From a virus: 64,000 nt of DNA. The stretch's first letter is position 1. Each line of letters opens with the position of its first letter. The stretch lies in the IMG/VR virus record IMGVR_UViG_3300025154_000064, positions 24,975 to 88,974 of that record, one strand, 5' to 3'. Below the pieces are notes generated by a model. That model worked only from the letters and a program-made list of their open reading frames with translations. It was not told the origin of the DNA and did no database searches. Shown here piece by piece: positions 1-64,000 of this stretch. The position numbers and the translations under genes are program-made.

Positions 1-686
1 CAATCTCTGGTGGCTTCCGAGAAATCACGCCTTTCACTATGGCATTGGCTCGTGGCCTTGATCCTTCGGCAGCTCTTGCGGCAACTGCTTCCTACGTTTG
101 TAAAAAATCTACCGCAGGAACCACGGACGCTACGAAGGTTATTGATGTATCCGGAACGCCTGTAACGGATGAATACCTGGTAGCCTTTACAGGTGCAACA
201 GCAGGCAGTATTTATGGCCGGAAAGGTGGTCTCGTTCACACCTTCTCTGCGCTTACTGCTATGACTCAGGCGGGTGGACTGTTCACAATTCCGGCGAGTT
301 TCTTCACAGGCACCTGGGCATCAGGTGATGTTTACGTTTTCAGGACCACGAAGGCGGCTACTGCCGGCGATGCTTACCCCGGGGATCCTGACGACTGGGA
401 AGTGGATGAGCCTTCCATCGGTTTTGGTGGTTTGGTGTCGCCGGCAGATCTTCGGATAGAGGGCGTTTATACTTATCCTGACGGCCTAAAGCAAATGGTG
501 TTTGTATTTCCCCGCGGCCAGATCTCAGCTTCGATCGACGTGGACTTCGCGGAGCAGGACCCTGCAGCGATTCCGGTTCAGTTTGAGTCAAAAACCGCAA
601 GCTCTCAGAATGTTGCTGGCAATGCTGTGTGGAACAGCATGCCGCTTGGTCACGTTAAATGGGGTGTTGGTATAGCCGCTGCGTAA
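1..686 (+). CDS. Major tail tube protein, 5' end cut by window
   Basis: The reading frame is open from the window edge (frame from base 3) through the ATG at 39 to a TAA at 686, so the gene probably starts upstream. At least 228 codons are visible. The C-terminal part (residues about 150-215 counted from the internal ATG) has the pattern common in siphophage tail tube proteins: a short IFPRAQ-like segment (VFPRGQIS), an acidic strand and a final NAVWNSMPLGHV. It is followed directly by a chaperone-like gene and a tape measure, the standard order. Function as the polymerising tail tube is inferred from this order and the C-terminal pattern. Confidence 0.7.
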   Translation, partial: ISGGFREITPFTMALARGLDPSAALAATASYVCKKSTAGTTDATKVIDVSGTPVTDEYLVAFTGATAGSIYGRKGGLVHTFSALTAMTQAGGLFTIPASFFTGTWASGDVYVFRTTKAATAGDAYPGDPDDWEVDEPSIGFGGLVSPADLRIEGVYTYPDGLKQMVFVFPRGQISASIDVDFAEQDPAAIPVQFESKTASSQNVAGNAVWNSMPLGHVKWGVGIAAA

Positions 687-695
687 GGGGGAAAT

Positions 696-1172
696 ATGAG
701 TGACCTTGAAAAATTGATTGGGCCAAAGCCTGAGAAGGTAATAATCGGGATTCGTGAGTTCGAGGAACTTAAGATTTGGCCGCTGTCAATGGCAGACCAG
801 CTGGAAGTCGGTAAGCTTTTTGACGAAGCTCTTATGGCTATTCTCAATGAAGTCAGCGACAATTTTACTCTGATCGTCACCGTGAAGAAAATCGTCTTCG
901 ATAACATTCACATCATTATCCAGAAGGCGACGGACTTTGACACTGAGGCCAAGGCGAAAAAGGCGCTGGGCAAAATAACAAACGATCAATTCGTTGAGAT
1001 TTGCGAAAAGATTTACAAGATGAATTTTGAGAAAATCTCAAAAAACGTGTTGAGCCTCCTCGGAAGGGTGAACTTATTGGATACGGGGAGGCCATCACCT
1101 ACGTCGTTGAACGATACCCAAGATACGGAATCGAGCACTTCACAAAACTCGGTTACCGAGAAGGTGGCTTAA
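696..1172 (+). CDS. Tail assembly chaperone (lambda gpG-like)
   Basis: This 158-aa gene sits between the tail tube and tape measure genes, the fixed place of the G/T chaperones in long-tailed phages. It is largely helical and charged. The in-frame tail after residue 116 is Ser/Thr-rich and low in complexity, while the -1 frame from base 1031 reads as ordinary protein. It has a ribosome site (GGGGGAAAT) just before ATG 696. Its likely role is to coat the tape measure protein before tube polymerisation. The family is diverse in sequence, so the call rests mainly on position and frameshift architecture. Confidence 0.75.
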   Translation: MSDLEKLIGPKPEKVIIGIREFEELKIWPLSMADQLEVGKLFDEALMAILNEVSDNFTLIVTVKKIVFDNIHIIIQKATDFDTEAKAKKALGKITNDQFVEICEKIYKMNFEKISKNVLSLLGRVNLLDTGRPSPTSLNDTQDTESSTSQNSVTEKVA

Positions 1173-1420
1173 CGCTCGATCAAATGTCGGTCCTGTTCAA
1201 CCATGCACAGGACCGACAGTCAAAAGAAATTAGGCTTATGGCCGAAATTCATGGCGTGAAATTTAAGTCCAGCAGTGGTGCAGCATCCAGCACAAAGACA
1301 GAGGTTTTCGAATACAACGGTGATCCTGAATCGGTAAAGCACCTGTCGGAAGAGCAACGCAAAGCGATGACAGACCGGCTACTCGGAAAACACACAAAGG
1401 CGTTTAAGAAACATGGGTGA
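1031..1420 (+). CDS. Frameshift extension of tail chaperone (lambda T-like)
   Basis: The -1 frame is open from 1031 (stop just before, at 1028-1030) to TGA 1420. Read from the slip site it gives protein-like sequence (GYGEAITYVVERYPRYG, then HFTKLGYREGG) that leads into the ORF whose first ATG is 1184. That ATG has no ribosome site, so independent initiation is unlikely. The GT fusion would have about 240 residues, and the T part ends inside the start of the tape measure gene (8-bp overlap), as in lambda-like phages. Confidence 0.7.
   Translation, partial: ENLKKRVEPPRKGELIGYGEAITYVVERYPRYGIEHFTKLGYREGGLTLDQMSVLFNHAQDRQSKEIRLMAEIHGVKFKSSSGAASSTKTEVFEYNGDPESVKHLSEEQRKAMTDRLLGKHTKAFKKHG
1040..1046 (+). 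promoter_or_regulatory. Programmed -1 frameshift slippery site
   Basis: The heptamer A AAA AAC is in the correct phase relative to the 696 frame (codons tca aaa aac). A -1 slip here enters an open frame that continues to 1420. A_AAA_AAC is a canonical X_XXY_YYZ slippery sequence. Confidence 0.75.
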
Positions 1421-4400
1421 TAAAGTACAAGAACTCGGCACTCGCTTTACCGGAGATATTAAAGACATATCTGAGAAGGTTAGACAGCTCATGGCGCTGC
1501 TCAACCAGCTCGATACGTACAGCCGGACTTCTTCGAGCATCCTTGGCCAGGTTACCCAAAAAGCTATCGCACTTAACGGTGCGATAGCGAAAACGCCTGT
1601 TGCCAAAAACTTCGCGCAGAACAAGGTGATGCTTTCTGAGTTCCAGCTTGCCTTGGGCGGTGCCACAAACGAGTCCAAGAAGTTTCAGGCTGCGCTTACC
1701 ACCCTCGGAGAAGGCAAAACCGGAATTGCGCTGAAAACCATTAAGTCGCAGTTAGAGCAAGTCGAAAGGGCTATTGTTAAAACGGCCCAAAAAATGAAAA
1801 TGCTCGGCCAGGATGGTGAGAAGTTCTTTAACGAAACAGACCGCATAAAGGCTTTCAACGACGCTCTGGCCGGCAAAACCCGGGCAACTGCGACAACCAC
1901 CCGAACACCAGTCGAACCGAAGGCACCTTCAGGCTTTCTTGACCAGATCAAAAATGCCGCAAGGGTGACACTTGCTTATGGTCTTGTTGGCTCTGCTATT
2001 GGCTCGGTAGCTATGGCTGCCAAGGCTGGTGTCGGGAATATCGTTGAGTTTGACCAGGCGCTACATAACCTTCAAGCCATTACCGAAGCGACCAACGACG
2101 AGACATCGGTGATGGGTAACCGAATCAAGCAGATCGCATCTGATACCAAATATACAGCACAACAGGTTTCAGATGGAATGACACTTCTTGGCCAGGCCGG
2201 CCTTGACGCCGCTCAGGCGACCGCTGTCATCGGCCCGGCCGCTACGTTGGCGACCGGTACCCTCAGCAAAATGGAAGAGACTGTTGATCTCCTGAGCACC
2301 ACGTTGGTGGCTTTCAAGATGGATGCGGCAGAGGCTGGCCGGGTGACTGACGTCATGGCCGCAGCAGTTAATAAGTCGAAGCTTACGATTGAACAGCTCC
2401 GGACGGTTTTCAACTATGTTGGTTCTTCGGCGCACATGATTGGAATGTCTATTGAAGAACTGGCTGCATCCACGATGGTTCTTGCAAATACCGGTCTGAG
2501 AGCGTCAACAATCGGTACCGGATTGCGGCAGGTTCTTGCGAAGCTTCTATCCCCAAGTGAAAAATTAAGAGAATCGTTTGAGGCCCATAGCATATCTCTT
2601 GATGCTGTGAATCCAAAGGTCGTTGGTTTCCAACAAGCCATGAAGAACATGATCCCTATCCTGTGGGATGTAAAGAAAAATACTGTCGATATGTCTAAGG
2701 CCTATGAGCTGTTTGAGCTTCGTGGTGCCCAGGCAGCGGCCGTCCTTGTGGAATCGTTTGCCGGCGGACGATTTAAGCAGGCGTTTGAAGATACTTTAGA
2801 GATCGGATCAGCAGCAGAGATGGCAGCTAAGCAGTCTGAAGGACTTGGCGTCATGTGGGACAACCTTGTTGCGAAGGCTGGCGTGCTGGCTATCGCTTTG
2901 GGGGATCTTGGTGTTGTCGGTGCGATGAAAGGCGTTATAAGTGTAGCAGGCCTGCTTACAGATGTTATGACAGATATGGCGAGTGTGACCGCCGATGCTT
3001 TTGACTCGCTCTTTAATTCTACTGAAAGGCAAAAGAGGCTTGCAGGAGAGCAGGTAGTAGAAAACAAGGCCGTTGTTGGGTCTCTCAAAGTTTATATCGA
3101 AGCGCTGAAGGTAACACAGAAAGAGGTCGGGACAAACAATCAGGTTTCGACTGCTCATTTGTCTATTCTGAAGAGGCTTAAGGCTGATCATCCAGAGCTG
3201 GCCGACAAGATTGATTTAACAAAGGTTTCATTTAACAGTCTTGGAACTGTCATCGCGTCAGTAAACAGGCTGATGGATGAGCACAACCAAAAGACAATGG
3301 AAGGCCGGCTCAAGAAAATATCTCTCGCAGAGTCTGCGAGAGCAGAGCTTGATAATTTAAAGGCTGAGGCAGAAAAGACGAAGGCAACTATTGCAGCGTT
3401 AAAACCTGTTTCATCTGCAAAAGGCCAGGGCCAAAACGAAATAAATAAGTCGCGAGAGATGGACATAAAATATCTTGAAGCGCACCTAAAAGATATAGAA
3501 GACAAGATAAAGCTGTCAACAAAATCAATTGATGAAACCGTTTCAGAGTGGTCTGCGGAAATAGCAAACGCACTTAAAGGGTCAGAATCGCCATCAATGG
3601 ATATAGTCGATACCATGATAGGCAACATGATTCGACTCGGTAAAGTTTCAGAGGAAACTGGAAAAAAGATTCGTGAAAATGTCACAGCGAAACTCAAAGC
3701 TGTGGCGGTTGACCTCGACACCAGCAAGTTCACCACCAGAATAAAAACCATGGGGAAAGACTTCGACGCCGTCTTTAAAACGCTTGACCCGAGCAAGAAG
3801 CTCGATTTCGTCGAAAAGTTTGGTGCTCTGGAAAAGAAAATAGCCAATATCAGAAAAACTTATGCGAACACGGACATCCCGGGAGAGGACGTAGAAGCTG
3901 ACATAGCCGCCAAGAAGAAAGCTTTTCTTGAAGAATACCTCAAGAAAGAAGCCGATTCCAGTCAAAAGGTGGTGGACAACGCCAGCCAGGAAGCGCAGAA
4001 GCGAATCCAGATCCAGGAATACTATTATGCAACGGTCGCAAGGCTAACATCAGATGAGCATGAAAAGCTTGAGCAAGAGCGTTTGAAGGAAAGCGAGTCG
4101 ATCAAGAAGCAGTACGAAGAGGCCATCGCCATGGCCAATAAGACCGGTGAAGACAAAGCCGCTATCAAGGCAAAATATGATAACCTTCAAGATCAAAATA
4201 CCAAATTCTATACGCAGAAAGGTTACGACCTTGATCAGAAAAAATCGCTTGAATTGTTGGATATTGAGATCATCAAGAGGAAGCAACTCGCGGAACAGAA
4301 AAAACGTGACACCTTAGACGACTCTGGCGGATTGGCCACTATTAAAGCGAACGAAGCGAAGGTGACGATTGAGAGCCTTGAACAGGAAATGCGTATCCGG

Positions 4401-5285
4401 AAGGACTTCCGGGATAAGACCATCGCTAATTACAAGGAAGGTTCGAATGATGCCATCGCAGCTGAGAAGGCCTATCAGGCAGCCGTTCTTAAGGTTGGCG
4501 AGGCTATCACGGATGAGGATGAGCGCCAACATGCGCTAAGGGTGCAGCAGACCGTAAAAGAGCTTAAAATGAAGCTGAAGATGGTGCAGGAATACTCGGT
4601 TGAATATTACCGGATCATGGAGGAGCTTCGTAAGCTTGATGAGATAGAGCCGATATCGGATGAAGAACGCCTCGCCGGATCGCTTGACTGGGTGGATGGC
4701 ATTAGGCTCGGGTTGATCCGTTCCGCAAAAGAGCAGAAAACCCAAGCGCAACACATTGCTGATATCTGGCAGAACGCAACGAATGCGATAGGCGATGGAT
4801 TCGGGACGCTTTTTGAGGATGTTCTGGTTGGGAAGGTTAAGAGCGCCGGTGACTATATCGTCAGCTTTTTAAGCTCTGTGGCCAAGTCGGTCAACAACGT
4901 TCTGGCCAACGCTATTGGTCAGGGGATAGCGACTACCATAGGCGGGATGTTTTCTGGCGGAAGTGCCGGCCAGAGCCCTTATGACTCTGGGATAGCCATG
5001 GCGCAGGGTGGATGGATAACCGAGCCAATCGTCGGCCGCGGTATCAACACCGGCAAGAGGTATACTCTCGGAGAGCGCGGCCCAGAGCTGGTCACGCCAG
5101 CCGGCCAAGTGCGGCCGGATTCATTCCCGCCGAGTGTTTCAGTCATAATAAACAATAACACAGGATCAAACATGAAAAGCCAGCAATCAAATGCCAGGTT
5201 TGATGGTCAACAGTGGGTTGTAACAACGCTGATTGATGCTATAGATCGAAATGTTAACGGCATAAGAGGCATGCTTGGCGGATAA
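1413..5285 (+). CDS. Tail tape measure protein
   Basis: At 1290 aa this is by far the longest gene of the proximal tail module. Residues about 200-400 match the phage-minor-tail (TP901-type) core: a hydrophobic stretch, GNIVEFDQALHNLQAI, many Ala/Gly-rich helices and the GTGLRQVL motif. Residues 600-1000 are long charged coiled-coil. The C-terminus carries the lambda gpH-like sequence GGWITEPIVGRG followed by GERGPELV. The protein spans the tail lumen and sets its length, predicted around 190 nm if about 1.5 Angstrom per residue applies. Confidence 0.93.
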   Translation: MGDKVQELGTRFTGDIKDISEKVRQLMALLNQLDTYSRTSSSILGQVTQKAIALNGAIAKTPVAKNFAQNKVMLSEFQLALGGATNESKKFQAALTTLGEGKTGIALKTIKSQLEQVERAIVKTAQKMKMLGQDGEKFFNETDRIKAFNDALAGKTRATATTTRTPVEPKAPSGFLDQIKNAARVTLAYGLVGSAIGSVAMAAKAGVGNIVEFDQALHNLQAITEATNDETSVMGNRIKQIASDTKYTAQQVSDGMTLLGQAGLDAAQATAVIGPAATLATGTLSKMEETVDLLSTTLVAFKMDAAEAGRVTDVMAAAVNKSKLTIEQLRTVFNYVGSSAHMIGMSIEELAASTMVLANTGLRASTIGTGLRQVLAKLLSPSEKLRESFEAHSISLDAVNPKVVGFQQAMKNMIPILWDVKKNTVDMSKAYELFELRGAQAAAVLVESFAGGRFKQAFEDTLEIGSAAEMAAKQSEGLGVMWDNLVAKAGVLAIALGDLGVVGAMKGVISVAGLLTDVMTDMASVTADAFDSLFNSTERQKRLAGEQVVENKAVVGSLKVYIEALKVTQKEVGTNNQVSTAHLSILKRLKADHPELADKIDLTKVSFNSLGTVIASVNRLMDEHNQKTMEGRLKKISLAESARAELDNLKAEAEKTKATIAALKPVSSAKGQGQNEINKSREMDIKYLEAHLKDIEDKIKLSTKSIDETVSEWSAEIANALKGSESPSMDIVDTMIGNMIRLGKVSEETGKKIRENVTAKLKAVAVDLDTSKFTTRIKTMGKDFDAVFKTLDPSKKLDFVEKFGALEKKIANIRKTYANTDIPGEDVEADIAAKKKAFLEEYLKKEADSSQKVVDNASQEAQKRIQIQEYYYATVARLTSDEHEKLEQERLKESESIKKQYEEAIAMANKTGEDKAAIKAKYDNLQDQNTKFYTQKGYDLDQKKSLELLDIEIIKRKQLAEQKKRDTLDDSGGLATIKANEAKVTIESLEQEMRIRKDFRDKTIANYKEGSNDAIAAEKAYQAAVLKVGEAITDEDERQHALRVQQTVKELKMKLKMVQEYSVEYYRIMEELRKLDEIEPISDEERLAGSLDWVDGIRLGLIRSAKEQKTQAQHIADIWQNATNAIGDGFGTLFEDVLVGKVKSAGDYIVSFLSSVAKSVNNVLANAIGQGIATTIGGMFSGGSAGQSPYDSGIAMAQGGWITEPIVGRGINTGKRYTLGERGPELVTPAGQVRPDSFPPSVSVIINNNTGSNMKSQQSNARFDGQQWVVTTLIDAIDRNVNGIRGMLGG

Positions 5286-5319
5286 AAAGTGTTGCAAAAT
5301 TCAAAAATAAATTATATGC

Positions 5320-5346
5320 AGGACAAAATTGAATTAAGTTTGTCCT
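5320..5346 (+). promoter_or_regulatory. Small hairpin sharing GGACAAA with the next one
   Basis: AGGACAAA (5320-5327) pairs with TTTGTCCT (5339-5346) around an 11-nt loop. The GGACAAA segment recurs in the left arm of the larger hairpin at 5354-5426, so alternative pairings are possible. The loop also contains AAAATTGAATT (5324-5334), an 11-mer shared with the repressor-region operators at 25049 and 62735. Confidence 0.5.
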
Positions 5347-5353
5347 GGCTGGC

Positions 5354-5426
5354 CACCTTGGACAAAAAAAATAGGGTATGATCGGGGTATCCATTTACTG
5401 ATCATACCTTTTTTTTGTCCAAGGTG
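5354..5426 (+). promoter_or_regulatory. Long hairpin burying the ribosome site of the next gene
   Basis: The stem has 27 pairs: 5354-5363 with 5417-5426, the A8 run 5364-5371 with the T8 run 5409-5416, and 5375-5383 with 5400-5408. It has one 3-nt bulge (5372-5374) and a 16-nt loop. The right arm includes AAGGTG (5421-5426), the Shine-Dalgarno of ATG 5431. It is either an attenuator/terminator limiting read-through into the tail-tip genes, or a translational gate. Confidence 0.7.
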
Positions 5427-5430
5427 ACTT

Positions 5431-5778
5431 ATGGCAGATGTAAATTGGCCCACCATAGAAGCACCCCATCCGGATCTCTTTTCCCAGAAGCTTATTAAAC
5501 CAAAGCACAAGACCGAGACCAGCAATGGCCGGCTGATTACCCGGGCCAAGTTCACTGGCTTCCGGTGGGAGTTTACTTTGGGTTGGGATATGATTTCAGA
5601 CAGCGATTACGAAGACCTTTATGAGTTCTTTGATTCAATGGGTGGTGGCGTATTTAATTGGACACACATCAAAACCGGTGTGGTTTATGAATGTGTCTTC
5701 CTTGACGACGAAATGCCGGAGGCCAAACCTTTTCATCTGCATTGGGAACTCAAAGGTCTAAGGATAGGTGAAAGATAA
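5431..5778 (+). CDS. Minor tail protein (lambda gpM-like)
   Basis: A 115-aa protein between the tape measure and the L-like gene, the place of lambda M. Residues 40-75 (WEFTLGWDMISDSDYEDLYEFF) and the C-terminal WELKGLRIGER resemble short beta-rich distal-tail proteins. The ribosome site AAGGTG lies in the hairpin just upstream. The gene abuts the next one (TAA then ATG 5779). Expected role: part of the tail tip that ends the tube. The assignment is by position plus general pattern. Confidence 0.6.
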   Translation: MADVNWPTIEAPHPDLFSQKLIKPKHKTETSNGRLITRAKFTGFRWEFTLGWDMISDSDYEDLYEFFDSMGGGVFNWTHIKTGVVYECVFLDDEMPEAKPFHLHWELKGLRIGER

Positions 5779-6420
5779 ATGCTTCCTCTCGGAACGAATT
5801 ACCTTAAGGCCAAGAACAAGTTGTCGGATGACAACGCCTGGATTGTTCTGCTTCAGATTGATTTTGAAGATGAGACCTTGAGGCTATGCGCGAACAATCA
5901 GGATATCATATGGAACGGTGAAGAGTGGATCGCGTTCCCCTTCTCTCTTGACGTTATCAAAGATGCCACCAAGGATGAAGTCCCAAAGGTGGTCGTTAGG
6001 GTCGCCAACGTAAACCAGGCAGTCCAATACCATGTTGAACAGTATGCCGGCGGTGTCGGATCAGATGTGACCGTCCGGGTGATCTACACCGGTGACCTTG
6101 ATGAGGTCGTGAAGATACCGACGTTTAAATTCAAGGTTTCTGGGTGCCGGTGTGACGCCGTTTGGGCCACTTTTGAGTTGGGAGCCTCCTCTCCCTACTT
6201 GAGTCCTGATCCAAGGGATCGTATCCTGAAGAACTTTTGCCGGTTTCGGTTCCCGCATAGTTCAGACCCGCGGTGCCCTTATACAGGGACCGTATACACC
6301 TCGTGCAATAAAACCCTGTCTGATTGCAAACTCAGAAACGATGATGCGCTAACTGATAAACAGGATTCAAAATACTACGGCGGGTTCCCGTCGATGGGGT
6401 CCTATGCCATCTACCTTTGA
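5779..6420 (+). CDS. Minor tail protein L-like, four C-terminal cysteines
   Basis: A 213-aa protein in the lambda L position. The N-terminal two thirds read as the L/DUF2163-type domain (LQIDFEDETLRLCANNQ, then WIAFPFSLDVIKD). The C-terminal domain has four cysteines in the order NFC, PRCPYTG, TSCNKT and DCKL. In lambda gpL equivalent cysteines hold an iron-sulfur cluster (established for gpL), so the same is likely here. The gene overlaps the next one by 17 bases, indicating translational coupling. Confidence 0.75.
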   Translation: MLPLGTNYLKAKNKLSDDNAWIVLLQIDFEDETLRLCANNQDIIWNGEEWIAFPFSLDVIKDATKDEVPKVVVRVANVNQAVQYHVEQYAGGVGSDVTVRVIYTGDLDEVVKIPTFKFKVSGCRCDAVWATFELGASSPYLSPDPRDRILKNFCRFRFPHSSDPRCPYTGTVYTSCNKTLSDCKLRNDDALTDKQDSKYYGGFPSMGSYAIYL

Positions 6421-6805
6421 TCATAGCAAATTCATTTTGGTTCCTTTTAAGCCTGGTGGCCGGGACTTTTCCGGCGCCGATTGCTGGGGTCTGGCCATGC
6501 TGGTCTACAAGGATTTTGGCATCGACCTTCCGGATTTCAGAATCGCTTGCGAGGAAAGTCTCAAAATTGATTTCGCTGTTTCAGAGCAGAGGAAGACCTG
6601 GGCCCGGCTGGCAGAACCGGTGGCGCCGTGCGTTGTGGTGATCCGGATGAGCAACAAGTACCCTCGGGTGTGCAATCACCTGGGGGTTTATGTCGGCGCC
6701 GGCAAGTTTGTCCATACATTAAAAAAGCAGGGGTCTTCGGTTGTACGTATAGACCATCCCTATTTTAGCCAGAAGATTGAAGGGTATTATGAATTTCGAA
6801 AATGA
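6404..6805 (+). CDS. Tail-associated NlpC/P60 peptidase (gpK-like)
   Basis: A 133-aa NlpC/P60 cysteine peptidase. Cys27 lies in GADCWGL, the catalytic His92 in NHLGVYVG and a third polar residue, His104, in KFVHT, in the family order. It sits between L-like and J-like genes, as lambda K does, but lacks the N-terminal JAMM domain of gpK. It probably opens peptidoglycan during DNA entry or acts in tail assembly. Confidence 0.85.
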   Translation: MPSTFDHSKFILVPFKPGGRDFSGADCWGLAMLVYKDFGIDLPDFRIACEESLKIDFAVSEQRKTWARLAEPVAPCVVVIRMSNKYPRVCNHLGVYVGAGKFVHTLKKQGSSVVRIDHPYFSQKIEGYYEFRK

Positions 6806-9800
6806 AGTCCTTGTGACATTTGTCCGTAACCCGTGGGAACCCTACACCTCAAGGGTTGTATCCGCCGTCCCGTTTGTCCCCGGGAAATCCATAATGGATT
6901 ATTCCGTTGATGCCGGTGAAGTTCCGGTTGGATATGAGATCGTTGCCAGCCTGAATGGAAAGGTTGTCGATGACGTCGAACAAGTGGTCTTGTGCCCGGG
7001 GTGCGGGATTGTCTTTTGCGCTATTCCAATGGGTGGGGATTCCGGGAAGCAGATTCTGAGGATTGTCGCAGCTATTGTTGTTACGGTTATTGCTTATGTT
7101 TATGGCGGTCCACTTGGTGGTGCTGTCGGAAACGCTTTCGGTGCAACATGGTCGGCTGGAACGGCTGCTATTGTCGGTGGATCGATGATTGCTGTAGCCG
7201 GCGGAATCCTTATAAATGTAGCGCTTCCAATGCAATCAGGCAAGGTCTCAGGCCTTCTTGACGGCGACTGGGCCAAATCAAACAACTATGGCTGGTCAAA
7301 CCCGACAAATGCGCTTGAAGAGGGTGTTGTTCTTCCCAGCCTGATCGGGACCCGCCGGTTCGCGCCGCCGCTTTTACGGTGGTACCGGTACATGGCTGAG
7401 GATGAATTCTCACAGCAACGGATTCGGCTGCAGTATGCTCTCGCAGACGACTTATTAAAGCCCATAACAGAAGAAGATATTTTTATAAATGGTGACCCCA
7501 TTATATCTTTTTACTCTAAGGATTATGTCGTTGATGCTGTCGAAGATACAGAATATTCCATAATCGTAACACTCCCAGAGAACAAAACTGTCATATTGAA
7601 TTGGGGCGATGGTTCGCCAGAGGTGACGCTTGATGAGCCGATGCAAAGCGTCTCTGTTTTGCATACCTACGCTTCAACAGACACTTTTATTCTAACCATA
7701 TCTGGTAATTATAAAGATATGGAAATAGACACAAACACCCTTCCGGTTACCGAAGAAAAACAATCTACAGCGGCATTTCACCAGACTCTTGGCGATGATT
7801 CCGAAACATACTCTTGCCCCTGGTTCAATGACTCAATCGTTGAAAATGCTTTCCCTGCTGTTGAAATCAAAGATTCCACAAGGTCTTTCGAGGCAAAATA
7901 TAAATTTTCAGGTGGCTCAAGAGTTCTTTATAACTTCGTTGTCACGCGAACCACTGGCCAGCCATCAACAATGTTGTTCTTAGAATTCTTTTTCGGAAAA
8001 GGACTTTACAGCATTGTCGATGATACCACTCACCGAGGGTACACAGCTGATTGGCGAGACATGGGTACCAGGACTAAAAAGGTGCCGTGCTATGATTATT
8101 TTATTAAAGTCAGGTACAGGAAGGTCGGAACTGAACCATGGACAACTATTGATCTACCCAAAGTTGCTCCGCCAACAACCTTTGAGACGCCATTCAGGGT
8201 CGCATATTCAATTACCGATTTAGAGCTGTCAAATTATGAAATCCAATATATGGGGGACTATTTAGACATAGATGAACGGGCTTATGGCTCTATTATATTG
8301 GAAAAACTTTGTGGTTATACAAGCATTACGGGCGCTCAAACCTTTTCTACGAACGGTTCTGATGTAACCAAGGTAGGCCTCGGTCTCATAATGCCAAATG
8401 GTATTTATCATCTCAAGACGGATGGCACTAAAGAGAATCATTCCATAACGGTAAACGTAGATGCCAGGGCATATGGAACGACACCTTGGCTTTACAGTAA
8501 AACAAAAACCTTTAGTGATGCAACAGCCAGCGCTCTCAGGGCGATCGTTGTTTTCGAGAACTTGCCTCCAGACAAGTATGAATTAAGAGCTTACATAAGC
8601 GGCGTTGTCGAAGAAGATATCCAATATGTAGCGATGCTTTATGCCGAATTTCTTCAAGAGGGAACGAACGACATAATGATTCACCGTGGTGTATCGGTCC
8701 TTTCTCTCGAATTTTTGGCCACCGAAAAGCTCAATTCGATGCCCCTCGTTGAGGTCAAGGCCACTTGCGATGATTATGTAGAAAACCGGCTTTCAACCAA
8801 TCCGGCCTGGGCGGCGTATTACCGGCTGATTGATAAACATGGTGTCATGGCGGAAGATATCCTCTTTGACGAATTCGAATCGTGGGCCGAAACTTGCGAC
8901 GCCGAAGGATATAAAATAGGTCTTTATCTTGATACCCAGTTTAACCTTCATGACGTTCTTGGCCAAATCGGTATGGCTGGCAAGGCGTCGGTAATCCGCC
9001 GCGGCACGAAATGGGGGGTTATTCAGGATGCTGTCGCTACGCCTGTTCAGATGTTTTCAATGGAAAACATCACCATGGACTCTTTCGAGGAAACCTTTCT
9101 TAGCGCAGACGAAAAAGCGAATACAATCCTTGCGTGGTATTTTGATGAGGAAAACGATTATAGAAGAACATCCATTGAGGTTAGGGACCCAAGCGTCAAT
9201 AGTTTAGATGCGATCAAGAAGGTTGAGGTGTCCCTGTATGGCGTTACCAACAAGGCTCAGGCTGTAAAGATAGCCGTTTCACTCTTGAATCATACTCGGC
9301 TGGTGAATCGCACGGTGTCTTGGCTTGCAGATGTGGACGCGATAGCCTGCCAGGTCGGTGACGTTGTTTACTTCCAGCATGAGGTCCCCATGTGGGGGCA
9401 CGCCGCCGGACGTGTTGTCTCTTCAACGCTAAATTCTGTCACGATAGACAGGCCTTCTGATTATTCCGGTGAAATCGATGGCGTTTCGATATCGACCTTT
9501 ACTTTCAAGATTTTTGTTCGGCACCAGGAACCCAATACCAGTGGCGAATATGATTCTATCGAGATTTTCAATATCGTAAACCCATACCCTAACGATGATG
9601 TCGTAACATATACCCTGCAAAGTCCCGCTGTTTGGTCGAGGCTTCCTGAAAAAGACAGCATCGTTTCCATTGGTCGCATCACCGGGACAGAGCAGAGCAC
9701 CGGGAATATCAGGACCAGTGTTAAAAAATTTCGCGTTCTCAATATAGAGCGATACGAAGACCAAACCTTCAAGATTACGGCCTTGGAATATTACGATGAT

Positions 9801-12800
9801 GCCTATGAAACTGATTATATCGTTGATCTTCCGGCTATAGAATCTGGCCTTACCAAAATTGATTTGGTATCAGCCGACACCGGTTGGCACATTTCGGGAA
9901 GAGTGAAGCATAACTGCATCCACCTTACATGGTTTGGGAACGTAGCCAAGTATTATATCCTTTATCGTTACAAGACAAGCTCTGGGTGGAGTTCCTGGAC
10001 CATTGCCGGGGACACGAGCAAAAACCATTTTGATATTTATGGCTTGCAGACCGGGCTCACCTATCAGTTCGCTGTTACCATGAATGTTGATAACCCCCTT
10101 GGTGGCGCTACCATCATTATCGATTACAACGAAGCTGATACGGCCATAGACCCATCGACTCTTCCGGCCGTGACGAACCTACGTGTTGTTGGCGGCACCG
10201 ATGTCTTTAGTGGGACATCAATTGAAATTACCTGGGATGAGGTCGCTTACTTTACATTCCATGCTTACAAAGTCGAAGTCAGAAAAACGTCCGATCCGAC
10301 GGTGCTGCTCAGGACAGAATTAGTCACTCAAAACAAATTCGCATATAAATTATGGATGAACATTTTAGATAACAATTGGATACCAAGCGTTGATATCCGA
10401 TTCGTTGTTTATATGGTTGATGAGTATGGGAACGCTGGGCCCGGGGTTTTCATTGATGTGTCGAAGAGCGACACCGATGAAATTACCGGCCTCCAAGTAA
10501 AGGGTGGCGGCGTAACGTTCGAGACCAGGGATCTAAGCGTTGAATGGACGCCTCCTGCGACAATGCCGTCTTTCAACCGGTATGTTATTGAGGTCCGCCA
10601 CGGCGTTACTCTCAAGCGAACCTATTATAGCATTTCACCGACATTTGATTACACCTTTGAGATGAATAAGACTGATGGCGACGGCACCCCGAGCCCAGTT
10701 ATCGTTATAGCAGTCAAGGTTGAAGACAGTTTCGGAGCTGTGACGACTGGGGTTTCACAGGCCTTCACGAACTATGCTCCCGCGGCCGTGACCGGCCTTC
10801 AGGTAAAAGGTGGAGGCCTTGTCTTCAACGCCAGTGATCTTGAGGTGGAATGGACAGGTCCGTCACCCATTCCGGATGACTTTGAGAGATACCGCATCGA
10901 TTTTGATCATGGCGCTTCGACACTGAGAACCATCTACACTACCGAATTGTCAACGGCCTATACGTATTGGATGAACACAATGGATGGCGGGGAGGCGGGC
11001 CCGGCCGGCGAAGTCGGTGTTACCGTCTACACCGTTGACTGCTTTAATCAAAGCTCTGTCGCAGCTGAAGGGACTTTTACCAACCCAGCGCCGGCCCCTG
11101 TTTCTGGACTTTCAGGCAGGGCCTATATGGCCGGGGCCGAGTTCACCTGGTATGCAAGTACCGCAAAAGATTTTGCATATTACGAGTATAAGTGCACGCT
11201 TGACGATAGCGCTTGGCCAACAGATTGGACAAGAACAAATAATCAGCTCTTTATTCGAATGCTTTCAGCTGATGAAGCAGCTGCGCACGATACAATTTAT
11301 TTCAAAATCCGTGTTCTCGATTCAATGGGCAACTTTTCTACCGAAGAGGCCACCTTCGTTGAAGTTGATCAGCTGTATGTTGAACCCACTGCGATTGACG
11401 ACTTCGCTGATATTTCTGCCGGGTTCCCGAGGATACCTGTGGTTGTTGGTGACACCTTCACAAACAATTCACCAACCACCGGGAAGGTATCATGGAATGC
11501 GCACCATCTATTCTATAACGGCACCGATTATAGCATACTTGCCGGAGAAACAGGCGTTTCCGCAAATGGTGACGCTATCTATATCTGGTGGGACAATGGA
11601 GCGAATACTTACAATTCGTCAACTGCCGGGGATCATCCTTCGGATCTAATGGGCGTTGGCGATTTTATTATCGCTGTCAACACGAATGGTTCCGTCACCA
11701 TGGCATGGAATTCTATCGCAAACCAAGTGATAGGGTCTGCCTATATTCAGAAGGCTGCCATAAACGATCTGCATGTGAATGAGCTTTCAGCATCGAAGCT
11801 TACGGCCGGGTCAGTTATGACACCTGGGGTGAAGATTGGCGGCGTTGACACATTGAGCACGCCGGTTGCAGCGAGCCTCTACATAACAGCCGATAGCATT
11901 GGGTATTGGGACGGGTCTGCATGGCAGTCTCTCATAAAAAATGATGGCACATGGAAGTTCGGTGGCGATGCGAACGCTTATATTGAATGGACCGGCACTC
12001 AGCTAAATATCAAGGGGTCGATTGTCCAGTCACCTGCCGGAACGACCTTTCCTGTTCCTTGCTGGCGCGGTGCCTATGACGCTGGGACAACATACTACAG
12101 GGGAGATGTTGTATATTCATCTGGAACGTCTTGGATTTACATAAACACAACTTCAGGTGCCGGCCACACGCCAGCTGACGATGCCTATTGGGACATCTAT
12201 GCTCAGCAGGGCGCAACAGGCGAGACAGGTGAGGCTGGAGCTGTTGGGTATAACGCTGCAACGCTTACTGCCTATCTTCGAAGCGCCACGACTCCAGCGA
12301 CGACCCCGGGAGCGTTGACATATACTTTTTCAACGGCCTCTTGGACACCGGGAAACTCATGGTCAAAGACAGTTCCATCCGGTACCGATCCGGTATGGGC
12401 GGTCGCAGTTACGGCCTACTCAAACACCGATACTGATAGCATTCTTTCAACAGATTGGAGCGCTCCGGTTCAGGTTTTTGCCAACGGCGAAACGGGCGCC
12501 AGCGGCCTGAATGTTGCGACGGCATATCTTTACCAGAGGACAGCTTCCAGCACTGCGCCAACGGCTATGCCTACCGCAGCCTTAACTTTCACATTTGCAA
12601 CGGGTGCCATCACCGGCACCCCTGGCAACAGCTGGACGGCGGCGATACCGGCGCTTGACGCCGCAAAGCCTTATCTTTGGGTGACGACGGCAACCGCAAG
12701 CAATACGGCGGCAACTGATTCGGTAGCCGTCGGCGAGTGGGCGGCGTCAAGGTTATTATCTCAGGATGGCGCGCCGGGAACTGCAGCAAGGGTGGTGTCC

Positions 12801-14828
12801 CTTACGATCGGTAATCCTGCTATTGTCTATGATGTCGAAGGAGATAGAGACACCCCCCTATATACGGATGCTACCGCCACCGCATTAAATACAACTGGAA
12901 CAGTGTATTATGATTTTTTAAAAAATGGTTCTTCCGTCCAAAATACCACAAGCAGTTCTTACAGGTATTATCCACCTGATCTATTTACTTCAATGCCTGA
13001 GACTCTTGAAGTAAATATCAGAGAAGGCGCGAGCACCGGGACAATCCTCGCCAAAGATAAAATAGTAGTTTTTGGTGTAAAGGCAGGGGCAAACGCCATT
13101 ACCGTCGGGATTTCAAACGCAGCCCACGTATTACCGGCGAGTTCAACAGGTGTTGTTTCATCGTATGCCGGATCTGGGACGATACTATCCGTCTGGGAAG
13201 GGGCAACGCAGTTATCCTATTCTACCAGTGGGAATTCGACTTGGAATGTGGTCTCAGCCGTTGGCAGCTCGATTACAGTTGGTACCCCAAGCACCGTCGG
13301 TCAATCGAGGGTTTACGGCGACCACAGTGCAATGACGGCCGATCTTGCAACCGTTACCTATACCATAGCGGTTAGAAATTCAGGTGGAGGAACCCAGACT
13401 TTCACGATACTGCAGTCCTTGAGCAAATCAAAAGCAGGTGTTGCGGGTGTTGATGGTGACGATGGGGCCACCGGGGCGCCTGGACCTGGCGTCGTGTTTC
13501 GTGGCGACTTCACAACGTGGGTGTCAACTACGTTTTATTATACCGCACAACGCCGCGATGTCATTCTTAGAAGTGGGACATATTATCTCTATAATATTCC
13601 ATCGACAAGCTCTGGTAATGTCGAATCTTCCTACACTTCTGGTGACTGGACGCCATTTGGCGCGACGTTCTCAAGCGTCGCTACTGGTCTCTTACTTGCC
13701 GAAGATGCAACAATTACACGTAATCTTACCATAGGAACTGACGGTACTAATTATGGCTCATTAAGATCTGTAAGTAAAACTGGCTACGGGGATTCGACTG
13801 CTGGCTTCTGGTTTGGGTATTCTTCCGGCTACAAGATGGATATAGGAAATTCCACTGATTATCTCCGGTGGACCGGATCAGCTGTGAACATAGCGTCGTC
13901 TGGTGCCGATGCTATCGTTATTAGCGGCGGCTCTGGTATCCGTATCGCTTCAGGCGGAGATATAATCTTGACAGGCGCGACGAGCGACCCAGGTGAGGTT
14001 ATTTTCAGCGGAACGTCTCGGTCAACAAGGCTTTTTACCATCTTAGATGGTACCACCATGCAAATGGAGCCTTCCGCTGCTGGTTATGTCAACCTTTATT
14101 TTGGTTATTCGCTAAAATTCAATACCATTACGTCTTACGCCACAAACTACGGAATATCTGGCAGCACTTTAATTGATTTAATAAACGGTTCAAACCACGT
14201 TAAGTTTAATTCAACTGGTTTTTATCCAGATCCTACCGGAACGATCGATTTGGGCACGACTTCATATAGATGGAATGACATAAACGCAAATAGAATATTC
14301 CTCTCAGGGAATACATCAACTACGTCTGCAACAGCATATATTGATTCTTACGACACGTCGAGTACAAAATTTTCTCTGGTTTGCAGGAACTCTACGCCAG
14401 AGAATACGTTCTGGGTGACCGGTGCCGGCACCGCATGGTTAATGGGTGGTGTCGCTGTAACTTCTGACGAAAAATACAAAACAGGAATAGTTGAGTTCTC
14501 GGATAAGGATGGTGTCCAAGAAATAGTTGGCGGGAAAATGGGCATGATAAAGCCGAGAAGGTATGTGCTCAATGGGACTGAAGATGTCACAGCCGGGTTT
14601 TTGGCGCAAGAGATACAGAACATAATACCAGAAGCCACAAAAGTCCTTCAGCACCCACCTTTGATTGATAAAGATGGCAAAGAGCTTCCTGGTGAGGAAT
14701 TCTTGTCATTGAATATTTATCCGATATTACCATACATGGTTCAGTGGATAAAAGAGCAGCAGTCCTACATAGACGCCTTAGTCGCAAGAGTTGAGGCCTT
14801 AGAAACCAAACAGTTACAAGCAGCATAA
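6789..14828 (+). CDS. Central tail fibre/tip protein (I+J-like fusion) with S74 chaperone end
   Basis: A 2679-aa giant. ATG 6789 is preferred because GAAGGG precedes it at good spacing; an upstream ATG at 6777 has none. Residues 1-160 resemble lambda gpI with a Gly/Ala-rich hydrophobic segment near 95-150. A J-like core follows (PSLIGTRRFAPPLLRW), with a PKD-like insert near 270 (NWGDGSPEV). Several fibronectin-III-like repeats lie around 1130-1550, short Gly-X-Y runs (GETGEAGAVG, GDDGATGAPGPG) around 1800-2230 and beta-rich fibre repeats after that. The end (about 2550-2679) is an S74 endosialidase-type intramolecular chaperone with TSDEKYKT, expected to self-cleave at the Ser/Lys dyad. It is the host-range determinant. 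Confidence 0.88.
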   Translation: MNFENEVLVTFVRNPWEPYTSRVVSAVPFVPGKSIMDYSVDAGEVPVGYEIVASLNGKVVDDVEQVVLCPGCGIVFCAIPMGGDSGKQILRIVAAIVVTVIAYVYGGPLGGAVGNAFGATWSAGTAAIVGGSMIAVAGGILINVALPMQSGKVSGLLDGDWAKSNNYGWSNPTNALEEGVVLPSLIGTRRFAPPLLRWYRYMAEDEFSQQRIRLQYALADDLLKPITEEDIFINGDPIISFYSKDYVVDAVEDTEYSIIVTLPENKTVILNWGDGSPEVTLDEPMQSVSVLHTYASTDTFILTISGNYKDMEIDTNTLPVTEEKQSTAAFHQTLGDDSETYSCPWFNDSIVENAFPAVEIKDSTRSFEAKYKFSGGSRVLYNFVVTRTTGQPSTMLFLEFFFGKGLYSIVDDTTHRGYTADWRDMGTRTKKVPCYDYFIKVRYRKVGTEPWTTIDLPKVAPPTTFETPFRVAYSITDLELSNYEIQYMGDYLDIDERAYGSIILEKLCGYTSITGAQTFSTNGSDVTKVGLGLIMPNGIYHLKTDGTKENHSITVNVDARAYGTTPWLYSKTKTFSDATASALRAIVVFENLPPDKYELRAYISGVVEEDIQYVAMLYAEFLQEGTNDIMIHRGVSVLSLEFLATEKLNSMPLVEVKATCDDYVENRLSTNPAWAAYYRLIDKHGVMAEDILFDEFESWAETCDAEGYKIGLYLDTQFNLHDVLGQIGMAGKASVIRRGTKWGVIQDAVATPVQMFSMENITMDSFEETFLSADEKANTILAWYFDEENDYRRTSIEVRDPSVNSLDAIKKVEVSLYGVTNKAQAVKIAVSLLNHTRLVNRTVSWLADVDAIACQVGDVVYFQHEVPMWGHAAGRVVSSTLNSVTIDRPSDYSGEIDGVSISTFTFKIFVRHQEPNTSGEYDSIEIFNIVNPYPNDDVVTYTLQSPAVWSRLPEKDSIVSIGRITGTEQSTGNIRTSVKKFRVLNIERYEDQTFKITALEYYDDAYETDYIVDLPAIESGLTKIDLVSADTGWHISGRVKHNCIHLTWFGNVAKYYILYRYKTSSGWSSWTIAGDTSKNHFDIYGLQTGLTYQFAVTMNVDNPLGGATIIIDYNEADTAIDPSTLPAVTNLRVVGGTDVFSGTSIEITWDEVAYFTFHAYKVEVRKTSDPTVLLRTELVTQNKFAYKLWMNILDNNWIPSVDIRFVVYMVDEYGNAGPGVFIDVSKSDTDEITGLQVKGGGVTFETRDLSVEWTPPATMPSFNRYVIEVRHGVTLKRTYYSISPTFDYTFEMNKTDGDGTPSPVIVIAVKVEDSFGAVTTGVSQAFTNYAPAAVTGLQVKGGGLVFNASDLEVEWTGPSPIPDDFERYRIDFDHGASTLRTIYTTELSTAYTYWMNTMDGGEAGPAGEVGVTVYTVDCFNQSSVAAEGTFTNPAPAPVSGLSGRAYMAGAEFTWYASTAKDFAYYEYKCTLDDSAWPTDWTRTNNQLFIRMLSADEAAAHDTIYFKIRVLDSMGNFSTEEATFVEVDQLYVEPTAIDDFADISAGFPRIPVVVGDTFTNNSPTTGKVSWNAHHLFYNGTDYSILAGETGVSANGDAIYIWWDNGANTYNSSTAGDHPSDLMGVGDFIIAVNTNGSVTMAWNSIANQVIGSAYIQKAAINDLHVNELSASKLTAGSVMTPGVKIGGVDTLSTPVAASLYITADSIGYWDGSAWQSLIKNDGTWKFGGDANAYIEWTGTQLNIKGSIVQSPAGTTFPVPCWRGAYDAGTTYYRGDVVYSSGTSWIYINTTSGAGHTPADDAYWDIYAQQGATGETGEAGAVGYNAATLTAYLRSATTPATTPGALTYTFSTASWTPGNSWSKTVPSGTDPVWAVAVTAYSNTDTDSILSTDWSAPVQVFANGETGASGLNVATAYLYQRTASSTAPTAMPTAALTFTFATGAITGTPGNSWTAAIPALDAAKPYLWVTTATASNTAATDSVAVGEWAASRLLSQDGAPGTAARVVSLTIGNPAIVYDVEGDRDTPLYTDATATALNTTGTVYYDFLKNGSSVQNTTSSSYRYYPPDLFTSMPETLEVNIREGASTGTILAKDKIVVFGVKAGANAITVGISNAAHVLPASSTGVVSSYAGSGTILSVWEGATQLSYSTSGNSTWNVVSAVGSSITVGTPSTVGQSRVYGDHSAMTADLATVTYTIAVRNSGGGTQTFTILQSLSKSKAGVAGVDGDDGATGAPGPGVVFRGDFTTWVSTTFYYTAQRRDVILRSGTYYLYNIPSTSSGNVESSYTSGDWTPFGATFSSVATGLLLAEDATITRNLTIGTDGTNYGSLRSVSKTGYGDSTAGFWFGYSSGYKMDIGNSTDYLRWTGSAVNIASSGADAIVISGGSGIRIASGGDIILTGATSDPGEVIFSGTSRSTRLFTILDGTTMQMEPSAAGYVNLYFGYSLKFNTITSYATNYGISGSTLIDLINGSNHVKFNSTGFYPDPTGTIDLGTTSYRWNDINANRIFLSGNTSTTSATAYIDSYDTSSTKFSLVCRNSTPENTFWVTGAGTAWLMGGVAVTSDEKYKTGIVEFSDKDGVQEIVGGKMGMIKPRRYVLNGTEDVTAGFLAQEIQNIIPEATKVLQHPPLIDKDGKELPGEEFLSLNIYPILPYMVQWIKEQQSYIDALVARVEALETKQLQAA

Positions 14829-14842
14829 AGGAGAAAAAACAC

Positions 14843-14986
14843 ATGGAAGAGCAACAAATCCCCATTCAGGCAATCAAAGAAACAATAGCCGATCTTTGTT
14901 TGGAAAAAAAGATGCTTCAAATGACGATATGGGCGCAGTCTGAAGAGATCAAACAGCTAAAAGCGCGACTGCAAAAAGGTGAATAA
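14843..14986 (+). CDS. Small coiled-coil protein
   Basis: A 47-aa protein with a good ribosome site (AAAGGAG) seven bases before ATG 14843 and TAA just before the next ATG. The sequence is a heptad-like helix (IKETIADLCLEKKML, then EEIKQLKARL). It sits between the fibre and the NlpC/P60-like gene and may be a fibre-associated factor. Function unknown. Confidence 0.7.
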   Translation: MEEQQIPIQAIKETIADLCLEKKMLQMTIWAQSEEIKQLKARLQKGE

Positions 14987-15508
14987 ATGAAACTCGACAT
15001 TCGACCCGGGGATATATTTTGCACAACCGATCCAAGATGGATCGGTCCGATAACCAATGCCGTACAGGCCTTCTGGGATCCTGACGGCAAATCAAAATAT
15101 TCGCATTCTGGGATCATCTATGATGAGAACGGCGTAACTTCCGAAGCTCTCTGGACGATCCGGAAGAACCACCTACGGAAATATATTGGCAAGCCAGTGA
15201 TCATTGGCCGGCACAAAGACATGACTGGCAATCTGTTCTGGCAGGCTTACCGGCAGATTCAGAGCCAAGAAGGCACCTGGTACCCGTTTCATAGGCTCTT
15301 TCTTCACATGCTCCCACCTCTTGCCAAATACATTCACTTCACTGGCATCCCGGTTTGCTCTGAGTGGGCATCTAAGCTTTTGGTGAAGTCGAATCTAATG
15401 GAGCACTGGGCCGGAATAACACCCAACTATCTGGCCGACATGATGATCATGTGGGATGACTGGACGGTTCTCTACGAAGATACACTGACGCTGGATATGT
15501 TCAACTAA
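14987..15508 (+). CDS. Permuted NlpC/P60 (YiiX-like) protein
   Basis: A 173-aa protein with the circularly permuted papain-like pattern: RPGDIFCT near the N-terminus, the His in YSHSGIIYD (about residue 38) and the Cys in VCSEWAS (about residue 126). YiiX/DUF830 relatives act as amidases or peptidases on peptidoglycan or lipids. Directly after the tail fibre gene, it may be a virion or lysis hydrolase. Confidence 0.7.
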   Translation: MKLDIRPGDIFCTTDPRWIGPITNAVQAFWDPDGKSKYSHSGIIYDENGVTSEALWTIRKNHLRKYIGKPVIIGRHKDMTGNLFWQAYRQIQSQEGTWYPFHRLFLHMLPPLAKYIHFTGIPVCSEWASKLLVKSNLMEHWAGITPNYLADMMIMWDDWTVLYEDTLTLDMFN

Positions 15509-15516
15509 GGAACCAA

Positions 15517-16845
15517 ATGGCTAAAAAAAAGAATAAAATCTTTGTATTAGATACTAATGTGATTCTTCATGACAGTGAGTGCCTGTACCAGTTCGATGAG
15601 CACGACATCGTCATTCCAATAATGGTAATCGAAGAACTTGACAATTTTAAACGTGGCCGGGAAACGGTCAACCGGCACGCGAGAGAGTTCCTTCGTGGTA
15701 TCGATAAGCTGTTCGGCGACAAGCCGGTTTGCAACGGCGTCAAGATAAGGGAAGGCTCAGGTAAAATCACCATAGCTGTCCATGGTTTTATCCATGATTA
15801 TATTCAAAAATCTTTCCACCAGGGTAAGGTCGACCACCAGATTCTAAACATGGCTTATTGCATCGCTGAGCTGGAATCCTTCGACCGGACCATATTGGTA
15901 ACCAAAGACATTAACCTTCGAATGAAGGCCAAGGCTGTCGGCCTGAAGGCGGAAGATTACACATCGGACCGTGTCGACAACCTGGACCAATTTTACAAGG
16001 GGTACCGGGTCATCGACAACGTTCCGCCGGCGATGGTTAATCAGCTTCACCAGCCGCCATTTGAAATGGAAATGGGGATGGATCTGACCGACACGCCGCC
16101 GTTGGACAATGAGTTCTTCGTCCTTAAAAATGGTAGCCTGTCGGTACTCGGATCCTACGAGGTCAAGTCAAACCTGGTCCGCAAGATCGAGAACCGGACG
16201 TGCGCCGGCGTTAAGGCCAAAAATGCAGAGCAGGCCTTTGCGATTGACGCCTTACTCGATAAGGATATCCCCCTGGTAACCATTACCGGCAAGGCCGGGA
16301 CCGGCAAAACGCTTTTAGCCTTGGCAGCGGCGCTCGAGCAAAAAAAACATTTCCGGCAGATATTTTTGGCCCGGCCGGTCGTGCCTCTGAGCAACAAAGA
16401 CATTGGGTTTCTTCCCGGGGACATCAAGAGCAAGCTCGACCCCTACATGCAGCCGCTGTTTGACAACCTGTCAGTGATTGCCGGACTTCCGGCGGAGGCC
16501 CACAAGAAGATCGACACCAAAGAGCTTCTTGAATCCGAAAAGATTGTCATTGCCCCTCTGTCGTATATCCGCGGTAGAAGCCTGGTCAAAATATTTTTCA
16601 TAGTTGATGAAGCGCAGAACCTTACGCCGCATGAGGTCAAAACAATTGTCACCCGGGCGGGGGAGGGGACCAAGATTATTTTTACTGGCGACATCTTCCA
16701 AATCGATCACCCCTACCTGGATAGCCGTACCAACGGCCTTAGCTACCTCATAGACCGCATGAAGGACCACAAGCTTTATGCGCACATCAACCTTGAGAAA
16801 GGCGAGCGGTCGAAACTTTCTGATCTTGCGGCGGAGGTTTTATAA
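15517..16845 (+). CDS. PIN-PhoH fusion (PhoH2-type RNase/ATPase)
   Basis: A 442-aa protein. An N-terminal PIN nuclease domain (FVLDTNVILHD; later acidic residues in EELDNFKRG and TKDINLRMK) is joined to a PhoH ATPase with Walker A TGKAGTGKT near residue 256 and Walker B FIVDEAQN near 361. The family couples RNA unwinding to cleavage in bacterial PhoH2. In phages the role is unknown but is probably RNA turnover. The stop overlaps the next start (TAATG). Confidence 0.9.
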   Translation: MAKKKNKIFVLDTNVILHDSECLYQFDEHDIVIPIMVIEELDNFKRGRETVNRHAREFLRGIDKLFGDKPVCNGVKIREGSGKITIAVHGFIHDYIQKSFHQGKVDHQILNMAYCIAELESFDRTILVTKDINLRMKAKAVGLKAEDYTSDRVDNLDQFYKGYRVIDNVPPAMVNQLHQPPFEMEMGMDLTDTPPLDNEFFVLKNGSLSVLGSYEVKSNLVRKIENRTCAGVKAKNAEQAFAIDALLDKDIPLVTITGKAGTGKTLLALAAALEQKKHFRQIFLARPVVPLSNKDIGFLPGDIKSKLDPYMQPLFDNLSVIAGLPAEAHKKIDTKELLESEKIVIAPLSYIRGRSLVKIFFIVDEAQNLTPHEVKTIVTRAGEGTKIIFTGDIFQIDHPYLDSRTNGLSYLIDRMKDHKLYAHINLEKGERSKLSDLAAEVL

Positions 16846-17345
16846 TGGGAAAAATAATCGCGCTTAGTGGCTCGCATGGGACAGGGAAATCGACTGCCGT
16901 ATTCGAATGCGCGGCTGCGCTCAAAAAGACAACACGGTCTGAAATCGGTATCATAACCGAAGTTGCCCGCCGGTGTCCGCTTCCTGTGCTCGGACTTGAT
17001 TGCATGCCGTCAGTCCAGGCTCAACTATGGATCTTTGCCGAGCAGATACGGTGCGAGATCGATGCAAGCCTGCAATATGATATCACAGTGTCAGACCGAA
17101 CGGTTGTGGATGACATCGCATACACACTTATGGCTGGGTTTACCGACTTAGCGACTGCTCAACTTGAGGTCGCAAGGCATCACATGGGGATATACCATGA
17201 GATCCGGTTTCAGCGGATTGATCCGGATAGGGTGTGCCTGGTGGATGACGGATTCAGGTCTGTTGATCCTTGCAAGCAGGCAGAGCTGGAACAATTGTTG
17301 ATTGAGTTGTATCGGCAGCTTGGGGTTGATCTATCTCTCGCTTGA
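16845..17345 (+). CDS. P-loop nucleotide kinase-like protein (AAA_28 type)
   Basis: A 166-aa protein with Walker A GSHGTGKST at residues 9-17 and the DRTVVDD motif near 83, typical of nucleoside or NMP kinase-like proteins of the AAA_28/NadR-like group. With ThyX and a deoxyribonucleotidase elsewhere in the window, a deoxynucleotide-kinase role is plausible but not shown. It converges with the lipoprotein gene, overlapping it by 15 bases. Confidence 0.65.
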   Translation: MGKIIALSGSHGTGKSTAVFECAAALKKTTRSEIGIITEVARRCPLPVLGLDCMPSVQAQLWIFAEQIRCEIDASLQYDITVSDRTVVDDIAYTLMAGFTDLATAQLEVARHHMGIYHEIRFQRIDPDRVCLVDDGFRSVDPCKQAELEQLLIELYRQLGVDLSLA

Positions 17346-17711
17346 GCTCATTGCTGTTAATTCACCATCTTCGAAATAAAGGAATTTTGTTGGTGTGAAT
17401 AATAGTTGTGGGCGGCCGATATATTCGCTTGTCCCATATACCCACTGTTCGAGCGCACCATTTATTCCTACGGTTTTGTTAACATACTTGGGTCCCCCCC
17501 AGCTTGCGATGACCTCTTCCTTTGTCATTGTTGGAAAAACGACTCCTTTCCAAATAGCATCTCTTGTTATCGCATTGAGCTGGGGATGCGCATCCAGATA
17601 TTGTGAGCGCCGCACCATGCACTCCATGCGATAGTCCTGGAGTGCGTTATGGCGTCCAGCACAACCATAGCTAAGCAATACGACAATAAGGATTAATATT
17701 TTTTTTAACAT
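17331..17711 (-). CDS. SmpA/OmlA (BamE)-like lipoprotein
   Basis: A 126-aa protein. ATG 17711 is chosen for the strong GGGAGG upstream. The signal peptide MLKKILILIVVLLSYGC has a lipobox (LSYGC). The mature part carries MTKEEVIASWGGP, then LEQWVYG and FLYFEDGELTAM, the usual BamE/SmpA fold pattern of small outer-membrane lipoproteins. As a single reversed gene at the end of the late module it resembles a moron or lysogenic-conversion gene. Function unknown. Confidence 0.7.
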   Translation of the reverse strand: MLKKILILIVVLLSYGCAGRHNALQDYRMECMVRRSQYLDAHPQLNAITRDAIWKGVVFPTMTKEEVIASWGGPKYVNKTVGINGALEQWVYGTSEYIGRPQLLFTPTKFLYFEDGELTAMSSSER

Positions 17712-17732
17712 AATTGTTCCTCCCAACATCTA

Positions 17733-17770
17733 CAGGATGGTGACGGACTAAAATCCGTCACCATCCTAAC
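17733..17770. repeat. Direct repeat copy 1 flanking the HNH gene
   Basis: This roughly 38-bp segment is about 80 percent identical to 18235-18278. The shared core AATCCGTCACCATCCT occurs at 17752-17767 and 18254-18269. The two copies bracket the HNH gene and the terminator behind it. Confidence 0.65.
17734..17767. terminator. Perfect 14-bp hairpin, copy 1
   Basis: AGGATGGTGACGGA (17734-17747) pairs perfectly with TCCGTCACCATCCT (17754-17767) around CTAAAA. It lies between the lipoprotein and HNH genes. No long T-run follows, so termination is likely but not certain. A diverged copy is at 18236-18275. Confidence 0.6.
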
Positions 17771-17777
17771 ATAATCT

Positions 17778-18137
17778 TCAGTTATCTGTTTTTTTTCTGT
17801 AATCCGCTCTCGCCTTTTTGCACGCTTCGCACCGGCACCGATGATTTACGTATCCAGATATTGTTCCATGCTTTATTGGCCTTCTTCTGAGAAGTCCATG
17901 CAATTTGTCGTGGCACGACTTGCAAAGGGGAACACATTTCGAAAGTTCCATATCCAGCCTTGATTCTTCCCATGACCAAATCTTATGAGACTCTTTTGAC
18001 TCTTGGTCAATATGATGAATTTCAATATTTTGGTCTGACCAACAAAAAACGCATGGTCCAAAATTTTTTAACTTGGCCGCTTTTCGAGCCTTAATCCAAT
18101 CTCTTTGGTACTGTCTTTTTTGTTCTATGTTTATCAT
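17778..18137 (-). CDS. HNH endonuclease (homing-type)
   Basis: A 119-aa protein. The zinc/HNH core reads CVFCW, EIHHID near residue 40, then CVPLCKSCHDKLH. The rest is a basic helix before it and a small Cys-containing C-terminal segment (HRCRCEACKKAR). It is a free-standing small HNH gene bounded on both sides by near-identical hairpins, suggesting a mobile insertion. The target is unknown. Confidence 0.8.
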   Translation of the reverse strand: MINIEQKRQYQRDWIKARKAAKLKNFGPCVFCWSDQNIEIHHIDQESKESHKIWSWEESRLDMELSKCVPLCKSCHDKLHGLLRRRPIKHGTISGYVNHRCRCEACKKARADYRKKTDN

Positions 18138-18157
18138 TTTTTTTGTGTGTCTCCTAT

Positions 18158-18211
18158 AAAAAAAATGGTCAAGGTTCCGCAGAGTCCATTATGGCTTCCG
18201 AACCTTGACCA
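18158..18211 (-). terminator. Rho-independent terminator of the integrase operon
   Basis: A 12-bp stem (TGGTCAAGGTTC 18166-18177 with GAACCTTGACCA 18200-18211) is followed, in minus-strand reading, by eight T residues. It ends transcripts coming from the integrase side. In plus direction the stem is followed by an A-run only. Confidence 0.7.
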
Positions 18212-18234
18212 AAAAATAAAATAATCAGGCGCGC

Positions 18235-18278
18235 CAGGATGGTTACAGGATAGAATCCGTCACCATCCTGTAACCATA
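18235..18278. repeat. Direct repeat copy 2 flanking the HNH gene
   Basis: It resembles 17733-17770 but its loop region differs, giving two possible stems: AGGATGGT with ACCATCCT, or GGTTACAGGAT with ATCCTGTAACC (18241-18251 with 18265-18275). It is flanked by a 9-bp inverted pair AATCAGGCG (18223-18231) and CGCCTGATT (18293-18301). Confidence 0.6.
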
Positions 18279-18314
18279 TTAAATGTTGACAACGCCTGAT
18301 TTTATTTGTAAAAA

Positions 18315-18338
18315 TGGCGGAGGCGCATGGGAATCGAA
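18315..18338 (-). other. attP-like core: 3' end of a tRNA-Sec (selC)-type gene
   Basis: Read on the minus strand, the segment has a T-loop TTCGATT, then CCCAT, then the 8-nt GCGCCTCC, a discriminator G and CCA. A 5+8 arrangement (13 bases before the discriminator) is special to bacterial tRNA-Sec; other tRNAs have 5+7. Sequence upstream of the T-loop does not continue the tRNA, so this is a 3' fragment. Such fragments near an integrase gene are typical attP cores. The integrase stop is about 530 bp away. Confidence 0.6.
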
Positions 18339-18459
18339 ATCAACCGCTAAGTCAATTTTTCTTAATAATTTCAAGCATGTTTTTTTAGAGCTTGTCACTG
18401 TATTTTGCGATCTGTTTGTTTTTATTATATTTATTTTGGGTTACCATATGGTTGCGGTC

Positions 18460-18873
18460 CTATTCACGCGGGTTTGCGCCGTCACCATCTGCCACCACCT
18501 CATAGTTGTAATCTTTGCAGGCATATCGGTTCGCCACAACCTCCTCACGGGTAAAGAGATCTCTCACCCATTCACTATCAAACCGAAACCCGCTAACCGG
18601 ATTCACATCACCGACCTGCGCTTCCTCCCATTCTTTCGTTAATGGATGCTCAGGGGTGTTGTGTTGTGCCGGGTACCAATCATTCCGTTTGCATATGCGC
18701 TTGACTTTATCTCCAAAATAGATTTCATTCCCGAACATATCGACTTCGCCAGTCCACATTTTCGGTTCTGAGCAGAACTCTTCGGAGAATTTATAAAACA
18801 TGTCTGAGATATCGCGGGGTGTTTGAGCGTAAAAATCTTTCCAGTCCTTCTTCATTTGCGCTTTAAATTTCAT
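18460..18873 (-). CDS. Uncharacterised protein with YopX-like motif
   Basis: A 137-aa protein whose start overlaps the integrase stop (ATGA-type coupling). Residues 44-58 read DMFGNEIYFGDKVKR, similar to the small beta-barrel motif of YopX-like phage proteins. The rest is charged and carries no other recognisable domain. Being last in the integrase transcript, it may be a recombination accessory protein, but nothing shows this directly. The region 18138-18459 next to it holds the terminator, repeat copy 2 and the attP-like site. Confidence 0.6.
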   Translation of the reverse strand: MKFKAQMKKDWKDFYAQTPRDISDMFYKFSEEFCSEPKMWTGEVDMFGNEIYFGDKVKRICKRNDWYPAQHNTPEHPLTKEWEEAQVGDVNPVSGFRFDSEWVRDLFTREEVVANRYACKDYNYEVVADGDGANPRE

Positions 18874-19979
18874 ATCGCATCCCTTTCCAATTTAACCACC
18901 TTCCCCCGTTCCATAAGTTCGCGCTTCCGAGCCACTTCCATTTTGGCATATTTACGGACGGATTCGAGCCGGGCATGGTCGGTGATTTGTTGAAGGTCCG
19001 AAATTGACAGACCTTTTTCGTTTATGTATTGTGAACACGATGAATGTTTCAAGCCGGAATAGAGGTCGATGCTTTCCCCAGCATCCCGGCAGGCCTTGTG
19101 CCAAATCAGATTTAGGGAATCGTTTGTGTATCGTTTCCCTGGTGATCTGGACCTCCAATTGACGAACAAGAATGGGCTACCCAACGTTCGCGCAATTGGC
19201 GCGAAATATCGAACAAACTCAGAATGGGCCGGGATGATATGTTCGACGCCGGTTTTAGTCCGTTCAACAATCCGTCGAGCGCTTTCCGATCGACGGATAA
19301 TAAAGATTCCATTCTCACGGTCCCAATCCTCCCATTTTAAAACGCATGCCTCTGCCGGCCGGCGCAGGTGATATTTCAGCCACAAAAAGATGGCCCGGTG
19401 CTCCGCCGGGATCGCGTCAATTATTGCCATCTGGCGGTCCTCAGGCAACCAGACGATGCTTGGTTCCTGAATCTGGTAAAGCCGTTTTTCCGGGAAGGCC
19501 GGGACCTCCGGGATGCGGCGCGATTTCCATGCGTATTTCAAGCACGCATGGAGGCAATACATCGTGTTTAGTTTGCCCTTACCGGTGCGCTTTATTGAGT
19601 TGAGGAGCATCACCAAAACGTCGAACTGGATCTCGTGCAACTGGAACGGATGCGCCTTGAAAAACGGCCCCAGGTGATTCCTTATTGAATTTTCGTAATC
19701 TTTGACGGTCGCCGGCGTCAATGTGGGGCGAACAGCGTTAAGCCATTCTGTGAGGTATGGGATGACATCGGTGAACTGTTCGCCGGTGAACTTTTCAATC
19801 CGAAAAATCCCGGCCTCTTGATCGGCCTGCATGGTAGCCAGTAGTTTGCCGGCGACCTTTTTATGGTACATCCTTTCCCCGCGATAGCGAGAAATAAAAA
19901 ATGATTTCTTGCGCTTGGCATCATACCATTTTACAAACCACCACCCTGAGTCTTTACGGAAATGGATTGATCCTTTCAT
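18870..19979 (-). CDS. int: Tyrosine site-specific integrase
   Basis: A 369-aa protein. ATG 19979 is used because GGGGGTG precedes it; the upstream ATG at 20045 has no such site. It has an N-terminal arm-binding part, a SAM-like core domain around 75-165 (YLTEWLNAVRPTLTPATVKDYENS) and a catalytic part with Arg in HLRRPAEA, Lys/His in GLKHSSCS, His in TDHARLESVRKY and the nucleophile Tyr in the same segment. The box-II H-x-x-R is changed to S-x-x-K (SGLKHS). It probably integrates the phage at the attP-like site at 18315-18338. Confidence 0.88.
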   Translation of the reverse strand: MKGSIHFRKDSGWWFVKWYDAKRKKSFFISRYRGERMYHKKVAGKLLATMQADQEAGIFRIEKFTGEQFTDVIPYLTEWLNAVRPTLTPATVKDYENSIRNHLGPFFKAHPFQLHEIQFDVLVMLLNSIKRTGKGKLNTMYCLHACLKYAWKSRRIPEVPAFPEKRLYQIQEPSIVWLPEDRQMAIIDAIPAEHRAIFLWLKYHLRRPAEACVLKWEDWDRENGIFIIRRSESARRIVERTKTGVEHIIPAHSEFVRYFAPIARTLGSPFLFVNWRSRSPGKRYTNDSLNLIWHKACRDAGESIDLYSGLKHSSCSQYINEKGLSISDLQQITDHARLESVRKYAKMEVARKRELMERGKVVKLERDAI

Positions 19980-20059
19980 GCAGACACCCCCAGTTGTTGT
20001 TAAACCACTGGGAAGGTTACTGTATATGGTGGACTTGGTCAACATTTATTGAATTTCAA

Positions 20060-20236
20060 TCAATCGTCAATGGTATAGTCTATAATCGCTGCGACGATAA
20101 GGCTTAAGCCAATCACAATTGTGATAAAAAAGGTCCCAGCCACAATAAAGGTGCTTGTCGCGCCAGCCTTTATCATCCACCAGCCTGAGGCACAGGCGCC
20201 GCCGGCCAGCATCGGAACAAAAAGTCTTGTCAGCAT
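20060..20236 (-). CDS. Small two-segment membrane protein
   Basis: A 58-aa protein with a strong ribosome site (AAAGGGGGAAGC) before ATG 20236. It has two hydrophobic stretches, LFVPMLAGGACASGWWM and FIVAGTFFITIVIGLSLIVA. Its start overlaps the end of the upstream gene. Function unknown; the inner membrane is the likely location. Confidence 0.65.
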   Translation of the reverse strand: MLTRLFVPMLAGGACASGWWMIKAGATSTFIVAGTFFITIVIGLSLIVAAIIDYTIDD

Positions 20237-20535
20237 GCTTCCCCCTTTATAATAATGTTATGTTGGTACCAATCTTTCGCAGCATCGTAAGCCGCGTCTC
20301 TTACGATACGCTGCATGTAATCTTTATATGACCCGTGATCCTTTCTTGTTTGAGCATCCACAGCTGCCACCATGATCTCACCAAGCTTCCCCGTCTGCAA
20401 TAAACGACAGAGATGCTTTTCAGCTGTCACAGCAATGACTCTTTCGGTCTCGCCACGAATGAACTCCCGTGAAAGACCCATTTCGTTCATCAAAACATTG
20501 CGAATATCGTTTATTTGGTCCTTGTTATCTTTCAC
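20230..20535 (-). CDS. Uncharacterised 101-aa protein
   Basis: Mostly helical and charged (NVLMNEMGLSREFIRGETER, then DYMQRIVRDAAYDAAKDWY). No family recognised. It lies in the lysogeny-side operon between two small membrane proteins and overlaps the next gene by seven bases. Confidence 0.6.
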   Translation of the reverse strand: MKDNKDQINDIRNVLMNEMGLSREFIRGETERVIAVTAEKHLCRLLQTGKLGEIMVAAVDAQTRKDHGSYKDYMQRIVRDAAYDAAKDWYQHNIIIKGEAC

Positions 20536-20538
20536 ATG

Positions 20539-20676
20539 TCATCCTTTCGATTGATACTTTGGACTCGCCAACAGCATAATAAGTAGCGGCCATCCGCTAT
20601 CTGATGCGTAGCAAGCCACGCCTATTGTCAAAAAATATGCCAAGAAAACTATCGTCGCCAAAACCTTGTTATTCAT
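20539..20676 (-). CDS. Small membrane protein
   Basis: A 45-aa protein with one or two hydrophobic segments ([19 protein letters not shown] and [10 protein letters not shown]). ATG 20676 overlaps the end of the release-factor-like gene (stop 20669), suggesting translational coupling. No family recognised. Confidence 0.55.
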
Positions 20677-21022
20677 CTCGAACAATCCATTTCCCGTCTT
20701 CGTCTACAATCTCAACCCGGATGTTACCCGGGGCCATAGCCTCATCGACCCTCTGTTCAATAGTTTTCCCACCGGTAAGCTCGAAAGCTGTACGTTGCAC
20801 CCATAGCTTGAATTCAGCGGTCCTGGTGAGACGTTCAAGAGCAATCCGTTTGTTCTGGTGTTGCGATCGCTCTGAACGGCTTTCCCCGACGGCCCGGGAC
20901 GCCCGGTGAATTATCCTGACACCGGATTCGGTTTTGTTCTGGTGCTGGCCACCCGGGCCACCGGACCTGAAGGTCTGGACCTCGAAGTCCTTTTTGCTTA
21001 TCGTGAACAGGGGTTCTTTCAT
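20669..21022 (-). CDS. Release-factor-like GGQ protein (RF-1 domain)
   Basis: A 117-aa protein consisting of little more than a class-I release factor catalytic domain: [19 protein letters not shown] has the GGQ tripeptide and following QNKT/SGVR residues, then a second helix with [16 protein letters not shown]. The codon-recognition domains are absent and there is no long basic C-terminal tail as in ArfB. The GGQ loop hydrolyses peptidyl-tRNA in the ribosome. Possible roles are ribosome rescue or altered termination during infection. It is adjacent to small hypothetical genes and transcribed leftward. Confidence 0.85.
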
Positions 21023-21324
21023 CTTAAAATTCGCCTAAGCCTGTTAGCTCCATATTCAGCTGCAACATAGTTTGCGCAATTAGAACAATAGAAAGTTCCA
21101 TGGTTATAAGCAGACTCGTCTGTTGCGACTTTATCCTCGCATATAGAACACATTGTCGGTTGATTGGCGTTTACAGCCATCCTCAATATTTCAAATCCGT
21201 TTTCCGAAAGCCAATGGTGGAATTCCTTTGCAGTGTGAGAGCACTCTGCGTTCTGGCAAGCACCTAACTCAAAACTTAAACACTCTATATCACTACAAAA
21301 TTCATATTTTTGATATTTATTCAT
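21019..21324 (-). CDS. Cys-rich small-domain protein with zinc ribbon
   Basis: A 101-aa protein. The N-terminal half has the spaced pattern FCxxIxC, C, C followed by [14 protein letters not shown], and the C-terminal half has CSIC with CSNC. The N-terminal pattern is shared with the gene at 41420-41632 (SAKTFHKWLIDNGF), so the two are paralogues. Metal or iron-sulfur binding is likely. Its start overlaps the stop of its left neighbour's coding strand by four bases. Confidence 0.65.
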
Positions 21325-21325
21325 C

Positions 21326-21577
21326 TCAAGCCCTCGCCATCTCGCCGCCCATCTTGCTGTCTATCGCAGAGCAGTACCCTTCGCCGTCATCATCCACCGT
21401 AAAGTGGGGGCAGGCTGGCTCATCAACCAGGTTATACATCCTCGCAACCTCTGTTGGGTCACACATGCACATATTGCCGGATCCACACTCAGGACATTTG
21501 GCGTCATTGATATCCGGGAAGCCATCGAAGAGTGAGCTGCATTCCAGACAAAAAGATATTTTGTCGATCTTTTTCAT
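21326..21577 (-). CDS. Zinc-ribbon small protein
   Basis: An 83-aa protein with FCLEC and CPECGSGNMC pairs followed by an acidic tail containing ACPHF. It has a typical rubredoxin-like zinc-ribbon look with no specific family. It is in a tight minus-strand operon (one base between it and the upstream stop). Confidence 0.6.
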   Translation of the reverse strand: MKKIDKISFCLECSSLFDGFPDINDAKCPECGSGNMCMCDPTEVARMYNLVDEPACPHFTVDDDGEGYCSAIDSKMGGEMARA

Positions 21578-22102
21578 TTATTTAATCCCAACCGCTTCGA
21601 GCGACTTCATAATTAAACCCTTCAGGGTCGTTTCCTGATATTCCTTGATAGACTCGCTCAGTTGTTTTTTGCAGAACTGCTCTGATGACCTGGTGAAATC
21701 ATTTTTTATTCTCTCAAGCCATGCTGCCATAGACTTTTTTAATTCATGGTTTATCCACGTTTCATTGTCACCACCAGCGCAGGCTTTTATAACGTTGCCG
21801 CGAGAGTCAACCGGTGAAAGCATTTTCTCGTCTATCTGCTTTTTAATGTAATCCTCGACAGAGCCTATAAATGTAGGTTTTCCCCATCTATCGGTAATAG
21901 CGATATCCTCATTGATAAGATTCATAAGCTTAGCATCAATCGCTTTGGACACTTCCCCAACTATCGCATCAACATGGTCCTTCGATATTTTGGCGAACAC
22001 TATGTCAGAAATCTCTTTCTTGACATTTTTGGTTACGACATCTTCAAATGATCTTTCGTCAAAGATGTCGTTTGTATCAACTTCTATCTTGAGTATAGCC
22101 AT
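21578..22102 (-). CDS. Uncharacterised helical protein
   Basis: A 174-aa, helical and charged protein (FEDVVTKNVKKEISDIVFAK; SEDYIKKQIDEKM-like region) with a middle segment RWGKPTFIGSVEDYI. No family recognised. The 105 bases upstream (22103-22207) are non-coding and contain a GC-rich inverted stretch (GCGCCCGGGA against a TTCCGGGCC side) of unknown meaning. Confidence 0.6.
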   Translation of the reverse strand: MAILKIEVDTNDIFDERSFEDVVTKNVKKEISDIVFAKISKDHVDAIVGEVSKAIDAKLMNLINEDIAITDRWGKPTFIGSVEDYIKKQIDEKMLSPVDSRGNVIKACAGGDNETWINHELKKSMAAWLERIKNDFTRSSEQFCKKQLSESIKEYQETTLKGLIMKSLEAVGIK

Positions 22103-22207
22103 TGTTTTGTATATCCTTTCCTTTCAGAGTGGCCCGGAATGGTGCGCTTGCAATCAACGGTACAGAGTAACCCCTGATTACAGAGGCGTCCCGGGCGCTG
22201 TTGAAAC

Positions 22208-22474
22208 TTAAGCCAAGCTTAAATTCTTGACCCTTGGCCAGTAAACTTTCCGCCGGCCACCGCGGGGACCCGCCGGTAAAGCCACCAGATAGGATTCGTG
22301 ATCGCGCGTGCATGAGTTCGGATCGACAGCATTGAAAACGAATTTCTTATCATCGAACTTGTTGCACTCGGCAAACTGGCTGCCGTCAACAGGCACGATT
22401 CCGATAACCTCGCCAGTCTTCATTGTCCCTTTTGATGCCCATTTAACCTTGTCGCCTTTTTTAAATTTCGCCAT
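22208..22474 (-). CDS. Small KOW/Tudor-like protein
   Basis: An 88-aa protein. It begins FKKGDKVKWASKGTMKTGEVIG, a KOW/Tudor-like beta-barrel motif of small nucleic-acid-binding or DUF2945-like proteins. The end is basic (GRRKVYWPRVKNLSLA). It has its own ribosome site and is separated from its neighbours by short non-coding gaps. Confidence 0.6.
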   Translation of the reverse strand: MAKFKKGDKVKWASKGTMKTGEVIGIVPVDGSQFAECNKFDDKKFVFNAVDPNSCTRDHESYLVALPAGPRGGRRKVYWPRVKNLSLA

Positions 22475-22493
22475 TGTCTTCTTATCCTTTATG

Positions 22494-22595
22494 TTATTGG
22501 GTTATTGAGCTACCAATCCATTTGGTCGCTCTCATATCAAAAATGAGTGCGGGCTCTTCTTCGATGCCGTAATTTGGATACCAACCCCCAGGCAT
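22494..22595 (-). CDS. Possible 33-aa ORF
   Basis: ATG 22595 to TAA 22494 encodes a protein-like 33 residues (GGWYPNYGIEEEPALIFDM, then RATKWIG). It lies alone in a 170-bp gap. The ribosome site is weak, so it could be chance. Confidence 0.3.
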   Translation of the reverse strand: MPGGWYPNYGIEEEPALIFDMRATKWIGSSITQ

Positions 22596-22646
22596 CGAGT
22601 ACTATATTCCCGGCGCCCGCCGACCGGTGAAAGGAGCGGGGGCCGG

Positions 22647-23108
22647 TTATTTCACCGGATTGTAAATTGCCTCCAGGATGGCACCGATACGCAGCATCCA
22701 CCTGGGGTCATCCTTGTTGAACTCGATCTCACTGTAAAAGTCCTCAACATCGTGAGGTTGGATCTTGAACGGATTGTCAGCGTCAACGTCTACCAGCGCG
22801 TGGCACAGCTCGTGTCGAATGATCCGGATGCGGTCCGGATCTTCGATAATGTTCCAGAGCATGCTATCCAGGCGCATGATATAGTCGTAGCCATCGGCGA
22901 CAGCTGCATCGTCTATTGACAAGAAGCGCTCGACATCGTTCGTCTTGGCCAGACTGGCTGCAGCCAGCTTCCCGGAAACGGTGCGCTTCTTGGTGTCCAT
23001 CAACGCAAGGATGTTGGCGCTAACGAGCTGGTGGAACTGAACGTCCTTACGGACCTTATCAAGAAGGTCGTAGACTGTTTGTGGTGCTGGTTCGAATCGT
23101 AGGTCCAT
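22647..23108 (-). CDS. Putative phage metallopeptidase (HExxH)
   Basis: A 153-aa protein. IRHELCHALVDVD near residue 97 gives an HExxH zinc site. Upstream come a helical N-terminus and KKRTVSGKLAAASLAKTND, matching the layout of the small putative phage metallopeptidase family (PhageMetallopep). The substrate is unknown. It is transcribed leftward between a zinc-ribbon protein and a KOW-like protein. Confidence 0.7.
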   Translation of the reverse strand: MDLRFEPAPQTVYDLLDKVRKDVQFHQLVSANILALMDTKKRTVSGKLAAASLAKTNDVERFLSIDDAAVADGYDYIMRLDSMLWNIIEDPDRIRIIRHELCHALVDVDADNPFKIQPHDVEDFYSEIEFNKDDPRWMLRIGAILEAIYNPVK

Positions 23109-23133
23109 TGGTGTTATCCTTTCTTTTTTTGGG

Positions 23134-23298
23134 TCACTTCGCTTTCTTCTTCATTTCATCCTCGACCTCTTTCGAGTACGAGAATTTCAAAACGCTATCG
23201 ACTGCCACATCGCCCCCGCAGAACACGCAGGGCCGGTCATCTTCGTGGTCCGTTTCTCTCTTTCCTCCGCACTGCACGCATTTAAATACGTGTATCAT
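23134..23298 (-). CDS. Small zinc-ribbon protein
   Basis: A 54-aa protein from ATG 23298, inside the last codons of the patatin gene (overlap 23282-23298). It has FKCVQCGG and PCVFCGG cysteine pairs and a lysine-rich tail. Translational coupling is likely; function unknown. Confidence 0.6.
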   Translation of the reverse strand: MIHVFKCVQCGGKRETDHEDDRPCVFCGGDVAVDSVLKFSYSKEVEDEMKKKAK

Positions 23299-23968
23299 CT
23301 TCGCCAAGCCTTTCGCCGAAAAATTCCCGGGTAGATTGGACGCCTTCCCTGAAGAGTGCATCGAAAGCGTCTGCCGGCTCATCTGTAATCGGAATCTCAT
23401 CGCCTGATAGCAGGATAGTCCTACGCAAATTGTAATTAAGGATACCGTCAAGCCGGTTTCTTTTATTAAGGATGATATTTACGAGTCCATTAAGAGTGGA
23501 CGTCGCCGGGGAGACACGATCATAAAAGAAGATACCGATGGCGGGGTCACCCAGCGCGTTTAAATCAAACGCGCTGGTTAAAATGCCATCGGTGAGACCA
23601 TCATCAGTACCAAATAGGAGCGATGCGCTTTGCAGGACCGAAACCTCGGTTCCTTTTATAATGTCCAGCTGGCCGCTTTCCAGGTTCGACACGCCAACTT
23701 TTAATTTATCGATATTTTTCCCTCGAAGAGCGTTGACAAGAAACGTTGCGAAATACTTCCGGCTATATACAGGGACATCTTTTGCAAGTTTGGCAACTTC
23801 ACCCGCATTGTACCCGGCTGCCCATAATGCGCCAACAACCGAACCTGAAGATATTCCAATGATATTGTTGGCTACAAACCCTTTTTCTTCCAGCACTGAT
23901 ACAGCACCAGCGATAGCGTAGAGCGCTCTGTGACCGACCCCTTCAATTACAAAATTACACTTTGGCAT
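23282..23968 (-). CDS. Patatin-like phospholipase
   Basis: A 228-aa protein. Oxyanion-loop-like EGVGHRALYAIAG (residues 9-21) and nucleophile elbow GISSGS (about 39-44) fit the patatin fold, including helix GALWAAGY. The usual catalytic Asp-Gly dyad is not obvious; the expected position reads STLNGLV, with Asn instead of Asp. It is the first gene after the repressor-controlled leftward promoter. Patatins are membrane lipid hydrolases, so a conversion or anti-host/anti-phage role is possible. Activity is doubtful because of the Asp change. Confidence 0.8.
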   Translation of the reverse strand: MPKCNFVIEGVGHRALYAIAGAVSVLEEKGFVANNIIGISSGSVVGALWAAGYNAGEVAKLAKDVPVYSRKYFATFLVNALRGKNIDKLKVGVSNLESGQLDIIKGTEVSVLQSASLLFGTDDGLTDGILTSAFDLNALGDPAIGIFFYDRVSPATSTLNGLVNIILNKRNRLDGILNYNLRRTILLSGDEIPITDEPADAFDALFREGVQSTREFFGERLGEDDTRI

Positions 23969-24012
23969 TGGTTCCCCTTTCCGAGTTGGTGTTAATGTTG
24001 ATTACGAAAACG

Positions 24013-24041
24013 GTTTTAATTCAAAATTGAAGTGCAGTCAA
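24013..24041 (-). promoter_or_regulatory. Leftward promoter with repressor operator in its spacer
   Basis: The minus strand has TTGACT (24036-24041), a 17-base spacer and TAAAAC (24013-24018). The spacer contains TTCAATTTTGAATT, the 14-bp palindrome-like operator also found in the rightward promoter at 25 kb. A related half-site, TCAATTTTATT, lies at about 24059. It drives the patatin-to-integrase operon. Confidence 0.65.
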
Positions 24042-24156
24042 GCGTAAATATACCTAAAATCAATTTTATTTTAACATGGATTTTTGAGCGTAGGGAAGGG
24101 TTGGTGCCCGGATTGGGCACCACTTTAGGTAGGTATTATTCGTTAAGTTAAATAAA

Positions 24157-24285
24157 TCAGTCTATTGATTCCATATCTCTGATTATCATTTGAAGGCGTT
24201 CTTGCGCAGCTTTGATTAATTCTACGTCACCGATGATAACAGCGTAATGCAATATTGAACTATAGTAAACAAATCTTCTATCCAT
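24157..24285 (-). CDS. Small uncharacterised protein
   Basis: A 42-aa protein (DRRFVYYSSILHYAV, then GDVELIKAAQERLQMI) with a very strong ribosome site (GGGGGAGGT) eight bases before ATG 24285. It lies between the repressor terminator and the leftward promoter. No family recognised. The flanks 23969-24156 and 24286-24434 contain only the promoter and operators noted separately and AT-rich sequence. Confidence 0.6.
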   Translation of the reverse strand: MDRRFVYYSSILHYAVIIGDVELIKAAQERLQMIIRDMESID

Positions 24286-24434
24286 TTATTACCTCCCCCA
24301 TTATAAAAAAAAGTTAATCTGTATTATCATATAGACATAAGCAATAACTGCTCCATTCTTTATGGTAAGTTAGATTTTTTTAAATTGTTGATAAATTGGA
24401 TAATATTTACTGCTGGGGGGGGGTGTAAAAAAAA

Positions 24435-24461
24435 GGCATTGTAACTTTTTGTTACAATGCC
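24435..24461. terminator. Bidirectional terminator behind the repressor gene
   Basis: GGCATTGTAAC (24435-24445) pairs with GTTACAATGCC (24451-24461), loop TTTTT, with A8 on one side and T6 on the other. It ends repressor transcripts (minus). A second small hairpin, TGGTAC with GTACCA (24471-24487), sits just before it in minus reading. Confidence 0.8.
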
Positions 24462-24491
24462 TTTTTTGCCTGGTACAAAAAGTACCAAGGG

Positions 24492-24986
24492 TCACTTTTT
24501 ACCTTTTGGCTTCTTTGCGGGTACCTTATTGAGATTTAATTGAACAGGTTTCGGCTCCGGTTTAGGACCCGGTTCAACGACATCGACTTTGTTTTCAAGC
24601 AGAAGCTTTGGCATCTTTCTAATTGTATCCTCCGCCATTTCCTTCTGGCCCATGGCGACCGAGAGATTAATCATCCTGATAAAAGGTTCAAGGTTCGGGA
24701 ACATCTTCATTGCCTTTTCATCAAGCACTACATACTCGGTTACGGTAAAGTCGTCTTCTAATAAATCCTTTATGCCAACCCCTAGGACCTCAGCGATTCT
24801 GTTAAGCTCAGCACGTGTCGGTATGCATAAATTGTTTTTAATTTTTGCTATCCTAACGTTCGAATGTTTCAGCGGCTTTCTAACTCGATGCTTAGGGTCT
24901 TCGTAAACCATTTTCCCTAATTCGGTATCATCAATCCCCTCTCTTTCCTGTAATACCATAATTCGTTCACCAAGATTTAATTTCAT
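24492..24986 (-). CDS. XRE-type lysogeny repressor (CI-like)
   Basis: A 164-aa protein. A helix-turn-helix domain spans residues 1-75 (LGERIMVLQEREGIDDTELG; SNVRIAKIKNNLCIPTRAEL; RIAEVLGVGIKDLL). A helical middle and a Pro/Lys-rich C-terminus follow. No S24 autocleavage domain is present, so induction is not by simple RecA-triggered self-cleavage. It is divergent from the Cro-like gene across a 118-bp operator region. The strong ribosome site GGAGGGAG precedes ATG 24986. It is predicted to bind the TTCAA/TTGAA operators. Confidence 0.8.
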   Translation of the reverse strand: MKLNLGERIMVLQEREGIDDTELGKMVYEDPKHRVRKPLKHSNVRIAKIKNNLCIPTRAELNRIAEVLGVGIKDLLEDDFTVTEYVVLDEKAMKMFPNLEPFIRMINLSVAMGQKEMAEDTIRKMPKLLLENKVDVVEPGPKPEPKPVQLNLNKVPAKKPKGKK

Positions 24987-25021
24987 GCCGCACTCCCTCC
25001 AAGAGTCAAAAAATTAATAAA

Positions 25022-25083
25022 ATTTCAATTTTATCTTGACCTGAATTCAAAATTGAATTATTTAGGTTCAAAAATCAATTTAA
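25022..25083 (+). promoter_or_regulatory. Lysogeny switch: rightward promoter and operators
   Basis: The plus strand has TTGACC (25036-25041), a 17-bp spacer and TATTTA (25059-25064). The spacer contains the 16-bp operator AATTCAAAATTGAATT (25044-25059; arms AATTCAA/TTGAATT). Flanking half-sites are TTCAATTTTATC (25024-25035) and CAAAAATCAATTT (25069-25081). The 17-mer TTCAATTTTATCTTGAC (25024-25040) recurs at 62749-62765 on the other strand. An overlapping leftward promoter for the repressor (TAAAAT box) is possible. Confidence 0.7.
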
Positions 25084-25104
25084 ACCTTCAAACAACGGTG
25101 CCAA

Positions 25105-25362
25105 ATGAACATCAACGATTACCTCGATTCAAAAAACATGACCCAAAATGATTTCGCAACCCTCATCGGCCGATCACCCAGTTATATTACAAAGTTTAAA
25201 AAGCAACTGGTTACGCCATCTCTCATAGAGGCAATTATTATTTATTTGGCATCCGATCAGCATGTCAATCTGCAAGACATGATCCCTCTTAATGTCATGA
25301 AACATCAAAACCAACCATGCAGCAAAGAATTGGCATCAGTATCATTTATAAAACATATTTGA
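25105..25362 (+). CDS. Cro-like/transcription regulator with HTH
   Basis: An 85-aa protein. Residues 1-55 form an HTH (NINDYLDSKNMTQNDFATLI, then GRSPSYITKFKKQLVTPSL), the kind found in Cro and CII-type phage regulators. It is first in the rightward early transcript. The ribosome site is weak (AACGGTG). It may compete with the repressor for the same operators. Confidence 0.7.
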   Translation: MNINDYLDSKNMTQNDFATLIGRSPSYITKFKKQLVTPSLIEAIIIYLASDQHVNLQDMIPLNVMKHQNQPCSKELASVSFIKHI

Positions 25363-25425
25363 ATCTAAGTCAAGTTCTTTTTTTGATTTAGATTCATTCT
25401 TTTTATCTTTTTATTGAGGTCAATA

Positions 25426-25566
25426 ATGAAAGATCCGAAGCGCGTGAGAAGGTTAATACGCAAAACTATCCGAATTCAAATGGAAAGTTTTTTAACATCA
25501 ATATTTAACCAGCCTCTTCACGTTCGCCTGCTATTCGCTTGGCGAATTATAAGGGGTAAATTTTAA
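25426..25566 (+). CDS. Small basic protein
   Basis: A 46-aa protein from ATG 25426 (GAGGT seven bases upstream) to TAA 25566. The start is strongly basic (KDPKRVRRLIRKTIRIQ) followed by a hydrophobic helix (HVRLLFAWRII). It lies in the early rightward transcript. No family recognised. Confidence 0.55.
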   Translation: MKDPKRVRRLIRKTIRIQMESFLTSIFNQPLHVRLLFAWRIIRGKF

Positions 25567-25581
25567 TGAGAGGAAAATAAT

Positions 25582-25860
25582 ATGGCAGTGGAACTCGGGG
25601 ATGAAGTGATCGACATGGTATCGGGATTTAAGGGGATTGCGGCAGCTTGCCATAACTACCTGAACGGATGCAACCGCATATCGGTTCAACCACCTGTAGA
25701 CAATGACGGAAGGCTGCCGGAAGCGCAATCGTTCGATGAACCCCAACTCAAAGTATTAACCGCCGGCAAGGTCCAGAACTTCGCCAAAACAAAAGCCACA
25801 CCCACCGGTGGGCCTGAAAAATTTTCTGACACCCCCAAAACAACAGGAAGGAACCGTTAA
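25582..25860 (+). CDS. Uncharacterised early protein
   Basis: A 92-aa protein with a good ribosome site (AGAGGAAAATA). The N-terminus VELGDEVIDMVSGFKGIAA is followed by a Pro/Thr-rich tail. It begins with a GDEV motif like small beta-barrel proteins. It directly precedes the Sak4-like gene, so a recombination accessory role is possible. No family recognised. Confidence 0.6.
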   Translation: MAVELGDEVIDMVSGFKGIAAACHNYLNGCNRISVQPPVDNDGRLPEAQSFDEPQLKVLTAGKVQNFAKTKATPTGGPEKFSDTPKTTGRNR

Positions 25861-26607
25861 ATGGAAATTCAAAAAACAAGAAAGAGCAAGCCGCCTCGCA
25901 TCCTTATACATGGCAACCACGGGCTCGGGAAAAGCTCCCTGGCAGCGGCGGCGCCGGCACCGATTTTTATCCAGACAGAGGACGGCCTCGATGAGATCGA
26001 CGCAGAGGCTTTCCCGATGGCCAAAGACTTCGACACCGTTATGTCGCAGCTCATGCAGGTCTATCAAGAACCGCATGATTACAAAACGCTCGTTATCGAC
26101 TCGATGGACTGGACCGAGCGCCTGATCAACGCGCATGTGTGTAAGGAAGGCGGCAAGGACTCGATCAGCGACTTCGGGTATGGCGCAGGTTTCCAGATCG
26201 TCTATGAACAGTTCGGCCGGATCGTCAAGGCGCTCGATATGATCCGCGAAGAGCGGAAGATGGCGATCATACTTACGGCTCACAGCCAGATCAAGCAATA
26301 TAACAATCCACTCGGCGCCGACTTCGACCGCCACCAGATCAAGTTGCGTGACAAGAACGCAGAGCTCTTCCTCGAATGGTGCGATTGCGTTGGGTACCTG
26401 CGCTTCCAGACCTACGTGAAAGAAAAGAAAGAAGGCTTCTCGACCACCACCAAGGCGACAGGCGGAAGCGACCGAGTTCTATCCTGCTACCCATCGGCGG
26501 CTTTCGTATCCAAGAATCGTTACGCAATCACTGAAGACATCGATATTCCAGACCCGGCCACCGGCTGGGACAACCTCATCAAAGCGATCAAGGGAGAAAA
26601 ATCATGA
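25861..26607 (+). CDS. Sak4-like RecA-fold ATPase (AAA_24)
   Basis: A 248-aa protein. Walker A GNHGLGKSS at residues 18-26; Walker B LVIDSMDW near 78; helical end with ATGGSDRVLSCYPS. This layout matches the phage nucleotide-binding AAA_24/Sak4 group, which promotes single-strand annealing or exchange. It overlaps the DUF669 gene by four bases, and the pair with a downstream RecB-like nuclease makes a phage recombination cassette. Confidence 0.85.
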   Translation: MEIQKTRKSKPPRILIHGNHGLGKSSLAAAAPAPIFIQTEDGLDEIDAEAFPMAKDFDTVMSQLMQVYQEPHDYKTLVIDSMDWTERLINAHVCKEGGKDSISDFGYGAGFQIVYEQFGRIVKALDMIREERKMAIILTAHSQIKQYNNPLGADFDRHQIKLRDKNAELFLEWCDCVGYLRFQTYVKEKKEGFSTTTKATGGSDRVLSCYPSAAFVSKNRYAITEDIDIPDPATGWDNLIKAIKGEKS

Positions 26608-27113
26608 GCGAGAATTTTACAATCAACATCGAAAAAGAAGCGGCAGAGTTTAAAGGTGAATTTAAGGTACTTCCCCCTGGGTGGAAGAAGGTTGTCATCC
26701 TGAGCGGTGACATGGTGGCTACAAAAGGGAACAACGGAGAGATGCTGGTCCTTACATACGAGTGTCAGGAAGGAAAGGTCTCTGACCGGCTGAACATCTT
26801 CAATTCGTCAGAGGTCGCTCAGAAAATCGGCCGGCAGGCGCTGGCAAAGATCTGTGAAAGCGTCGGCCTTACCGGGAACTTTTCGCTGAAAGATATTCCG
26901 AAACTTTTCGGCCGCTACATGGACATCGAACTGGGAGTCGAAAAGTTCAAGTCGAACAAGGCCGATGCCAATGGACACTTTAAGGACCTGCAATCCAACA
27001 AGGTTAAAAACTACGCCAAAGCCGACACCAAATCTGTGAACGCGCCGCCTGCACCACCGGCTGGGACCGAAGCTTCCGGAAGCCAACCCGACGAGAAAAA
27101 ACTACCCTGGTAA
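26604..27113 (+). CDS. DUF669 protein (probable ssDNA-binding)
   Basis: A 169-aa protein. It starts TINIEKEAAEFKGEFKVLPP, then GNNGEMLVLTYECQEGKVSD and the later KLFGRYMDIELGVEKF, the normal DUF669 order. The tail is Pro/Ala-rich and ends in an acidic-aromatic KKLPW, similar to SSB-like tips. It is adjacent to Sak4, as commonly seen. Function as a single-strand binding protein is inferred. Confidence 0.8.
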   Translation: MSENFTINIEKEAAEFKGEFKVLPPGWKKVVILSGDMVATKGNNGEMLVLTYECQEGKVSDRLNIFNSSEVAQKIGRQALAKICESVGLTGNFSLKDIPKLFGRYMDIELGVEKFKSNKADANGHFKDLQSNKVKNYAKADTKSVNAPPAPPAGTEASGSQPDEKKLPW

Positions 27114-27123
27114 GGAGGTGGCC

Positions 27124-27510
27124 ATGAATGAAATCGAAAGCGCAATTGTCCGCGGCGCCGAACTGAAAATCCAGATCGACAACATGACGGAAGAGCTTCG
27201 CAAGATCAACGTCTTCCTTTCGGAGAATGCCGCCTATAAACCTGGTAGCAAAACCGGCCACCTTGATGCGCATGGTATCAAGGTGGATGTCACCCTGAAG
27301 GACAACGTGAAATACGATCAGGAGAAGCTGATCACTGTCCAACAGCACTTCGAATTTTTCCCGAACGTGTTCAAGTCCGAATGGAAGCCGGTCGCCAAGG
27401 CGCTCACCGAGGCCATGGCTGGCAACGATGAGTTTCGAAAAGCCATCGAGTGGTCACGAACTGTTACACCCGGGGCGCCGCAGGTCAAGTACACGAAGAT
27501 TGAGGAATAG
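27124..27510 (+). CDS. Uncharacterised recombination-cluster protein
   Basis: A 128-aa protein. ATG 27124 is preferred over the GTG at 27118 because GGAGG overlaps that GTG. The N-terminus is helical (AELKIQIDNMTEELRKINVF), then GSKTGHLDAHGIKVDVTLKD. It resembles small proteins between SSB-like and nuclease genes in phage recombination operons. Function unknown. Confidence 0.6.
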   Translation: MNEIESAIVRGAELKIQIDNMTEELRKINVFLSENAAYKPGSKTGHLDAHGIKVDVTLKDNVKYDQEKLITVQQHFEFFPNVFKSEWKPVAKALTEAMAGNDEFRKAIEWSRTVTPGAPQVKYTKIEE

Positions 27511-27551
27511 ACCGTCGCCGCAACCTTGGGAGGGGAACCCGGCGATGTCAC

Positions 27552-27580
27552 ACCCCATGGGTCATTGCGGCCCATGGGGT
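27552..27580. promoter_or_regulatory. 10-bp hairpin before the nuclease gene
   Basis: ACCCCATGGG (27552-27561) pairs with CCCATGGGGT (27571-27580), loop TCATTGCGG. It lies five bases before ATG 27586 and has TTT after it, so it could slow ribosomes or act as a weak terminator. The stem covers the weak GGGG ribosome site of ATG 27586. Confidence 0.5.
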
Positions 27581-27585
27581 TTACC

Positions 27586-28335
27586 ATGAAAGGACTTGAA
27601 GTGATTAATATCGACTACGGTGACAACGACGCCACCAGCGCTAAAGCAATCGACGCTTACCTTGAATCTACCCAGACGTATCGTGACTGGCTGGGACTTA
27701 GCGCCATTGGCCATAAGTGCCCGAGGTACATGTGGTACCAGGCACGCGGAATGCAAAATCAGACCGAACCAAAGCAGGCCAGGCTGCTTCGGACCTTCGC
27801 ATTCGGCAACGCAATTGAAGATCTGCTCGCGCTATGGCTGAAAGGCGCCGGTTTCGAGCTTACATGTCAGCAATGGAAAGTGAAGTTTACTCGCGGCGAT
27901 AGCGTCCTGCAGGGTTCCATCGACGGGAAGATATCCGGCCTGCTGGAAGCGCCTGCAACCACTCATTTGTGGGAATGTAAGTCAATGAAGAACGCGAGTT
28001 TCAACAAACTGCTGAAGTCCGGGTATGAAGCCTACGATGAAAAATATCGGACGCAGATCCATTGCTACGCGCATGGACTCGGATTATCTCGAATCTATGT
28101 TACTGTTTTGAATAAGGATACAAGCCAGATCTACACGGAGCGCATCCGGACCGATGCTGAATTCGCCGAATCCCAGCTCAATCGTGCTTTCGACATTGTT
28201 GAACTTAAACATCCCCCCGATGGTAGCTGCCCAAACAGTAGCTGGTATGAAGCGAAGTGGTGCGACTATCGTGAGTTCTGCTTTGGTGGCCGGCGTGCTG
28301 TGGTCCAGAAGAAAAAGGGGGACGTGCCTTGGTAG
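27586..28335 (+). CDS. RecB-like PD-(D/E)XK nuclease
   Basis: A 249-aa protein (249 codons from ATG 27586; a GTG at 27601 with AAAGGA upstream is an alternative start). The core motifs are FAFGNAIEDLLALWL near residue 65, GSIDGKI near 110 (Asp) and LWECKSMKNAS near 127 (Glu-x-Lys), then QIHCYAHGLG. This is the Cas4/RecB-type exonuclease fold. A C-terminal cysteine group (WCDYREFCF) resembles part of the Cas4 iron-sulfur site, but the full set is not seen. It is the probable exonuclease partner of the Sak4 system. Confidence 0.82.
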   Translation: MKGLEVINIDYGDNDATSAKAIDAYLESTQTYRDWLGLSAIGHKCPRYMWYQARGMQNQTEPKQARLLRTFAFGNAIEDLLALWLKGAGFELTCQQWKVKFTRGDSVLQGSIDGKISGLLEAPATTHLWECKSMKNASFNKLLKSGYEAYDEKYRTQIHCYAHGLGLSRIYVTVLNKDTSQIYTERIRTDAEFAESQLNRAFDIVELKHPPDGSCPNSSWYEAKWCDYREFCFGGRRAVVQKKKGDVPW

Positions 28336-29156
28336 AGGAGAAAGCTTGCAGTAAGTGCGGAAGTGTTAAGGCACTGGATGAATTCAATAAGCATAAAGGC
28401 AGAAAAGATGGATATAATACTTGGTGCATGGTGTGTGAAAAGGAGTATAAAAACGCATATTACAAAGACAATAAAGTAGCCATATCATCTAAGGTCAAAG
28501 CGTATGTTGAATTTAATAAAGAGAAGGTGTCTACACGTAAAAAAGCATACTATAAAAAAAATAAGGATCAAATAGCCTTAAGAGATAAGGAATACCGCGA
28601 AAAGAATAAGGAGAGAATAACTTCCAGGCTAAAGGCATGGTACGAAAAGAACAAAAAGTATGCATCTGAGCAAGCGAAGATATATCGAGAGAACAATAAA
28701 GAGAAGGTGAGCACATGGACCAAGTTGTGGAGAGAGAATAACCATGAAAAAGTTAAAAGTTATACAAAGAAATGTAATGCTAAAATAAGGTCAACCCCAA
28801 AAGGAAAACTTAACAACAATATATCTCGTGGCATCAGTCGATCTCTCAATGGTGCCAAGTCTGGCCGCCACTGGGAAGATTTGGTCGGATATACTATTGA
28901 CCAACTCAAACGCCACCTTGAGAAACAATTTGATGAACACATGACCTGGGAAAATTACGGCTCATACTGGCATCTCGAACATATCATACCAGTCTCAGCT
29001 TTCAATTTCCAAAGTCCTGAAGACCGAGATTTTAAACGCTGCTGGGCGCTAAAGAATCTGAGACCTCTTGAGAAAATAGAGAACATCAAGAAGTCGAATA
29101 AGCTTGAAAAACATTTTCAACCATCACTTGTATTTAAGGTGAAGAATGCAGCCTGA
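28329..29156 (+). CDS. HNH endonuclease with 15-residue repeats
   Basis: A 275-aa protein with a TTG start overlapping the nuclease stop by seven bases. It has an N-terminal zinc finger (CSKCGSVKALDEF; CMVC), then five to six 15-residue repeats starting NK(E/D)xV/I across residues 55-145, and a C-terminal HNH with WHLEHIIPVSAF and WALKNLRPL. The repeat part is much richer in A than its neighbours. Such free-standing HNH genes are usually mobile. It ends inside the helicase gene (11-base overlap). Confidence 0.75.
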   Translation: MVEEKACSKCGSVKALDEFNKHKGRKDGYNTWCMVCEKEYKNAYYKDNKVAISSKVKAYVEFNKEKVSTRKKAYYKKNKDQIALRDKEYREKNKERITSRLKAWYEKNKKYASEQAKIYRENNKEKVSTWTKLWRENNHEKVKSYTKKCNAKIRSTPKGKLNNNISRGISRSLNGAKSGRHWEDLVGYTIDQLKRHLEKQFDEHMTWENYGSYWHLEHIIPVSAFNFQSPEDRDFKRCWALKNLRPLEKIENIKKSNKLEKHFQPSLVFKVKNAA

Positions 29157-30888
29157 GCTAAGACCATACCAGATCGAAGCGCTCAACGCTTTAGGTGAAG
29201 CCATCAAGACGAAAGACAGGCTTCTGCTGATCGCCGCGACAGGTGCAGGCAAGACTGCAATGATATGCCGCTTCATCCAGAAGTTTTATTTCGAATATCC
29301 GGACCGGAACTTCCTTGTCGTGTCTCATAAACAGTTAATAATTGAGCAGTTCATTGCTGCATTCAAGAAGTTCACTGAAATAAAAAGTTCAGATATAGGC
29401 GTTTGTTGCTCCGGCATGGGACGCCGTGAGCTTAAATCAAGAATCGTCCTTGCTACGATCCAGACCATTGTCAATTGCCTTGGGGACTACGCAGGAGCGA
29501 GCTTAGTTGTGGTCGATGAAACGCACAGGGTTTCGGTAGGGTTGGATTCTCAGTATAACCAGCTTCTAAACACGCTTGAAGAGTATGTTCCTGGCCACAA
29601 AACCATAGGTGTTACCGGCACAGGTTTTAGGCTCGGCCACGGTGAGATTTTTGGTTCAAGATGTAAAGCCGATAGAGTTAATTTCTTCCCGGAAGTTACG
29701 CATAGGGTGCTTTATTCAACCTTAAGGGATTCAGGGTACCTCATGCCGCTCAAGGGTTATATCGCCGACGGCAATGCAGCCAAGGACCTCTCTTCGGTAC
29801 CGCTTGTAGCCGGCGAATACAATATGTCAGATGCCGGGAAGGTCATGAGCAAGTATGTCAATGCTGCCGTTGACGCATTGGAACTGTATGGAGCTGAGCA
29901 TAAGCATGTTTGCATATTTTGCTGTGTCATAAAGCACGTTGAAGAAATAGTTGAGGCCTTCAGGTCAAGGGGTCACTCGATAGTGCCGATCCACTCAAAG
30001 CTTTCAAAGACAGAGCGTGAAAATAATTTGAGGTCGTGGCAATCAGGCGAAGTCCGAATCGCTGCGAGCGTGAATGTATTGACAGAGGCATTCGACTACC
30101 CAGCGCTATCATGCATAGTCTTTTGCAGACCTTCGAAGAGCAGCACCGTGTGGCTGCAAGCCATAGGGCGTATCCTTAGAATGCATCCTGACAAGAAGGA
30201 AAGCCTGCTGATCGACCTTACAGGCAATGCTATGTACTTCGGCCTGGATTTAGACTCACCCAAGGTAATTATCCCTTATGGCTCTGGAAACTCTGAAGCC
30301 CCAACGAAAATATGCCCCTTCGTATATCCAGACGGCCGGATCTGTGGCGAAAGGGTCCACACTGCAACACGGTTCTGCCCGAGCTGCGAATTTGAGTGGA
30401 CCGTGGAGGAAGTGGAGGCAGTGCTTCCTGAACTAAAAAAAGTTTCCTTCGGCGCACCAGTAGAGGCGCCGCTCTGGCACAAAGTTTCTTATATGTCGAT
30501 CAGCATCCACCAGAATCAGGAAACCGGAAAGCGCCTGCTTCGCCTGCAATTCGAATGCCCTGGCGAGAATGTCTACGCTAAAAATATCTTTGTTTCCGAT
30601 TGGTTATGTTTCAAGTGCCACTATAGCGGTTTTGCTGTCGAAAAAGGCAAAGAGAAATGGAACATGTTCAGCTACAGGGATTACCCTGAGGATGTCGATA
30701 CCGCTGAATGGTACGCGAAAGAATCTTTCGCCACACCGAAACAGGTGCTCTTAAAGAAAGACGGCAAGTGGCATCGGATACTGGACTACAAGTTCGAGGA
30801 AGAGGAAGAATCGCTGCATATGGATACCGCTTTCGCTAATCCGTTTGACAAAGATCAACTATACACAGGTGAGGACTTGCCGTTTTGA
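29146..30888 (+). CDS. DEAD/H-type SF2 helicase with zinc finger
   Basis: A 580-aa protein with motif I AATGAGKTAM near 30, motif II VVDETHR near 125, VTGTGFR motif III, then a C-terminal RecA domain with FDYPALSCIVFCRP and AIGRILRMHP (motif VI). A four-cysteine zinc-ribbon insert lies near 385 (CPFVYPDGRICG, then CPSC). It is the replicative/recombination helicase of the early module and overlaps both neighbours. Confidence 0.88.
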   Translation: MQPELRPYQIEALNALGEAIKTKDRLLLIAATGAGKTAMICRFIQKFYFEYPDRNFLVVSHKQLIIEQFIAAFKKFTEIKSSDIGVCCSGMGRRELKSRIVLATIQTIVNCLGDYAGASLVVVDETHRVSVGLDSQYNQLLNTLEEYVPGHKTIGVTGTGFRLGHGEIFGSRCKADRVNFFPEVTHRVLYSTLRDSGYLMPLKGYIADGNAAKDLSSVPLVAGEYNMSDAGKVMSKYVNAAVDALELYGAEHKHVCIFCCVIKHVEEIVEAFRSRGHSIVPIHSKLSKTERENNLRSWQSGEVRIAASVNVLTEAFDYPALSCIVFCRPSKSSTVWLQAIGRILRMHPDKKESLLIDLTGNAMYFGLDLDSPKVIIPYGSGNSEAPTKICPFVYPDGRICGERVHTATRFCPSCEFEWTVEEVEAVLPELKKVSFGAPVEAPLWHKVSYMSISIHQNQETGKRLLRLQFECPGENVYAKNIFVSDWLCFKCHYSGFAVEKGKEKWNMFSYRDYPEDVDTAEWYAKESFATPKQVLLKKDGKWHRILDYKFEEEEESLHMDTAFANPFDKDQLYTGEDLPF

Positions 30889-31103
30889 AACCATGCCCAA
30901 AAATAATAGACGGTATCTGCACCATTCATCGATTACCGAACCCGCCGGAAGCTGTGTGCCGGAAGTGCCAGCACCGGCCGGTTGTGGTGTGCGACAAATG
31001 GATTTTCGACGATGAATGGTGCCGGTTCCTGGACGCTGATGGGTGCGTGCATTTTCATGCCCGCACTGAGTGCGCAAGCTGTTTGATGAAAGAGGAGGAT
31101 TAA
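30885..31103 (+). CDS. Cys-rich small protein
   Basis: A 72-aa protein, 11 Cys/His-rich positions (CPKIIDGICTIH; CRKCQHRP; CRFLDADGC; CASC). Metal binding is likely; no family recognised. The ATG overlaps the helicase stop by four bases (ATGA). Confidence 0.6.
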   Translation: MKPCPKIIDGICTIHRLPNPPEAVCRKCQHRPVVVCDKWIFDDEWCRFLDADGCVHFHARTECASCLMKEED

Positions 31104-31105
31104 GG

Positions 31106-31183
31106 ATGAACTGGCCTGAAGCGGTTGTGATGGTGGCGTTTTTTGCAATGCTGGCGATTGCGTTTTGGAGGCTTTTGAAATGA
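31106..31183 (+). CDS. 25-aa single-span membrane peptide
   Basis: ATG 31106 is preceded by GAGGAGGATTAAGG (very strong ribosome site). The peptide NWPEAVVMVAFFAMLAIAFW, then RLLK, is one transmembrane helix. Its stop overlaps the next start (ATGA). Very short but well supported by the ribosome site and coupling. Confidence 0.6.
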   Translation: MNWPEAVVMVAFFAMLAIAFWRLLK

Positions 31184-31347
31184 AAATAGAACGTTGCGGG
31201 GATTGTGAGCATATTAAGCTGTTGCCTTCGTCAGGACTCTTCGGTGGACAATGGGTGTGCGGCAAGACTGGACAGCCTGTCAACCCGGGAAGGTTCATCG
31301 TGTGCGAGTTAAAATATCAAACATACGCGACATCGGAAGCAAAATGA
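31180..31347 (+). CDS. Small zinc-ribbon-like protein
   Basis: A 55-aa protein with CGDCEH and CGKTG cysteines. Start 31180 is chosen from the ATGA overlap with the upstream stop. Its own stop overlaps the next start in the same way. No family recognised. Confidence 0.55.
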   Translation: MKIERCGDCEHIKLLPSSGLFGGQWVCGKTGQPVNPGRFIVCELKYQTYATSEAK

Positions 31348-33608
31348 ACTTCTCGGACATCCAGCACCTTATAGAAGCCGGCCTGCATATCTTCCCTTGC
31401 GCCACCGACAAGTCACCCTTGTGCCGCTGGAAAGACCAATATTCTTGGTCACCAACAGAGACTTTCGCCGCGGTTGGAATGGCCACCGGTTCGCTATCCG
31501 GCAATGTGGAGGTGATAGACGTCGACAATCCGAACTTGTTCGAGTCTCTTCCAAAGGTCAATGCCGTGGTGGCCCGTACAGTTTCAGGCGGCTACCACCT
31601 GATCTACCGATGCGAGGCGCCTGAACCCAACCAAAAGCTGGCTATGTCATACCAGCGCGTTGCCGGCTACGGCGAGTACGGTTTTGATTGGCGGCCCGGG
31701 AAACTTTACAAGGCCAAGGAATACGGCGACGGCTGGTATATTTCGACTGCCAGCGTCGAGACCCGTGGGGTTGGTGGCTACATCCTTATATCGCCATCGC
31801 CGGGCTACGAATTATTGAAAGGCTCACTGACCGATATCCCTGTGCTCACCACCGAGCAACGCGATAAACTCTTTTTCCACTGCCGATCGCTGGGTGAACA
31901 TCCGCCGACACCCAAAGTGATATCACGCAAGCCATCTGCAGGTGCCACCGGCACCCGCCCGGGTGATGCCTTCAACTGTCAAGTAACGCTTGACGATTTG
32001 ACCTGCTTGCTTACCAAGCATGGCTGGACAGTCACCGGCGACCAAGGGCAAAATAGGCACTTCGCACGTCCCGGGAAGGTAACCGGCACTAGCGCGACAC
32101 TGGGCGGATCAGCGGATTGTCCATTGTTCTATGTGTTCACGTCGTCAACCGAGTTCGAGGCTGAGAAGGCCTACACCCCGTTCCAGGTGCTGGCCAAGCT
32201 TGAACACGGCGACGACTATTCCGCCGCGGCGTTGAGCCTGGCCAAGTTCGGGTATGGTGAAGCTGAGCGAGACCCTACCATTGAACTGATCACGCACGAA
32301 GAAGCCTGCGCCATGCCAGGCATCGGAACACCGCTGAACGATATCCCGGCAGGGTCCCTTATCGATCTTGGCATGGCTGGCCTCGTAAGTGCCGGCGCTG
32401 TCAACATTCAGCAATTGCTCTATCCGATAGTGATCAGCCACATTGCCAGAGCATCGAACGGGTACATCTGCTGCGAGCACGTTCACCCGTCATTCTCATT
32501 CATCAAGGTGGCAGGTACGAGCGTTGGGAAGAGCAAGAGTAACCAGATAATGCAGGCTGTTGTCCGCCCGGCTTTCGAAGAGACGGTAATAAAAACCATA
32601 GGCAAGCGGGAATGTGAAGTCAACGTCAACATTTTTTATGGACCTGACGAAGTGGCATCCGGCCAGGCGATGTTAAAAGCTTTAGCCGACCGGCCAAAGG
32701 CGTTGTTCGTTTTTGATGAAATAACCGGGTTATTCTCTGGGACCGGCGGCAAACAAGATCCAATGTCTGCAGACAAAAAGAAGGTCCTTCTGCAGCTAAG
32801 CACCCATGGGGGGAGCGTTTATGAAAAGAAATACGCTGACGACCAGAAGGACGTCGTTATAGATGGACTTCTCTTTAATATGCTTGGGAACGCGACACCG
32901 GTTATTTTCGACCACTTCAATAATGAAGATATAGATACCGGAACTATACAAAGGCTGGATTTTTCTGTGTACGACGGGAAGATTCCACGAAGGTCGACTA
33001 CACAGCTCAGTAATGCGACCCTTGAAGTTTTCTCAGAGCGATTGAAAGCGATAATGGATGTATCGCCGGCTTGCATTGGTAACCTTTTAGGTGCCTCTGA
33101 CGTTGGTCTTGATGACGCGGCCAAAAAATTTATGAACGATCTGTCAGACAAAATCACAGACGAACAGAACTCTATTTTTGATGATGGAGAAATAGGTCTT
33201 ATAGGCCGAGCCTATAACACAACACTTAAATACGGAATTATCCACGCCGTGGCGACAAAAGATGTGTCTGAAATGTTCATATCGCCATTAAACATTGATG
33301 ACGTCAAATACGGCTATGGCGTTGCATCAGCCTTTCTCAGTTGGCAACGAAAAGTCCTTTTAAAAAAAATTCCTGCCGGCGAGTTTGCTGCCAACTGCGA
33401 TGCTTTTATGGAAGCTGTGATCTCTGCTCAAAAGATGAAAGGCCAGCTGCCTACCGGTAAGCTGGTGGCATCAAGAAAGAGGAGGATCAAGAACTTAAAA
33501 CCGAACGAGTGGGATCTGGTAGTGAAAGTCCTGAAAGCGAGGGGTGAATTAGTGACCGAAGAAGTTAAAAACAAGACGATTTATCGAGCAGTAAGGGGGG
33601 TTGAATGA
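31344..33608 (+). CDS. Bifunctional prim-pol/helicase (DUF3987-like)
   Basis: A 754-aa protein. The N-terminal primase-polymerase domain has HIFPCATDKSPLCRWK, the metal-binding VEVIDVDNP near 60 and GGYHLIYRC near 85. The middle/C-terminal part is a DUF3987-type helicase with Walker A AGTSVGKSKSN near 395 and Walker B ALFVFDEITG near 455. ATG 31344 overlaps the upstream stop. It is the replication initiator candidate, next to VRR-NUC, the SF2 helicase and the exonuclease. Confidence 0.85.
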   Translation: MNFSDIQHLIEAGLHIFPCATDKSPLCRWKDQYSWSPTETFAAVGMATGSLSGNVEVIDVDNPNLFESLPKVNAVVARTVSGGYHLIYRCEAPEPNQKLAMSYQRVAGYGEYGFDWRPGKLYKAKEYGDGWYISTASVETRGVGGYILISPSPGYELLKGSLTDIPVLTTEQRDKLFFHCRSLGEHPPTPKVISRKPSAGATGTRPGDAFNCQVTLDDLTCLLTKHGWTVTGDQGQNRHFARPGKVTGTSATLGGSADCPLFYVFTSSTEFEAEKAYTPFQVLAKLEHGDDYSAAALSLAKFGYGEAERDPTIELITHEEACAMPGIGTPLNDIPAGSLIDLGMAGLVSAGAVNIQQLLYPIVISHIARASNGYICCEHVHPSFSFIKVAGTSVGKSKSNQIMQAVVRPAFEETVIKTIGKRECEVNVNIFYGPDEVASGQAMLKALADRPKALFVFDEITGLFSGTGGKQDPMSADKKKVLLQLSTHGGSVYEKKYADDQKDVVIDGLLFNMLGNATPVIFDHFNNEDIDTGTIQRLDFSVYDGKIPRRSTTQLSNATLEVFSERLKAIMDVSPACIGNLLGASDVGLDDAAKKFMNDLSDKITDEQNSIFDDGEIGLIGRAYNTTLKYGIIHAVATKDVSEMFISPLNIDDVKYGYGVASAFLSWQRKVLLKKIPAGEFAANCDAFMEAVISAQKMKGQLPTGKLVASRKRRIKNLKPNEWDLVVKVLKARGELVTEEVKNKTIYRAVRGVE

Positions 33609-34003
33609 GCGAGGTTGTAAGGTCTGAGCATCTTGAACAGAGGGATTTTTTTGATTTCCTTCGAAAGCTTGAATTCGGAAATCCGGACATCCGGTTCGTG
33701 TATGCGGTCCCGAATGGTGGTCTTCGAAACATCCGGGTGGCCAAGCAGTTGAAGGACGAAGGGGTTAAGCCCGGGGTACCAGATATCTGCTGGCCGTGCC
33801 CGATGGGAGAGTTTCACGGGTTATATATCGAGATGAAGCGGACAAAGCTGGGGAAGGTTTCGGCCGATCAGCGCGTTTGGATAGATTGGCTGAAGAAGAA
33901 GGGATACTACGTTAAGGTCTGCAAGGGGTTTGAGGAAGCGAAGAGCGTTTTTTTAAATTACATGAAAATGGGTGAATTCAATGACAAAAGAAGAGCTGCG
34001 TAA
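33605..34003 (+). CDS. VRR-NUC nuclease
   Basis: A 132-aa protein: AVPNGGLRN, GVKPGVPDICW and LYIEMKRTKLGKVSADQ (the PD/EXK catalytic set) followed by GYYVKVCKGFEEA. Single-domain VRR-NUC proteins are common in phage replication clusters and probably cut branched DNA. Overlaps the previous stop (ATGA). Confidence 0.9.
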   Translation: MSEVVRSEHLEQRDFFDFLRKLEFGNPDIRFVYAVPNGGLRNIRVAKQLKDEGVKPGVPDICWPCPMGEFHGLYIEMKRTKLGKVSADQRVWIDWLKKKGYYVKVCKGFEEAKSVFLNYMKMGEFNDKRRAA

Positions 34004-34328
34004 GATTTTCGAGACAGAAGAAACGGCAGAAATAACATGGCAAGGTGCGTGCCACGATTGCGGATGCGATATTGAGGTCGTAACCAATATGGCAATCGAC
34101 GGCGCTCTCACTGTTACCGGTGGTGCCATTTATGGAGACAAGGATGGCGTACACCATATGAAATGTGAGGCCTGCTTCGAAAAGGATAGTACGCTTCATA
34201 ATTTTCGTGAGTGTGAGGTTTTTGTTCGGTGTGTAGGGTATCTTCGGCCGGTAAAGGATATGAACCCTGGGAAGCAGGCCGAGGTCGCAAACCGGAAAAA
34301 GTTTGATACGGGGGAATATCTTTCATGA
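33981..34328 (+). CDS. NrdD-C-terminus-like small protein (zinc ribbon plus GY motif)
   Basis: A 115-aa protein. Cysteine pairs CHDCGC near 26 and MKCEAC near 63 are followed by VRCVGYLRPVKDM, then PGKQAEVANRKKF. This order of zinc ribbon, R-x-x-GYL-x-P, N-x-GK and R-K-x-F is that of the anaerobic ribonucleotide reductase (NrdD) C-terminal region, where the Gly of GY carries the radical. No large NrdD subunit is visible in the window. ATG 33981 is preferred over a GTG at 33972. It may complement host NrdD or be a scaffold protein. Confidence 0.55.
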   Translation: MTKEELRKIFETEETAEITWQGACHDCGCDIEVVTNMAIDGALTVTGGAIYGDKDGVHHMKCEACFEKDSTLHNFRECEVFVRCVGYLRPVKDMNPGKQAEVANRKKFDTGEYLS

Positions 34329-34606
34329 CTATCATGCAACACGTCAGCAAGTGGATGGCGAAGAAGTTTTTAAATGCGACGCACTGTCGGCTCGGTGCCC
34401 GTGTTGGGAATCAGCTTTTCTCAGAAGCTGACATGCTGTTATCGCCGCTGGCAATGAGCGCATTCAAAGCGATAGGAACCGATCCTGATCACGAATACAG
34501 CATAGGTAGCGTCGAAAATGATAACTGGGAACCGGTAGAGGAGCGGGAAGGCATAGCCGTCGGGACCATCGTTATCCTTCCGGAAGGGGCCAGTCATGAC
34601 AATTGA
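34325..34606 (+). CDS. Uncharacterised 93-aa protein
   Basis: Start overlaps the previous stop. No family recognised; residues 58-85 are acidic (NDNWEPVEEREG) then VGTIVILPEG, a small beta-like motif. Part of the tightly overlapping rightward early operon. Confidence 0.55.
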   Translation: MTIMQHVSKWMAKKFLNATHCRLGARVGNQLFSEADMLLSPLAMSAFKAIGTDPDHEYSIGSVENDNWEPVEEREGIAVGTIVILPEGASHDN

Positions 34607-34940
34607 CTATAACTTTTTGAGCATGCGCCACAATAAGGAATACGGAACAGAATACCAAGACGGAAAGGCCATGGTAGCCGACCTTTACGCCAAACTCGGC
34701 AGCGCCTATGGGGTCGCTGATAGGCTCATAATCAACCACAAGTCTGTTTATAATTTCATGAAAAAGCATGGAATGAAGACGCAGCCAAGGGGGAGGGAGC
34801 GCTTCACAGACAAGAAGGATATAATCCTTGAAACGCTCAGGATAACACCGAACATGCCAAGGCAAGAAATTGCAGCGCTGGCAGGATCATCGGTTTCATT
34901 GGTTAAATATTATGTCAACAGAAGGAGAAAAAAAGCATGA
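34596..34940 (+). CDS. HTH-containing protein
   Basis: A 114-aa protein whose residues 40-110 look like two small helical DNA-binding modules (AYGVADRLIINHKSVYNFM, then MPRQEIAALAGSSVSLVKYY) with a basic middle (RGRERFTDKKD) and a basic end. A role in transcription or DNA binding is plausible; no specific family. Confidence 0.6.
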   Translation: MTIDYNFLSMRHNKEYGTEYQDGKAMVADLYAKLGSAYGVADRLIINHKSVYNFMKKHGMKTQPRGRERFTDKKDIILETLRITPNMPRQEIAALAGSSVSLVKYYVNRRRKKA

Positions 34941-35281
34941 ACGTTAAAATCTATCTCACAATTGGTTTGGGGTACATCATCGGCGATGTCGTTTCCGAAG
35001 ATGAAGATTATATCGATATACAGTACGCAGGAAAGGTTGGCGCCACAGCTCAGGGTGTGATGATCGCAGAGCCGATTCCGCCATGGTTTAATAACGCGGA
35101 AGAGTTGATAAGAGAATTCAAGATTCCTACGGATATTATAATCTTTGAAGGCTATGCGCATCCGGATCTTGCAAGCGCTTATGAGCAGTATGCTCAGAAG
35201 TTCAAAGCTAAATCAGCCGGCCTGGTGATTGCGAAAGCCAGCGACATTCCAAACAACGTAACGCCATTTCAGAGGAGATAA
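34937..35281 (+). CDS. Uncharacterised 114-aa protein
   Basis: The start overlaps the previous stop. N-terminal beta-like part (VKIYLTIGLGYIIGDVV), then an acidic stretch and a mixed C-terminus. No family recognised. Three bases separate it from the next gene. Confidence 0.55.
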   Translation: MNVKIYLTIGLGYIIGDVVSEDEDYIDIQYAGKVGATAQGVMIAEPIPPWFNNAEELIREFKIPTDIIIFEGYAHPDLASAYEQYAQKFKAKSAGLVIAKASDIPNNVTPFQRR

Positions 35282-35284
35282 TCA

Positions 35285-35548
35285 ATGTCAAACAGAGGAA
35301 ATCAGTGGGTGGAATTTTCCAAAGAGGTCCTATGCCACATCGATGACTATACCGTTCCGCAGTACGGCGATATGCCGGACGATCAGGTTGAAGAGTTCAC
35401 GCTGGCCGATTTCAAAACCAATTTGAAGAAATACATGAACCGCATAGGCAGCAACGCACGCGGGAACGATGAGGCAGTCAGGGACGCATTCAAGATCGCG
35501 CATTACGCATGCATAATGTGTGCGCTGCTCAGGAAAGAGGTTGAATAG
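35285..35548 (+). CDS. Uncharacterised 87-aa protein
   Basis: Acidic, mostly helical (PDDQVEEFTLADFKTNLKKY). No family recognised. Adjacent (three bases) to the deoxyribonucleotidase gene. Confidence 0.55.
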   Translation: MSNRGNQWVEFSKEVLCHIDDYTVPQYGDMPDDQVEEFTLADFKTNLKKYMNRIGSNARGNDEAVRDAFKIAHYACIMCALLRKEVE

Positions 35549-35550
35549 CC

Positions 35551-36168
35551 ATGAAAACAAGAAGTTTAATAGCCTCTGACATGGATGGGGTCCTGGTAGA
35601 TACCGTCGGACACCTTAAGAAAGTCGGCGCTGAGCATGGGTACCGAATAGAATATTCGGATCATTATTCGCTGGACATATATAAAGACGGCGAAAAAGTT
35701 GACTACTGGGATCCGGATGTCACAGACCTCTTCAACGAGACCTTCGACAGGTACGATGAGATAGAGATATTCCCTGGCGCCGAAGAGTTCATCCATAAGA
35801 TGTATGAATTGACAGGCCAGCCGTTTTTGATCGTAACCGCAAGGCCTATCAGCCATGCCACCGAGACGCACAAGCTCATTAAACGATTCGCAAAGAAAAC
35901 CCCGTATGTCGTGGCGTTTGCGGACGGGTGCGACAAACACCGGTACCTGAGTGGGTATAAGTTTTTCATTGAGGATCGGCGCCGGACAGCCATAGACCTC
36001 GTCAACATGGGGAAAATAGTTTTCCTTATCGACACTGTCTATAACCAACCTACGGAAGAGATGACCTCAAACAAGATTCTCATGGAGGAAATAATCCGGA
36101 TCGATAGCCTGGAAGATCTTATCCCAAAGGCAAAATATTATTCGTCTCACGCGGGAGGAACCTTTTGA
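35551..36168 (+). CDS. 5'(3')-deoxyribonucleotidase-like HAD protein
   Basis: A 205-aa HAD phosphatase: SDMDGVLVDTVG at residues 8-19 gives the DxD nucleophile motif; FLIVTARP motif II near 89; KFFIEDRR motif III-like near 137. This layout fits phage and bacterial 5'(3')-deoxyribonucleotidases, which remove phosphate from dNMPs. Together with the kinase-like protein and ThyX it points to control of the dNTP pool. Confidence 0.75.
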   Translation: MKTRSLIASDMDGVLVDTVGHLKKVGAEHGYRIEYSDHYSLDIYKDGEKVDYWDPDVTDLFNETFDRYDEIEIFPGAEEFIHKMYELTGQPFLIVTARPISHATETHKLIKRFAKKTPYVVAFADGCDKHRYLSGYKFFIEDRRRTAIDLVNMGKIVFLIDTVYNQPTEEMTSNKILMEEIIRIDSLEDLIPKAKYYSSHAGGTF

Positions 36169-36384
36169 ATGGACCTTATCGAAGAGGCTGATAAACTGAT
36201 CGAAGAGATGACTGCTTTAGCCATCAGTAAGGCCAAGGAAGCGTTGTTAGCAACCGGCACGGTGAAGTGTGAGGATTGTGGTTGCACCATACCAATAAAG
36301 AGACGAAAGGCGATCCCGAGCTGCACAAGGTGTATTGATTGCCAAATAGATTACGACGAGGTGAACCATGGAAAAAAAATATGA
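36169..36384 (+). CDS. TraR/DksA-family C4 zinc-finger protein
   Basis: A 71-aa protein (TraR is about 73). Helical N-terminus, then CEDCGCTIPIKRRKAIPSC, then CIDCQ, the C4 zinc finger of TraR/DksA. Such small phage versions bind RNA polymerase through the secondary channel and mimic DksA/ppGpp. Immediately downstream the SleB-like gene overlaps by 17 bases. Confidence 0.82.
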   Translation: MDLIEEADKLIEEMTALAISKAKEALLATGTVKCEDCGCTIPIKRRKAIPSCTRCIDCQIDYDEVNHGKKI

Positions 36385-36787
36385 AGACATTGTTTTTCTT
36401 GCGCTGTGCGTTTGGCGGGAAGCCAGAGGGGAAAAAGAGATGGCGCAAGTCGGGGTGGCACAATGCATAATGAATCGTGTCAAGCGGCCTGGGTGGTGGG
36501 GGAATGACGTCAAGTCGGTCATCTTCAAAAAGTGGCAGTTTTCGTCCCTCACGGATCCGAAAGATCGACAACTGACCGTGTGGCCGGAAAAAGATACGTT
36601 AGATTGGATTCGTGCGGTTCACGTAGCCGAAGATGTCGTTGAGGGACGGGTCCTAAACCCGGTCTTAGGCGCCGACAGCTACCACGATATCAGTATCCCG
36701 GCACCGAAGTGGACAAAAACGGCAAGGTATGTTACGCAGCTCGGACGGATAAAGTTCTATGATGTTGACCATGACTATGAGGTATAA
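36368..36787 (+). CDS. SleB-like cell wall hydrolase
   Basis: A 139-aa hydrolase_2/SleB domain: CVWREARGEKEMAQVGVAQC has the catalytic Glu, then RVKRPGWWGNDVKSV and LGADSYHD. No signal peptide is visible, so it would act as an endolysin only with a holin or the small TM proteins. Expressed in the early/replication transcript rather than the late one, unusual for an endolysin. Confidence 0.78.
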   Translation: MEKKYEDIVFLALCVWREARGEKEMAQVGVAQCIMNRVKRPGWWGNDVKSVIFKKWQFSSLTDPKDRQLTVWPEKDTLDWIRAVHVAEDVVEGRVLNPVLGADSYHDISIPAPKWTKTARYVTQLGRIKFYDVDHDYEV

Positions 36788-36789
36788 TA

Positions 36790-37356
36790 ATGCAGAAGGT
36801 TTTATGGCTGGACACTGAGACGACAGGCGTTGACCCGGTAAAGAATTCCATAATTCAAATTGCCGGCATTGTCGAAGTTGACGAAGTCGCTATCGACAGA
36901 TTTTCGATTTTCATGCAGCCATTCCCTGGCGCAGAGATAGAGCCTGAAGCTCTGGTGGTGAGCGGCACAACGCTGGAAAAACTCGAAACATACAAAAGCT
37001 TCGCTCTTGGTATGGACAGATTCAAGTGTAAACTCGAAGAGAACATCGACAAGTTCAGCAAGACCGACAAGTTCATTCTCGCCGGGTACAATATCGGTTA
37101 TGATGCTGGATTTCTGAGGCAGGCTTTTTTGCATGTGGGTGACAACTTCTTCGGAAGCTGGTTTTTTAGCTGTAACCTTGATGTCATGACCTATGTGGCA
37201 GAGGATGTTAAGCGAGGGGCCCGATATGAAAGTCACAGCCTTGGCTCGGTGTGTGCTGTGAACGGGGTTTGTCTTGAGTGTGCGCATGATGCGCTGGCGG
37301 ATATCGCCGCTACCCGGGAACTTTATTATTCAATGAGGTTAAAGCTGGGAATGTGA
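36790..37356 (+). CDS. DnaQ-like 3'-5' exonuclease
   Basis: A 188-aa protein with Exo I LWLDTETTGVDP (residues 5-16), Exo II ILAGYNIGYDAGFL near 97, and Exo III HDALADIAATREL near 172. Proofreading or nucleotide-recycling exonuclease. Last gene of the rightward early transcript, directly followed by a strong terminator. Confidence 0.88.
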   Translation: MQKVLWLDTETTGVDPVKNSIIQIAGIVEVDEVAIDRFSIFMQPFPGAEIEPEALVVSGTTLEKLETYKSFALGMDRFKCKLEENIDKFSKTDKFILAGYNIGYDAGFLRQAFLHVGDNFFGSWFFSCNLDVMTYVAEDVKRGARYESHSLGSVCAVNGVCLECAHDALADIAATRELYYSMRLKLGM

Positions 37357-37362
37357 AATGTG

Positions 37363-37395
37363 ACCCCTTACGGCGACATGGTCGCCGTAAGGGGT
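37363..37395. terminator. Bidirectional terminator between convergent operons
   Basis: ACCCCTTACGGCGAC (37363-37377) pairs perfectly with GTCGCCGTAAGGGGT (37381-37395), loop ATG. It separates the rightward early operon from the long leftward cluster. No strong T-run, so efficiency is inferred. Confidence 0.75.
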
Positions 37396-37399
37396 TGGC

Positions 37400-37708
37400 T
37401 TAACCAAAAATCTTCTTAGAAAGATGGTGAATGTCAGCCCACGCTAAAATATCTTCAGGCATTGCTGCTCTTGTAATTGGATGCTCAAAATACCACCCAA
37501 GATATCTTGGACTACAGTTTCCAATAAAATCCATTACATCCGCTGCAAGGCGTTGCACCAATCCGGTCTTTACGAACCTGTCAAAAATAATTTTATCGTG
37601 CTGCTCTTTCGTTATATTCCAAAGCTTTTCCATACTCTGGGTGTGCGCATTTTTCATTTTGCGCTCAAGGTATTCACTGTAAGTATTATAGCCAAAATAT
37701 CGTTCCAT
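37400..37708 (-). CDS. Uncharacterised 102-aa protein
   Basis: ATG 37708 lies two bases after the upstream stop with GGTGGAG as ribosome site. Helical (YSEYLERKMKNAHTQSMEKL), then AADVMDFIGNCSPRYLG. No family recognised. Last gene in this leftward transcript. Confidence 0.55.
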   Translation of the reverse strand: MERYFGYNTYSEYLERKMKNAHTQSMEKLWNITKEQHDKIIFDRFVKTGLVQRLAADVMDFIGNCSPRYLGWYFEHPITRAAMPEDILAWADIHHLSKKIFG

Positions 37709-37709
37709 T

Positions 37710-38336
37710 TCACTCCACCTTCCAAACATCTATTCCGTTATGGTTGGTTACAACAAGCTGGTGTTTTGTGACAAGAGATACCAATCTGTTGGTAAGCCCG
37801 CGAAGATTACGTAAGCTGGGGCTTCCTGGCCTAATGCTTCTTAAAATATCAACGATCGGAATAACGCTTTTCGGAACAGGTGGGTGCTTGACCTGATATT
37901 CAATCGCCTGGGCAAACATCAGACCAGCACCGAACACCCATATTGGATTATCAGGCTCATCGATCATGGCTGCCATATCAACGTGCTCTTCGATCTCGGC
38001 ACGCTCTTCATCCGGGCACCACTGCATTAAAAGATCATCCACAAACCAATCATCTGCTGTTCGCTTCGGCCAAGTTAATATCTGGACCAGAGTGTCCGGG
38101 GTCCCTTTGGCAAAATAAGCAGACGAAAAAAGAGGATGAACCGTTTCGGCGAGGTAGGCGTGGCCGAGTTCGTGAAGATACTCGATGTCGCGCCATTCAG
38201 CGTCAGGCGGCGGGACATAAATTGTGTGTGTCTTCTCGACTGGGTTAGAGGTTATTTCCATGTGGCGAGTCTCATGTTGGATTGTTGAGACTCGCCACTT
38301 TAGGGACGATTGTATCTTTTGGATTAGAGATATCAC
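37710..38336 (-). CDS. HExGH metallopeptidase-like protein
   Basis: A 208-aa protein. YLHELGHAYLAE near residue 53 gives an H-E-L-G-H zinc motif. It has a GTG start overlapping the upstream stop (GTGA). C-terminal HTH-like segment (LRNLRGLTNRLVSLVTKHQL). ImmA-type phage peptidases combine such a zinc motif with regulator control, but the similarity to ImmA is only general. Confidence 0.6.
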   Translation of the reverse strand: MISLIQKIQSSLKWRVSTIQHETRHMEITSNPVEKTHTIYVPPPDAEWRDIEYLHELGHAYLAETVHPLFSSAYFAKGTPDTLVQILTWPKRTADDWFVDDLLMQWCPDEERAEIEEHVDMAAMIDEPDNPIWVFGAGLMFAQAIEYQVKHPPVPKSVIPIVDILRSIRPGSPSLRNLRGLTNRLVSLVTKHQLVVTNHNGIDVWKVE

Positions 38337-39376
38337 ATCCCATATTCTCTCGAGAACTCAAAATCGCCAACGGTAAGCCGGACCATGAACCCAATGCGAG
38401 TAACTTCAGTTTCGCAGTCATCGCACTTAGCCGTGTGTATCCGCGGTTCGATCGTGGCGGTTGGAATAGCCTCTTTGATTTTAAGCAGCGCATCATATTG
38501 ATCTGCCGACAAATGTTCGGCATCTTCAACGTCAAACGAAACATCGTGGCGGTCATATTCATCTTCACCTTCGCACACATCGCTCTTGGTCAGTTTCTTG
38601 TAGCGATTAAAGACATCAAGAGGCGCGTAAACCTCAGCCCTGATCGCATCGATTATTTCCTGGTCCGGCAGGAAGCCGTCTTTGTATCGAAGCTTCTGGT
38701 TCTCGGTTCCGTTGGCTTCGACCCAGGCTTTGATCTGATTGACTTTGCGTTGTTCCTTAGCTATAGCTTCGGCCTTGAGAGCTTCCTGTTCGCGCTTGTA
38801 TTCTTCGGCGTTGGTTCTGATTTTTTTATCCCTGATCATTTGATCGATATTATCCTCAAGATTGAGCCAGAATGCAAGCGACTTTGCGTCTTCATATGCA
38901 TCTTTGATGTCTGCATTGTCTTTTACAAGATAGTCTAACAGTAGACCTTCATCGCTACGTCTGGGATTGTTCTGCAATCCAAGGACTTCTTTTACCGTGT
39001 CAGCATAACCGATATATGGCAGCTCCACACCCCACGTATCATAGTGCTTTGTTACTGTCTTTTCAGGTTGGCCTTTTGCCCATTCTTTGAATTTAGCAAT
39101 TGCCATTTCAGTTCGCTGTAAATCTTTTGCTTGTTGTTCTTTGGTGACGGAAATCTCAAAATCAAGGATTTGCCTCAGCGCATCTATATCTGGCTTTGAT
39201 ACAGGATGTGCCTTTGGCAGAACAAACATACCGTCTTTCAAATCGCTGCATTTAGCTAACGCCGCACGCTGCTCTTCGGTGAGATCTGCCGGGTTAAATT
39301 CAATAGTGTCTTCGCCCTGGTTGTCGAGCCCTTCCAGAAGCGCCGCCTTTGCCGATACGAAAATAATAGCTTTCAT
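38333..39376 (-). CDS. Uncharacterised 347-aa protein
   Basis: ATG 39376 has GGAAGGA upstream. Mostly helical with long charged segments (EYKREQEALKAEAIAKEQRK), and a C-terminal zinc-like pair (CDDCETEV). Possibly a replication or DNA-binding accessory protein; no family recognised. Confidence 0.6.
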   Translation of the reverse strand: MKAIIFVSAKAALLEGLDNQGEDTIEFNPADLTEEQRAALAKCSDLKDGMFVLPKAHPVSKPDIDALRQILDFEISVTKEQQAKDLQRTEMAIAKFKEWAKGQPEKTVTKHYDTWGVELPYIGYADTVKEVLGLQNNPRRSDEGLLLDYLVKDNADIKDAYEDAKSLAFWLNLEDNIDQMIRDKKIRTNAEEYKREQEALKAEAIAKEQRKVNQIKAWVEANGTENQKLRYKDGFLPDQEIIDAIRAEVYAPLDVFNRYKKLTKSDVCEGEDEYDRHDVSFDVEDAEHLSADQYDALLKIKEAIPTATIEPRIHTAKCDDCETEVTRIGFMVRLTVGDFEFSREYGM

Positions 39377-39464
39377 GTGTGTGTTCCTTCCCGGCCATGC
39401 CGGATTGTTTGGTGTTGTGGTTACGGGTAGCCATGCTGCCCTGTTGAATAAAATAGTTGCCTTC

Positions 39465-39752
39465 TTAAAAATCGTCCGGGTGTTCATGGTCAGCTTTTGC
39501 GCGTTTGAACAGACCATCGATGGCGTAGGATGCTGACATTTCAATACCATCTGTTGTAAAGTCGTCTAACATTTCGATTGTGTCGTAAAGGTCCTGTGCG
39601 GCATCGAGCCAATCCTGCATCTTTTTCCACGGTTTTCCGTGATGGCTTAAAGCGGCTTTTGTTTGTTATAAATCGTATTCAAGACGGTTCCTGATTTGCT
39701 AAACCAGCCTCGCCCTAAGCTCTGCGCTGAATCCCTTCATGCTGTAATTCAT
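39465..39752 (-). pseudogene. Small gene with two in-frame stop codons
   Basis: ATG 39752 with strong GGGGAGGTGG begins NYSMKGFSAELRARLV, then TAG, QIRNRLEYDL, then TAA, then QTKAALSHHGKPWKKMQDWL, continuing in the same frame to TAA 39465. The intact 3' part could restart at ATG 39620 (51 aa). Continuous protein-like reading through both stops suggests a recently broken gene, or less likely recoded stops. Confidence 0.5.
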
Positions 39753-39771
39753 CTTACCACCTCCCCAAGCG

Positions 39772-39966
39772 CTAAATGCACATCCCGTCAACAACCTTTG
39801 GTGCAGCTTCATCAGCGCAATATACGATAAGAAACGTTTTCTCTTTTCGGACATGGACTCTTTTCACGCCTGGATTGAAATCTTCGATATGAAGACACTC
39901 AAAACCACGGAAGTCAAAGCTGCGTTCAGCCGTATAATATTCACCTTTATTTTCCTGCTTAAACAT
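39772..39966 (-). CDS. Uncharacterised 64-aa protein
   Basis: ATG 39966 with GGGGTGGTG just upstream (the sequence of the recombinase end). Beta-rich (TAERSFDFRGFECLHIEDF, then HVRKEKTFLIVYCAD). No family recognised. Confidence 0.5.
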   Translation of the reverse strand: MFKQENKGEYYTAERSFDFRGFECLHIEDFNPGVKRVHVRKEKTFLIVYCADEAAPKVVDGMCI

Positions 39967-39968
39967 AG

Positions 39969-40814
39969 TCACCACCCCATAGCCTTACCAACCCGGCGCC
40001 GAAGCATATCCGGCGTCGGGTGAATGTAAACGTTCACGATCGTATCCGGCTGGTCACCCAGTAGGAAGGCGATGTCCTTTATATCCATTCCGCCTTCATA
40101 ATGCAACCATGTAGCGACGTAATGCCGGAAGGTGTGGGGACCCCTCTCATCGGATCCATTCTTCAGGCCCAGGTAGGACAACATGTCCTTCACGATCTTC
40201 GCGCACTGGTCCTCTGACGGGAAGAGGCCGCCATCAACCCGGAGCAAAAGCTTTTCCATCAGCACCGCGGTCTCGGGCGAAAAGAAAACCGGCCGCGGCA
40301 CCGTCTTTGAATCGTTCAGCATGATCATTCGGGTTTCGATATTCACATCTTCGGCACGAATCAGCGACAGCTCTTTTATCCGGGCGCCGGTCTCAACCAG
40401 CAAGCGGACAAGGATCTTGTTGCGAAGGGTCTTGACGTAGCACTGAAGGGCCGCAAAGTCGTAGGCCAGGCACTTGGCAACGTCTTCCTCAGAAAACCAT
40501 CTGGCGAGGCTCTTGCGCTGGCTGTCCTTGCGTTCATCATGCGCGATCCGGAAGGAATAATCCGTTGGACACCCGAGCCACTTCAAAAAGTGTCTCACCG
40601 TCGTGAGACACAATTGAATTGAAGTGCCTTTCATGGTCTTCGACAGCTCGGTAGCGAAGGCGTGCATATCGAAGCTTTGGTCGATGATAATCCCGCCGGC
40701 GCGGCAATAATCTGAAAGTTTTTTGAGGGAGTTTTCGTAGCTCTTGAGTGTCTTGGTGCTGAGACTCTTCGTTTGGTTTATCGCTTCAAAGTACCGCTCT
40801 ATTTGCGGCATCAT
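39969..40814 (-). CDS. XerC-like tyrosine recombinase
   Basis: A 281-aa protein: N-terminal SAM-like core (ALRNKILVRLLVETGARIKE), catalytic Arg in VETGARIKELSL, HTFRHY box II, then FLLGDQPDTIVNVYIH with the Tyr nucleophile. The usual His before the tyrosine segment is Asp (LGDQ). It is a second recombinase, 20 kb from the integrase and in a different operon. Possible role in genome monomerisation, or a relic of another element. Confidence 0.82.
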   Translation of the reverse strand: MMPQIERYFEAINQTKSLSTKTLKSYENSLKKLSDYCRAGGIIIDQSFDMHAFATELSKTMKGTSIQLCLTTVRHFLKWLGCPTDYSFRIAHDERKDSQRKSLARWFSEEDVAKCLAYDFAALQCYVKTLRNKILVRLLVETGARIKELSLIRAEDVNIETRMIMLNDSKTVPRPVFFSPETAVLMEKLLLRVDGGLFPSEDQCAKIVKDMLSYLGLKNGSDERGPHTFRHYVATWLHYEGGMDIKDIAFLLGDQPDTIVNVYIHPTPDMLRRRVGKAMGW

Positions 40815-40817
40815 GTT

Positions 40818-40985
40818 TCACCTCTCTTCGTACCCCAAATTGTTCAGTTCTTCCCAGTGCTCTGCAACCCACCGTCTATGAAAAACCATCTCTTCGTCCG
40901 TTAAACTCACCGGATCAACGCCGTTGAGAGCATTTTCACAAACGCGATCAAACTTTTCATCCTCATAGCCGTATTCGTTCATCAT
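40818..40985 (-). CDS. Small acidic protein
   Basis: A 55-aa protein with AAAGGA before ATG 40985. Acidic and helical (DEKFDRVCENALNGVDPV, then HRRWVAEHWEEL). No family recognised. Directly upstream of the second recombinase. Confidence 0.5.
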   Translation of the reverse strand: MMNEYGYEDEKFDRVCENALNGVDPVSLTDEEMVFHRRWVAEHWEELNNLGYEER

Positions 40986-40989
40986 ACTT

Positions 40990-41448
40990 TTATCCTTTCT
41001 TCGCATCCATATTCAGCCGCGACTTTTGGACCGGCCTCGGACCCTTTGTGAACGTCTTGAACACATCCCCCGGGTCCAACCCCAGCGCGGTGACAAAGTT
41101 CCCAAGCTTCAGCTGGCACATCCAGCAAAACTTGGTGTCCTTGTTGATCTCGGTGGCGTTTGGGTCGACCGTCTTGTCGCAGAAATAGCACCCGGCGGCG
41201 GCTTCCTGGTAGATGTTATTCACCATGTCAAAGACCGGGTTCTCGGAATCATCGTCATAGTCGTCAAGGCCAAGGCCTTCCCTGACCTCAAGCTCGATCC
41301 AGTTGAAAAAGAAGTCCACAATCTTATCCCGGTCTTCCTTCTCAAGAGACCCCAGAAGAAACGTCACCTCGGCCAACTGCGCATCCTTCGCTGTAAGTTT
41401 CTTCGATGCAAGGACGTCTTCAAGTTTCACTACTTTCTTTTTTTCCAA
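40990..41448 (-). CDS. Zinc-ribbon protein with unusual TTG start
   Basis: A 152-aa protein. TTG 41448 is the likely start because AGGAGG lies seven bases upstream, inside what would be codons 2-3 of the in-frame ATG 41463. CYFCDKTVDP and FCWMCQLKL pairs form a zinc ribbon. The rest is acidic. It overlaps the preceding gene by 29 bases. Confidence 0.65.
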   Translation of the reverse strand: MEKKKVVKLEDVLASKKLTAKDAQLAEVTFLLGSLEKEDRDKIVDFFFNWIELEVREGLGLDDYDDDSENPVFDMVNNIYQEAAAGCYFCDKTVDPNATEINKDTKFCWMCQLKLGNFVTALGLDPGDVFKTFTKGPRPVQKSRLNMDAKKG

Positions 41449-41632
41449 AATATTCCTCCTCATTTTTAATCAATAAAAATCCATTGTCTATAAGCCATTT
41501 ATGGAACGTTTTTGCCGAATAGTGGCAGCCATCTTGTGATAAAAAAGATGGTATCCCTCGACATCTATCGTTTTTTAATGCAAAACAACCTATGGCTTTG
41601 CAAAATTCATGTTTTTGATATTCTCGATTCAT
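41420..41632 (-). CDS. Cys-rich small-domain paralogue
   Basis: A 70-aa protein: EFCKAIGC, C, C, then HYSAKTFHKWLIDNGFLLIK, paralogous with the first half of 21019-21324. The conserved Cys pattern and the AKxFHxWL segment suggest a small metal or iron-sulfur domain. Overlaps the next gene. Confidence 0.6.
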   Translation of the reverse strand: MNREYQKHEFCKAIGCFALKNDRCRGIPSFLSQDGCHYSAKTFHKWLIDNGFLLIKNEEEYFGKKESSET

Positions 41633-41650
41633 TTTTTTTCCATCATACCA

Positions 41651-43330
41651 TCAAGCCACTTTCTTGAAAAGTTCCATCTGGCCGGTTGGTTTCTCTTCGT
41701 ATTCGATCTTGAACTGGTCCCCCTTGGGTGCGAATAGGGGACGCTTAACGTTCTGTTCATAGGATGCTTTCCCCTCGAACGCTTCGGCCACTGATCTCTC
41801 TTCGTGTGTTAATTCCATGAACGGTTTGGCGCCGTAGTCGCACGGCAGCCACCCTTTGCCCTTACAGGCAACGATATTGAACCGTCGCAGGATATCCTCG
41901 CTTTGGAATGTCAGGTGGATGGTCCCTTTCTTGTGGCAGGTGATCTTGAAATAGGTGCTCTCGATTCCAGATGACCGGCCGGCGGCAAGTTCACTTGCGA
42001 TGACATCGGTCATTGACAGGTATGAATCCATTCCATCAAAGTAACACATGACCGTGTCAATGTCGTGAAGCTTCCTGGTGACATCGTCGTAGGTCTTCAG
42101 CCGCCACTCACCATGCCAGTCGGTGAACGGACCGCTGCCGTCGGTGTTTTGCCATCCCATTGGGATAACCACCTTCTTGTTGATCTTAAAAGCGCTGTTC
42201 GTTTTCCACCCATTAAAATAGTGGATGTTCTTTTCGTATGCGTTCTGGTCGTTATAACCGTGCCGGGTGAACATGTCAAAAATATCAACGACAGCCTGGG
42301 TGAGAGTTTCTTCATAGGTGCCTATCAGGTTTAGCACAAAGTTCCGGATGTTATTTTCGGTGAAATCCATTTTTTCGCACTGTTCCAGCTTCGCATTGAA
42401 TTCGTCTCGCTTCTTTGAGGTGAGGCGCTTCCGGACTTCAGGTAGCTCCAGCGCTTCCCGCCAGAAATCCTTTCGGACGGCGACCAGCATTTCATTGACG
42501 AAGTGCTGCATCAACGCCGTCATATCTTTGGTGGCGGTAGAACACCTGCTCGGCTCTTTATTCAGCCAGATATATTTCCCGACCTTTCGGTAATTCTTGA
42601 AATAGTCAAGGAAGGTCTCGGTGCACTTCGCAATGATCTGGTTGTATTCGGCTACCAACTCGGGGATCTTCTTACCGGTTGAAACCTCGTGTTTTTCCTC
42701 GACGGTCTCTGAAAACTTTTCCGCCTCATCATCGCACCCCTTGAACAGGTCGTCTTCCAGCTTGCGATGAATCTTGATATCGATAAGCGCCACCTCGACA
42801 TCGGTGCGGCGCTCGGCGTCCCGGAATCCGCCGGCGATATATTCGATCTCTGCATCCAGTTCGGACAACTTATCAACGAGCATCTTCCGGGTGTTGGTGT
42901 GCGGGTTTCGCAGGGTCTCAGCGTTCAGCAGGCAAATGATCTGGCCGCGGTACATGATATCGATCGCCTTCAGCAGGTGCTTATCGCCATCCCGGAACGG
43001 GGGGTTCATAATGATCAGGTCGAACTTATCCTGACCGGCAAAGGTCAGAAAGTCCGAATCGATCACCTTGATATTTTTCCCCAAGAGGGTCGCTCTAAGG
43101 TCCGGGTCGATCTCGATAGCCGAAATCTTTTCGTACCGGTTGTTGTTGTACCTTGAATCTGCATTGAGCGCTTCGATCAGGTCACCCTTGCCGGCCGAAG
43201 GCTCAAGGATGTTGAGGTCGTGCTTATACGTCCCCTCAAACTTTTTTATTCTCGAAATCATCTTGCTGGCCAACAGCGGCGGCGTTGGCCAAAGATCCGA
43301 TACGCCGTAGGCGTTAATCACGTTTGTCAT
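41651..43330 (-). CDS. N6-adenine DNA methyltransferase (DUF4942-type)
   Basis: A 559-aa protein: SAM motif I ILEPSAGKGDL near 49, motif IV IIMNPPF near 108, then a helical middle and the DUF4942-like C-terminal half (KDFWREALELPEVRKRL, then NIHYFNGWKTNSAFKINKK). Protects or marks DNA by adenine N6 methylation. No cognate endonuclease is adjacent, so it is probably an orphan anti-restriction or regulation enzyme. Confidence 0.85.
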   Translation of the reverse strand: MTNVINAYGVSDLWPTPPLLASKMISRIKKFEGTYKHDLNILEPSAGKGDLIEALNADSRYNNNRYEKISAIEIDPDLRATLLGKNIKVIDSDFLTFAGQDKFDLIIMNPPFRDGDKHLLKAIDIMYRGQIICLLNAETLRNPHTNTRKMLVDKLSELDAEIEYIAGGFRDAERRTDVEVALIDIKIHRKLEDDLFKGCDDEAEKFSETVEEKHEVSTGKKIPELVAEYNQIIAKCTETFLDYFKNYRKVGKYIWLNKEPSRCSTATKDMTALMQHFVNEMLVAVRKDFWREALELPEVRKRLTSKKRDEFNAKLEQCEKMDFTENNIRNFVLNLIGTYEETLTQAVVDIFDMFTRHGYNDQNAYEKNIHYFNGWKTNSAFKINKKVVIPMGWQNTDGSGPFTDWHGEWRLKTYDDVTRKLHDIDTVMCYFDGMDSYLSMTDVIASELAAGRSSGIESTYFKITCHKKGTIHLTFQSEDILRRFNIVACKGKGWLPCDYGAKPFMELTHEERSVAEAFEGKASYEQNVKRPLFAPKGDQFKIEYEEKPTGQMELFKKVA

Positions 43331-43521
43331 ATATCAAATTCCACCTCTTCATAATTTTCTTCATCATATTCAAAGGCGTTGATACTATTCGGAACATAGG
43401 CCCAATCAATTACGAATGGGTTGTCTCTGAACCAATCGTTTAATCCATCTTCGGCACCACCAATTTCGTCTGTATCTACCAACATATGGACCATTACTTC
43501 TGAAACTATTCGCTTCGTCAT
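43327..43521 (-). CDS. Uncharacterised 64-aa protein
   Basis: Start by ATGA overlap with the preceding stop. Acidic end (EEVEFDI) and HMLVDTDEIGG segment. No family recognised. Confidence 0.5.
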   Translation of the reverse strand: MTKRIVSEVMVHMLVDTDEIGGAEDGLNDWFRDNPFVIDWAYVPNSINAFEYDEENYEEVEFDI

Positions 43522-44213
43522 CGTTCCCCCTTCCATTCCCATACCGGGACATCAATTTCATACCCTTCACCACATCCAGCGCCGGCAAAGCCGTATTTCC
43601 ACTTCCAGCATCGCACGGTGACGGTTTCATTGGTTGGTAACAGGTCGAGTGCCTGAGTCGATATCGACCCGGGCCCGCCGGAACATTCCACATACCTGTC
43701 ATCCCGAAAAGTCGAATGGTTGAATGTTATTTGCAGATCGTTATCCCTTCTTCCAATCGATCCACCAATAATTCCGATCGAACCTGGACGTTCACCCATG
43801 AACTCACCGGTTAGCCGGACGGCGTCGCCAGCCATTGGCCAGCGTCCCTCTGTTGGCGGCGGGTCGGCATAGGGTTTCTCTGGCGCCTGCACTTTCTTGA
43901 ACCGATAGACCCTGATTGAGACGACGTCGTTTGTCGTTCGCAGGCTTTCCTTGGCCTTGTCGATATCCTCCGGTGAGAGGCGGTCAATGTCTACGAGCAA
44001 GCCGAAGATTGCGCCGTCCTCGTAGAAATCACACAGGTATGGGATACCATTGACGTTATCTTCCGGATATATCTTGTAGCTCGTCACCTCAAGCCATGAT
44101 GCGCCGGCGCAGTGCGGGTATCGCTCTTTCCAATCGCCGTCCCAGAGGTTTGGGTGCGAGTCTACCTCGCAGTACTCATTGGTCTTTCGGTTTACTATCC
44201 AATATTTTGTCAT
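43518..44213 (-). CDS. Uncharacterised 231-aa protein
   Basis: N-terminal TKYWIVNRKTNEYCEVDSHP, later GRWPMAGDAVRLTGEFMGER and YGFAGAGCGEGYEIDVPVW. No family recognised; the mid part looks like a KOW/SH3-like barrel (GDAVRLTGEFMGERPG). Overlaps both neighbours. Confidence 0.55.
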   Translation of the reverse strand: MTKYWIVNRKTNEYCEVDSHPNLWDGDWKERYPHCAGASWLEVTSYKIYPEDNVNGIPYLCDFYEDGAIFGLLVDIDRLSPEDIDKAKESLRTTNDVVSIRVYRFKKVQAPEKPYADPPPTEGRWPMAGDAVRLTGEFMGERPGSIGIIGGSIGRRDNDLQITFNHSTFRDDRYVECSGGPGSISTQALDLLPTNETVTVRCWKWKYGFAGAGCGEGYEIDVPVWEWKGER

Positions 44214-44812
44214 GGTTTTATATCCTCAAAAATTACAGGTATGGCTTCCTTGAAATCCGATAACAGATCCAGCATCAGTGCTCGCATTTGCGGGTGAGCG
44301 GCCTTGCTGGTACGAAGTTTAAAGACGTGCCGCCACTCTCTTAGGTTCGCCGTCATAACGATCTCAGTCTTGAGCGCGTTCGGCAGGACCTCTCTGGCTT
44401 GCTCTGGTCTCCAGCCGCAACCTATAAACTGCTTATAGTGATATTCGTCCTCTTCACAAGCTTCTATGAAAATCTTTTGGCCAAGTCCGTCTTCTGGCAT
44501 AGAGTTCCACCACACCGGCCGGATGAATTCCATTTCCTTGCCGCCGTAGTTACAGTATCGAGTTGATTCCTGGCTGAAGCTCGCAAGGCGATGCCGTACC
44601 AACTCGTGTGTGACGCCGCGGTTTGTAATGATCCGGACCGAGGCGCTGACGTGCTCGATAACAGATTCGTGGCCTTTGTTCATAAGCATCCTGACGAAAC
44701 GTTCAGGATGCTGTGGCTCTGATTTGTAGCATGTGGCGCCGGCCCGCATTATGCGAACAAGCACGTTGCGCGGCTCGTCAACCCATTCCCATGATTGGTC
44801 TATAAGTTTCAA
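44210..44812 (-). CDS. thyX: Flavin-dependent thymidylate synthase
   Basis: A 200-aa protein with the ThyX signature RHRLASFSQESTRY near residues 74-87 (RHR-x2-S-x4-S-x-R), N-terminal MRAGATCYKSE-like region and HESVIEHVSA. Methylates dUMP to dTMP using FAD and CH2-THF. Overlaps the next gene's stop by four bases, so translation is coupled. With the deoxyribonucleotidase and kinase-like protein it forms a nucleotide-supply set. Confidence 0.93.
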   Translation of the reverse strand: MKLIDQSWEWVDEPRNVLVRIMRAGATCYKSEPQHPERFVRMLMNKGHESVIEHVSASVRIITNRGVTHELVRHRLASFSQESTRYCNYGGKEMEFIRPVWWNSMPEDGLGQKIFIEACEEDEYHYKQFIGCGWRPEQAREVLPNALKTEIVMTANLREWRHVFKLRTSKAAHPQMRALMLDLLSDFKEAIPVIFEDIKP

Positions 44813-45168
44813 ATTTCCACCTCCACCAGCTTGTTGATACTACCAAAGGCCTCAAGTACCTGCTCTTCGGTAACATCTTCAAAGTCAGCTGCATCATACT
44901 TTGATGAATAATAATCTATCACGGACTGGCTCGCCTCTTCCTCGGTGATGTATTCGATCAGCCATGCATCCAGTTCGATGTTGCGCTTGATCATTGTTTT
45001 GGCGTAAATGGCATCCGATAAATCCACAGCCACATAAAACCGGCCATGGATAAAATCGCCGTTCCAGGCCATTGTCCCAACAAGTGGCCGCGGCGCGTTG
45101 AAGATTGGCCAGCCGGCTGGGACGTCTTCAGGACGTGTGCCTATCACTCTTTTTCGGTTTACTTTCAT
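44809..45168 (-). CDS. Uncharacterised 119-aa protein
   Basis: Mixed alpha/beta, ends in an acidic helix (AADFEDVTEEQVLEAFGSI). No family recognised. Overlaps ThyX (ATGA). Confidence 0.5.
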   Translation of the reverse strand: MKVNRKRVIGTRPEDVPAGWPIFNAPRPLVGTMAWNGDFIHGRFYVAVDLSDAIYAKTMIKRNIELDAWLIEYITEEEASQSVIDYYSSKYDAADFEDVTEEQVLEAFGSINKLVEVEI

Positions 45169-45186
45169 GGTTCACCTCCAGGCGAT

Positions 45187-45555
45187 CTATAATTCATCAA
45201 AATTTTCACGTCCGCCTCCACCTTCATTGCTTCGCGTAATCTGAATTCCTCGGCCACCCTTTGACATCAATGGCAAAATGTTTCCCAGGCACTTTATGAA
45301 TTGTATAAAAACTCCGGCGCCACTTTTCAGAATGAATCGCCGCTCATACAATCGCCCCAGCACCCACCTGCCGTCCTTGAAATTGATATACCCTTTCCAT
45401 ATGGCGTTCAACGTCGCCTCTTGCAACCTCTTCCCGGGACAGTCCGTTGGCAAGGTCCCCTCGTCTCCACCGCAGACCGTGCAGGACGCAAGGTCACCGC
45501 CGCAATATGGACACGACATCCTGCCGCATTGACATTTGAACCAAGTATGCTTCAT
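45187..45555 (-). CDS. Zinc-ribbon protein
   Basis: A 122-aa protein: KCQCGRMSCPYCGGDLASC, then CTVCGG gives a dense four-pair zinc cluster in the first 35 residues; the rest is basic. Part of the small zinc-ribbon series of this region. Function unknown. Confidence 0.6.
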   Translation of the reverse strand: MKHTWFKCQCGRMSCPYCGGDLASCTVCGGDEGTLPTDCPGKRLQEATLNAIWKGYINFKDGRWVLGRLYERRFILKSGAGVFIQFIKCLGNILPLMSKGGRGIQITRSNEGGGGRENFDEL

Positions 45556-45764
45556 GCCGTCACCTCGTCTTTCACCGGCCGGATCTGCTCTTCTGTACCA
45601 TCTTCGTAAACCCGGATAAGGCCCCCGTGGTCACCGGTACGATCGTAATCGGCCAACAGATCCGCCTCGTCTTCATATTGAACATTGCACAGCGCAGCAA
45701 TCTTTCCCGTTCGGGTTATCCCGAACCAGTAGCAGTTGTAACGGTAGCCTGATATTTTTTTCAT
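45552..45764 (-). CDS. Uncharacterised 70-aa protein
   Basis: Beta-like start (KKISGYRYNCYWFGITRTG), acidic middle. Overlaps both neighbours by four bases. No family recognised. Confidence 0.5.
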   Translation of the reverse strand: MKKISGYRYNCYWFGITRTGKIAALCNVQYEDEADLLADYDRTGDHGGLIRVYEDGTEEQIRPVKDEVTA

Positions 45765-46015
45765 AATTCCTCCCCGAGTAACTCAACCGCTTTCTTATAA
45801 ATCTCTTTTATCGTGGTCCACTTGACCGGAACCGATATGGTGTAAGACCCGGCCCCACGGCAATCTTCACAGTCCTCGCAATCGTCATACGGATCTTCCC
45901 CTGACCCGCCACAGTTACAACAGGTAACGGTCACCAGCTCTTTAAACTCTCCGATAAGCGCCGCCTTCGCGCCGTTTTCAGCCGTCAACCTATCCGGCAT
46001 TATTATTTTTTTCAT
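45761..46015 (-). CDS. DnaJ-type zinc-repeat small protein
   Basis: An 84-aa protein (ATG 46015 by GGGAGTG). CCNCGGSGEDPYDDC, then CEDCRGAGS are CxxCxGxG repeats as in the DnaJ central domain, without a J-domain. Metal binding and protein-protein contact are likely. Confidence 0.55.
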   Translation of the reverse strand: MKKIIMPDRLTAENGAKAALIGEFKELVTVTCCNCGGSGEDPYDDCEDCEDCRGAGSYTISVPVKWTTIKEIYKKAVELLGEEL

Positions 46016-46017
46016 AG

Positions 46018-46557
46018 TCACTCCCACATATGCCGGTATTCAACCGCCGGCGTGATCCACCAACATTCATCAAGTATCCGCCTGCACAGCAGATGCAGCT
46101 TTTCGAAATACCGCTGCTCTGACTCGATGATATATTTTCCCGTCCAACCGTCCCAAACTTCCCAACCACGACCAGAATTGATAACGCGGTCCATGTAATA
46201 ACAGTCATATTGAGAGTTTGGGTCAAACCCATATTCAATAAAACCGTCCACCTCTCCATCACAACAACAACTTGTCATTCCAGTGCGAAGAAGGCAGTCA
46301 CACATTTCGCAAACCGGAATCGAATCTGATTCCCCTGAGGATCCGTCACGGATGCTAAATTCAGCGTCGGAAGCACCTTGCTCGTTACACAGCGCGGCTA
46401 CCTTTTTCTTTGCGCAGTCGTAGCAATAACTTTCTGGCAACTCTTCGTAATCATCATTACGCTCGTCAACGATATAGTGTTCGTATCTTTCCTCTACCAT
46501 CGCCGATCCGGTTTCAAAGAACCATTCGAGCCGGACCCTTTCTGCTTCGGTTATCAT
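46018..46557 (-). CDS. Zinc-ribbon protein of unknown function
   Basis: A 179-aa protein from ATG 46557, in the series of overlapping genes. YCYDCAKKK near 43, CEMCDCLLRTG and CCCDGEVD near 80-95; C-terminal segment VINSGRGWEVWDGWTGKYI. No family recognised. Confidence 0.55.
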   Translation of the reverse strand: MITEAERVRLEWFFETGSAMVEERYEHYIVDERNDDYEELPESYCYDCAKKKVAALCNEQGASDAEFSIRDGSSGESDSIPVCEMCDCLLRTGMTSCCCDGEVDGFIEYGFDPNSQYDCYYMDRVINSGRGWEVWDGWTGKYIIESEQRYFEKLHLLCRRILDECWWITPAVEYRHMWE

Positions 46558-46561
46558 TTGT

Positions 46562-46717
46562 TCACACCTCCGCCACTTCCAGAATGGTTTCGGCGTACCC
46601 TTTCGCCTCTCCCATTGTTGGAAAGTCACCGATAAGGTGGCACTCACCGACATCGGTATATTCATCCTCGTCTTCGTCGCACTCCTCGATTTGCAACCAC
46701 ACCCTATAAGTTTTCAT
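46562..46717 (-). CDS. Small acidic protein
   Basis: A 51-aa protein from ATG 46717, overlapping the upstream gene's end. Contains YRVWLQIEECDEDEDEYTDV. No family recognised. Confidence 0.45.
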   Translation of the reverse strand: MKTYRVWLQIEECDEDEDEYTDVGECHLIGDFPTMGEAKGYAETILEVAEV

Positions 46718-47390
46718 CGCTAACCTCCTTCGCCACCCAGACATAGGCTTCCACCCAGTAGCCGTCTTTAACTTCCTCGACTTTGGCATCGTCGTAGATA
46801 ACCAGGTCTTCATCGGTATAGTTTTTTGCTTCTTCCAGGACCTTGTCCCGCTCGGGTCCGGCCGGCAGGAAGTTAGGTTTCGGTTGATCGCTAATCAGGG
46901 ATAAGACCCGTTTAATATCAGAACCGCTGCCCAACAATTTACCGGCTGCTTCCAGTATTGCTCGTGCATATCTCGGCGCCATTGGATATTTTAAAACTGG
47001 GTCGCAAACCCAAATTCGCCACTTGGGGGACAGTTCTTGCTCTAACGACTGGGTACTGATAAGGTCTTCAAGGCTGTAAGATTTGGTCACTTCATGCTGG
47101 ACGGCACTGGGTTCTGGCGGCTCAAACTCTTCCGGCCAGGTGCCGGTCTTGACCACTTTCGAGTCCGGGCTGGCGGCTATCGATACGAGACTGGAGATCT
47201 TGCCGCAATTGAGACAACTGATACCGTCTTCAATTTTGTATTCATCTTCTTCATCGTAGGATAAAGAAGACTTTTCATGGGCGCAGCCTTTGACGTCAAT
47301 AACGGCCTCATACATGACTGATTTTTTTGCACTGCGCGTAACCTCGAAGCGGCCATGACCGCAATTTGGACAATAAAAGATTTCTTCCAC
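46704..47390 (-). CDS. Zinc-ribbon protein of unknown function
   Basis: A 228-aa protein. N-terminal CPNCGHGRFEV pair and a second pair near 60 (SCLNCGKISSL), then acidic regions, and a C-terminus with EVKDGYWVEAYVWV. No family recognised. Confidence 0.55.
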   Translation of the reverse strand: MEEIFYCPNCGHGRFEVTRSAKKSVMYEAVIDVKGCAHEKSSLSYDEEDEYKIEDGISCLNCGKISSLVSIAASPDSKVVKTGTWPEEFEPPEPSAVQHEVTKSYSLEDLISTQSLEQELSPKWRIWVCDPVLKYPMAPRYARAILEAAGKLLGSGSDIKRVLSLISDQPKPNFLPAGPERDKVLEEAKNYTDEDLVIYDDAKVEEVKDGYWVEAYVWVAKEVSDENL

Positions 47391-47401
47391 ACTTCCCCCT
47401 T

Positions 47402-47590
47402 TCAGCTCGCCATCCGAGCTTCAGCCTCGCTCATCTGCTGACCTTTGCGGTAACCATGCAGAAAACACCCCTCATACTCATAGTGCTGAGCACGAAACAG
47501 TGCCAGATTCTTGCCAAGTTTTCCGTCGGAAACCCCAAGCATCACGCCTCGCTCGGTTGCCATTCTCATTTTTTCACGGTTAATTTGCAT
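47402..47590 (-). CDS. Uncharacterised 62-aa protein
   Basis: ATG 47590 with GGGGGTAAA, a ribosome site like that of the sliding-clamp gene. Basic, helical (MQINREKMRMATERG). No family recognised. Confidence 0.45.
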   Translation of the reverse strand: MQINREKMRMATERGVMLGVSDGKLGKNLALFRAQHYEYEGCFLHGYRKGQQMSEAEARMAS

Positions 47591-47796
47591 TTTACCCCCA
47601 TCCTCAGCCGTTCACGAGCCGCCTCTTTCTTCATGCGTGTCCGATCGGCCTTACCAAAGTTAAAAAACTCGTTATCGATTTGTTCATCCGTCATATCGAG
47701 ATGTGCTGGCCGCTTCTTTTTTATCTCGACCGGTGCAGGCCTAAACAGTTCGTTGAACAGGATGTTTTGGTTCCGGACGCTACGGCGCGTTTTCAT
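47566..47796 (-). CDS. Uncharacterised basic protein
   Basis: A 76-aa protein rich in Arg/Lys (KTRRSVRNQNILF; KKEAARERLRM). DNA or RNA binding is possible; no family recognised. Overlaps both neighbours. Confidence 0.45.
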   Translation of the reverse strand: MKTRRSVRNQNILFNELFRPAPVEIKKKRPAHLDMTDEQIDNEFFNFGKADRTRMKKEAARERLRMGVKCKLTVKK

Positions 47797-48023
47797 CTGC
47801 GGTTTTTCCTTCGTGATGCCTTAGCCAGCTTGCGCTTCCGGCGCCGTTGGGGATCAAGCCTCTTCGAAAAATTCGCCATCGTCTTTCGAGGTGGTAACTC
47901 TCTTTGGACGGCCATGCCTGCTGCTAAAAGATATGACAGAAGTGCGCCGCCGTTCGTAAAGCTATCGAGAGTATAAGCTCGTTTCTGTATCCCTGTTTCA
48001 GATTTTTCAATATCAGCATTCAT
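47793..48023 (-). CDS. Uncharacterised basic-tail protein
   Basis: A 76-aa protein: N-terminal GGALLSYLLAAGMAVQREL hydrophobic-like helix and a very basic end (RRRKRKLAKASRRKNRR). Possibly a membrane-anchored or nucleic-acid-binding peptide. Confidence 0.45.
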   Translation of the reverse strand: MNADIEKSETGIQKRAYTLDSFTNGGALLSYLLAAGMAVQRELPPRKTMANFSKRLDPQRRRKRKLAKASRRKNRR

Positions 48024-48373
48024 AATCCAAGTACTCCCCGTATCTCCTTAGCCTTTGCTCTCATACCAGCCTCAAAGCTTTTTTCAAGGCGCTGATCTAT
48101 GCTCTCCCTCATTACAGAGATATCGACATTTAGCAAAATCATAGTGTCGAGCCAGGCCTGAATACTCTCAAGGCTTGCTTCAGCTTCTATCATGTCTCGA
48201 AGATAGCGCCCTTCATCTGTATCCTTAAAAATCGTAATACCCAGTCCAAGAATACAGCCGCTACACCAATAGCAAGTCCTATTTTCTGAGATTGAATGCT
48301 CACCTGGTATTTTAAAAACCTTTAAGGCCGAACACCCCATGTTGCCGCTACCAATAACCACGTCATCCCACAT
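48020..48373 (-). CDS. Uncharacterised 117-aa protein
   Basis: ATG 48373 with a strong GAGGGGG site. CYWCSGCILGLG cysteine pair then LRDMIEAEASLESIQAW. No family recognised. It is the first gene after a probable promoter at 48409-48437. Confidence 0.5.
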   Translation of the reverse strand: MWDDVVIGSGNMGCSALKVFKIPGEHSISENRTCYWCSGCILGLGITIFKDTDEGRYLRDMIEAEASLESIQAWLDTMILLNVDISVMRESIDQRLEKSFEAGMRAKAKEIRGVLGL

Positions 48374-48408
48374 ATCAAAACCCCCTCTTTTTTTTATTCC
48401 AGGCACTA

Positions 48409-48437
48409 TTTAAAATACAATATTGAACATAAGTCAA
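48409..48437 (-). promoter_or_regulatory. Probable leftward promoter
   Basis: The minus strand has TTGACT (48432-48437), a 17-base spacer and TTTAAA (48409-48414). AT-rich gap between the sliding-clamp gene's end and the next gene. No repressor operator is visible. Confidence 0.35.
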
Positions 48438-48462
48438 TATAAAAATGAATATAGATCAATTA

Positions 48463-49800
48463 TTATGCAAGACGCATCGGCATCACAAGAGCCTTCATCC
48501 CGTTCCCAGCGAAGCTGAAGGCGAACTCTTCACTGGTCAGCCCCATAGCAACCGTTTTTCCCATGGGCTTGATCGCATCGGTGATATAATTGACGTTCAG
48601 AGCAACATTGATATCCGGCTCAACAGCACCAGCCGCAATCGGAATGTCATACCGGTTACAGTCGCCGTTATATTCCGCCCTGCCACCAACAGAAATGGCG
48701 CCGCCAAACTTGAACTGGCCGCAAGCCGTCATCACGCCGACCTGCTCACACGCTGATCGCAGAAGTTTCGAATCGATACCGATATCGCTCTTGGCCGGCG
48801 CCAACAATTCTTCAAAATCAGGATAATCAAACCGGCAATTCTCAGTGTAAACCGTCATGCACCCATGGGTGAGCGCCGCCTCATCACCGCTCTTGGAAAC
48901 CATCACGGCGACATCCTTGTCCTTTGCAATGGCGGCCACCTTCGATACGGCCTTCCGGTCAATCAGAAGGTTGACCTCCGATGTAATGACTTTCGAAAGC
49001 AAGTGCAGCCTGGAACCATCTGTTGAGGCTATCCGGCCATTCTTCTGTTCGAAAAAGATGCCGACGATGTGCGCTCTCAAATCGTCAGTGGCGCTCATGG
49101 ACGGAACACTTACCCAGGCAAGCTCTGTTCCCGGGACCCTGACCGCTTCGGTCAGTGATTCCGGATAGGCATACTCTGGGAAATCTTCGGCTCGATCCAG
49201 CGGGATGTTCTTGAAATAGTTTCCAACCTTCAACTCATAGCCAACCGGGTTACCGCCGATCTCGGCCGGCGCGATATATTCCTCGGCCGTGAGCGTAATG
49301 AAGTCCTGATCGTCAGCCTTCAGAATCTTCCGAAGCAGCTCGGCATCCACCAGGAACATTTCGTCGATCTCCGCGACCGTCGGCTCTTCCTGCACATATC
49401 CGGTGGCGACCATGGTGGCCTTGTAAAGGTCGTGGTCAGCAAGGCACAATCCGAAGATGGCGTCCTTTCGATCCTGCTTGGTGGTGGCCGCGGCAACATC
49501 CGGCTTGTCCTTGAAGAGGTCGCTATCACATAGCGCCTTCAGGTCGACAGCCTTCATATCCAGCAGGCGTTTTCCGAAGTGCTCACCGATCACCGGCATC
49601 GGTGCCGGCTTGACCGTCACGGTTCGTTTGAAGTCGGTCATCTGCACAGCATATTCAGCCCTGGATGTGAGATCGGTGGCTACCACCTTCTGGCCGGCGC
49701 CATCGATAAGAATTCGAGCGCACGCCGGGATAGATTTTTGAGTGGTGAATTTCTTGACGGCCGTTACGGCTTCCAGCATTTCTTTTCTGTTAACTTGCAT
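48463..49800 (-). CDS. Sliding clamp (DnaN-like beta subunit)
   Basis: A 445-aa protein, longer than bacterial DnaN (about 366). N-terminal MQVNRKEMLEAVTAVKKF, middle GFFEQKNGRIASTDGSRLH-type clamp loops, C-terminal NYITDAIKPMG and the ending ALVMPMRLA resemble DnaN's C-terminus. It would form a ring on DNA for the replisome. Ribosome site GGGGGTAAC. Confidence 0.75.
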   Translation of the reverse strand: MQVNRKEMLEAVTAVKKFTTQKSIPACARILIDGAGQKVVATDLTSRAEYAVQMTDFKRTVTVKPAPMPVIGEHFGKRLLDMKAVDLKALCDSDLFKDKPDVAAATTKQDRKDAIFGLCLADHDLYKATMVATGYVQEEPTVAEIDEMFLVDAELLRKILKADDQDFITLTAEEYIAPAEIGGNPVGYELKVGNYFKNIPLDRAEDFPEYAYPESLTEAVRVPGTELAWVSVPSMSATDDLRAHIVGIFFEQKNGRIASTDGSRLHLLSKVITSEVNLLIDRKAVSKVAAIAKDKDVAVMVSKSGDEAALTHGCMTVYTENCRFDYPDFEELLAPAKSDIGIDSKLLRSACEQVGVMTACGQFKFGGAISVGGRAEYNGDCNRYDIPIAAGAVEPDINVALNVNYITDAIKPMGKTVAMGLTSEEFAFSFAGNGMKALVMPMRLA

Positions 49801-49843
49801 GTTACCCCCTATGAGTTATTGGTTATTGGTTCGATAAAACAAA

Positions 49844-49875
49844 AATACCCTCAAGGCCTACGCCTTACGGGTATT
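49844..49875 (-). terminator. Terminator before the sliding-clamp gene
   Basis: AATACCC (49844-49850) pairs with GGGTATT (49869-49875) with additional inner pairs (AAGG/CCTT) and a T-run in minus reading. It ends transcripts from the 49902 gene. Confidence 0.6.
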
Positions 49876-49901
49876 ATTTTTTCATCGAACTAAATTTTTA
49901 C

Positions 49902-50186
49902 TTACTCACATACTTTGACCACCACGAAGTAGTCGTTAAAAAAATCCCCAGCGACGATAGTGAAATCCCGGCCGTCCATAATCAAATTGAATTCCTCTAT
50001 CTTCTTTTCGATCGGTATGGTGTCAGCCGGGAAGCGCTCTTCGAAGTTCGAAAGGTCTTCGTACCTGTGTTGGCGGTACAATTCCATTTGAAAAGATCTC
50101 GTTAACCCCACGCACATAACCTCACACGCATTTGCGCCGCCGTAAAGCAGCGCGACCATTACCAATACTATCAGTGCTTTTTTCAT
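49902..50186 (-). CDS. Exported small protein
   Basis: A 94-aa protein with a signal peptide (KKALIVLVMVALLYGGANA, then C). Mature part FTIVAGDFFNDYFVVVKVC. Probably periplasmic or a lipoprotein (AxAC). It overlaps the upstream stop by one base. Confidence 0.55.
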   Translation of the reverse strand: MKKALIVLVMVALLYGGANACEVMCVGLTRSFQMELYRQHRYEDLSNFEERFPADTIPIEKKIEEFNLIMDGRDFTIVAGDFFNDYFVVVKVCE

Positions 50187-50941
50187 TAATCCCCCCCCAT
50201 GTTAAGATATTTTAAATTGTGCTCTACGGCATCCAAACAAAAATCAACCCACGAATTATGGTGGACAGCTGTTGCGTCGTGGCACGGGTCTTTTCCGGTT
50301 TCCGCGGCATCCAACCAGTATTCCGCCCACCCCTTAAAATACTCATCCATCTGATAGGCCAGTGACCGAGCAAGGTCGTACCACATCTCAGGTGAGTGCT
50401 CACCGCCAACCCGCTCGTCATAGACATAATCTGTGTCCCAGTCGCCATCTTCATCAACCGACCTTGCAATGACAAATCGTTTGCCGTTCACCCTGCCGAC
50501 GTCGAGAGCGTATGCGACTCTGTGCCACTGCACCGGACATTCCTTATCGCCGCAGCAATACACGCTCCAGTCGCCGGCTTCTGAACCCGACCAGTCAAAA
50601 TCCTCATCACCCATATCGAATGTTTCAAACATTTCGTCTATGGTCATGATGTGCTTTTCTGGCCGCCTGTAATCTCGAAGGGCCTTCTCAAGTTTCTTGA
50701 AACGCTCTTCCTGCGCCGGCGTCATCTGGATAACATTGTCAACCGTCCAACGGTGACCACAATCGCCGCAATAAAAATCCACCTTTGGGAAATCTTCAGG
50801 GCAGGTTGTTTTGGAATAGTCGACCTTCTCGTCTTCGACATAAATCGATTCGCACTTCGGGCACTTGATGCCGTATTCATCGTACCATTCGATCGCATCG
50901 TCTGGCGGATCCCCCGGGCACTCAGTCATTGGGTTTCTCAT
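50186..50941 (-). CDS. Uncharacterised zinc-ribbon protein
   Basis: A 251-aa protein with CPKCES near 24 and CGDCGHRW near 58. C-terminal region: YALDVGRVNGKRFVIARSVD and LARSLAYQMDEYFKGWAEYW. No family recognised. Overlaps the neighbour. Confidence 0.55.
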   Translation of the reverse strand: MRNPMTECPGDPPDDAIEWYDEYGIKCPKCESIYVEDEKVDYSKTTCPEDFPKVDFYCGDCGHRWTVDNVIQMTPAQEERFKKLEKALRDYRRPEKHIMTIDEMFETFDMGDEDFDWSGSEAGDWSVYCCGDKECPVQWHRVAYALDVGRVNGKRFVIARSVDEDGDWDTDYVYDERVGGEHSPEMWYDLARSLAYQMDEYFKGWAEYWLDAAETGKDPCHDATAVHHNSWVDFCLDAVEHNLKYLNMGGD

Positions 50942-51264
50942 TCGTCACCTTCCTTTTGATGTTCCACCCAGTCCCAGTAACCGAGTAGTGTATTGTCGTC
51001 ACGGACCTCTCTGTGCCAATCATTGCGGGTCCACTCTGGATCTTCCTTCCAGATGTCTTGCTCTTCGACCGTGATCTTGAAGGCTTCCGGGTTCTTGATA
51101 TTGGCGACAACGTTAAACCATTTGAGAGCGTCTTTCTCGCTATCGTCGTCACGGTAATAGGCGCGTTGAGAGCCTATGCCGTTGTCTCCGGCAGGTGAGT
51201 CAATTTGACCCTCATTAAACTCAACACCATAAACCAGCTGCGTTACGGTTATTCGATATTGCAC
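50938..51264 (-). CDS. Uncharacterised 108-aa protein
   Basis: Acidic, with YRITVTQLVYGVEFNEG start. No family recognised. ATG overlaps the upstream gene by 16 bases (51249-51264). Confidence 0.5.
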   Translation of the reverse strand: MQYRITVTQLVYGVEFNEGQIDSPAGDNGIGSQRAYYRDDDSEKDALKWFNVVANIKNPEAFKITVEEQDIWKEDPEWTRNDWHREVRDDNTLLGYWDWVEHQKEGDE

Positions 51265-51614
51265 GGTTCACCTCCAACAAAAGTTTTGACAAGCTCCAGA
51301 ACCTTATACGCAAGACGGCTCGCCTCTTCGGCGTTTTCACCCTGTTCTTTTGTTGTGTAATTCCACCACTCTTGAAACGGAGATGATTCGACGGTACATT
51401 TGCGTTTGTAATAAGACTTCCTTCTCGTATCTGGCCACGGACAGTCCGCGCATCTGGACTTAATGTAAGCTTCACACAGCGGGCATCCATATTCGTATTC
51501 ATCAAAAGGTAACTCACCTTCTGCGTAAAGCTCCCTTATCGTACTTCCTTTAAAGAACGAACCAGTTTCGGCCAGCCTTTGCCACAGTATTACGCATTCT
51601 TCTTCAGGTGTCAT
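51249..51614 (-). CDS. Uncharacterised 121-aa protein
   Basis: Contains CPLCEAYIKSRCADCPWP, a cysteine group near 43. Overlaps its neighbours by about 11 to 16 bases. No family recognised. Confidence 0.5.
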   Translation of the reverse strand: MTPEEECVILWQRLAETGSFFKGSTIRELYAEGELPFDEYEYGCPLCEAYIKSRCADCPWPDTRRKSYYKRKCTVESSPFQEWWNYTTKEQGENAEEASRLAYKVLELVKTFVGGEPCNIE

Positions 51615-52269
51615 GTTCGTTACCCCCTCCTACATAATAATCCTGCTCAAGCCACACCTTGATCGATGAATATGGCGCCAAGTAGCCATTCACGGTCGCC
51701 AATACTGGCTGGTAAAGAGATCCCGGGAAGGCTTTTCCCTCGAATCCGGAAAGGCACACCTCGCCGCGGACATAACAGCTTTTGTTATTGCGGAATTCGT
51801 AGACAAAGCCGGCTTTCTCGAGAACCTGGCTTACATGCAGAGGTTCGATTCTATCATACAAGCTGAGCATCGGCGTTGTGAATGCCGGAAATCCAGACAT
51901 GTTACCAATCCAAACGATCGATCCGGCCGGCGATACCCGCATCTGGCACGCTTCCGGACTAACCATCTTCGCGCTCACAATCCACTTCGGAAGTCTTTCG
52001 AGAAGGCACCAGCTATCATGCTTTTCCATATGACCGGCAAGCGCTTCCATCTTCTTCCAATGATCTTTCCAAAGTTCCTTGAGGAAGACAATTCGATTGT
52101 CAAAAAAGCTCATACCGAATAGACCTGCTGGCTTTTCGGCATAATCCAAAAAGCCTTTCCTGAACCTCAATTCCTTTACGCAATCGTCATCCAACTGGAC
52201 GATAGCCAGATCCGGGTAGGCGCTAAACCAGCTATCCGTAGAGTGGCACAGCATCAATAGGTGTTTCAT
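51604..52269 (-). CDS. Uncharacterised 221-aa protein
   Basis: Mixed alpha/beta (DLAIVQLDDDCVKELRFRKG). No family recognised. Cysteine-poor relative to its neighbours. Overlaps both. Confidence 0.5.
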   Translation of the reverse strand: MKHLLMLCHSTDSWFSAYPDLAIVQLDDDCVKELRFRKGFLDYAEKPAGLFGMSFFDNRIVFLKELWKDHWKKMEALAGHMEKHDSWCLLERLPKWIVSAKMVSPEACQMRVSPAGSIVWIGNMSGFPAFTTPMLSLYDRIEPLHVSQVLEKAGFVYEFRNNKSCYVRGEVCLSGFEGKAFPGSLYQPVLATVNGYLAPYSSIKVWLEQDYYVGGGNEHDT

Positions 52270-52454
52270 GTAGGCACCTCCTTCGGTTCAAAGAACCTCG
52301 CTTCTTTTCCGCAACTACCTATCCCCATTCCTCGTTCGTTCTGTGCGTAAAAGTTTTGTGCCAGGCCTGTAAGTCGATGCGGACGGATGCACTTACCTTC
52401 ACTATGAGAGCTTAAATAACGGCAATCGATACACTTCGGATATTTTTTCTTCAT
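52266..52454 (-). CDS. Small Cys-rich protein
   Basis: A 62-aa protein from ATG 52454: YPKCIDCRYLSSHSEGKC. Metal binding likely. No family recognised. Confidence 0.5.
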   Translation of the reverse strand: MKKKYPKCIDCRYLSSHSEGKCIRPHRLTGLAQNFYAQNERGMGIGSCGKEARFFEPKEVPT

Positions 52455-52735
52455 GCCAGCACACCCCCTTCGCACCAGTAAGGCAGGAAGTTCCGAATAT
52501 GGCTGTCATGGTTCGTGTGGACCACCTCCAATTCGATCTCGATACCCTTCTTTTCCGCCGCCTGGATAAGCCGTGTTTGATCGCAGTCTTCTTCGAGGTA
52601 AGCGACCGGGCCCTTCCGGTAAGAATAGTGGGTTATCTTGTTGGCTATCCCGAGGTACCGCAACGTCGCCATGCCAATTTCCACCCAGCCGTGGCCCGGG
52701 TCGTTATACTTTGTCAAAAAAAGTTTCTTTTCCAT
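52451..52735 (-). CDS. Uncharacterised 94-aa protein
   Basis: ATG 52735 lies two bases past the upstream stop. TKYNDPGHGWVEIGMATLR start, acidic EVVHTNHDSHIRNF end. No family recognised. Confidence 0.5.
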   Translation of the reverse strand: MEKKLFLTKYNDPGHGWVEIGMATLRYLGIANKITHYSYRKGPVAYLEEDCDQTRLIQAAEKKGIEIELEVVHTNHDSHIRNFLPYWCEGGVLA

Positions 52736-52737
52736 TT

Positions 52738-52983
52738 TTAAATCACTCCTATTTCTTCGAGTTTTAGCCAGGTGCGCTTCAGGCATTCGTTCGGGCCGAG
52801 AGCGTTACATGGGCACCTTGTTGATATTACGCCGATAAAGCTCCTGCAAACATAACAGTCGTCCCTTGACAACGGCCATTGTGGACAATGATTACATGGC
52901 CTTTCCTTTGACAGCATGACTAAGAGCGCGTTGATGTGAAGCGCTTCGTGGTATTCCTCATCGGTAAAAAACGGATTATCCAT
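52738..52983 (-). CDS. Small Cys-rich protein
   Basis: An 81-aa protein (ATG 52983 inside the upstream gene's end). CNHCPQWPLSRDDCYVC and RCPCNALGPNEC give a dense Cys pattern. No family recognised. Confidence 0.5.
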   Translation of the reverse strand: MDNPFFTDEEYHEALHINALLVMLSKERPCNHCPQWPLSRDDCYVCRSFIGVISTRCPCNALGPNECLKRTWLKLEEIGVI

Positions 52984-53209
52984 AAACGTTCTCCCATGGG
53001 TCTGGCTCCGATTCAATTTCTTCAATCTTGATCCCGGTTAGTGTGAAGATATCAGCCCACTCGAACCCGCACCTATGGCAGTGTACGCCTTGAGAAATAT
53101 AGTCTCCACAATGGCTTGTACTCCCACTGTCTATATCAACGCTATAACACCGAGGACAATAGACGCCACCTTTGGCGAGATAATCTTCTTCCATTTTTTT
53201 ATAGTTCAT
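52976..53209 (-). CDS. Zinc-ribbon paralogue (WADIFT type)
   Basis: A 77-aa protein: YCPRCYSVDIDSGSTSHCG, then HCHRCGFEWADIFTLTG. Shares CxxCxxxDI, CxxCG and W-x-DI-x-T with 53371-53541, three genes away; they are likely duplicates. Zinc binding expected. Confidence 0.6.
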   Translation of the reverse strand: MNYKKMEEDYLAKGGVYCPRCYSVDIDSGSTSHCGDYISQGVHCHRCGFEWADIFTLTGIKIEEIESEPDPWENVYG

Positions 53210-53370
53210 TTCGGCAACCTCTCAATCCTGTTTTTAGCCTGGTCGAACTCGCATGGTGTCCAGCTGACAAGCTCTTCCTGTTCATCCACAGTCAAGCCGT
53301 CCAGGACCATTGCCATAAAAGGGTCGATCTCATGCGATCCCCAGAAGAAGTGTTGGTCTTGGGTTTTCAT
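53206..53370 (-). CDS. Small uncharacterised protein
   Basis: A 54-aa protein with ATGA overlap to its left neighbour. GSHEIDPFMAMVLDGLTVDE, then W-T-P-C. No family recognised; translational coupling on both sides supports it. Confidence 0.5.
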   Translation of the reverse strand: MKTQDQHFFWGSHEIDPFMAMVLDGLTVDEQEELVSWTPCEFDQAKNRIERLPK

Positions 53371-53541
53371 TCAAGCCTCCGGTCCTTTCGTGATGTCTAC
53401 CCGGTTGAAAGTGTAAATGTCGGTCCATTGCGATCCGCAATCGTCGCAATTCGCATCCTGGGTGACCTCGTTCATTCCCATTTCAAGGCAACCATAGGTA
53501 ATATCTGACGTTCCACACACTGGACAAGTTTCAGGTTCCAT
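53371..53541 (-). CDS. Zinc-ribbon paralogue (WTDIYT type)
   Basis: A 56-aa protein: TCPVCGTSDITYGC, then NCDDCGSQWTDIYTFNRV. Paralogue of 52976-53209. Function unknown. Confidence 0.55.
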   Translation of the reverse strand: MEPETCPVCGTSDITYGCLEMGMNEVTQDANCDDCGSQWTDIYTFNRVDITKGPEA

Positions 53542-53832
53542 TCAAACCTCCAAAACACGGCTTTTGGCCTCATCGATATCTTCAGGTATGCTCGATCCGA
53601 TATCACTAAAGAGCTCCATATCGCCATAATATAAGCCATCGTAATAAATCAGATCTTCCACATATTTCAGTGATTTGTGCTGAAAGAATTTGTCGAGAGT
53701 GTGTATCCAACAAGCATAGGTAACCTGAACATTCTCAAACGGCCCGAAGAACGGCCCAGATGCACCCCAGGCATCCATGTCTTCGGTAACTGTTTTTCTT
53801 CCATGATAAAGATGTATATAAATTGCCATCAC
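53542..53832 (-). CDS. Uncharacterised 96-aa protein
   Basis: Starts MAIYIHLYHGRKTVTEDMDA, ends DIDEAKSRVLEV. The first part resembles small phage proteins with a YHGRK motif. No family recognised. Confidence 0.5.
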   Translation of the reverse strand: MMAIYIHLYHGRKTVTEDMDAWGASGPFFGPFENVQVTYACWIHTLDKFFQHKSLKYVEDLIYYDGLYYGDMELFSDIGSSIPEDIDEAKSRVLEV

Positions 53833-53840
53833 TCCCCCTC

Positions 53841-53963
53841 CTACCAGTCACACTGGTTCTGCCACGCGGCCTCATCCACCCGCTCGGCGATCATAATGGC
53901 GCACTCATCGCAGATTTCGCCTTCGTTGCACTCGTTCTCGCCGCAGAATTCGCAGATGGTCAT
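53841..53963 (-). CDS. 40-aa Cys-rich protein
   Basis: ATGA-overlap start at 53963; CEFCGENECNEGEICDECA. Small zinc-finger-like; stop TAG. Confidence 0.5.
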   Translation of the reverse strand: MTICEFCGENECNEGEICDECAIMIAERVDEAAWQNQCDW

Positions 53964-54226
53964 AAGCACCCACCGCAGCACCCATGGGGCACGACTTCAT
54001 TAACCTTCTTGAGAACTTCTACCCTCAAATCAAACGGAAAACCGGCCGGCCATGGATGAATTTTCCACTCGCCCTTGGCTATATGATAGTCTCCATAACC
54101 AGCATTAATGGTACGTCCACCAGATACAAGGCAGTCACCAAACTCCCACACACAGCCATTGATAGTTACGATCAGGTTTCCATCGCAAAGCTTTGGCCAT
54201 GCCCCATCATAGTTGATCTCAATCAT
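53960..54226 (-). CDS. Uncharacterised 88-aa protein
   Basis: ATG 54226 by ATGA overlap and GGGGACCG. MIEINYDGAWPKLCDG, C-terminal CCGGCL. No family recognised. Confidence 0.5.
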   Translation of the reverse strand: MIEINYDGAWPKLCDGNLIVTINGCVWEFGDCLVSGGRTINAGYGDYHIAKGEWKIHPWPAGFPFDLRVEVLKKVNEVVPHGCCGGCL

Positions 54227-54456
54227 CGGTCCCCCTTTGGTAGCCTGCACGGAAAGTCACTCTTGAATAGCGTCGAGAAGCCGGCCTGAAGCGTTTGAGG
54301 TATCACGCTACCCACATTTCCCTTCTCTTTCCATGGACCGTATTTGTAACCATACCGCGTTTTATCTTGAAATCTCATGAACAAAACGCCATCGCTTCTT
54401 ATCGCGGCCTGGATCAAGCCATGTATCCCGCCGGCGTATTTGGCTAAGACTTTCAT
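54223..54456 (-). CDS. Uncharacterised 77-aa protein
   Basis: Basic; SDGVLFMRFQDKTRYGYKYG segment. Overlaps both neighbours by four bases. No family recognised. Confidence 0.5.
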   Translation of the reverse strand: MKVLAKYAGGIHGLIQAAIRSDGVLFMRFQDKTRYGYKYGPWKEKGNVGSVIPQTLQAGFSTLFKSDFPCRLPKGDR

Positions 54457-54617
54457 CGAACCTCCTTAACCCAGAAAAGTGTGCCACATAGGATGCACCG
54501 ATGGCGGGATACCTCGAACACTTCATCCGGAATAAAGAAATCGAAATCCCATATCCCAACATTAACGCTTTCTCTGTTTATCTCAATCGCATCGCCACCG
54601 CATTTAGGACAGTTCAT
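54453..54617 (-). CDS. Zinc-ribbon small protein
   Basis: A 54-aa protein: NCPKCGGDAIEINR, then RCILCGTLFWVKEVR. Likely small zinc-ribbon. Overlaps neighbours. Confidence 0.55.
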   Translation of the reverse strand: MNCPKCGGDAIEINRESVNVGIWDFDFFIPDEVFEVSRHRCILCGTLFWVKEVR

Positions 54618-55315
54618 GCCGCCTCTCTTTCTGCATCTGACCATGCATCCAACATGTTGACGATACCCTCCAGCGCTCTCCTCGCATCAGACGTCATATC
54701 GCCGCCGGCACAGACCTCTCCAAGAATAAGCCGCTGCTCTTCAAGGTAATCCACATTCACGTTTTCGAAGGTGATAGCACGGTGTTTGGGAATGATAATG
54801 GACCGAGCGTTGACGGTTGTTCCCAAACCAGGCGCCGGTCGAAGCGTTTCGCTGAAAGCCTCCCACTCTTCCTGAGTCGGAACAGATAGGTTATATTTCT
54901 TTTCATTACCCGATGCCAGCCATCCTGAGCAATAATCGCCATGCTTCAGGATGAGATAGAACGCATCTGGGTAGTCGGAAGGTGGTTGCCATATTTTGGA
55001 CATGCCTTTCTTGCGGTCCATAATTTTTGTGCAAGCAGTGCACCATGGTTCACAGTCACCAAAGGCAGCCGCTCTTTTCCCGCACTTCGGACATTCCCAG
55101 GCTGGCGCGTAAATATACTCACCCTTAATGTGGCAATCCACAACACACCCGGGATCGCCCGCCGTCATCCGGACAGAAAAACGAGCGTTGCATTTGTCGC
55201 AATAGATGGCCGCGTGCGATACAGAGGTGAATTTCGAGTGCCCACATACCGGGCAGGTTAAGGCGTCCCACTCGAACGGGTTGAATCCGCCGATGTTCTC
55301 GATACAGAATGTCAT
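54614..55315 (-). CDS. Zinc-ribbon protein, 233 aa
   Basis: ATG 55315 overlaps the previous stop (ATGA). CPVCGHSKFTSV, CDKCNARFS, CPKCGKRAAAF and CTACTK give four cysteine pairs in the first 110 residues. The C-terminal part (VNVDYLEEQRLILGEVCA) is unassigned. Confidence 0.6.
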   Translation of the reverse strand: MTFCIENIGGFNPFEWDALTCPVCGHSKFTSVSHAAIYCDKCNARFSVRMTAGDPGCVVDCHIKGEYIYAPAWECPKCGKRAAAFGDCEPWCTACTKIMDRKKGMSKIWQPPSDYPDAFYLILKHGDYCSGWLASGNEKKYNLSVPTQEEWEAFSETLRPAPGLGTTVNARSIIIPKHRAITFENVNVDYLEEQRLILGEVCAGGDMTSDARRALEGIVNMLDAWSDAEREAA

Positions 55316-55452
55316 ACCCCCACCTCCGCATCTTCCAGCGCACGACGTCGCGCTACCAATGCCAGAGTCAACGGCTCGATCTGCTCCCGGCACCACAGCT
55401 TCGCCATCATTTCGGCCAAAAACCATGTCTGTGCGCTGAAAGTTTTCTCCAT
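55312..55452 (-). CDS. Small uncharacterised protein
   Basis: A 46-aa protein: EKTFSAQTWFLAEMMAKLWC, then REQIEPLTLALVARRRALED. Start with a fair site; coupling by ATGA to its neighbour. No family recognised. Confidence 0.5.
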   Translation of the reverse strand: MEKTFSAQTWFLAEMMAKLWCREQIEPLTLALVARRRALEDAEVGV

Positions 55453-55482
55453 CACACGAACACCCGGGAAAACTTTCTCCCG

Positions 55483-55695
55483 TTAGCCCCACATCGAGTG
55501 AAGCGGGTGGCCGCCAATAAGAACGCGCTCTCCAAACCGCAATGATTCATGAAGCTGAAGGTTTTCGTCAGCAGGTAGGCACACAGCGCCGGTAACGGTT
55601 ACCAGATCACCAAGGATTGGCTTCTGTTGGCCTAAGCGGTCGGTTGTAAGCCGGGCGTGAAGGTCGTTCCCAAGTTTTACGGATATTAATCTCAT
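55483..55695 (-). CDS. Uncharacterised 70-aa protein
   Basis: ATG 55695. GDLVTVTGAVCLPADENLQL segment. No family recognised. Confidence 0.45.
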   Translation of the reverse strand: MRLISVKLGNDLHARLTTDRLGQQKPILGDLVTVTGAVCLPADENLQLHESLRFGERVLIGGHPLHSMWG

Positions 55696-55696
55696 G

Positions 55697-56224
55697 CTAT
55701 TCCTCCTTAAATTCGGTTCCAAATATTATTTTAAAGTGGATAGCCTGCTTTTCCCTTGCGGCATCCCTTGCGGCATCCCTTGCGGCATCCCTTGCGGCAG
55801 CCCATGCGGCATCCCTTGCGGCATCCCTTGCGGCAGCCCTTGCGGCATCCCATGCGGCATCCCTTGCGGCAGCCCATGCGGCAGCCCATGCGGCAGCCAA
55901 CTCTTCTTCTGAAGCTTCACCGTGTGCAAAAAGGTGCACAGTTCTCACAGCGTCACGGCTTCTTTTATCTTCCATGAGATGCAAAATATCCTGACAACAA
56001 GCCACGGCAAAGAGTCTGTATCTCTTCGCAATATCATCCCCTTCGAGTGCCGATTTGGGGACCCATAACACATCGTTAAGCCCATTAATTTCCAGAATCT
56101 TTACAAGCTGGATGGGTGTCTCGTCTTTAAACCCTCTACCAAGACCTTTCTTCAGATGCTTGTAGCGTTCGGTGCAGGCTTTCGCCTCTCGCAATTTCTT
56201 TAATGTCGTGTAGGGTATCATCAA
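55697..56224 (-). CDS. Alanine-repeat protein (immunity-like family)
   Basis: A 175-aa protein. Residues 1-105 are helical with charged residues (TTLKKLREAKACTERYKHL; RYRLFAVACCQDILHLM), followed by ASEEELAAA and about 12 repeats of AARDAA/AAWAAA. The order of helical domain, (R)SRxAV, GEASEEEL and Ala-rich repeats resembles a widespread family sometimes annotated as putative immunity proteins; that name is unproven. Confidence 0.5.
   Translation of the reverse strand: MMIPYTTLKKLREAKACTERYKHLKKGLGRGFKDETPIQLVKILEINGLNDVLWVPKSALEGDDIAKRYRLFAVACCQDILHLMEDKRSRDAVRTVHLFAHGEASEEELAAAWAAAWAAARDAAWDAARAAARDAARDAAWAAARDAARDAARDAAREKQAIHFKIIFGTEFKEE
55757..55902. repeat. 12-nt tandem repeat in the alanine-repeat gene
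   Basis: About 12 copies of GCATCCCTTGCG with GCAGCCCATGCG variants. It encodes AARD/AAWA units in 55697-56224. In-frame, so length changes by 12 nt keep the gene intact. Confidence 0.8.
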
Positions 56225-56445
56225 AAATGCTCCAAACTCCTAATGGTTGCCTCATGCTTTGCGCACGCATAAGAGTTCACATGCTCCCGCAGCGCCGCCG
56301 TGACCACGATCTTCGCCAGCACAGCTTCATTCGGGTTGTAATCGGCAGGATCAATCGCGCCGCTTCTCCTATATCGCAAGATCGTAATGCGAAGGTCATC
56401 TATCACCCGCTCAAGCAGCTCGTTTATCTTTTCCCCGTGTCCCAT
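56221..56445 (-). CDS. Uncharacterised 74-aa protein
   Basis: Helical with charged residues (GEKINELLERVIDDLRITIL). Overlaps both neighbours. No family recognised. Confidence 0.5.
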   Translation of the reverse strand: MGHGEKINELLERVIDDLRITILRYRRSGAIDPADYNPNEAVLAKIVVTAALREHVNSYACAKHEATIRSLEHF

Positions 56446-56905
56446 CTTCTGCCTCCATGAGTTTCGACCAGCGGTTTCTCAAATCCTCAGCCACCAAGTA
56501 GGCCACAAACTTCTGCATATCTGGGTCGAAGTGCTTGTGAACAACAAAAAAGGCGCCAATAAGGTTCCTGACGGCGCGGATCTTCCACGGGTTGGCTTTC
56601 TTTTCCTTAAGTTTATCTTCCAGCGCCGCCAGCAGTGCCAGTGTGAGCGAGGTGTAGTTCTCGATTTCCATGTCCTGCAGGTAGTTTTGGAAGGCATCAA
56701 GGATTGCGTTCAGCCGCTTCATGCCGGCGGAATCCAGCTGGCCAGGCCATTGGGTAAAGGCATGGTCGCATGAATGCTTGACGGCCTTTAACGCACCGGA
56801 AAGTTCCATCAAATCGTCTTCTGGTAACTTTTCCAGCAAGGTGTTCGCCTGTGATTCGGCGATCGCAAGAACGGCAATGGTGTTTATGAAGGCTGTGCTG
56901 GCCAT
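56411..56905 (-). CDS. Uncharacterised helical protein
   Basis: A 164-aa all-helical protein (TLLEKLPEDDLMELSGALKA; YTSLTLALLAALEDKLKEKK). No family recognised. Overlaps its neighbours. Confidence 0.5.
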   Translation of the reverse strand: MASTAFINTIAVLAIAESQANTLLEKLPEDDLMELSGALKAVKHSCDHAFTQWPGQLDSAGMKRLNAILDAFQNYLQDMEIENYTSLTLALLAALEDKLKEKKANPWKIRAVRNLIGAFFVVHKHFDPDMQKFVAYLVAEDLRNRWSKLMEAEDGTRGKDKRAA

Positions 56906-57123
56906 TGCGCCTCCCTTCCGGCTTGTTGGAACAGGTCAGCTGTTCTTTCCGGGTCGATTTCAACGAGGTCGCCTTGATAGATGTAGGCAGGACTATCGCC
57001 ATCGATTACCGTGTTGTGGTCGCAGTCCTCGTCGTAATCGCAGATGGTCACATCAACTTCCGTGTTGGTGACGATAGACGTGATAACTCCGCCTTCAATG
57101 GCGATCCAAATTTTTGGTTTCAT
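56884..57123 (-). CDS. Small acidic phage protein
   Basis: A 79-aa protein with TEVDVTICDYDEDCDHNTV, common in small phage proteins of unknown function. ATG 57123 follows AAGGAG. Just upstream is hairpin CACCAAGG/CCTTGGTG (57156-57179) and TIGR array A. Confidence 0.5.
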   Translation of the reverse strand: MKPKIWIAIEGGVITSIVTNTEVDVTICDYDEDCDHNTVIDGDSPAYIYQGDLVEIDPERTADLFQQAGREAQWPAQPS

Positions 57124-57155
57124 AGCTGGTTCTCCTTAGGGTTGGGATTCTGGGA

Positions 57156-57179
57156 CACCAAGGCGCGAGGGCCTTGGTG
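57156..57179. promoter_or_regulatory. Small hairpin beside array A
   Basis: CACCAAGG (57156-57163) pairs with CCTTGGTG (57172-57179), loop CGCGAGGG. It sits between array A and the gene at 57123 and could end or process an array transcript. Confidence 0.4.
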
Positions 57180-57181
57180 GT

Positions 57182-57334
57182 TGGTACGCAAGAACCATCT
57201 GTGGTTAAAAGCTGAAGTGGCTCGCATACGAATCCTGTGTTTGAAATACTTCTTGGCTCGCAATTTAATCATGTGGCTAAAAGCGTTTTTGGCTCGCATT
57301 CGGATACTGTGTTTAATTATTCATCTGGCTGTCA
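57182..57334. repeat. TIGR array A, four 36-bp units
   Basis: Units begin at 57182, 57218, 57254 and 57290, exactly 36 bp apart. Each reads TGGCTCGCA, 9 variable bases, TGTGTTTAA, 9 variable bases (plus strand), with minor changes (TGGTACGCA; TGTGGTTAA). The eight spacers are all different. It ends in the degenerate TGGCTGTCA five bases before the stop codon of the gene at 57339. In-frame stops in the spacers rule out a coding repeat. Layout matches a tandem interspaced guide RNA array; strand of transcription unknown. Confidence 0.85.
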
Positions 57335-57338
57335 AACA

Positions 57339-57989
57339 TCAATTAACCATAGGCTGCACTGGCCGCCCGGCTGGCGCAACCGCCATGCCAACGTCGTAAG
57401 CTGTCTTGGCCGCAATCAATGCCGCCTTCAACTTTTTGATTTGCTCGTGCTGCTCAATGATGGTCCGCTCTTGTTCGGCGATGATCTCATCCTTCTGCGA
57501 GAGCTGCCTCATCAGGCTTTCAACCGTCGGTTTGGCGACCACTGGTTCCTCGCGCTTGGCCTTCAGTTCCGGCTTCTCGTGCTTTGCGATGACCTTCTCG
57601 ACAAGCGCCGGCGTGACTTTCTCAATTGGAACAGATGCCAAGTCGTTAAAGACTTTTTCTTTTCCGACGGCGCCACACCGATGGTGCGCTGCAATTGGGA
57701 TAGACGGACCATACTTCACAGCCTCGACTGGTGCGCCGATAAAGGCGAGCTTGAGGTCACCGTACCGGCCTGGGGAAAGGTCGAACATGGTTTTCACATA
57801 TTCGTTAAAGGATGCGTTCTTAAATCTCGGGTTTTCCCTGAAGCGCTTGGTGTAATCCAAGTAATACAACGCACGGATGAAATTCTTCTGGTGCCTCAGC
57901 TCAAGAATTTTCTCACGTGCCGCTTCGGTTTCGATCTGGGTAATGGATCTGGTGTCATACTTTTTTTTCAATTCTTCGATAGCTTGCAT
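57339..57989 (-). CDS. Uncharacterised protein between TIGR arrays A and B
   Basis: A 216-aa protein flanked on both sides by array. N-terminal half: LRHQKNFIRALYYLDYTKRF, then NASFNEYVKTMFDLSPGRYG. C-terminal coiled coil from about 165 (LSQKDEIIAEQERTIIEQHE). No family recognised. Its position suggests, but does not prove, a link to the guide system. Its upstream 5' region would contain array B. Confidence 0.55.
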   Translation of the reverse strand: MQAIEELKKKYDTRSITQIETEAAREKILELRHQKNFIRALYYLDYTKRFRENPRFKNASFNEYVKTMFDLSPGRYGDLKLAFIGAPVEAVKYGPSIPIAAHHRCGAVGKEKVFNDLASVPIEKVTPALVEKVIAKHEKPELKAKREEPVVAKPTVESLMRQLSQKDEIIAEQERTIIEQHEQIKKLKAALIAAKTAYDVGMAVAPAGRPVQPMVN

Positions 57990-58014
57990 TGTTTTTTTCC
58001 TTTTTTGGGTTTGG

Positions 58015-58312
58015 GGTGACGCATTGGCAAATTGTGTTTAAATGGAACCCTGGCTCGCAAAATGATGATGTGCCTAATCCAAAGTTTGACTCGCAATAAT
58101 TTTCTGTGTTTAACTTTCCAGCTGGCTCGCATCCTCAAGCTGTGTTTAAAAAAAATAGATGGCTCGCAACCTCGGATCGTGTTTAATTTTGGCGCTGGCT
58201 CGCAAACGTTTTTTGTGATTAATCGTGAAAATGGCTCGCAAAGTACCAATAGGGTTAATCTTCATAATGGCTTGCAGGTTCATTGTGTGTTTAACCGGAA
58301 CAGTGGCTTCCC
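58015..58312. repeat. TIGR array B, eight 36-bp units
   Basis: Units begin at 58015, 58051, 58087, 58123, 58160, 58196, 58232 and 58268. Period 36 except one of 37 where a spacer has an A-run (58150-58159). Repeats TGGCTCGCA and TGTGTTTAA with small changes (TGACTCGCA, TGTGCCTAA, TAGGGTTAA). All 16 spacers differ. Degenerate end TGGCTTCCC at 58304. It fills the gap between the 57339-57989 gene and the Tas-like gene. Confidence 0.87.
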
Positions 58313-58348
58313 CGGTGGCCACCAACAGACGACCACCCAGTACTTTCT

Positions 58349-59206
58349 TTATGCCTCTACCAACTCTTCCACCTCAACCTCGATATCTTTCTTAAAATAA
58401 AACGGCTCGATAATCCCGGTATGTCCCAAGATCGTCCCAGCATAAGGCTCGCTGACCGGCTTCCCGTCAAGCGTCCGCGCGACGGTCCAGAAGTGGGACA
58501 AAAATAACTTCACCGTCTCGTGCTTCGCCATGTTTAAACGATGGCCTTTGGTGGCGTCCGGATGGGTCCGTTCACGTTTTCGCTTGGAAGCTTCCAGGAA
58601 GGTTTTATACTGTTCGTCTGCCGGATGCCGGTTAACCTGTTCGCCAAAGTGATAGGTAACTACCCGGCCGCGGCTCGACCAGTCCGAGACGGTTCCTTTC
58701 TTTCGCTTCGGCATCTTCCCGTCAATGACGTGCCGCCCCATGTAATGCCACCACCCGGAAATATTGGCGAAATCCTTCTCTTCAATGGCATGATGGGTGT
58801 GGCCTTCGCCCTTGGCGCTCTTCTGGCAAGTCGAGCACCAGAAGGTGTTGAAAGATTTGCCTTCCTCCTCGACAGCTTTCTTCTCAAGTTTAGTGCCGCA
58901 CTTCTCGCACACCGGCGTGAAGCGGTAATAATAGAGCAGGACCAAATTCCCGGCGATGAAAGGGCCGGCACCAGGGACGTGCTTCAGCCACTCGGTCCAG
59001 ACCGGATAAAATTCGAGGTCCTTTTCGATGTTCCGGGACAGCTTGCCTTTAATACTTTCCAGATTCTTTATGAGGTCCTGGTGTTTCTCGCTGGCATCAG
59101 GGTTCATCGACCCGAGCCGGTTTTTCGTCGAAACGAGCATCTTGCAAAGGTCATCATAGGTCCTGCAATTGAAGCTTAAATTTCTTACTACCATTTCGTC
59201 TATCAT
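58349..59206 (-). CDS. Tas-like protein (Nop/IS110-type, nuclease-less)
   Basis: A 285-aa protein (ATG 59206, AAAGGA upstream). Residues 10-75 are a charged helical region. Residues 77-86 are VPGAGPFIAG, the helix-hairpin-helix seen in IS110 Transposase_20 and Nop-like domains. A zinc ribbon is inserted (Cys 100, 103, 124, 127). Residues 218-245 (TKGHRLNMAKHETVKLFLSH) match the C-terminal helices of that domain. No RuvC DEDD or HNH motif is seen, so it would be of the TasA kind. It lies between arrays B and C/D. It is expected to bind 36-nt guide RNAs and DNA. Domain similarity is read by eye, so it needs a profile search. Confidence 0.72.
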   Translation of the reverse strand: MIDEMVVRNLSFNCRTYDDLCKMLVSTKNRLGSMNPDASEKHQDLIKNLESIKGKLSRNIEKDLEFYPVWTEWLKHVPGAGPFIAGNLVLLYYYRFTPVCEKCGTKLEKKAVEEEGKSFNTFWCSTCQKSAKGEGHTHHAIEEKDFANISGWWHYMGRHVIDGKMPKRKKGTVSDWSSRGRVVTYHFGEQVNRHPADEQYKTFLEASKRKRERTHPDATKGHRLNMAKHETVKLFLSHFWTVARTLDGKPVSEPYAGTILGHTGIIEPFYFKKDIEVEVEELVEA

Positions 59207-59295
59207 GCTGTTTTTCCTTTGTTGTTTTGCCGTAATAGTACGGCGGTTACAGAGTTGGTGCCGCAAAAGCGCGGCGGTTTTTGGTTAAGCATTTC

Positions 59296-59466
59296 CTATT
59301 TGTGTTTTAAAAGGAAAATGGCTCGCAAGACATTAATGTATTCAATTTTCAAAATAGCTCGAACATCTTTTATTCCTGTTTGTTTCTCACATATGATCTT
59401 TCCAGATCTAAACCTATCTCTTTGACGCATCTTTTCGCGGCTTTTAAATGTTTTAGTACATAGCAT
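59296..59466 (-). CDS. Possible 56-aa ORF running into array C
   Basis: ATG 59466 after AGGTGG. Basic start (LCTKTFKSREKMRQRDRFRS), with the last part translating array sequence. It may be a real leader or chance; the array part is not conserved as protein. Confidence 0.25.
   Translation of the reverse strand: MLCTKTFKSREKMRQRDRFRSGKIICEKQTGIKDVRAILKIEYINVLRAIFLLKHK
59301..59363. repeat. TIGR array C, one degraded unit
   Basis: TGGCTCGCA (59319-59327), spacer, TGTATTCAA (59337-59345), spacer, then TAGCTCGAA (59355-59363). TGTGTTTTAA-like half before it (59301-59310). A decayed remnant, same orientation as the other arrays. The rest of 59207-59300 shows only weak traces (for example TTTGGTTAA near 59280). 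Confidence 0.65.
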
Positions 59467-59483
59467 CTTTCCACCTCATGATA

Positions 59484-59726
59484 TTTGTTTAACCGATTCA
59501 GTTGCTCGCACTGGCAAGTTGTGTTTAAAATCAAACCTGGCTCGCAAGCTGGGTATGTGTTTAAAGAACGTCCTGGCTCGCAAGCCTGATCTGTGTTTAA
59601 TAAGGACAATGGCTCGCACAACAAGCCTGTGTTTAACGGCCGGAATGGCTCGCAATTGCTTTTTGTGTTTAATTTCATGGCTGGCTCGCAATCTGTTTCT
59701 GTGTTTAATCGAAACTTTGGCTTATC
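59484..59726. repeat. TIGR array D, six exact 36-bp units
   Basis: After a partial half-unit (TTTGTTTAA 59484-59492), units begin at 59502, 59538, 59574, 59610, 59646 and 59682. The repeats TGGCTCGCA and TGTGTTTAA are invariant in units 2-6, and unit 1 has TTGCTCGCA. The 12 spacers are all different. The end TGGCTTATC (59718-59726) contains the stop codon of the gene at 59722. Best preserved of the arrays. Confidence 0.9.
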
Positions 59727-59982
59727 CCCAGAGCGCCATGACAGCACCAGCACCCAAAGTACAGACGCCAACGCACATCGCAATTTCTTCAAAGTATTTG
59801 CGCAGTTTCTTTCCCAGAAAATCCGGCAGGACCACCCGGCCAGGCGCGAACCCGGTTTCCACCAGCCGGCCGCGTTCCCGGTAACTTCGTGGCACCCGGA
59901 TTGAGGCGCCGTTTTTCGAAACGACGGTAATGCTTTTGTCCGATGTGGCCGTAACGCCTTGAATTTCAAAGCACATGGTCAT
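59722..59982 (-). CDS. Small protein with C-terminal membrane segment
   Basis: An 86-aa protein (ATG 59982, GGGGGGAACC upstream). ATSDKSITVVSKNGASIRVP, basic middle, then a hydrophobic end EIAMCVGVCTLGAGAVMALW. Its stop lies in the last repeat of array D. No family recognised. Confidence 0.5.
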   Translation of the reverse strand: MTMCFEIQGVTATSDKSITVVSKNGASIRVPRSYRERGRLVETGFAPGRVVLPDFLGKKLRKYFEEIAMCVGVCTLGAGAVMALWG

Positions 59983-60178
59983 GGTTCCCCCCAAGGATGT
60001 CGTTCTTTACGAGTTTCAGAATTCCGGCCGCCAGATAGGCGTCGGCATAGGCGTCAACGCAATCTCTATCCAGGCCGCGCCGGATGATGGTCTTGGCCGT
60101 CTCATGGACAGACGGATTCGCCATCACGCCTTCAATGACGTTCATAGTGTCTTTCGATACGTAACGAAGGTTTAGCAT
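59966..60178 (-). CDS. Small helical protein
   Basis: A 70-aa protein (ATG 60178 directly after the upstream stop). NLRYVSKDTMNVIEGVMANP, then CVDAYADAYLAAGIL. No family recognised. Confidence 0.5.
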   Translation of the reverse strand: MLNLRYVSKDTMNVIEGVMANPSVHETAKTIIRRGLDRDCVDAYADAYLAAGILKLVKNDILGGNHDHVL

Positions 60179-60180
60179 TC

Positions 60181-60399
60181 TCAACAGTCCCTTCCCCATC
60201 GCTGGGTGATAAGAATCCGGCGCTTGGTTCGCCAGAAGTGCGGACCGTCCTGAAAATATCTTCCAGGACCGCCATAATAGGCGCCTCTGATCCCGATCTC
60301 GATCATAATTTCCTCGTCGGCCTGATCGTTGTTTTTCAGCAACCACCAGGCCAGGCCGGAATCTTCGTACTTGTCCCAGTATTTCACGCCTTTTTTCAT
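60181..60399 (-). CDS. Small aromatic protein
   Basis: A 72-aa protein: KGVKYWDKYEDSGLAWWLLK, then GIRGAYYGGPGRYFQ. No family recognised. A small hairpin (AAGGCGCC/GGCGCCTT, 60417-60437) precedes it. Confidence 0.5.
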   Translation of the reverse strand: MKKGVKYWDKYEDSGLAWWLLKNNDQADEEIMIEIGIRGAYYGGPGRYFQDGPHFWRTKRRILITQRWGRDC

Positions 60400-60449
60400 G
60401 GTTCACCTCGTGGGTTAAGGCGCCGGGGTGGCGCCTTGTGGGTTGGTTA

Positions 60450-61895
60450 TTAAGGTTTTTCCTTCGGTCTTACGGTAAGGTTCGGCTTAAAATAGACGCT
60501 CGCGCCGAGCTTCCTTGAATCTTTTAGAAGGTTCTCGACCCATTCCCATTCGGGTTGGGATTCCAGTCCGCGACTATTACGGCTTCTGCCACCAACAATC
60601 ACCCAATCGACTCTGAAGTCACTCTTCAAGGTAATGGGTTCAAGCATAGGTTCACATGACAGGAAGAGAATGTTGTCGATATCTTTAATTTTCTCGAAAG
60701 CCACGCCGGCCGAATCAGCTCTTGCCTGCGTATCGGCTGTTGCACCCAGCAAACAGTTCTTCGGAAACTCAAAGTCGGCATAGCGTGCCGGGTTTTTCGT
60801 GAGGAATAAAAAATTCCATTGCGGGTTTTCGCCAACAACTGTCAGCACGCTTTCGATCCACTCATCCGGCACCCAAGGGCCAAACAGGTCAGCCATGCTG
60901 CAAACGAAGACATTGTTATCCAGCACGCCCGGGGGGACTGGCGTATTCGCCGCCGCGCACAGCCTTTCCGGGTGAAACGTAGGCTCAAATGTGCCATCGA
61001 ATCTCATGCCGATATCGTAGGCATAACAATACTCGCACCCATATTTACATCCGGTTACCGGGTTCCACGAATATTTGGCCCACTCGATATTTCCATTGGT
61101 GACGTTGAATTTCGATGTCGATCTTGTTATCTCTTTCTCTTTAATTTCCTGCATTGCCGCGTTAATGGTCTTGGCGCCTGCCTTAACCTCCTCGGCAATT
61201 TCTGGATCAGCTTTTTCGATAGCCTTCGCCATACCGACCATCTTCCCGGAAACGCCTACGGTTTTCGCGGCCTGCTCGCGGGATTCGTTCTCGTGCCGTT
61301 TCTTTGTGAGGTCTTCAAGCCAATTCGTTTTTGACGGGTATGGTTCCGGTTCTGGCTTTTTCTTGGCTATTGATTTAAGCCAGTCATCGCTTCCGGGGTT
61401 TGGTTCCTGTTCCTGATTTTTAGGTTGCGGAATAACCCAAGGCTCTTTGGGTTTTATAACCGCTTCCGGAAAATCTTCCGGAAGCGGTTTGCTGCCATAC
61501 ATACCTGGTCCGCTTGTAGCCTGCCGATCCTTAGCCATCGCCGCATACATCTTCTCCACCTCGATAGCCAGGAACGCCCTCTGACTCTGGTTCAGGTGCC
61601 GGCGGTTCAAGTTTTCCGAAAGGACATAGGCGATCGGATCTACCGGATTAAATTCCTCGATACGCACGTCATTTTCAACATCAATTGACGCGCATAGCCT
61701 ATTCCGGCCATCTATCAGCAGTCCGGCAGATGTAACCCGTGCCGGATGAAGGAAGCCGTTTTTCCTGACATCTTCCACCAAGGCCAAATATTCTTCATCG
61801 CTCATCATCGGCATTAAGTTCGCCGCCGGATGTACCCCAGCCAGATCATAGAGTCGAACAGCTTCTTCTAATTTTTCTTTGAAATTTATTGGCAT
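60450..61895 (-). CDS. ParB-like domain fused to DUF5131 (Gp37/Gp68, radical-SAM-like)
   Basis: A 481-aa protein. Residues 25-110: ParB/sulfiredoxin-like domain (LMPMMSDEEYLALVEDVRKN, ending GRNRLCASIDV). Middle: linker and helices with DNA-binding look. Residues 265-475: DUF5131 with NPVTGCKYGCEYCYA, the C-x3-C-x2-C that in radical SAM enzymes binds 4Fe-4S. Neighbour of the TcmP-like gene, a known pairing. Biochemical role unknown. Confidence 0.8.
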   Translation of the reverse strand: MPINFKEKLEEAVRLYDLAGVHPAANLMPMMSDEEYLALVEDVRKNGFLHPARVTSAGLLIDGRNRLCASIDVENDVRIEEFNPVDPIAYVLSENLNRRHLNQSQRAFLAIEVEKMYAAMAKDRQATSGPGMYGSKPLPEDFPEAVIKPKEPWVIPQPKNQEQEPNPGSDDWLKSIAKKKPEPEPYPSKTNWLEDLTKKRHENESREQAAKTVGVSGKMVGMAKAIEKADPEIAEEVKAGAKTINAAMQEIKEKEITRSTSKFNVTNGNIEWAKYSWNPVTGCKYGCEYCYAYDIGMRFDGTFEPTFHPERLCAAANTPVPPGVLDNNVFVCSMADLFGPWVPDEWIESVLTVVGENPQWNFLFLTKNPARYADFEFPKNCLLGATADTQARADSAGVAFEKIKDIDNILFLSCEPMLEPITLKSDFRVDWVIVGGRSRNSRGLESQPEWEWVENLLKDSRKLGASVYFKPNLTVRPKEKP

Positions 61896-62683
61896 GACCG
61901 TTCCTTTTTGGTTAGAAAAAGCGTGTCTATAAGCTGACCAAAAGCGCCACCTGCTTCTCTATATCGAGCACGATCATGGCTTTTTTTAGCGCCAATCTGC
62001 CAATACAGAAATGCGTTATCGACATCTTCGCCATACCGGCCGGTTTCCATCCATTTCGTTGGTCCGGTTATCAGGTAGGCCCATTGCGCATCATCTCCAC
62101 GAAGCGAAACAAGCATTGCATCGTGCCATTCAGGAAGCCACGTCAATATATCCTCAACATGATCATACCATTCGCGCCTTTTCTCTATCGAAAGACGCTT
62201 CAAGCCGCCAACATTACAGCCGAGCGTGGTGAGAGTGGTCGTATATATCGGCGCAGATTCGAGAAGTTTTCTCGTTAACGGCCAGTCTTTAATCGAGTTT
62301 GGGTCGGAATGGATAAAAGCTATTGAGTTTTCCGGTGGGTTGTTAGGGAATCGGCACAAATCAAGAGCGTTAACATTTAGCGCATTCTTGAAACTGCCTG
62401 AAAGTGTTGCGAATGTTATCGGATCTTTTTCGATAAAGAATGCGTCGCACTCGACGTTCCTGTCTTTCATAAATGCCAAATGCTTGCTAAGTATTTGCGG
62501 ACTTGAAATTCTCGAATGATACGACGGTAAACCATCCCCAGCGCACAAATCAAGAATAGTGTATTGCCTCCTCATAGTGCTGCCGAGCTTACCAATTGCC
62601 AGCATCCCGGCTTCTCGACCCACAAGTTTGTTCAACAAAACGTGTTTTCCAAGAGTTCGATTTTTACTGCTTCCTACTGCCAT
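61886..62683 (-). CDS. Three-Cys-motif partner (TcmP-like) protein
   Basis: A 265-aa protein. ATG 62683 is chosen (GGGGGTGG). ILDLCAGDGLPSYHSR, FIEKDPITFATL and AFIHSDPNSIKDWPLT fit the TcmP family, which is regularly found next to a CxxxCxxC DUF5131 protein, as here. The motif-I-like DLCAGDG suggests a methyltransferase-type fold. It overlaps 60450-61895 by 10 bases. Confidence 0.7.
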   Translation of the reverse strand: MAVGSSKNRTLGKHVLLNKLVGREAGMLAIGKLGSTMRRQYTILDLCAGDGLPSYHSRISSPQILSKHLAFMKDRNVECDAFFIEKDPITFATLSGSFKNALNVNALDLCRFPNNPPENSIAFIHSDPNSIKDWPLTRKLLESAPIYTTTLTTLGCNVGGLKRLSIEKRREWYDHVEDILTWLPEWHDAMLVSLRGDDAQWAYLITGPTKWMETGRYGEDVDNAFLYWQIGAKKSHDRARYREAGGAFGQLIDTLFLTKKERSCQ

Positions 62684-62724
62684 TTCCACCCCCATTGTGA
62701 AAGTTTCGGTTCAAAATTTCTTCC

Positions 62725-62765
62725 ACAATGGGATAAAATTGAATTTCTGTCAAGATAAAATTGAA
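62725..62765 (-). promoter_or_regulatory. Leftward promoter with repressor-type operators
   Basis: The minus strand has TTGACA (62748-62753), a 17-base spacer and CATTGT (62725-62730, weak). Two copies of TTCAATTTTATC (62732-62743 and 62754-62765) flank the -35. The 17-mer TTCAATTTTATCTTGAC at 62749-62765 is identical to 25024-25040. Predicts repression of the TcmP/DUF5131/TIGR-Tas operon in lysogeny. Confidence 0.65.
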
Positions 62766-62782
62766 GTTGGGTGTATTTTTTT

Positions 62783-63712
62783 TCAGGCCGCCTTTGCTCT
62801 CGCAGCTTTGTATCCCAAAAGCTCACTATCCAGCCGTGCGGAAATTTTCTTCATACTCTTGATAACGTCCTCAATTTCCGTAATGCGCCGGCTGTTACAA
62901 TTCACCAACAACCCGGCCTTGTCATCGGCAAAGGGTGTTTCCCGGAATTTCGCCATAGCGGCAAAGAGCTGGCTGAAGGCGGATTTGGCCAGTGCTTTGT
63001 CTTTGTTTGTTTCCACCGGTTTAGCCTTATCCAGAAGGCTCAACTGGGCCTCTTTTTCAAGGAACACTTCTATGTGTTTCAACATGCTGGCAACATCTTT
63101 TCCGCGCCGTGACACATCATAGCATTTCATAACCCGGCTCGGCTTCACAGTGGCCAGTTTTCTGGCAACCGCTTTAGGCAACCGGCCAGCGTCAAATTCG
63201 CGTAGCAAAATTTCGGGCAAGCCAAGTATCGGCAAATCGGCTTTGAGTGTCGTCAACGAAGTCCCAAATGCCTTGGCGCAAGTTTCCAAAGGAATGCAAT
63301 GGACGTTGACGGCCTTGTCGATCGCCTTGAGAGTTTCCAAAGCTCCCATATCCTTCCGAACGGCGTTATCCATGATCTGGTCCACAAAAATGTCACCATC
63401 AGTCTCTTCTGAATAGTCACAGATCTTCGCTTCGATTTCCAAGCCATCATCACCGGCACGGAAACCTTCCCTTTCGCTACCATCCCAGTACATATTCACA
63501 TACAGGGACACCGCCGTATAACGACATTCCCCATTGACTATCCAGTACCGACCAGGAATGTCCGGGTTTTCTCTTACATGAATTGGGTTCTTTAGACCCC
63601 TTTCCGCAATAGAGACGGCCAGTTCATCCCGCAGGTATTCCACGGGTTTGGTTTTTCGTGGTTGATGAATATCCGGGTCGATCGCGCTGATTTTAATGAA
63701 TTGAGTTGCCAT
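62783..63712 (-). CDS. ParB-like partition/nuclease-domain protein
   Basis: A 309-aa protein. N-terminal ParB domain: ISAIDPDIHQPRKTKPVEYL, then IHVRENPDIPGRYWIVNGEC and RYTA; middle HTH (LETCAKAFGTSLTTLKADLP, then ILGLPEILLREFDAGRLPKA). C-terminal helical. No ParA is visible in the window. Roles include partition of a plasmid-like prophage or transcription regulation. Confidence 0.75.
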   Translation of the reverse strand: MATQFIKISAIDPDIHQPRKTKPVEYLRDELAVSIAERGLKNPIHVRENPDIPGRYWIVNGECRYTAVSLYVNMYWDGSEREGFRAGDDGLEIEAKICDYSEETDGDIFVDQIMDNAVRKDMGALETLKAIDKAVNVHCIPLETCAKAFGTSLTTLKADLPILGLPEILLREFDAGRLPKAVARKLATVKPSRVMKCYDVSRRGKDVASMLKHIEVFLEKEAQLSLLDKAKPVETNKDKALAKSAFSQLFAAMAKFRETPFADDKAGLLVNCNSRRITEIEDVIKSMKKISARLDSELLGYKAARAKAA

Positions 63713-63941
63713 GAGTTTTTCCTCCAGGTGGTTGGATTTTAAAGTTTGGTGGGTTTCGAGAGGCCGATTTCTAAAATAATCAAAAAAAACAAGAATCGAG
63801 GCCTTCTTGACGGAAAAAAAAAATTCTACATGTGCGGGTGCGTTTTCCGGGAAATTAAAGATGTTGATTATTTGTTTTTTTTTTTTTTTTTATTATTACT
63901 ATACTAGAAGAAACCATCAAATTTTCTTGCTGCAAAGTTGA

Positions 63942-63997
63942 TCAATCGACACCGGCTTGAATTCAATTCAAGGCTTTTTCCAGCCGGTGTCGATTGA
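63942..63997. repeat. 16-bp inverted repeat with nested palindrome (origin-like)
   Basis: TCAATCGACACCGGCT (63942-63957) pairs with AGCCGGTGTCGATTGA (63982-63997). The 24-base centre includes CTTGAATT C AATTCAAG (arms 63956-63963 and 63965-63972), overlapping the left arm by two bases. It lies in the 288-bp non-coding region before the ParB-like gene, near a T19 tract (about 63871-63890). A centromere-like parS, origin or operator is possible; the window ends too close to see more. Confidence 0.6.
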
Positions 63998-64000
63998 ACA

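What the first reader, a model, noticed from the sequence alone, without database searches (positions are those of the whole stretch)
57182..59726. TIGR-Tas-type locus: 36-bp, two-spacer guide arrays around a Nop/IS110-like protein
About 19 units of 36 bp, with two invariant 9-mers alternating with two unique 9-nt segments, lie in the gaps around a 285-aa gene that has the HhH and C-terminal helices of the IS110/Nop-like fold. The TIGR-Tas systems reported in 2025 (36-nt tasRNAs, two short spacers, Nop-domain Tas protein, phage hosts) have this architecture. All spacers read differ from each other, as expected of guides and not of decaying minisatellites. Recognition rests on pattern memory, not on a search.
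Basis: partly seen in the sequence, partly recalled or inferred. Interest (0 to 1): 0.97.

Follow-up and report, generated by a model that had tools for sequence, protein, structure and literature searches.

The report
TIGR-TasA guide-RNA locus in a phage
This phage carries a recently described kind of RNA-guided DNA-binding system (TIGR-Tas) of a form that has a zinc-ribbon effector, a second conserved gene of unknown function beside it, and guide arrays whose contents change quickly between related phages.

Summary
On the minus strand, the strand of the protein gene, 21 units of about 36 nt lie in three arrays plus a short degenerate remnant: 9-nt edge repeat TGCGAGCCA, 9-nt spacer A, 9-nt loop repeat TTAAACACA, 9-nt spacer B. 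All 42 spacers are distinct. The 285-aa protein is a Tas protein by sequence profile, PDB sequence match and predicted fold. It lacks an N-terminal nuclease, so it is a TasA. The locus lies in an 88,974-bp phage record.

Three things go beyond it. (1) The protein belongs to a well-supported clade whose Nop domain holds a zinc ribbon absent from TasR. (2) A 200-270-aa helical, coiled-coil protein (window 57339-57989) is encoded beside tasA in 20 of 23 clade members, in none of 18 other Tas rows, and was never found without tasA where enough DNA was held. Whether it is the published 'TasParB' could not be decided; I found no ParB similarity. (3) Related phages keep the repeats but replace spacers: two loci 87-89% identical at DNA level share 1 of about 34.

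No spacer targets exceeded chance in the own genome or about 1 Mb of related contigs. Target, DNA binding and RNA processing here are inferred.

The parts
59475..59726 (-). TIGR array 1: 7 units, upstream of tasA; [quoted passage not shown]
59292..59363 (-). Degenerate array remnant, 2 units, between array 1 and tasA
58349..59206 (-). tasA, 285 aa: Nop-domain TIGR-associated protein with no RuvC or HNH domain
   Evidence: NF052498 E 9.4e-24; 9mty TasR E 2.8e-28; Foldseek TasR/TasH/IS621
58943..58978 (-). HhH motif VPGAGPFIAGNL (aa 77-88)
   Evidence: alignment A4
58826..58909 (-). Zinc ribbon CxxC...CxxC (aa 100-127), inserted after the HhH hairpin; absent from TasR 9mty
   Evidence: four cysteines invariant in 8 relatives; falls in the gap between the two matched stretches of 9mty
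58020..58312 (-). TIGR array 2: 8 units, between tasA and the accessory gene; 5'-truncated edge (AAGCCA) at the start, 3'-truncated edge (TGCG) at the end
57339..57989 (-). Conserved accessory gene, 216 aa: helical domain and C-terminal coiled coil (aa 156-204)
   Evidence: homologue next to tasA in 20 of 23 clade rows; reverse scan; model pLDDT 85
57182..57334 (-). TIGR array 3: 4 units, downstream of the accessory gene
57156..57181 (-). Strong hairpin ACCAAGG...CCTTGGT directly after array 3; possible transcript end, but no U-run follows
   Evidence: sequence; not in the terminator scan

Best explanation
A TIGR-TasA system of a phage. The arrays and the two genes lie on one strand. The array RNA is cut within the edge repeats into 36-nt tigRNAs (half edge - spacer A - loop - spacer B - half edge). 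A TasA dimer binds one tigRNA through the paired ends of edge and loop repeat (box C/D-like). Spacers A and B pair with opposite strands of an 18-bp DNA target (5'-A-revcomp(B)-3'), opening and bending it. With no nuclease domain, TasA most likely acts by occupying the site (blocking transcription, replication or recombination) or by recruiting a partner. The best candidate partner is the coiled-coil protein encoded next door. Shown by sequence: array anatomy, strand, Tas family and fold, nuclease absence, zinc ribbon, conserved partner gene, spacer replacement. Inferred: RNA processing, DNA binding, non-cleaving action, partner recruitment, and that targets are other mobile elements.
For: Tas membership. 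Array anatomy equal to the published one. The close relatives with enough DNA have an array beside tas. Repeat pairing: in 14 distinct loci, edge positions 2-7 and 3-6 can pair in 14 of 14, with double changes C-G to U-A at 3-6 in two loci and G-C to A-U at 2-7 in one; the window's loop TTAAACACA differs from the common TGAAACCCA by G2 to U and C7 to A, which keeps the 2-7 pair. This also fixes the strand. Spacer replacement with conserved repeats; gene DNA identity 87-89% for the pair that shares 1 of about 34 spacers. Accessory linkage in both directions. No nuclease: the match to TasR starts only at TasR residue 107-123; Pfam finds none.
Against: The NF052498 score (84.6) is under the curated cut-off of 100. 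No target found: own-genome hits at 2 mismatches or fewer 2 against 0.6 in shuffled pairings; pooled 206 units in 1.02 Mb, 4 against 2.9 at 1 mismatch and 66 against 69 at 2 mismatches. No expression data. The loop repeat carries UU..ACA while the edge carries UG..CCA, although the paper says the two repeats' boxes almost always change together.
Confidence: 0.95

Rival explanations
1. The locus is an IS110-family transposon: the protein is a transposase and the repeats are bridge-RNA or end sequences.
For: PHROG 4285 is labelled 'transposase' (E 4e-18); IS621 and ISCro4 are the next-best folds after Tas.
Against: No DEDD N-terminal domain; no IS110 model hit for the window protein. Tas structures match much better (E 1e-10 against 5e-3). 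Long two-repeat arrays are a TIGR trait, not an IS110 one. The gene stays with arrays and a partner gene across unrelated phage contexts.
Confidence: 0.02
2. Same system, but the accessory gene is the already published tasParB, so nothing about the gene content is new.
For: Faure et al. [quoted passage not shown] the accessory has a C-terminal coiled coil.
Against: No ParB match in Pfam, NCBIfam or PHROGs for any of 13 members. hhalign against the window's own ParB proteins: probability 0.2-1%. No PDB fold hit. The published arrays near tasParB are said to have 10-nt repeats; here they are mostly 9 nt.
Confidence: 0.35
3. A decaying minisatellite that happens to flank a Nop-like gene.
For: Some repeat copies have 1-3 changes and a two-unit remnant at 59292-59363 looks decayed.
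Against: Repeats conserved and spacers unrelated within the array; same architecture in dozens of phage contigs; paired double changes in the repeats; spacers replaced far faster than the neighbouring genes diverge.
Confidence: 0.01
4. TasA is regulatory and the guides act on the phage's own genome.
For: TasA has no nuclease; CRISPR-like proteins without nuclease can silence (own knowledge, also discussed in PMC12045711).
Against: Own-genome paired-spacer matches are not clearly above shuffled pairings (pooled self hits 5 against 5.6). Fast spacer replacement suits moving targets better.
Confidence: 0.1

Closest known systems
TIGR-TasA (Faure et al. 2025, PMC12045711), e.g. Flavonifractor plautii FpTIGR
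   Same: Solo Nop-domain protein without nuclease; dual-repeat array of short edge and loop repeats and 9-nt spacers around the gene; phage context
   Different: Zinc ribbon inserted after the HhH hairpin; conserved second gene; loop repeat with U-A instead of G-C closing pair
TIGR-TasR (PDB 9mty) and TasH (21kl, 9w03 and others)
   Same: Nop fold, HhH, C-terminal domain; the same repeat end motifs in most relatives
   Different: They carry an N-terminal RuvC or HNH nuclease, missing here; 9mty has no zinc ribbon at that place
TasParB-TasA operons (same paper)
   Same: Second gene next to tasA, arrays before, between and after, C-terminal dimerising region
   Different: No ParB similarity detected for the accessory here; identity with TasParB neither shown nor excluded
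IS110-family recombinases (IS621)
   Same: Nop-like RNA-binding fold
   Different: No DEDD domain, and arrays instead of one bridge RNA

Membership tests
TIGR-Tas | Array of two alternating 8-12-nt repeats separated by about 9-nt unique spacers | tested here: met
   21 units, 9-nt repeats, nearly all spacers 9 nt, all 42 distinct
TIGR-Tas | Nop-domain Tas protein next to the array | tested here: met
   NF052498 E 9.4e-24 although below its cut-off; 9mty E 2.8e-28; Foldseek
TIGR-Tas | Edge and loop repeats with UG/CCA-type boxes whose pair covaries | tested here: met
   Pair kept in 14 of 14 edges and 13 of 14 loops, with double changes; the window's edge and loop do not carry the same pair
TIGR-Tas | Array starts and ends with truncated edge repeats, then a terminator | tested here: inconclusive
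   Truncated edges at arrays 1 and 2; hairpin without U-run after array 3
TIGR-Tas | Processing into 36-nt tigRNAs bound by Tas | not testable with these tools
   needs small-RNA sequencing
TIGR-Tas | Tandem-spacer DNA targeting | tested here: inconclusive
   no target above chance; binding needs an assay
TasA subtype | No HNH or RuvC nuclease domain | tested here: met
   longest upstream start adds only 20 aa
TasA-TasParB operon | Second gene is ParB-like | tested here: not met
   direct comparison with TasParB sequences was not possible
IS110 transposase | N-terminal DEDD RuvC-like domain and bridge RNA | tested here: not met

The most novel reading that the evidence does not exclude
A distinct subtype of TIGR system: a zinc-ribbon TasA that works with an obligate, previously undescribed coiled-coil partner, acting as an RNA-guided DNA-binding complex of phages whose guides are exchanged by whole 36-nt units.
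Probability: 0.5. Interest if true: 0.78.

Novelty: new variant of a known kind. Interest (0 to 1): 0.66.

Why it matters
What nuclease-free TasA does is an open question in the field, and the paper reports no clear protein partner other than an occasional ParB-like gene. A conserved partner gene tied to one TasA clade in both directions gives a concrete protein to co-purify. The paper also calls array growth and spacer origin an enigma; pairs of related phages with the same repeats but replaced spacers (L028/L030), or with whole-unit differences (L114/L117), are usable material for that question.

Tried and rejected
Targets: own genome with gap 0-2, 206 pooled units against about 1.02 Mb of related contigs with shuffled pairings, and one exact pair against all IMG/VR contigs (2 hits, judged about what chance gives, no control run); none convincing. 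Rfam: no match. tRNAs: none. Close named phages: no megablast match; terminase without match. Accessory: no meaningful Pfam, NCBIfam, PHROG or PDB-fold match; BFVD gives only weak matches (best E 0.03; one is a DUF3102 protein, E 0.11). ParB kinship tested and not seen. sigma-70 promoter scan not above shuffles.

Full report
WHAT WAS CHECKED. The window is bases 24975-88974 of an 88,974-base IMG/VR virus record. The region 57182-59726 holds the pattern described. Read on the minus strand, the strand of the neighbouring genes, it is edge TGCGAGCCA - 9 nt - loop TTAAACACA - 9 nt, repeated: 7 units (59726-59475), a two-unit remnant (59363-59292), 8 units (58312-58020) and 4 units (57334-57182), 21 in all. 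Copies differ by up to three bases, so 'invariant' is too strong. All 42 spacers are distinct. The exact edge-spacer-loop pattern occurs 8 times, on that strand only, with none for the reversed-pattern control.

THE PROTEIN. The 285-aa product of 58349-59206 matches NCBIfam NF052498 (TIGR-Tas) at E 9.4e-24, below its curated cut-off, and the TasR of PDB 9mty at E 2.8e-28. All eight aligned relatives match NF052498. The AlphaFold2 model (mean pLDDT 80) finds TasR first (E 1.3e-10), then TasH, then IS621/ISCro4. The TasR match begins at TasR residue 107-123, so the RuvC part is missing; Pfam sees no HNH. It is therefore a TasA. Between the HhH hairpin and the WWxYxG segment lies a CxxC...CxxC ribbon, invariant in the eight aligned relatives and absent from 9mty at that place.

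THE ARRAY IN RELATIVES. Scans with the protein found relatives in viral contigs and one metagenome-assembled genome labelled Deltaproteobacteria (Myxococcota in the tree label). The distinct Tas-anchored loci, and the named Microcystis phage Mvi-JY20, have dual-repeat arrays beside the gene; no array was seen in the 10 kb around the distant homologue of Arthrobacter phage Talia1610, and none was recognised by a strict pattern at L150. The usual repeats are TGCGAGCCA and TGAAACCCA. Across 14 distinct loci, edge positions 2-7 and 3-6 can pair in all, with double changes; the window's loop differs from the common one by exactly the two bases of the 2-7 pair (G-C to U-A). That fixes the transcribed strand and fits the pairing seen in the TasR structure (PMC12045711). 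Contrary to the paper's usual rule, edge and loop of the window do not share the same pair; contig IMGVR_UViG_3300036863_000086 holds both loop types.

A PARTNER GENE. The 216-aa gene 57339-57989, between arrays 2 and 3, has homologues next to tasA (about 22-33% identity to the window protein). Besides tasA it was the only real gene family shared by at least three of the first relatives (the third shared group was antisense frames). In a tree of 41 Tas rows the zinc-ribbon clade (23 rows, support 100/98) has it in 20. The three without are a contig that ends 93 bases from tas (L101), the basal L113 with 1.1 kb on one side, and L034. None of the 18 rows outside has it, though many of those have little flanking DNA. 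A scan that started from the accessory found 14 loci; those checked carry tasA except one where the contig ends. The predicted fold is helical with a C-terminal coiled coil (pLDDT 85), with no PDB fold match and no ParB similarity. Faure et al. mention a ParB-like 'TasParB' in some tasA operons; I could not compare sequences, so identity stays open.

SPACER TURNOVER. Between L028 and L030 the tas and accessory genes are 87-89% identical in DNA, but only 1 of about 34 spacers is shared at one mismatch or less; simple drift at 11% divergence would leave about three quarters (own calculation). Tas pairs with 70-89% protein identity share none. L114 and L117 (98% Tas identity) keep some units while others differ as whole 36-nt units. 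This speaks for guides that are exchanged, not for a drifting minisatellite.

TARGETS. With the published rule (target 5'-A-revcomp(B)-3', gap 0-2; order derived here from the reported 8-nt 3' overhang), there is no clear excess in the phage's own genome or in about 1 Mb of related contigs. The biological target is unknown.

CONCLUSION. A real TIGR-TasA locus, with membership tested by protein, fold, array anatomy and repeat pairing. RNA processing and DNA binding are inferred from the published members. New here are the zinc-ribbon clade, its linked gene (new unless it is TasParB), and the turnover comparison.

Noticed in passing
L095, L111, L126, L128 (IMGVR_UViG_3300036863_000086, 72 kb): One phage contig with several TIGR array stretches, up to about 90 units by a count that may double-count, using both TGAAACCCA and TTAAACACA loops and a distant Tas protein.
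   Followed up: partly
L012:3032-3946: A second, distant Tas-like Nop protein (304 aa, no zinc ribbon) about 4 kb from the zinc-ribbon TasA in the same phage; no array of its own was looked for.
   Followed up: no
L041 (PP438412.1, Microcystis phage Mvi-JY20, tas about 4650-5405): A named phage genome has an unannotated TIGR array after a 'hypothetical protein' that is a Tas homologue; a possible system with a known host.
   Followed up: partly
window 60450-61895 and 62783-63712: Two ParB-like genes upstream of the TIGR locus, one fused to a DUF5131 domain; not shared with the related loci.
   Followed up: partly
window 55752-55895: Twelve 12-bp repeats (TCCCTTGCGGCA) inside a gene, coding for an Ala-Arg-Asp-rich repeat.
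   Followed up: no
window about 63870-64000 and the record's first 130 bases: The ends of the 88,974-bp record appear to overlap by about 130 bp (T-run length differs), so the phage genome may be complete; it carries an integrase (18870-20045).
   Followed up: partly
L008:8801-8881: Array-like units overlap the 3' end of the tas coding frame, so the protein's tail is partly encoded by array repeats.
   Followed up: no
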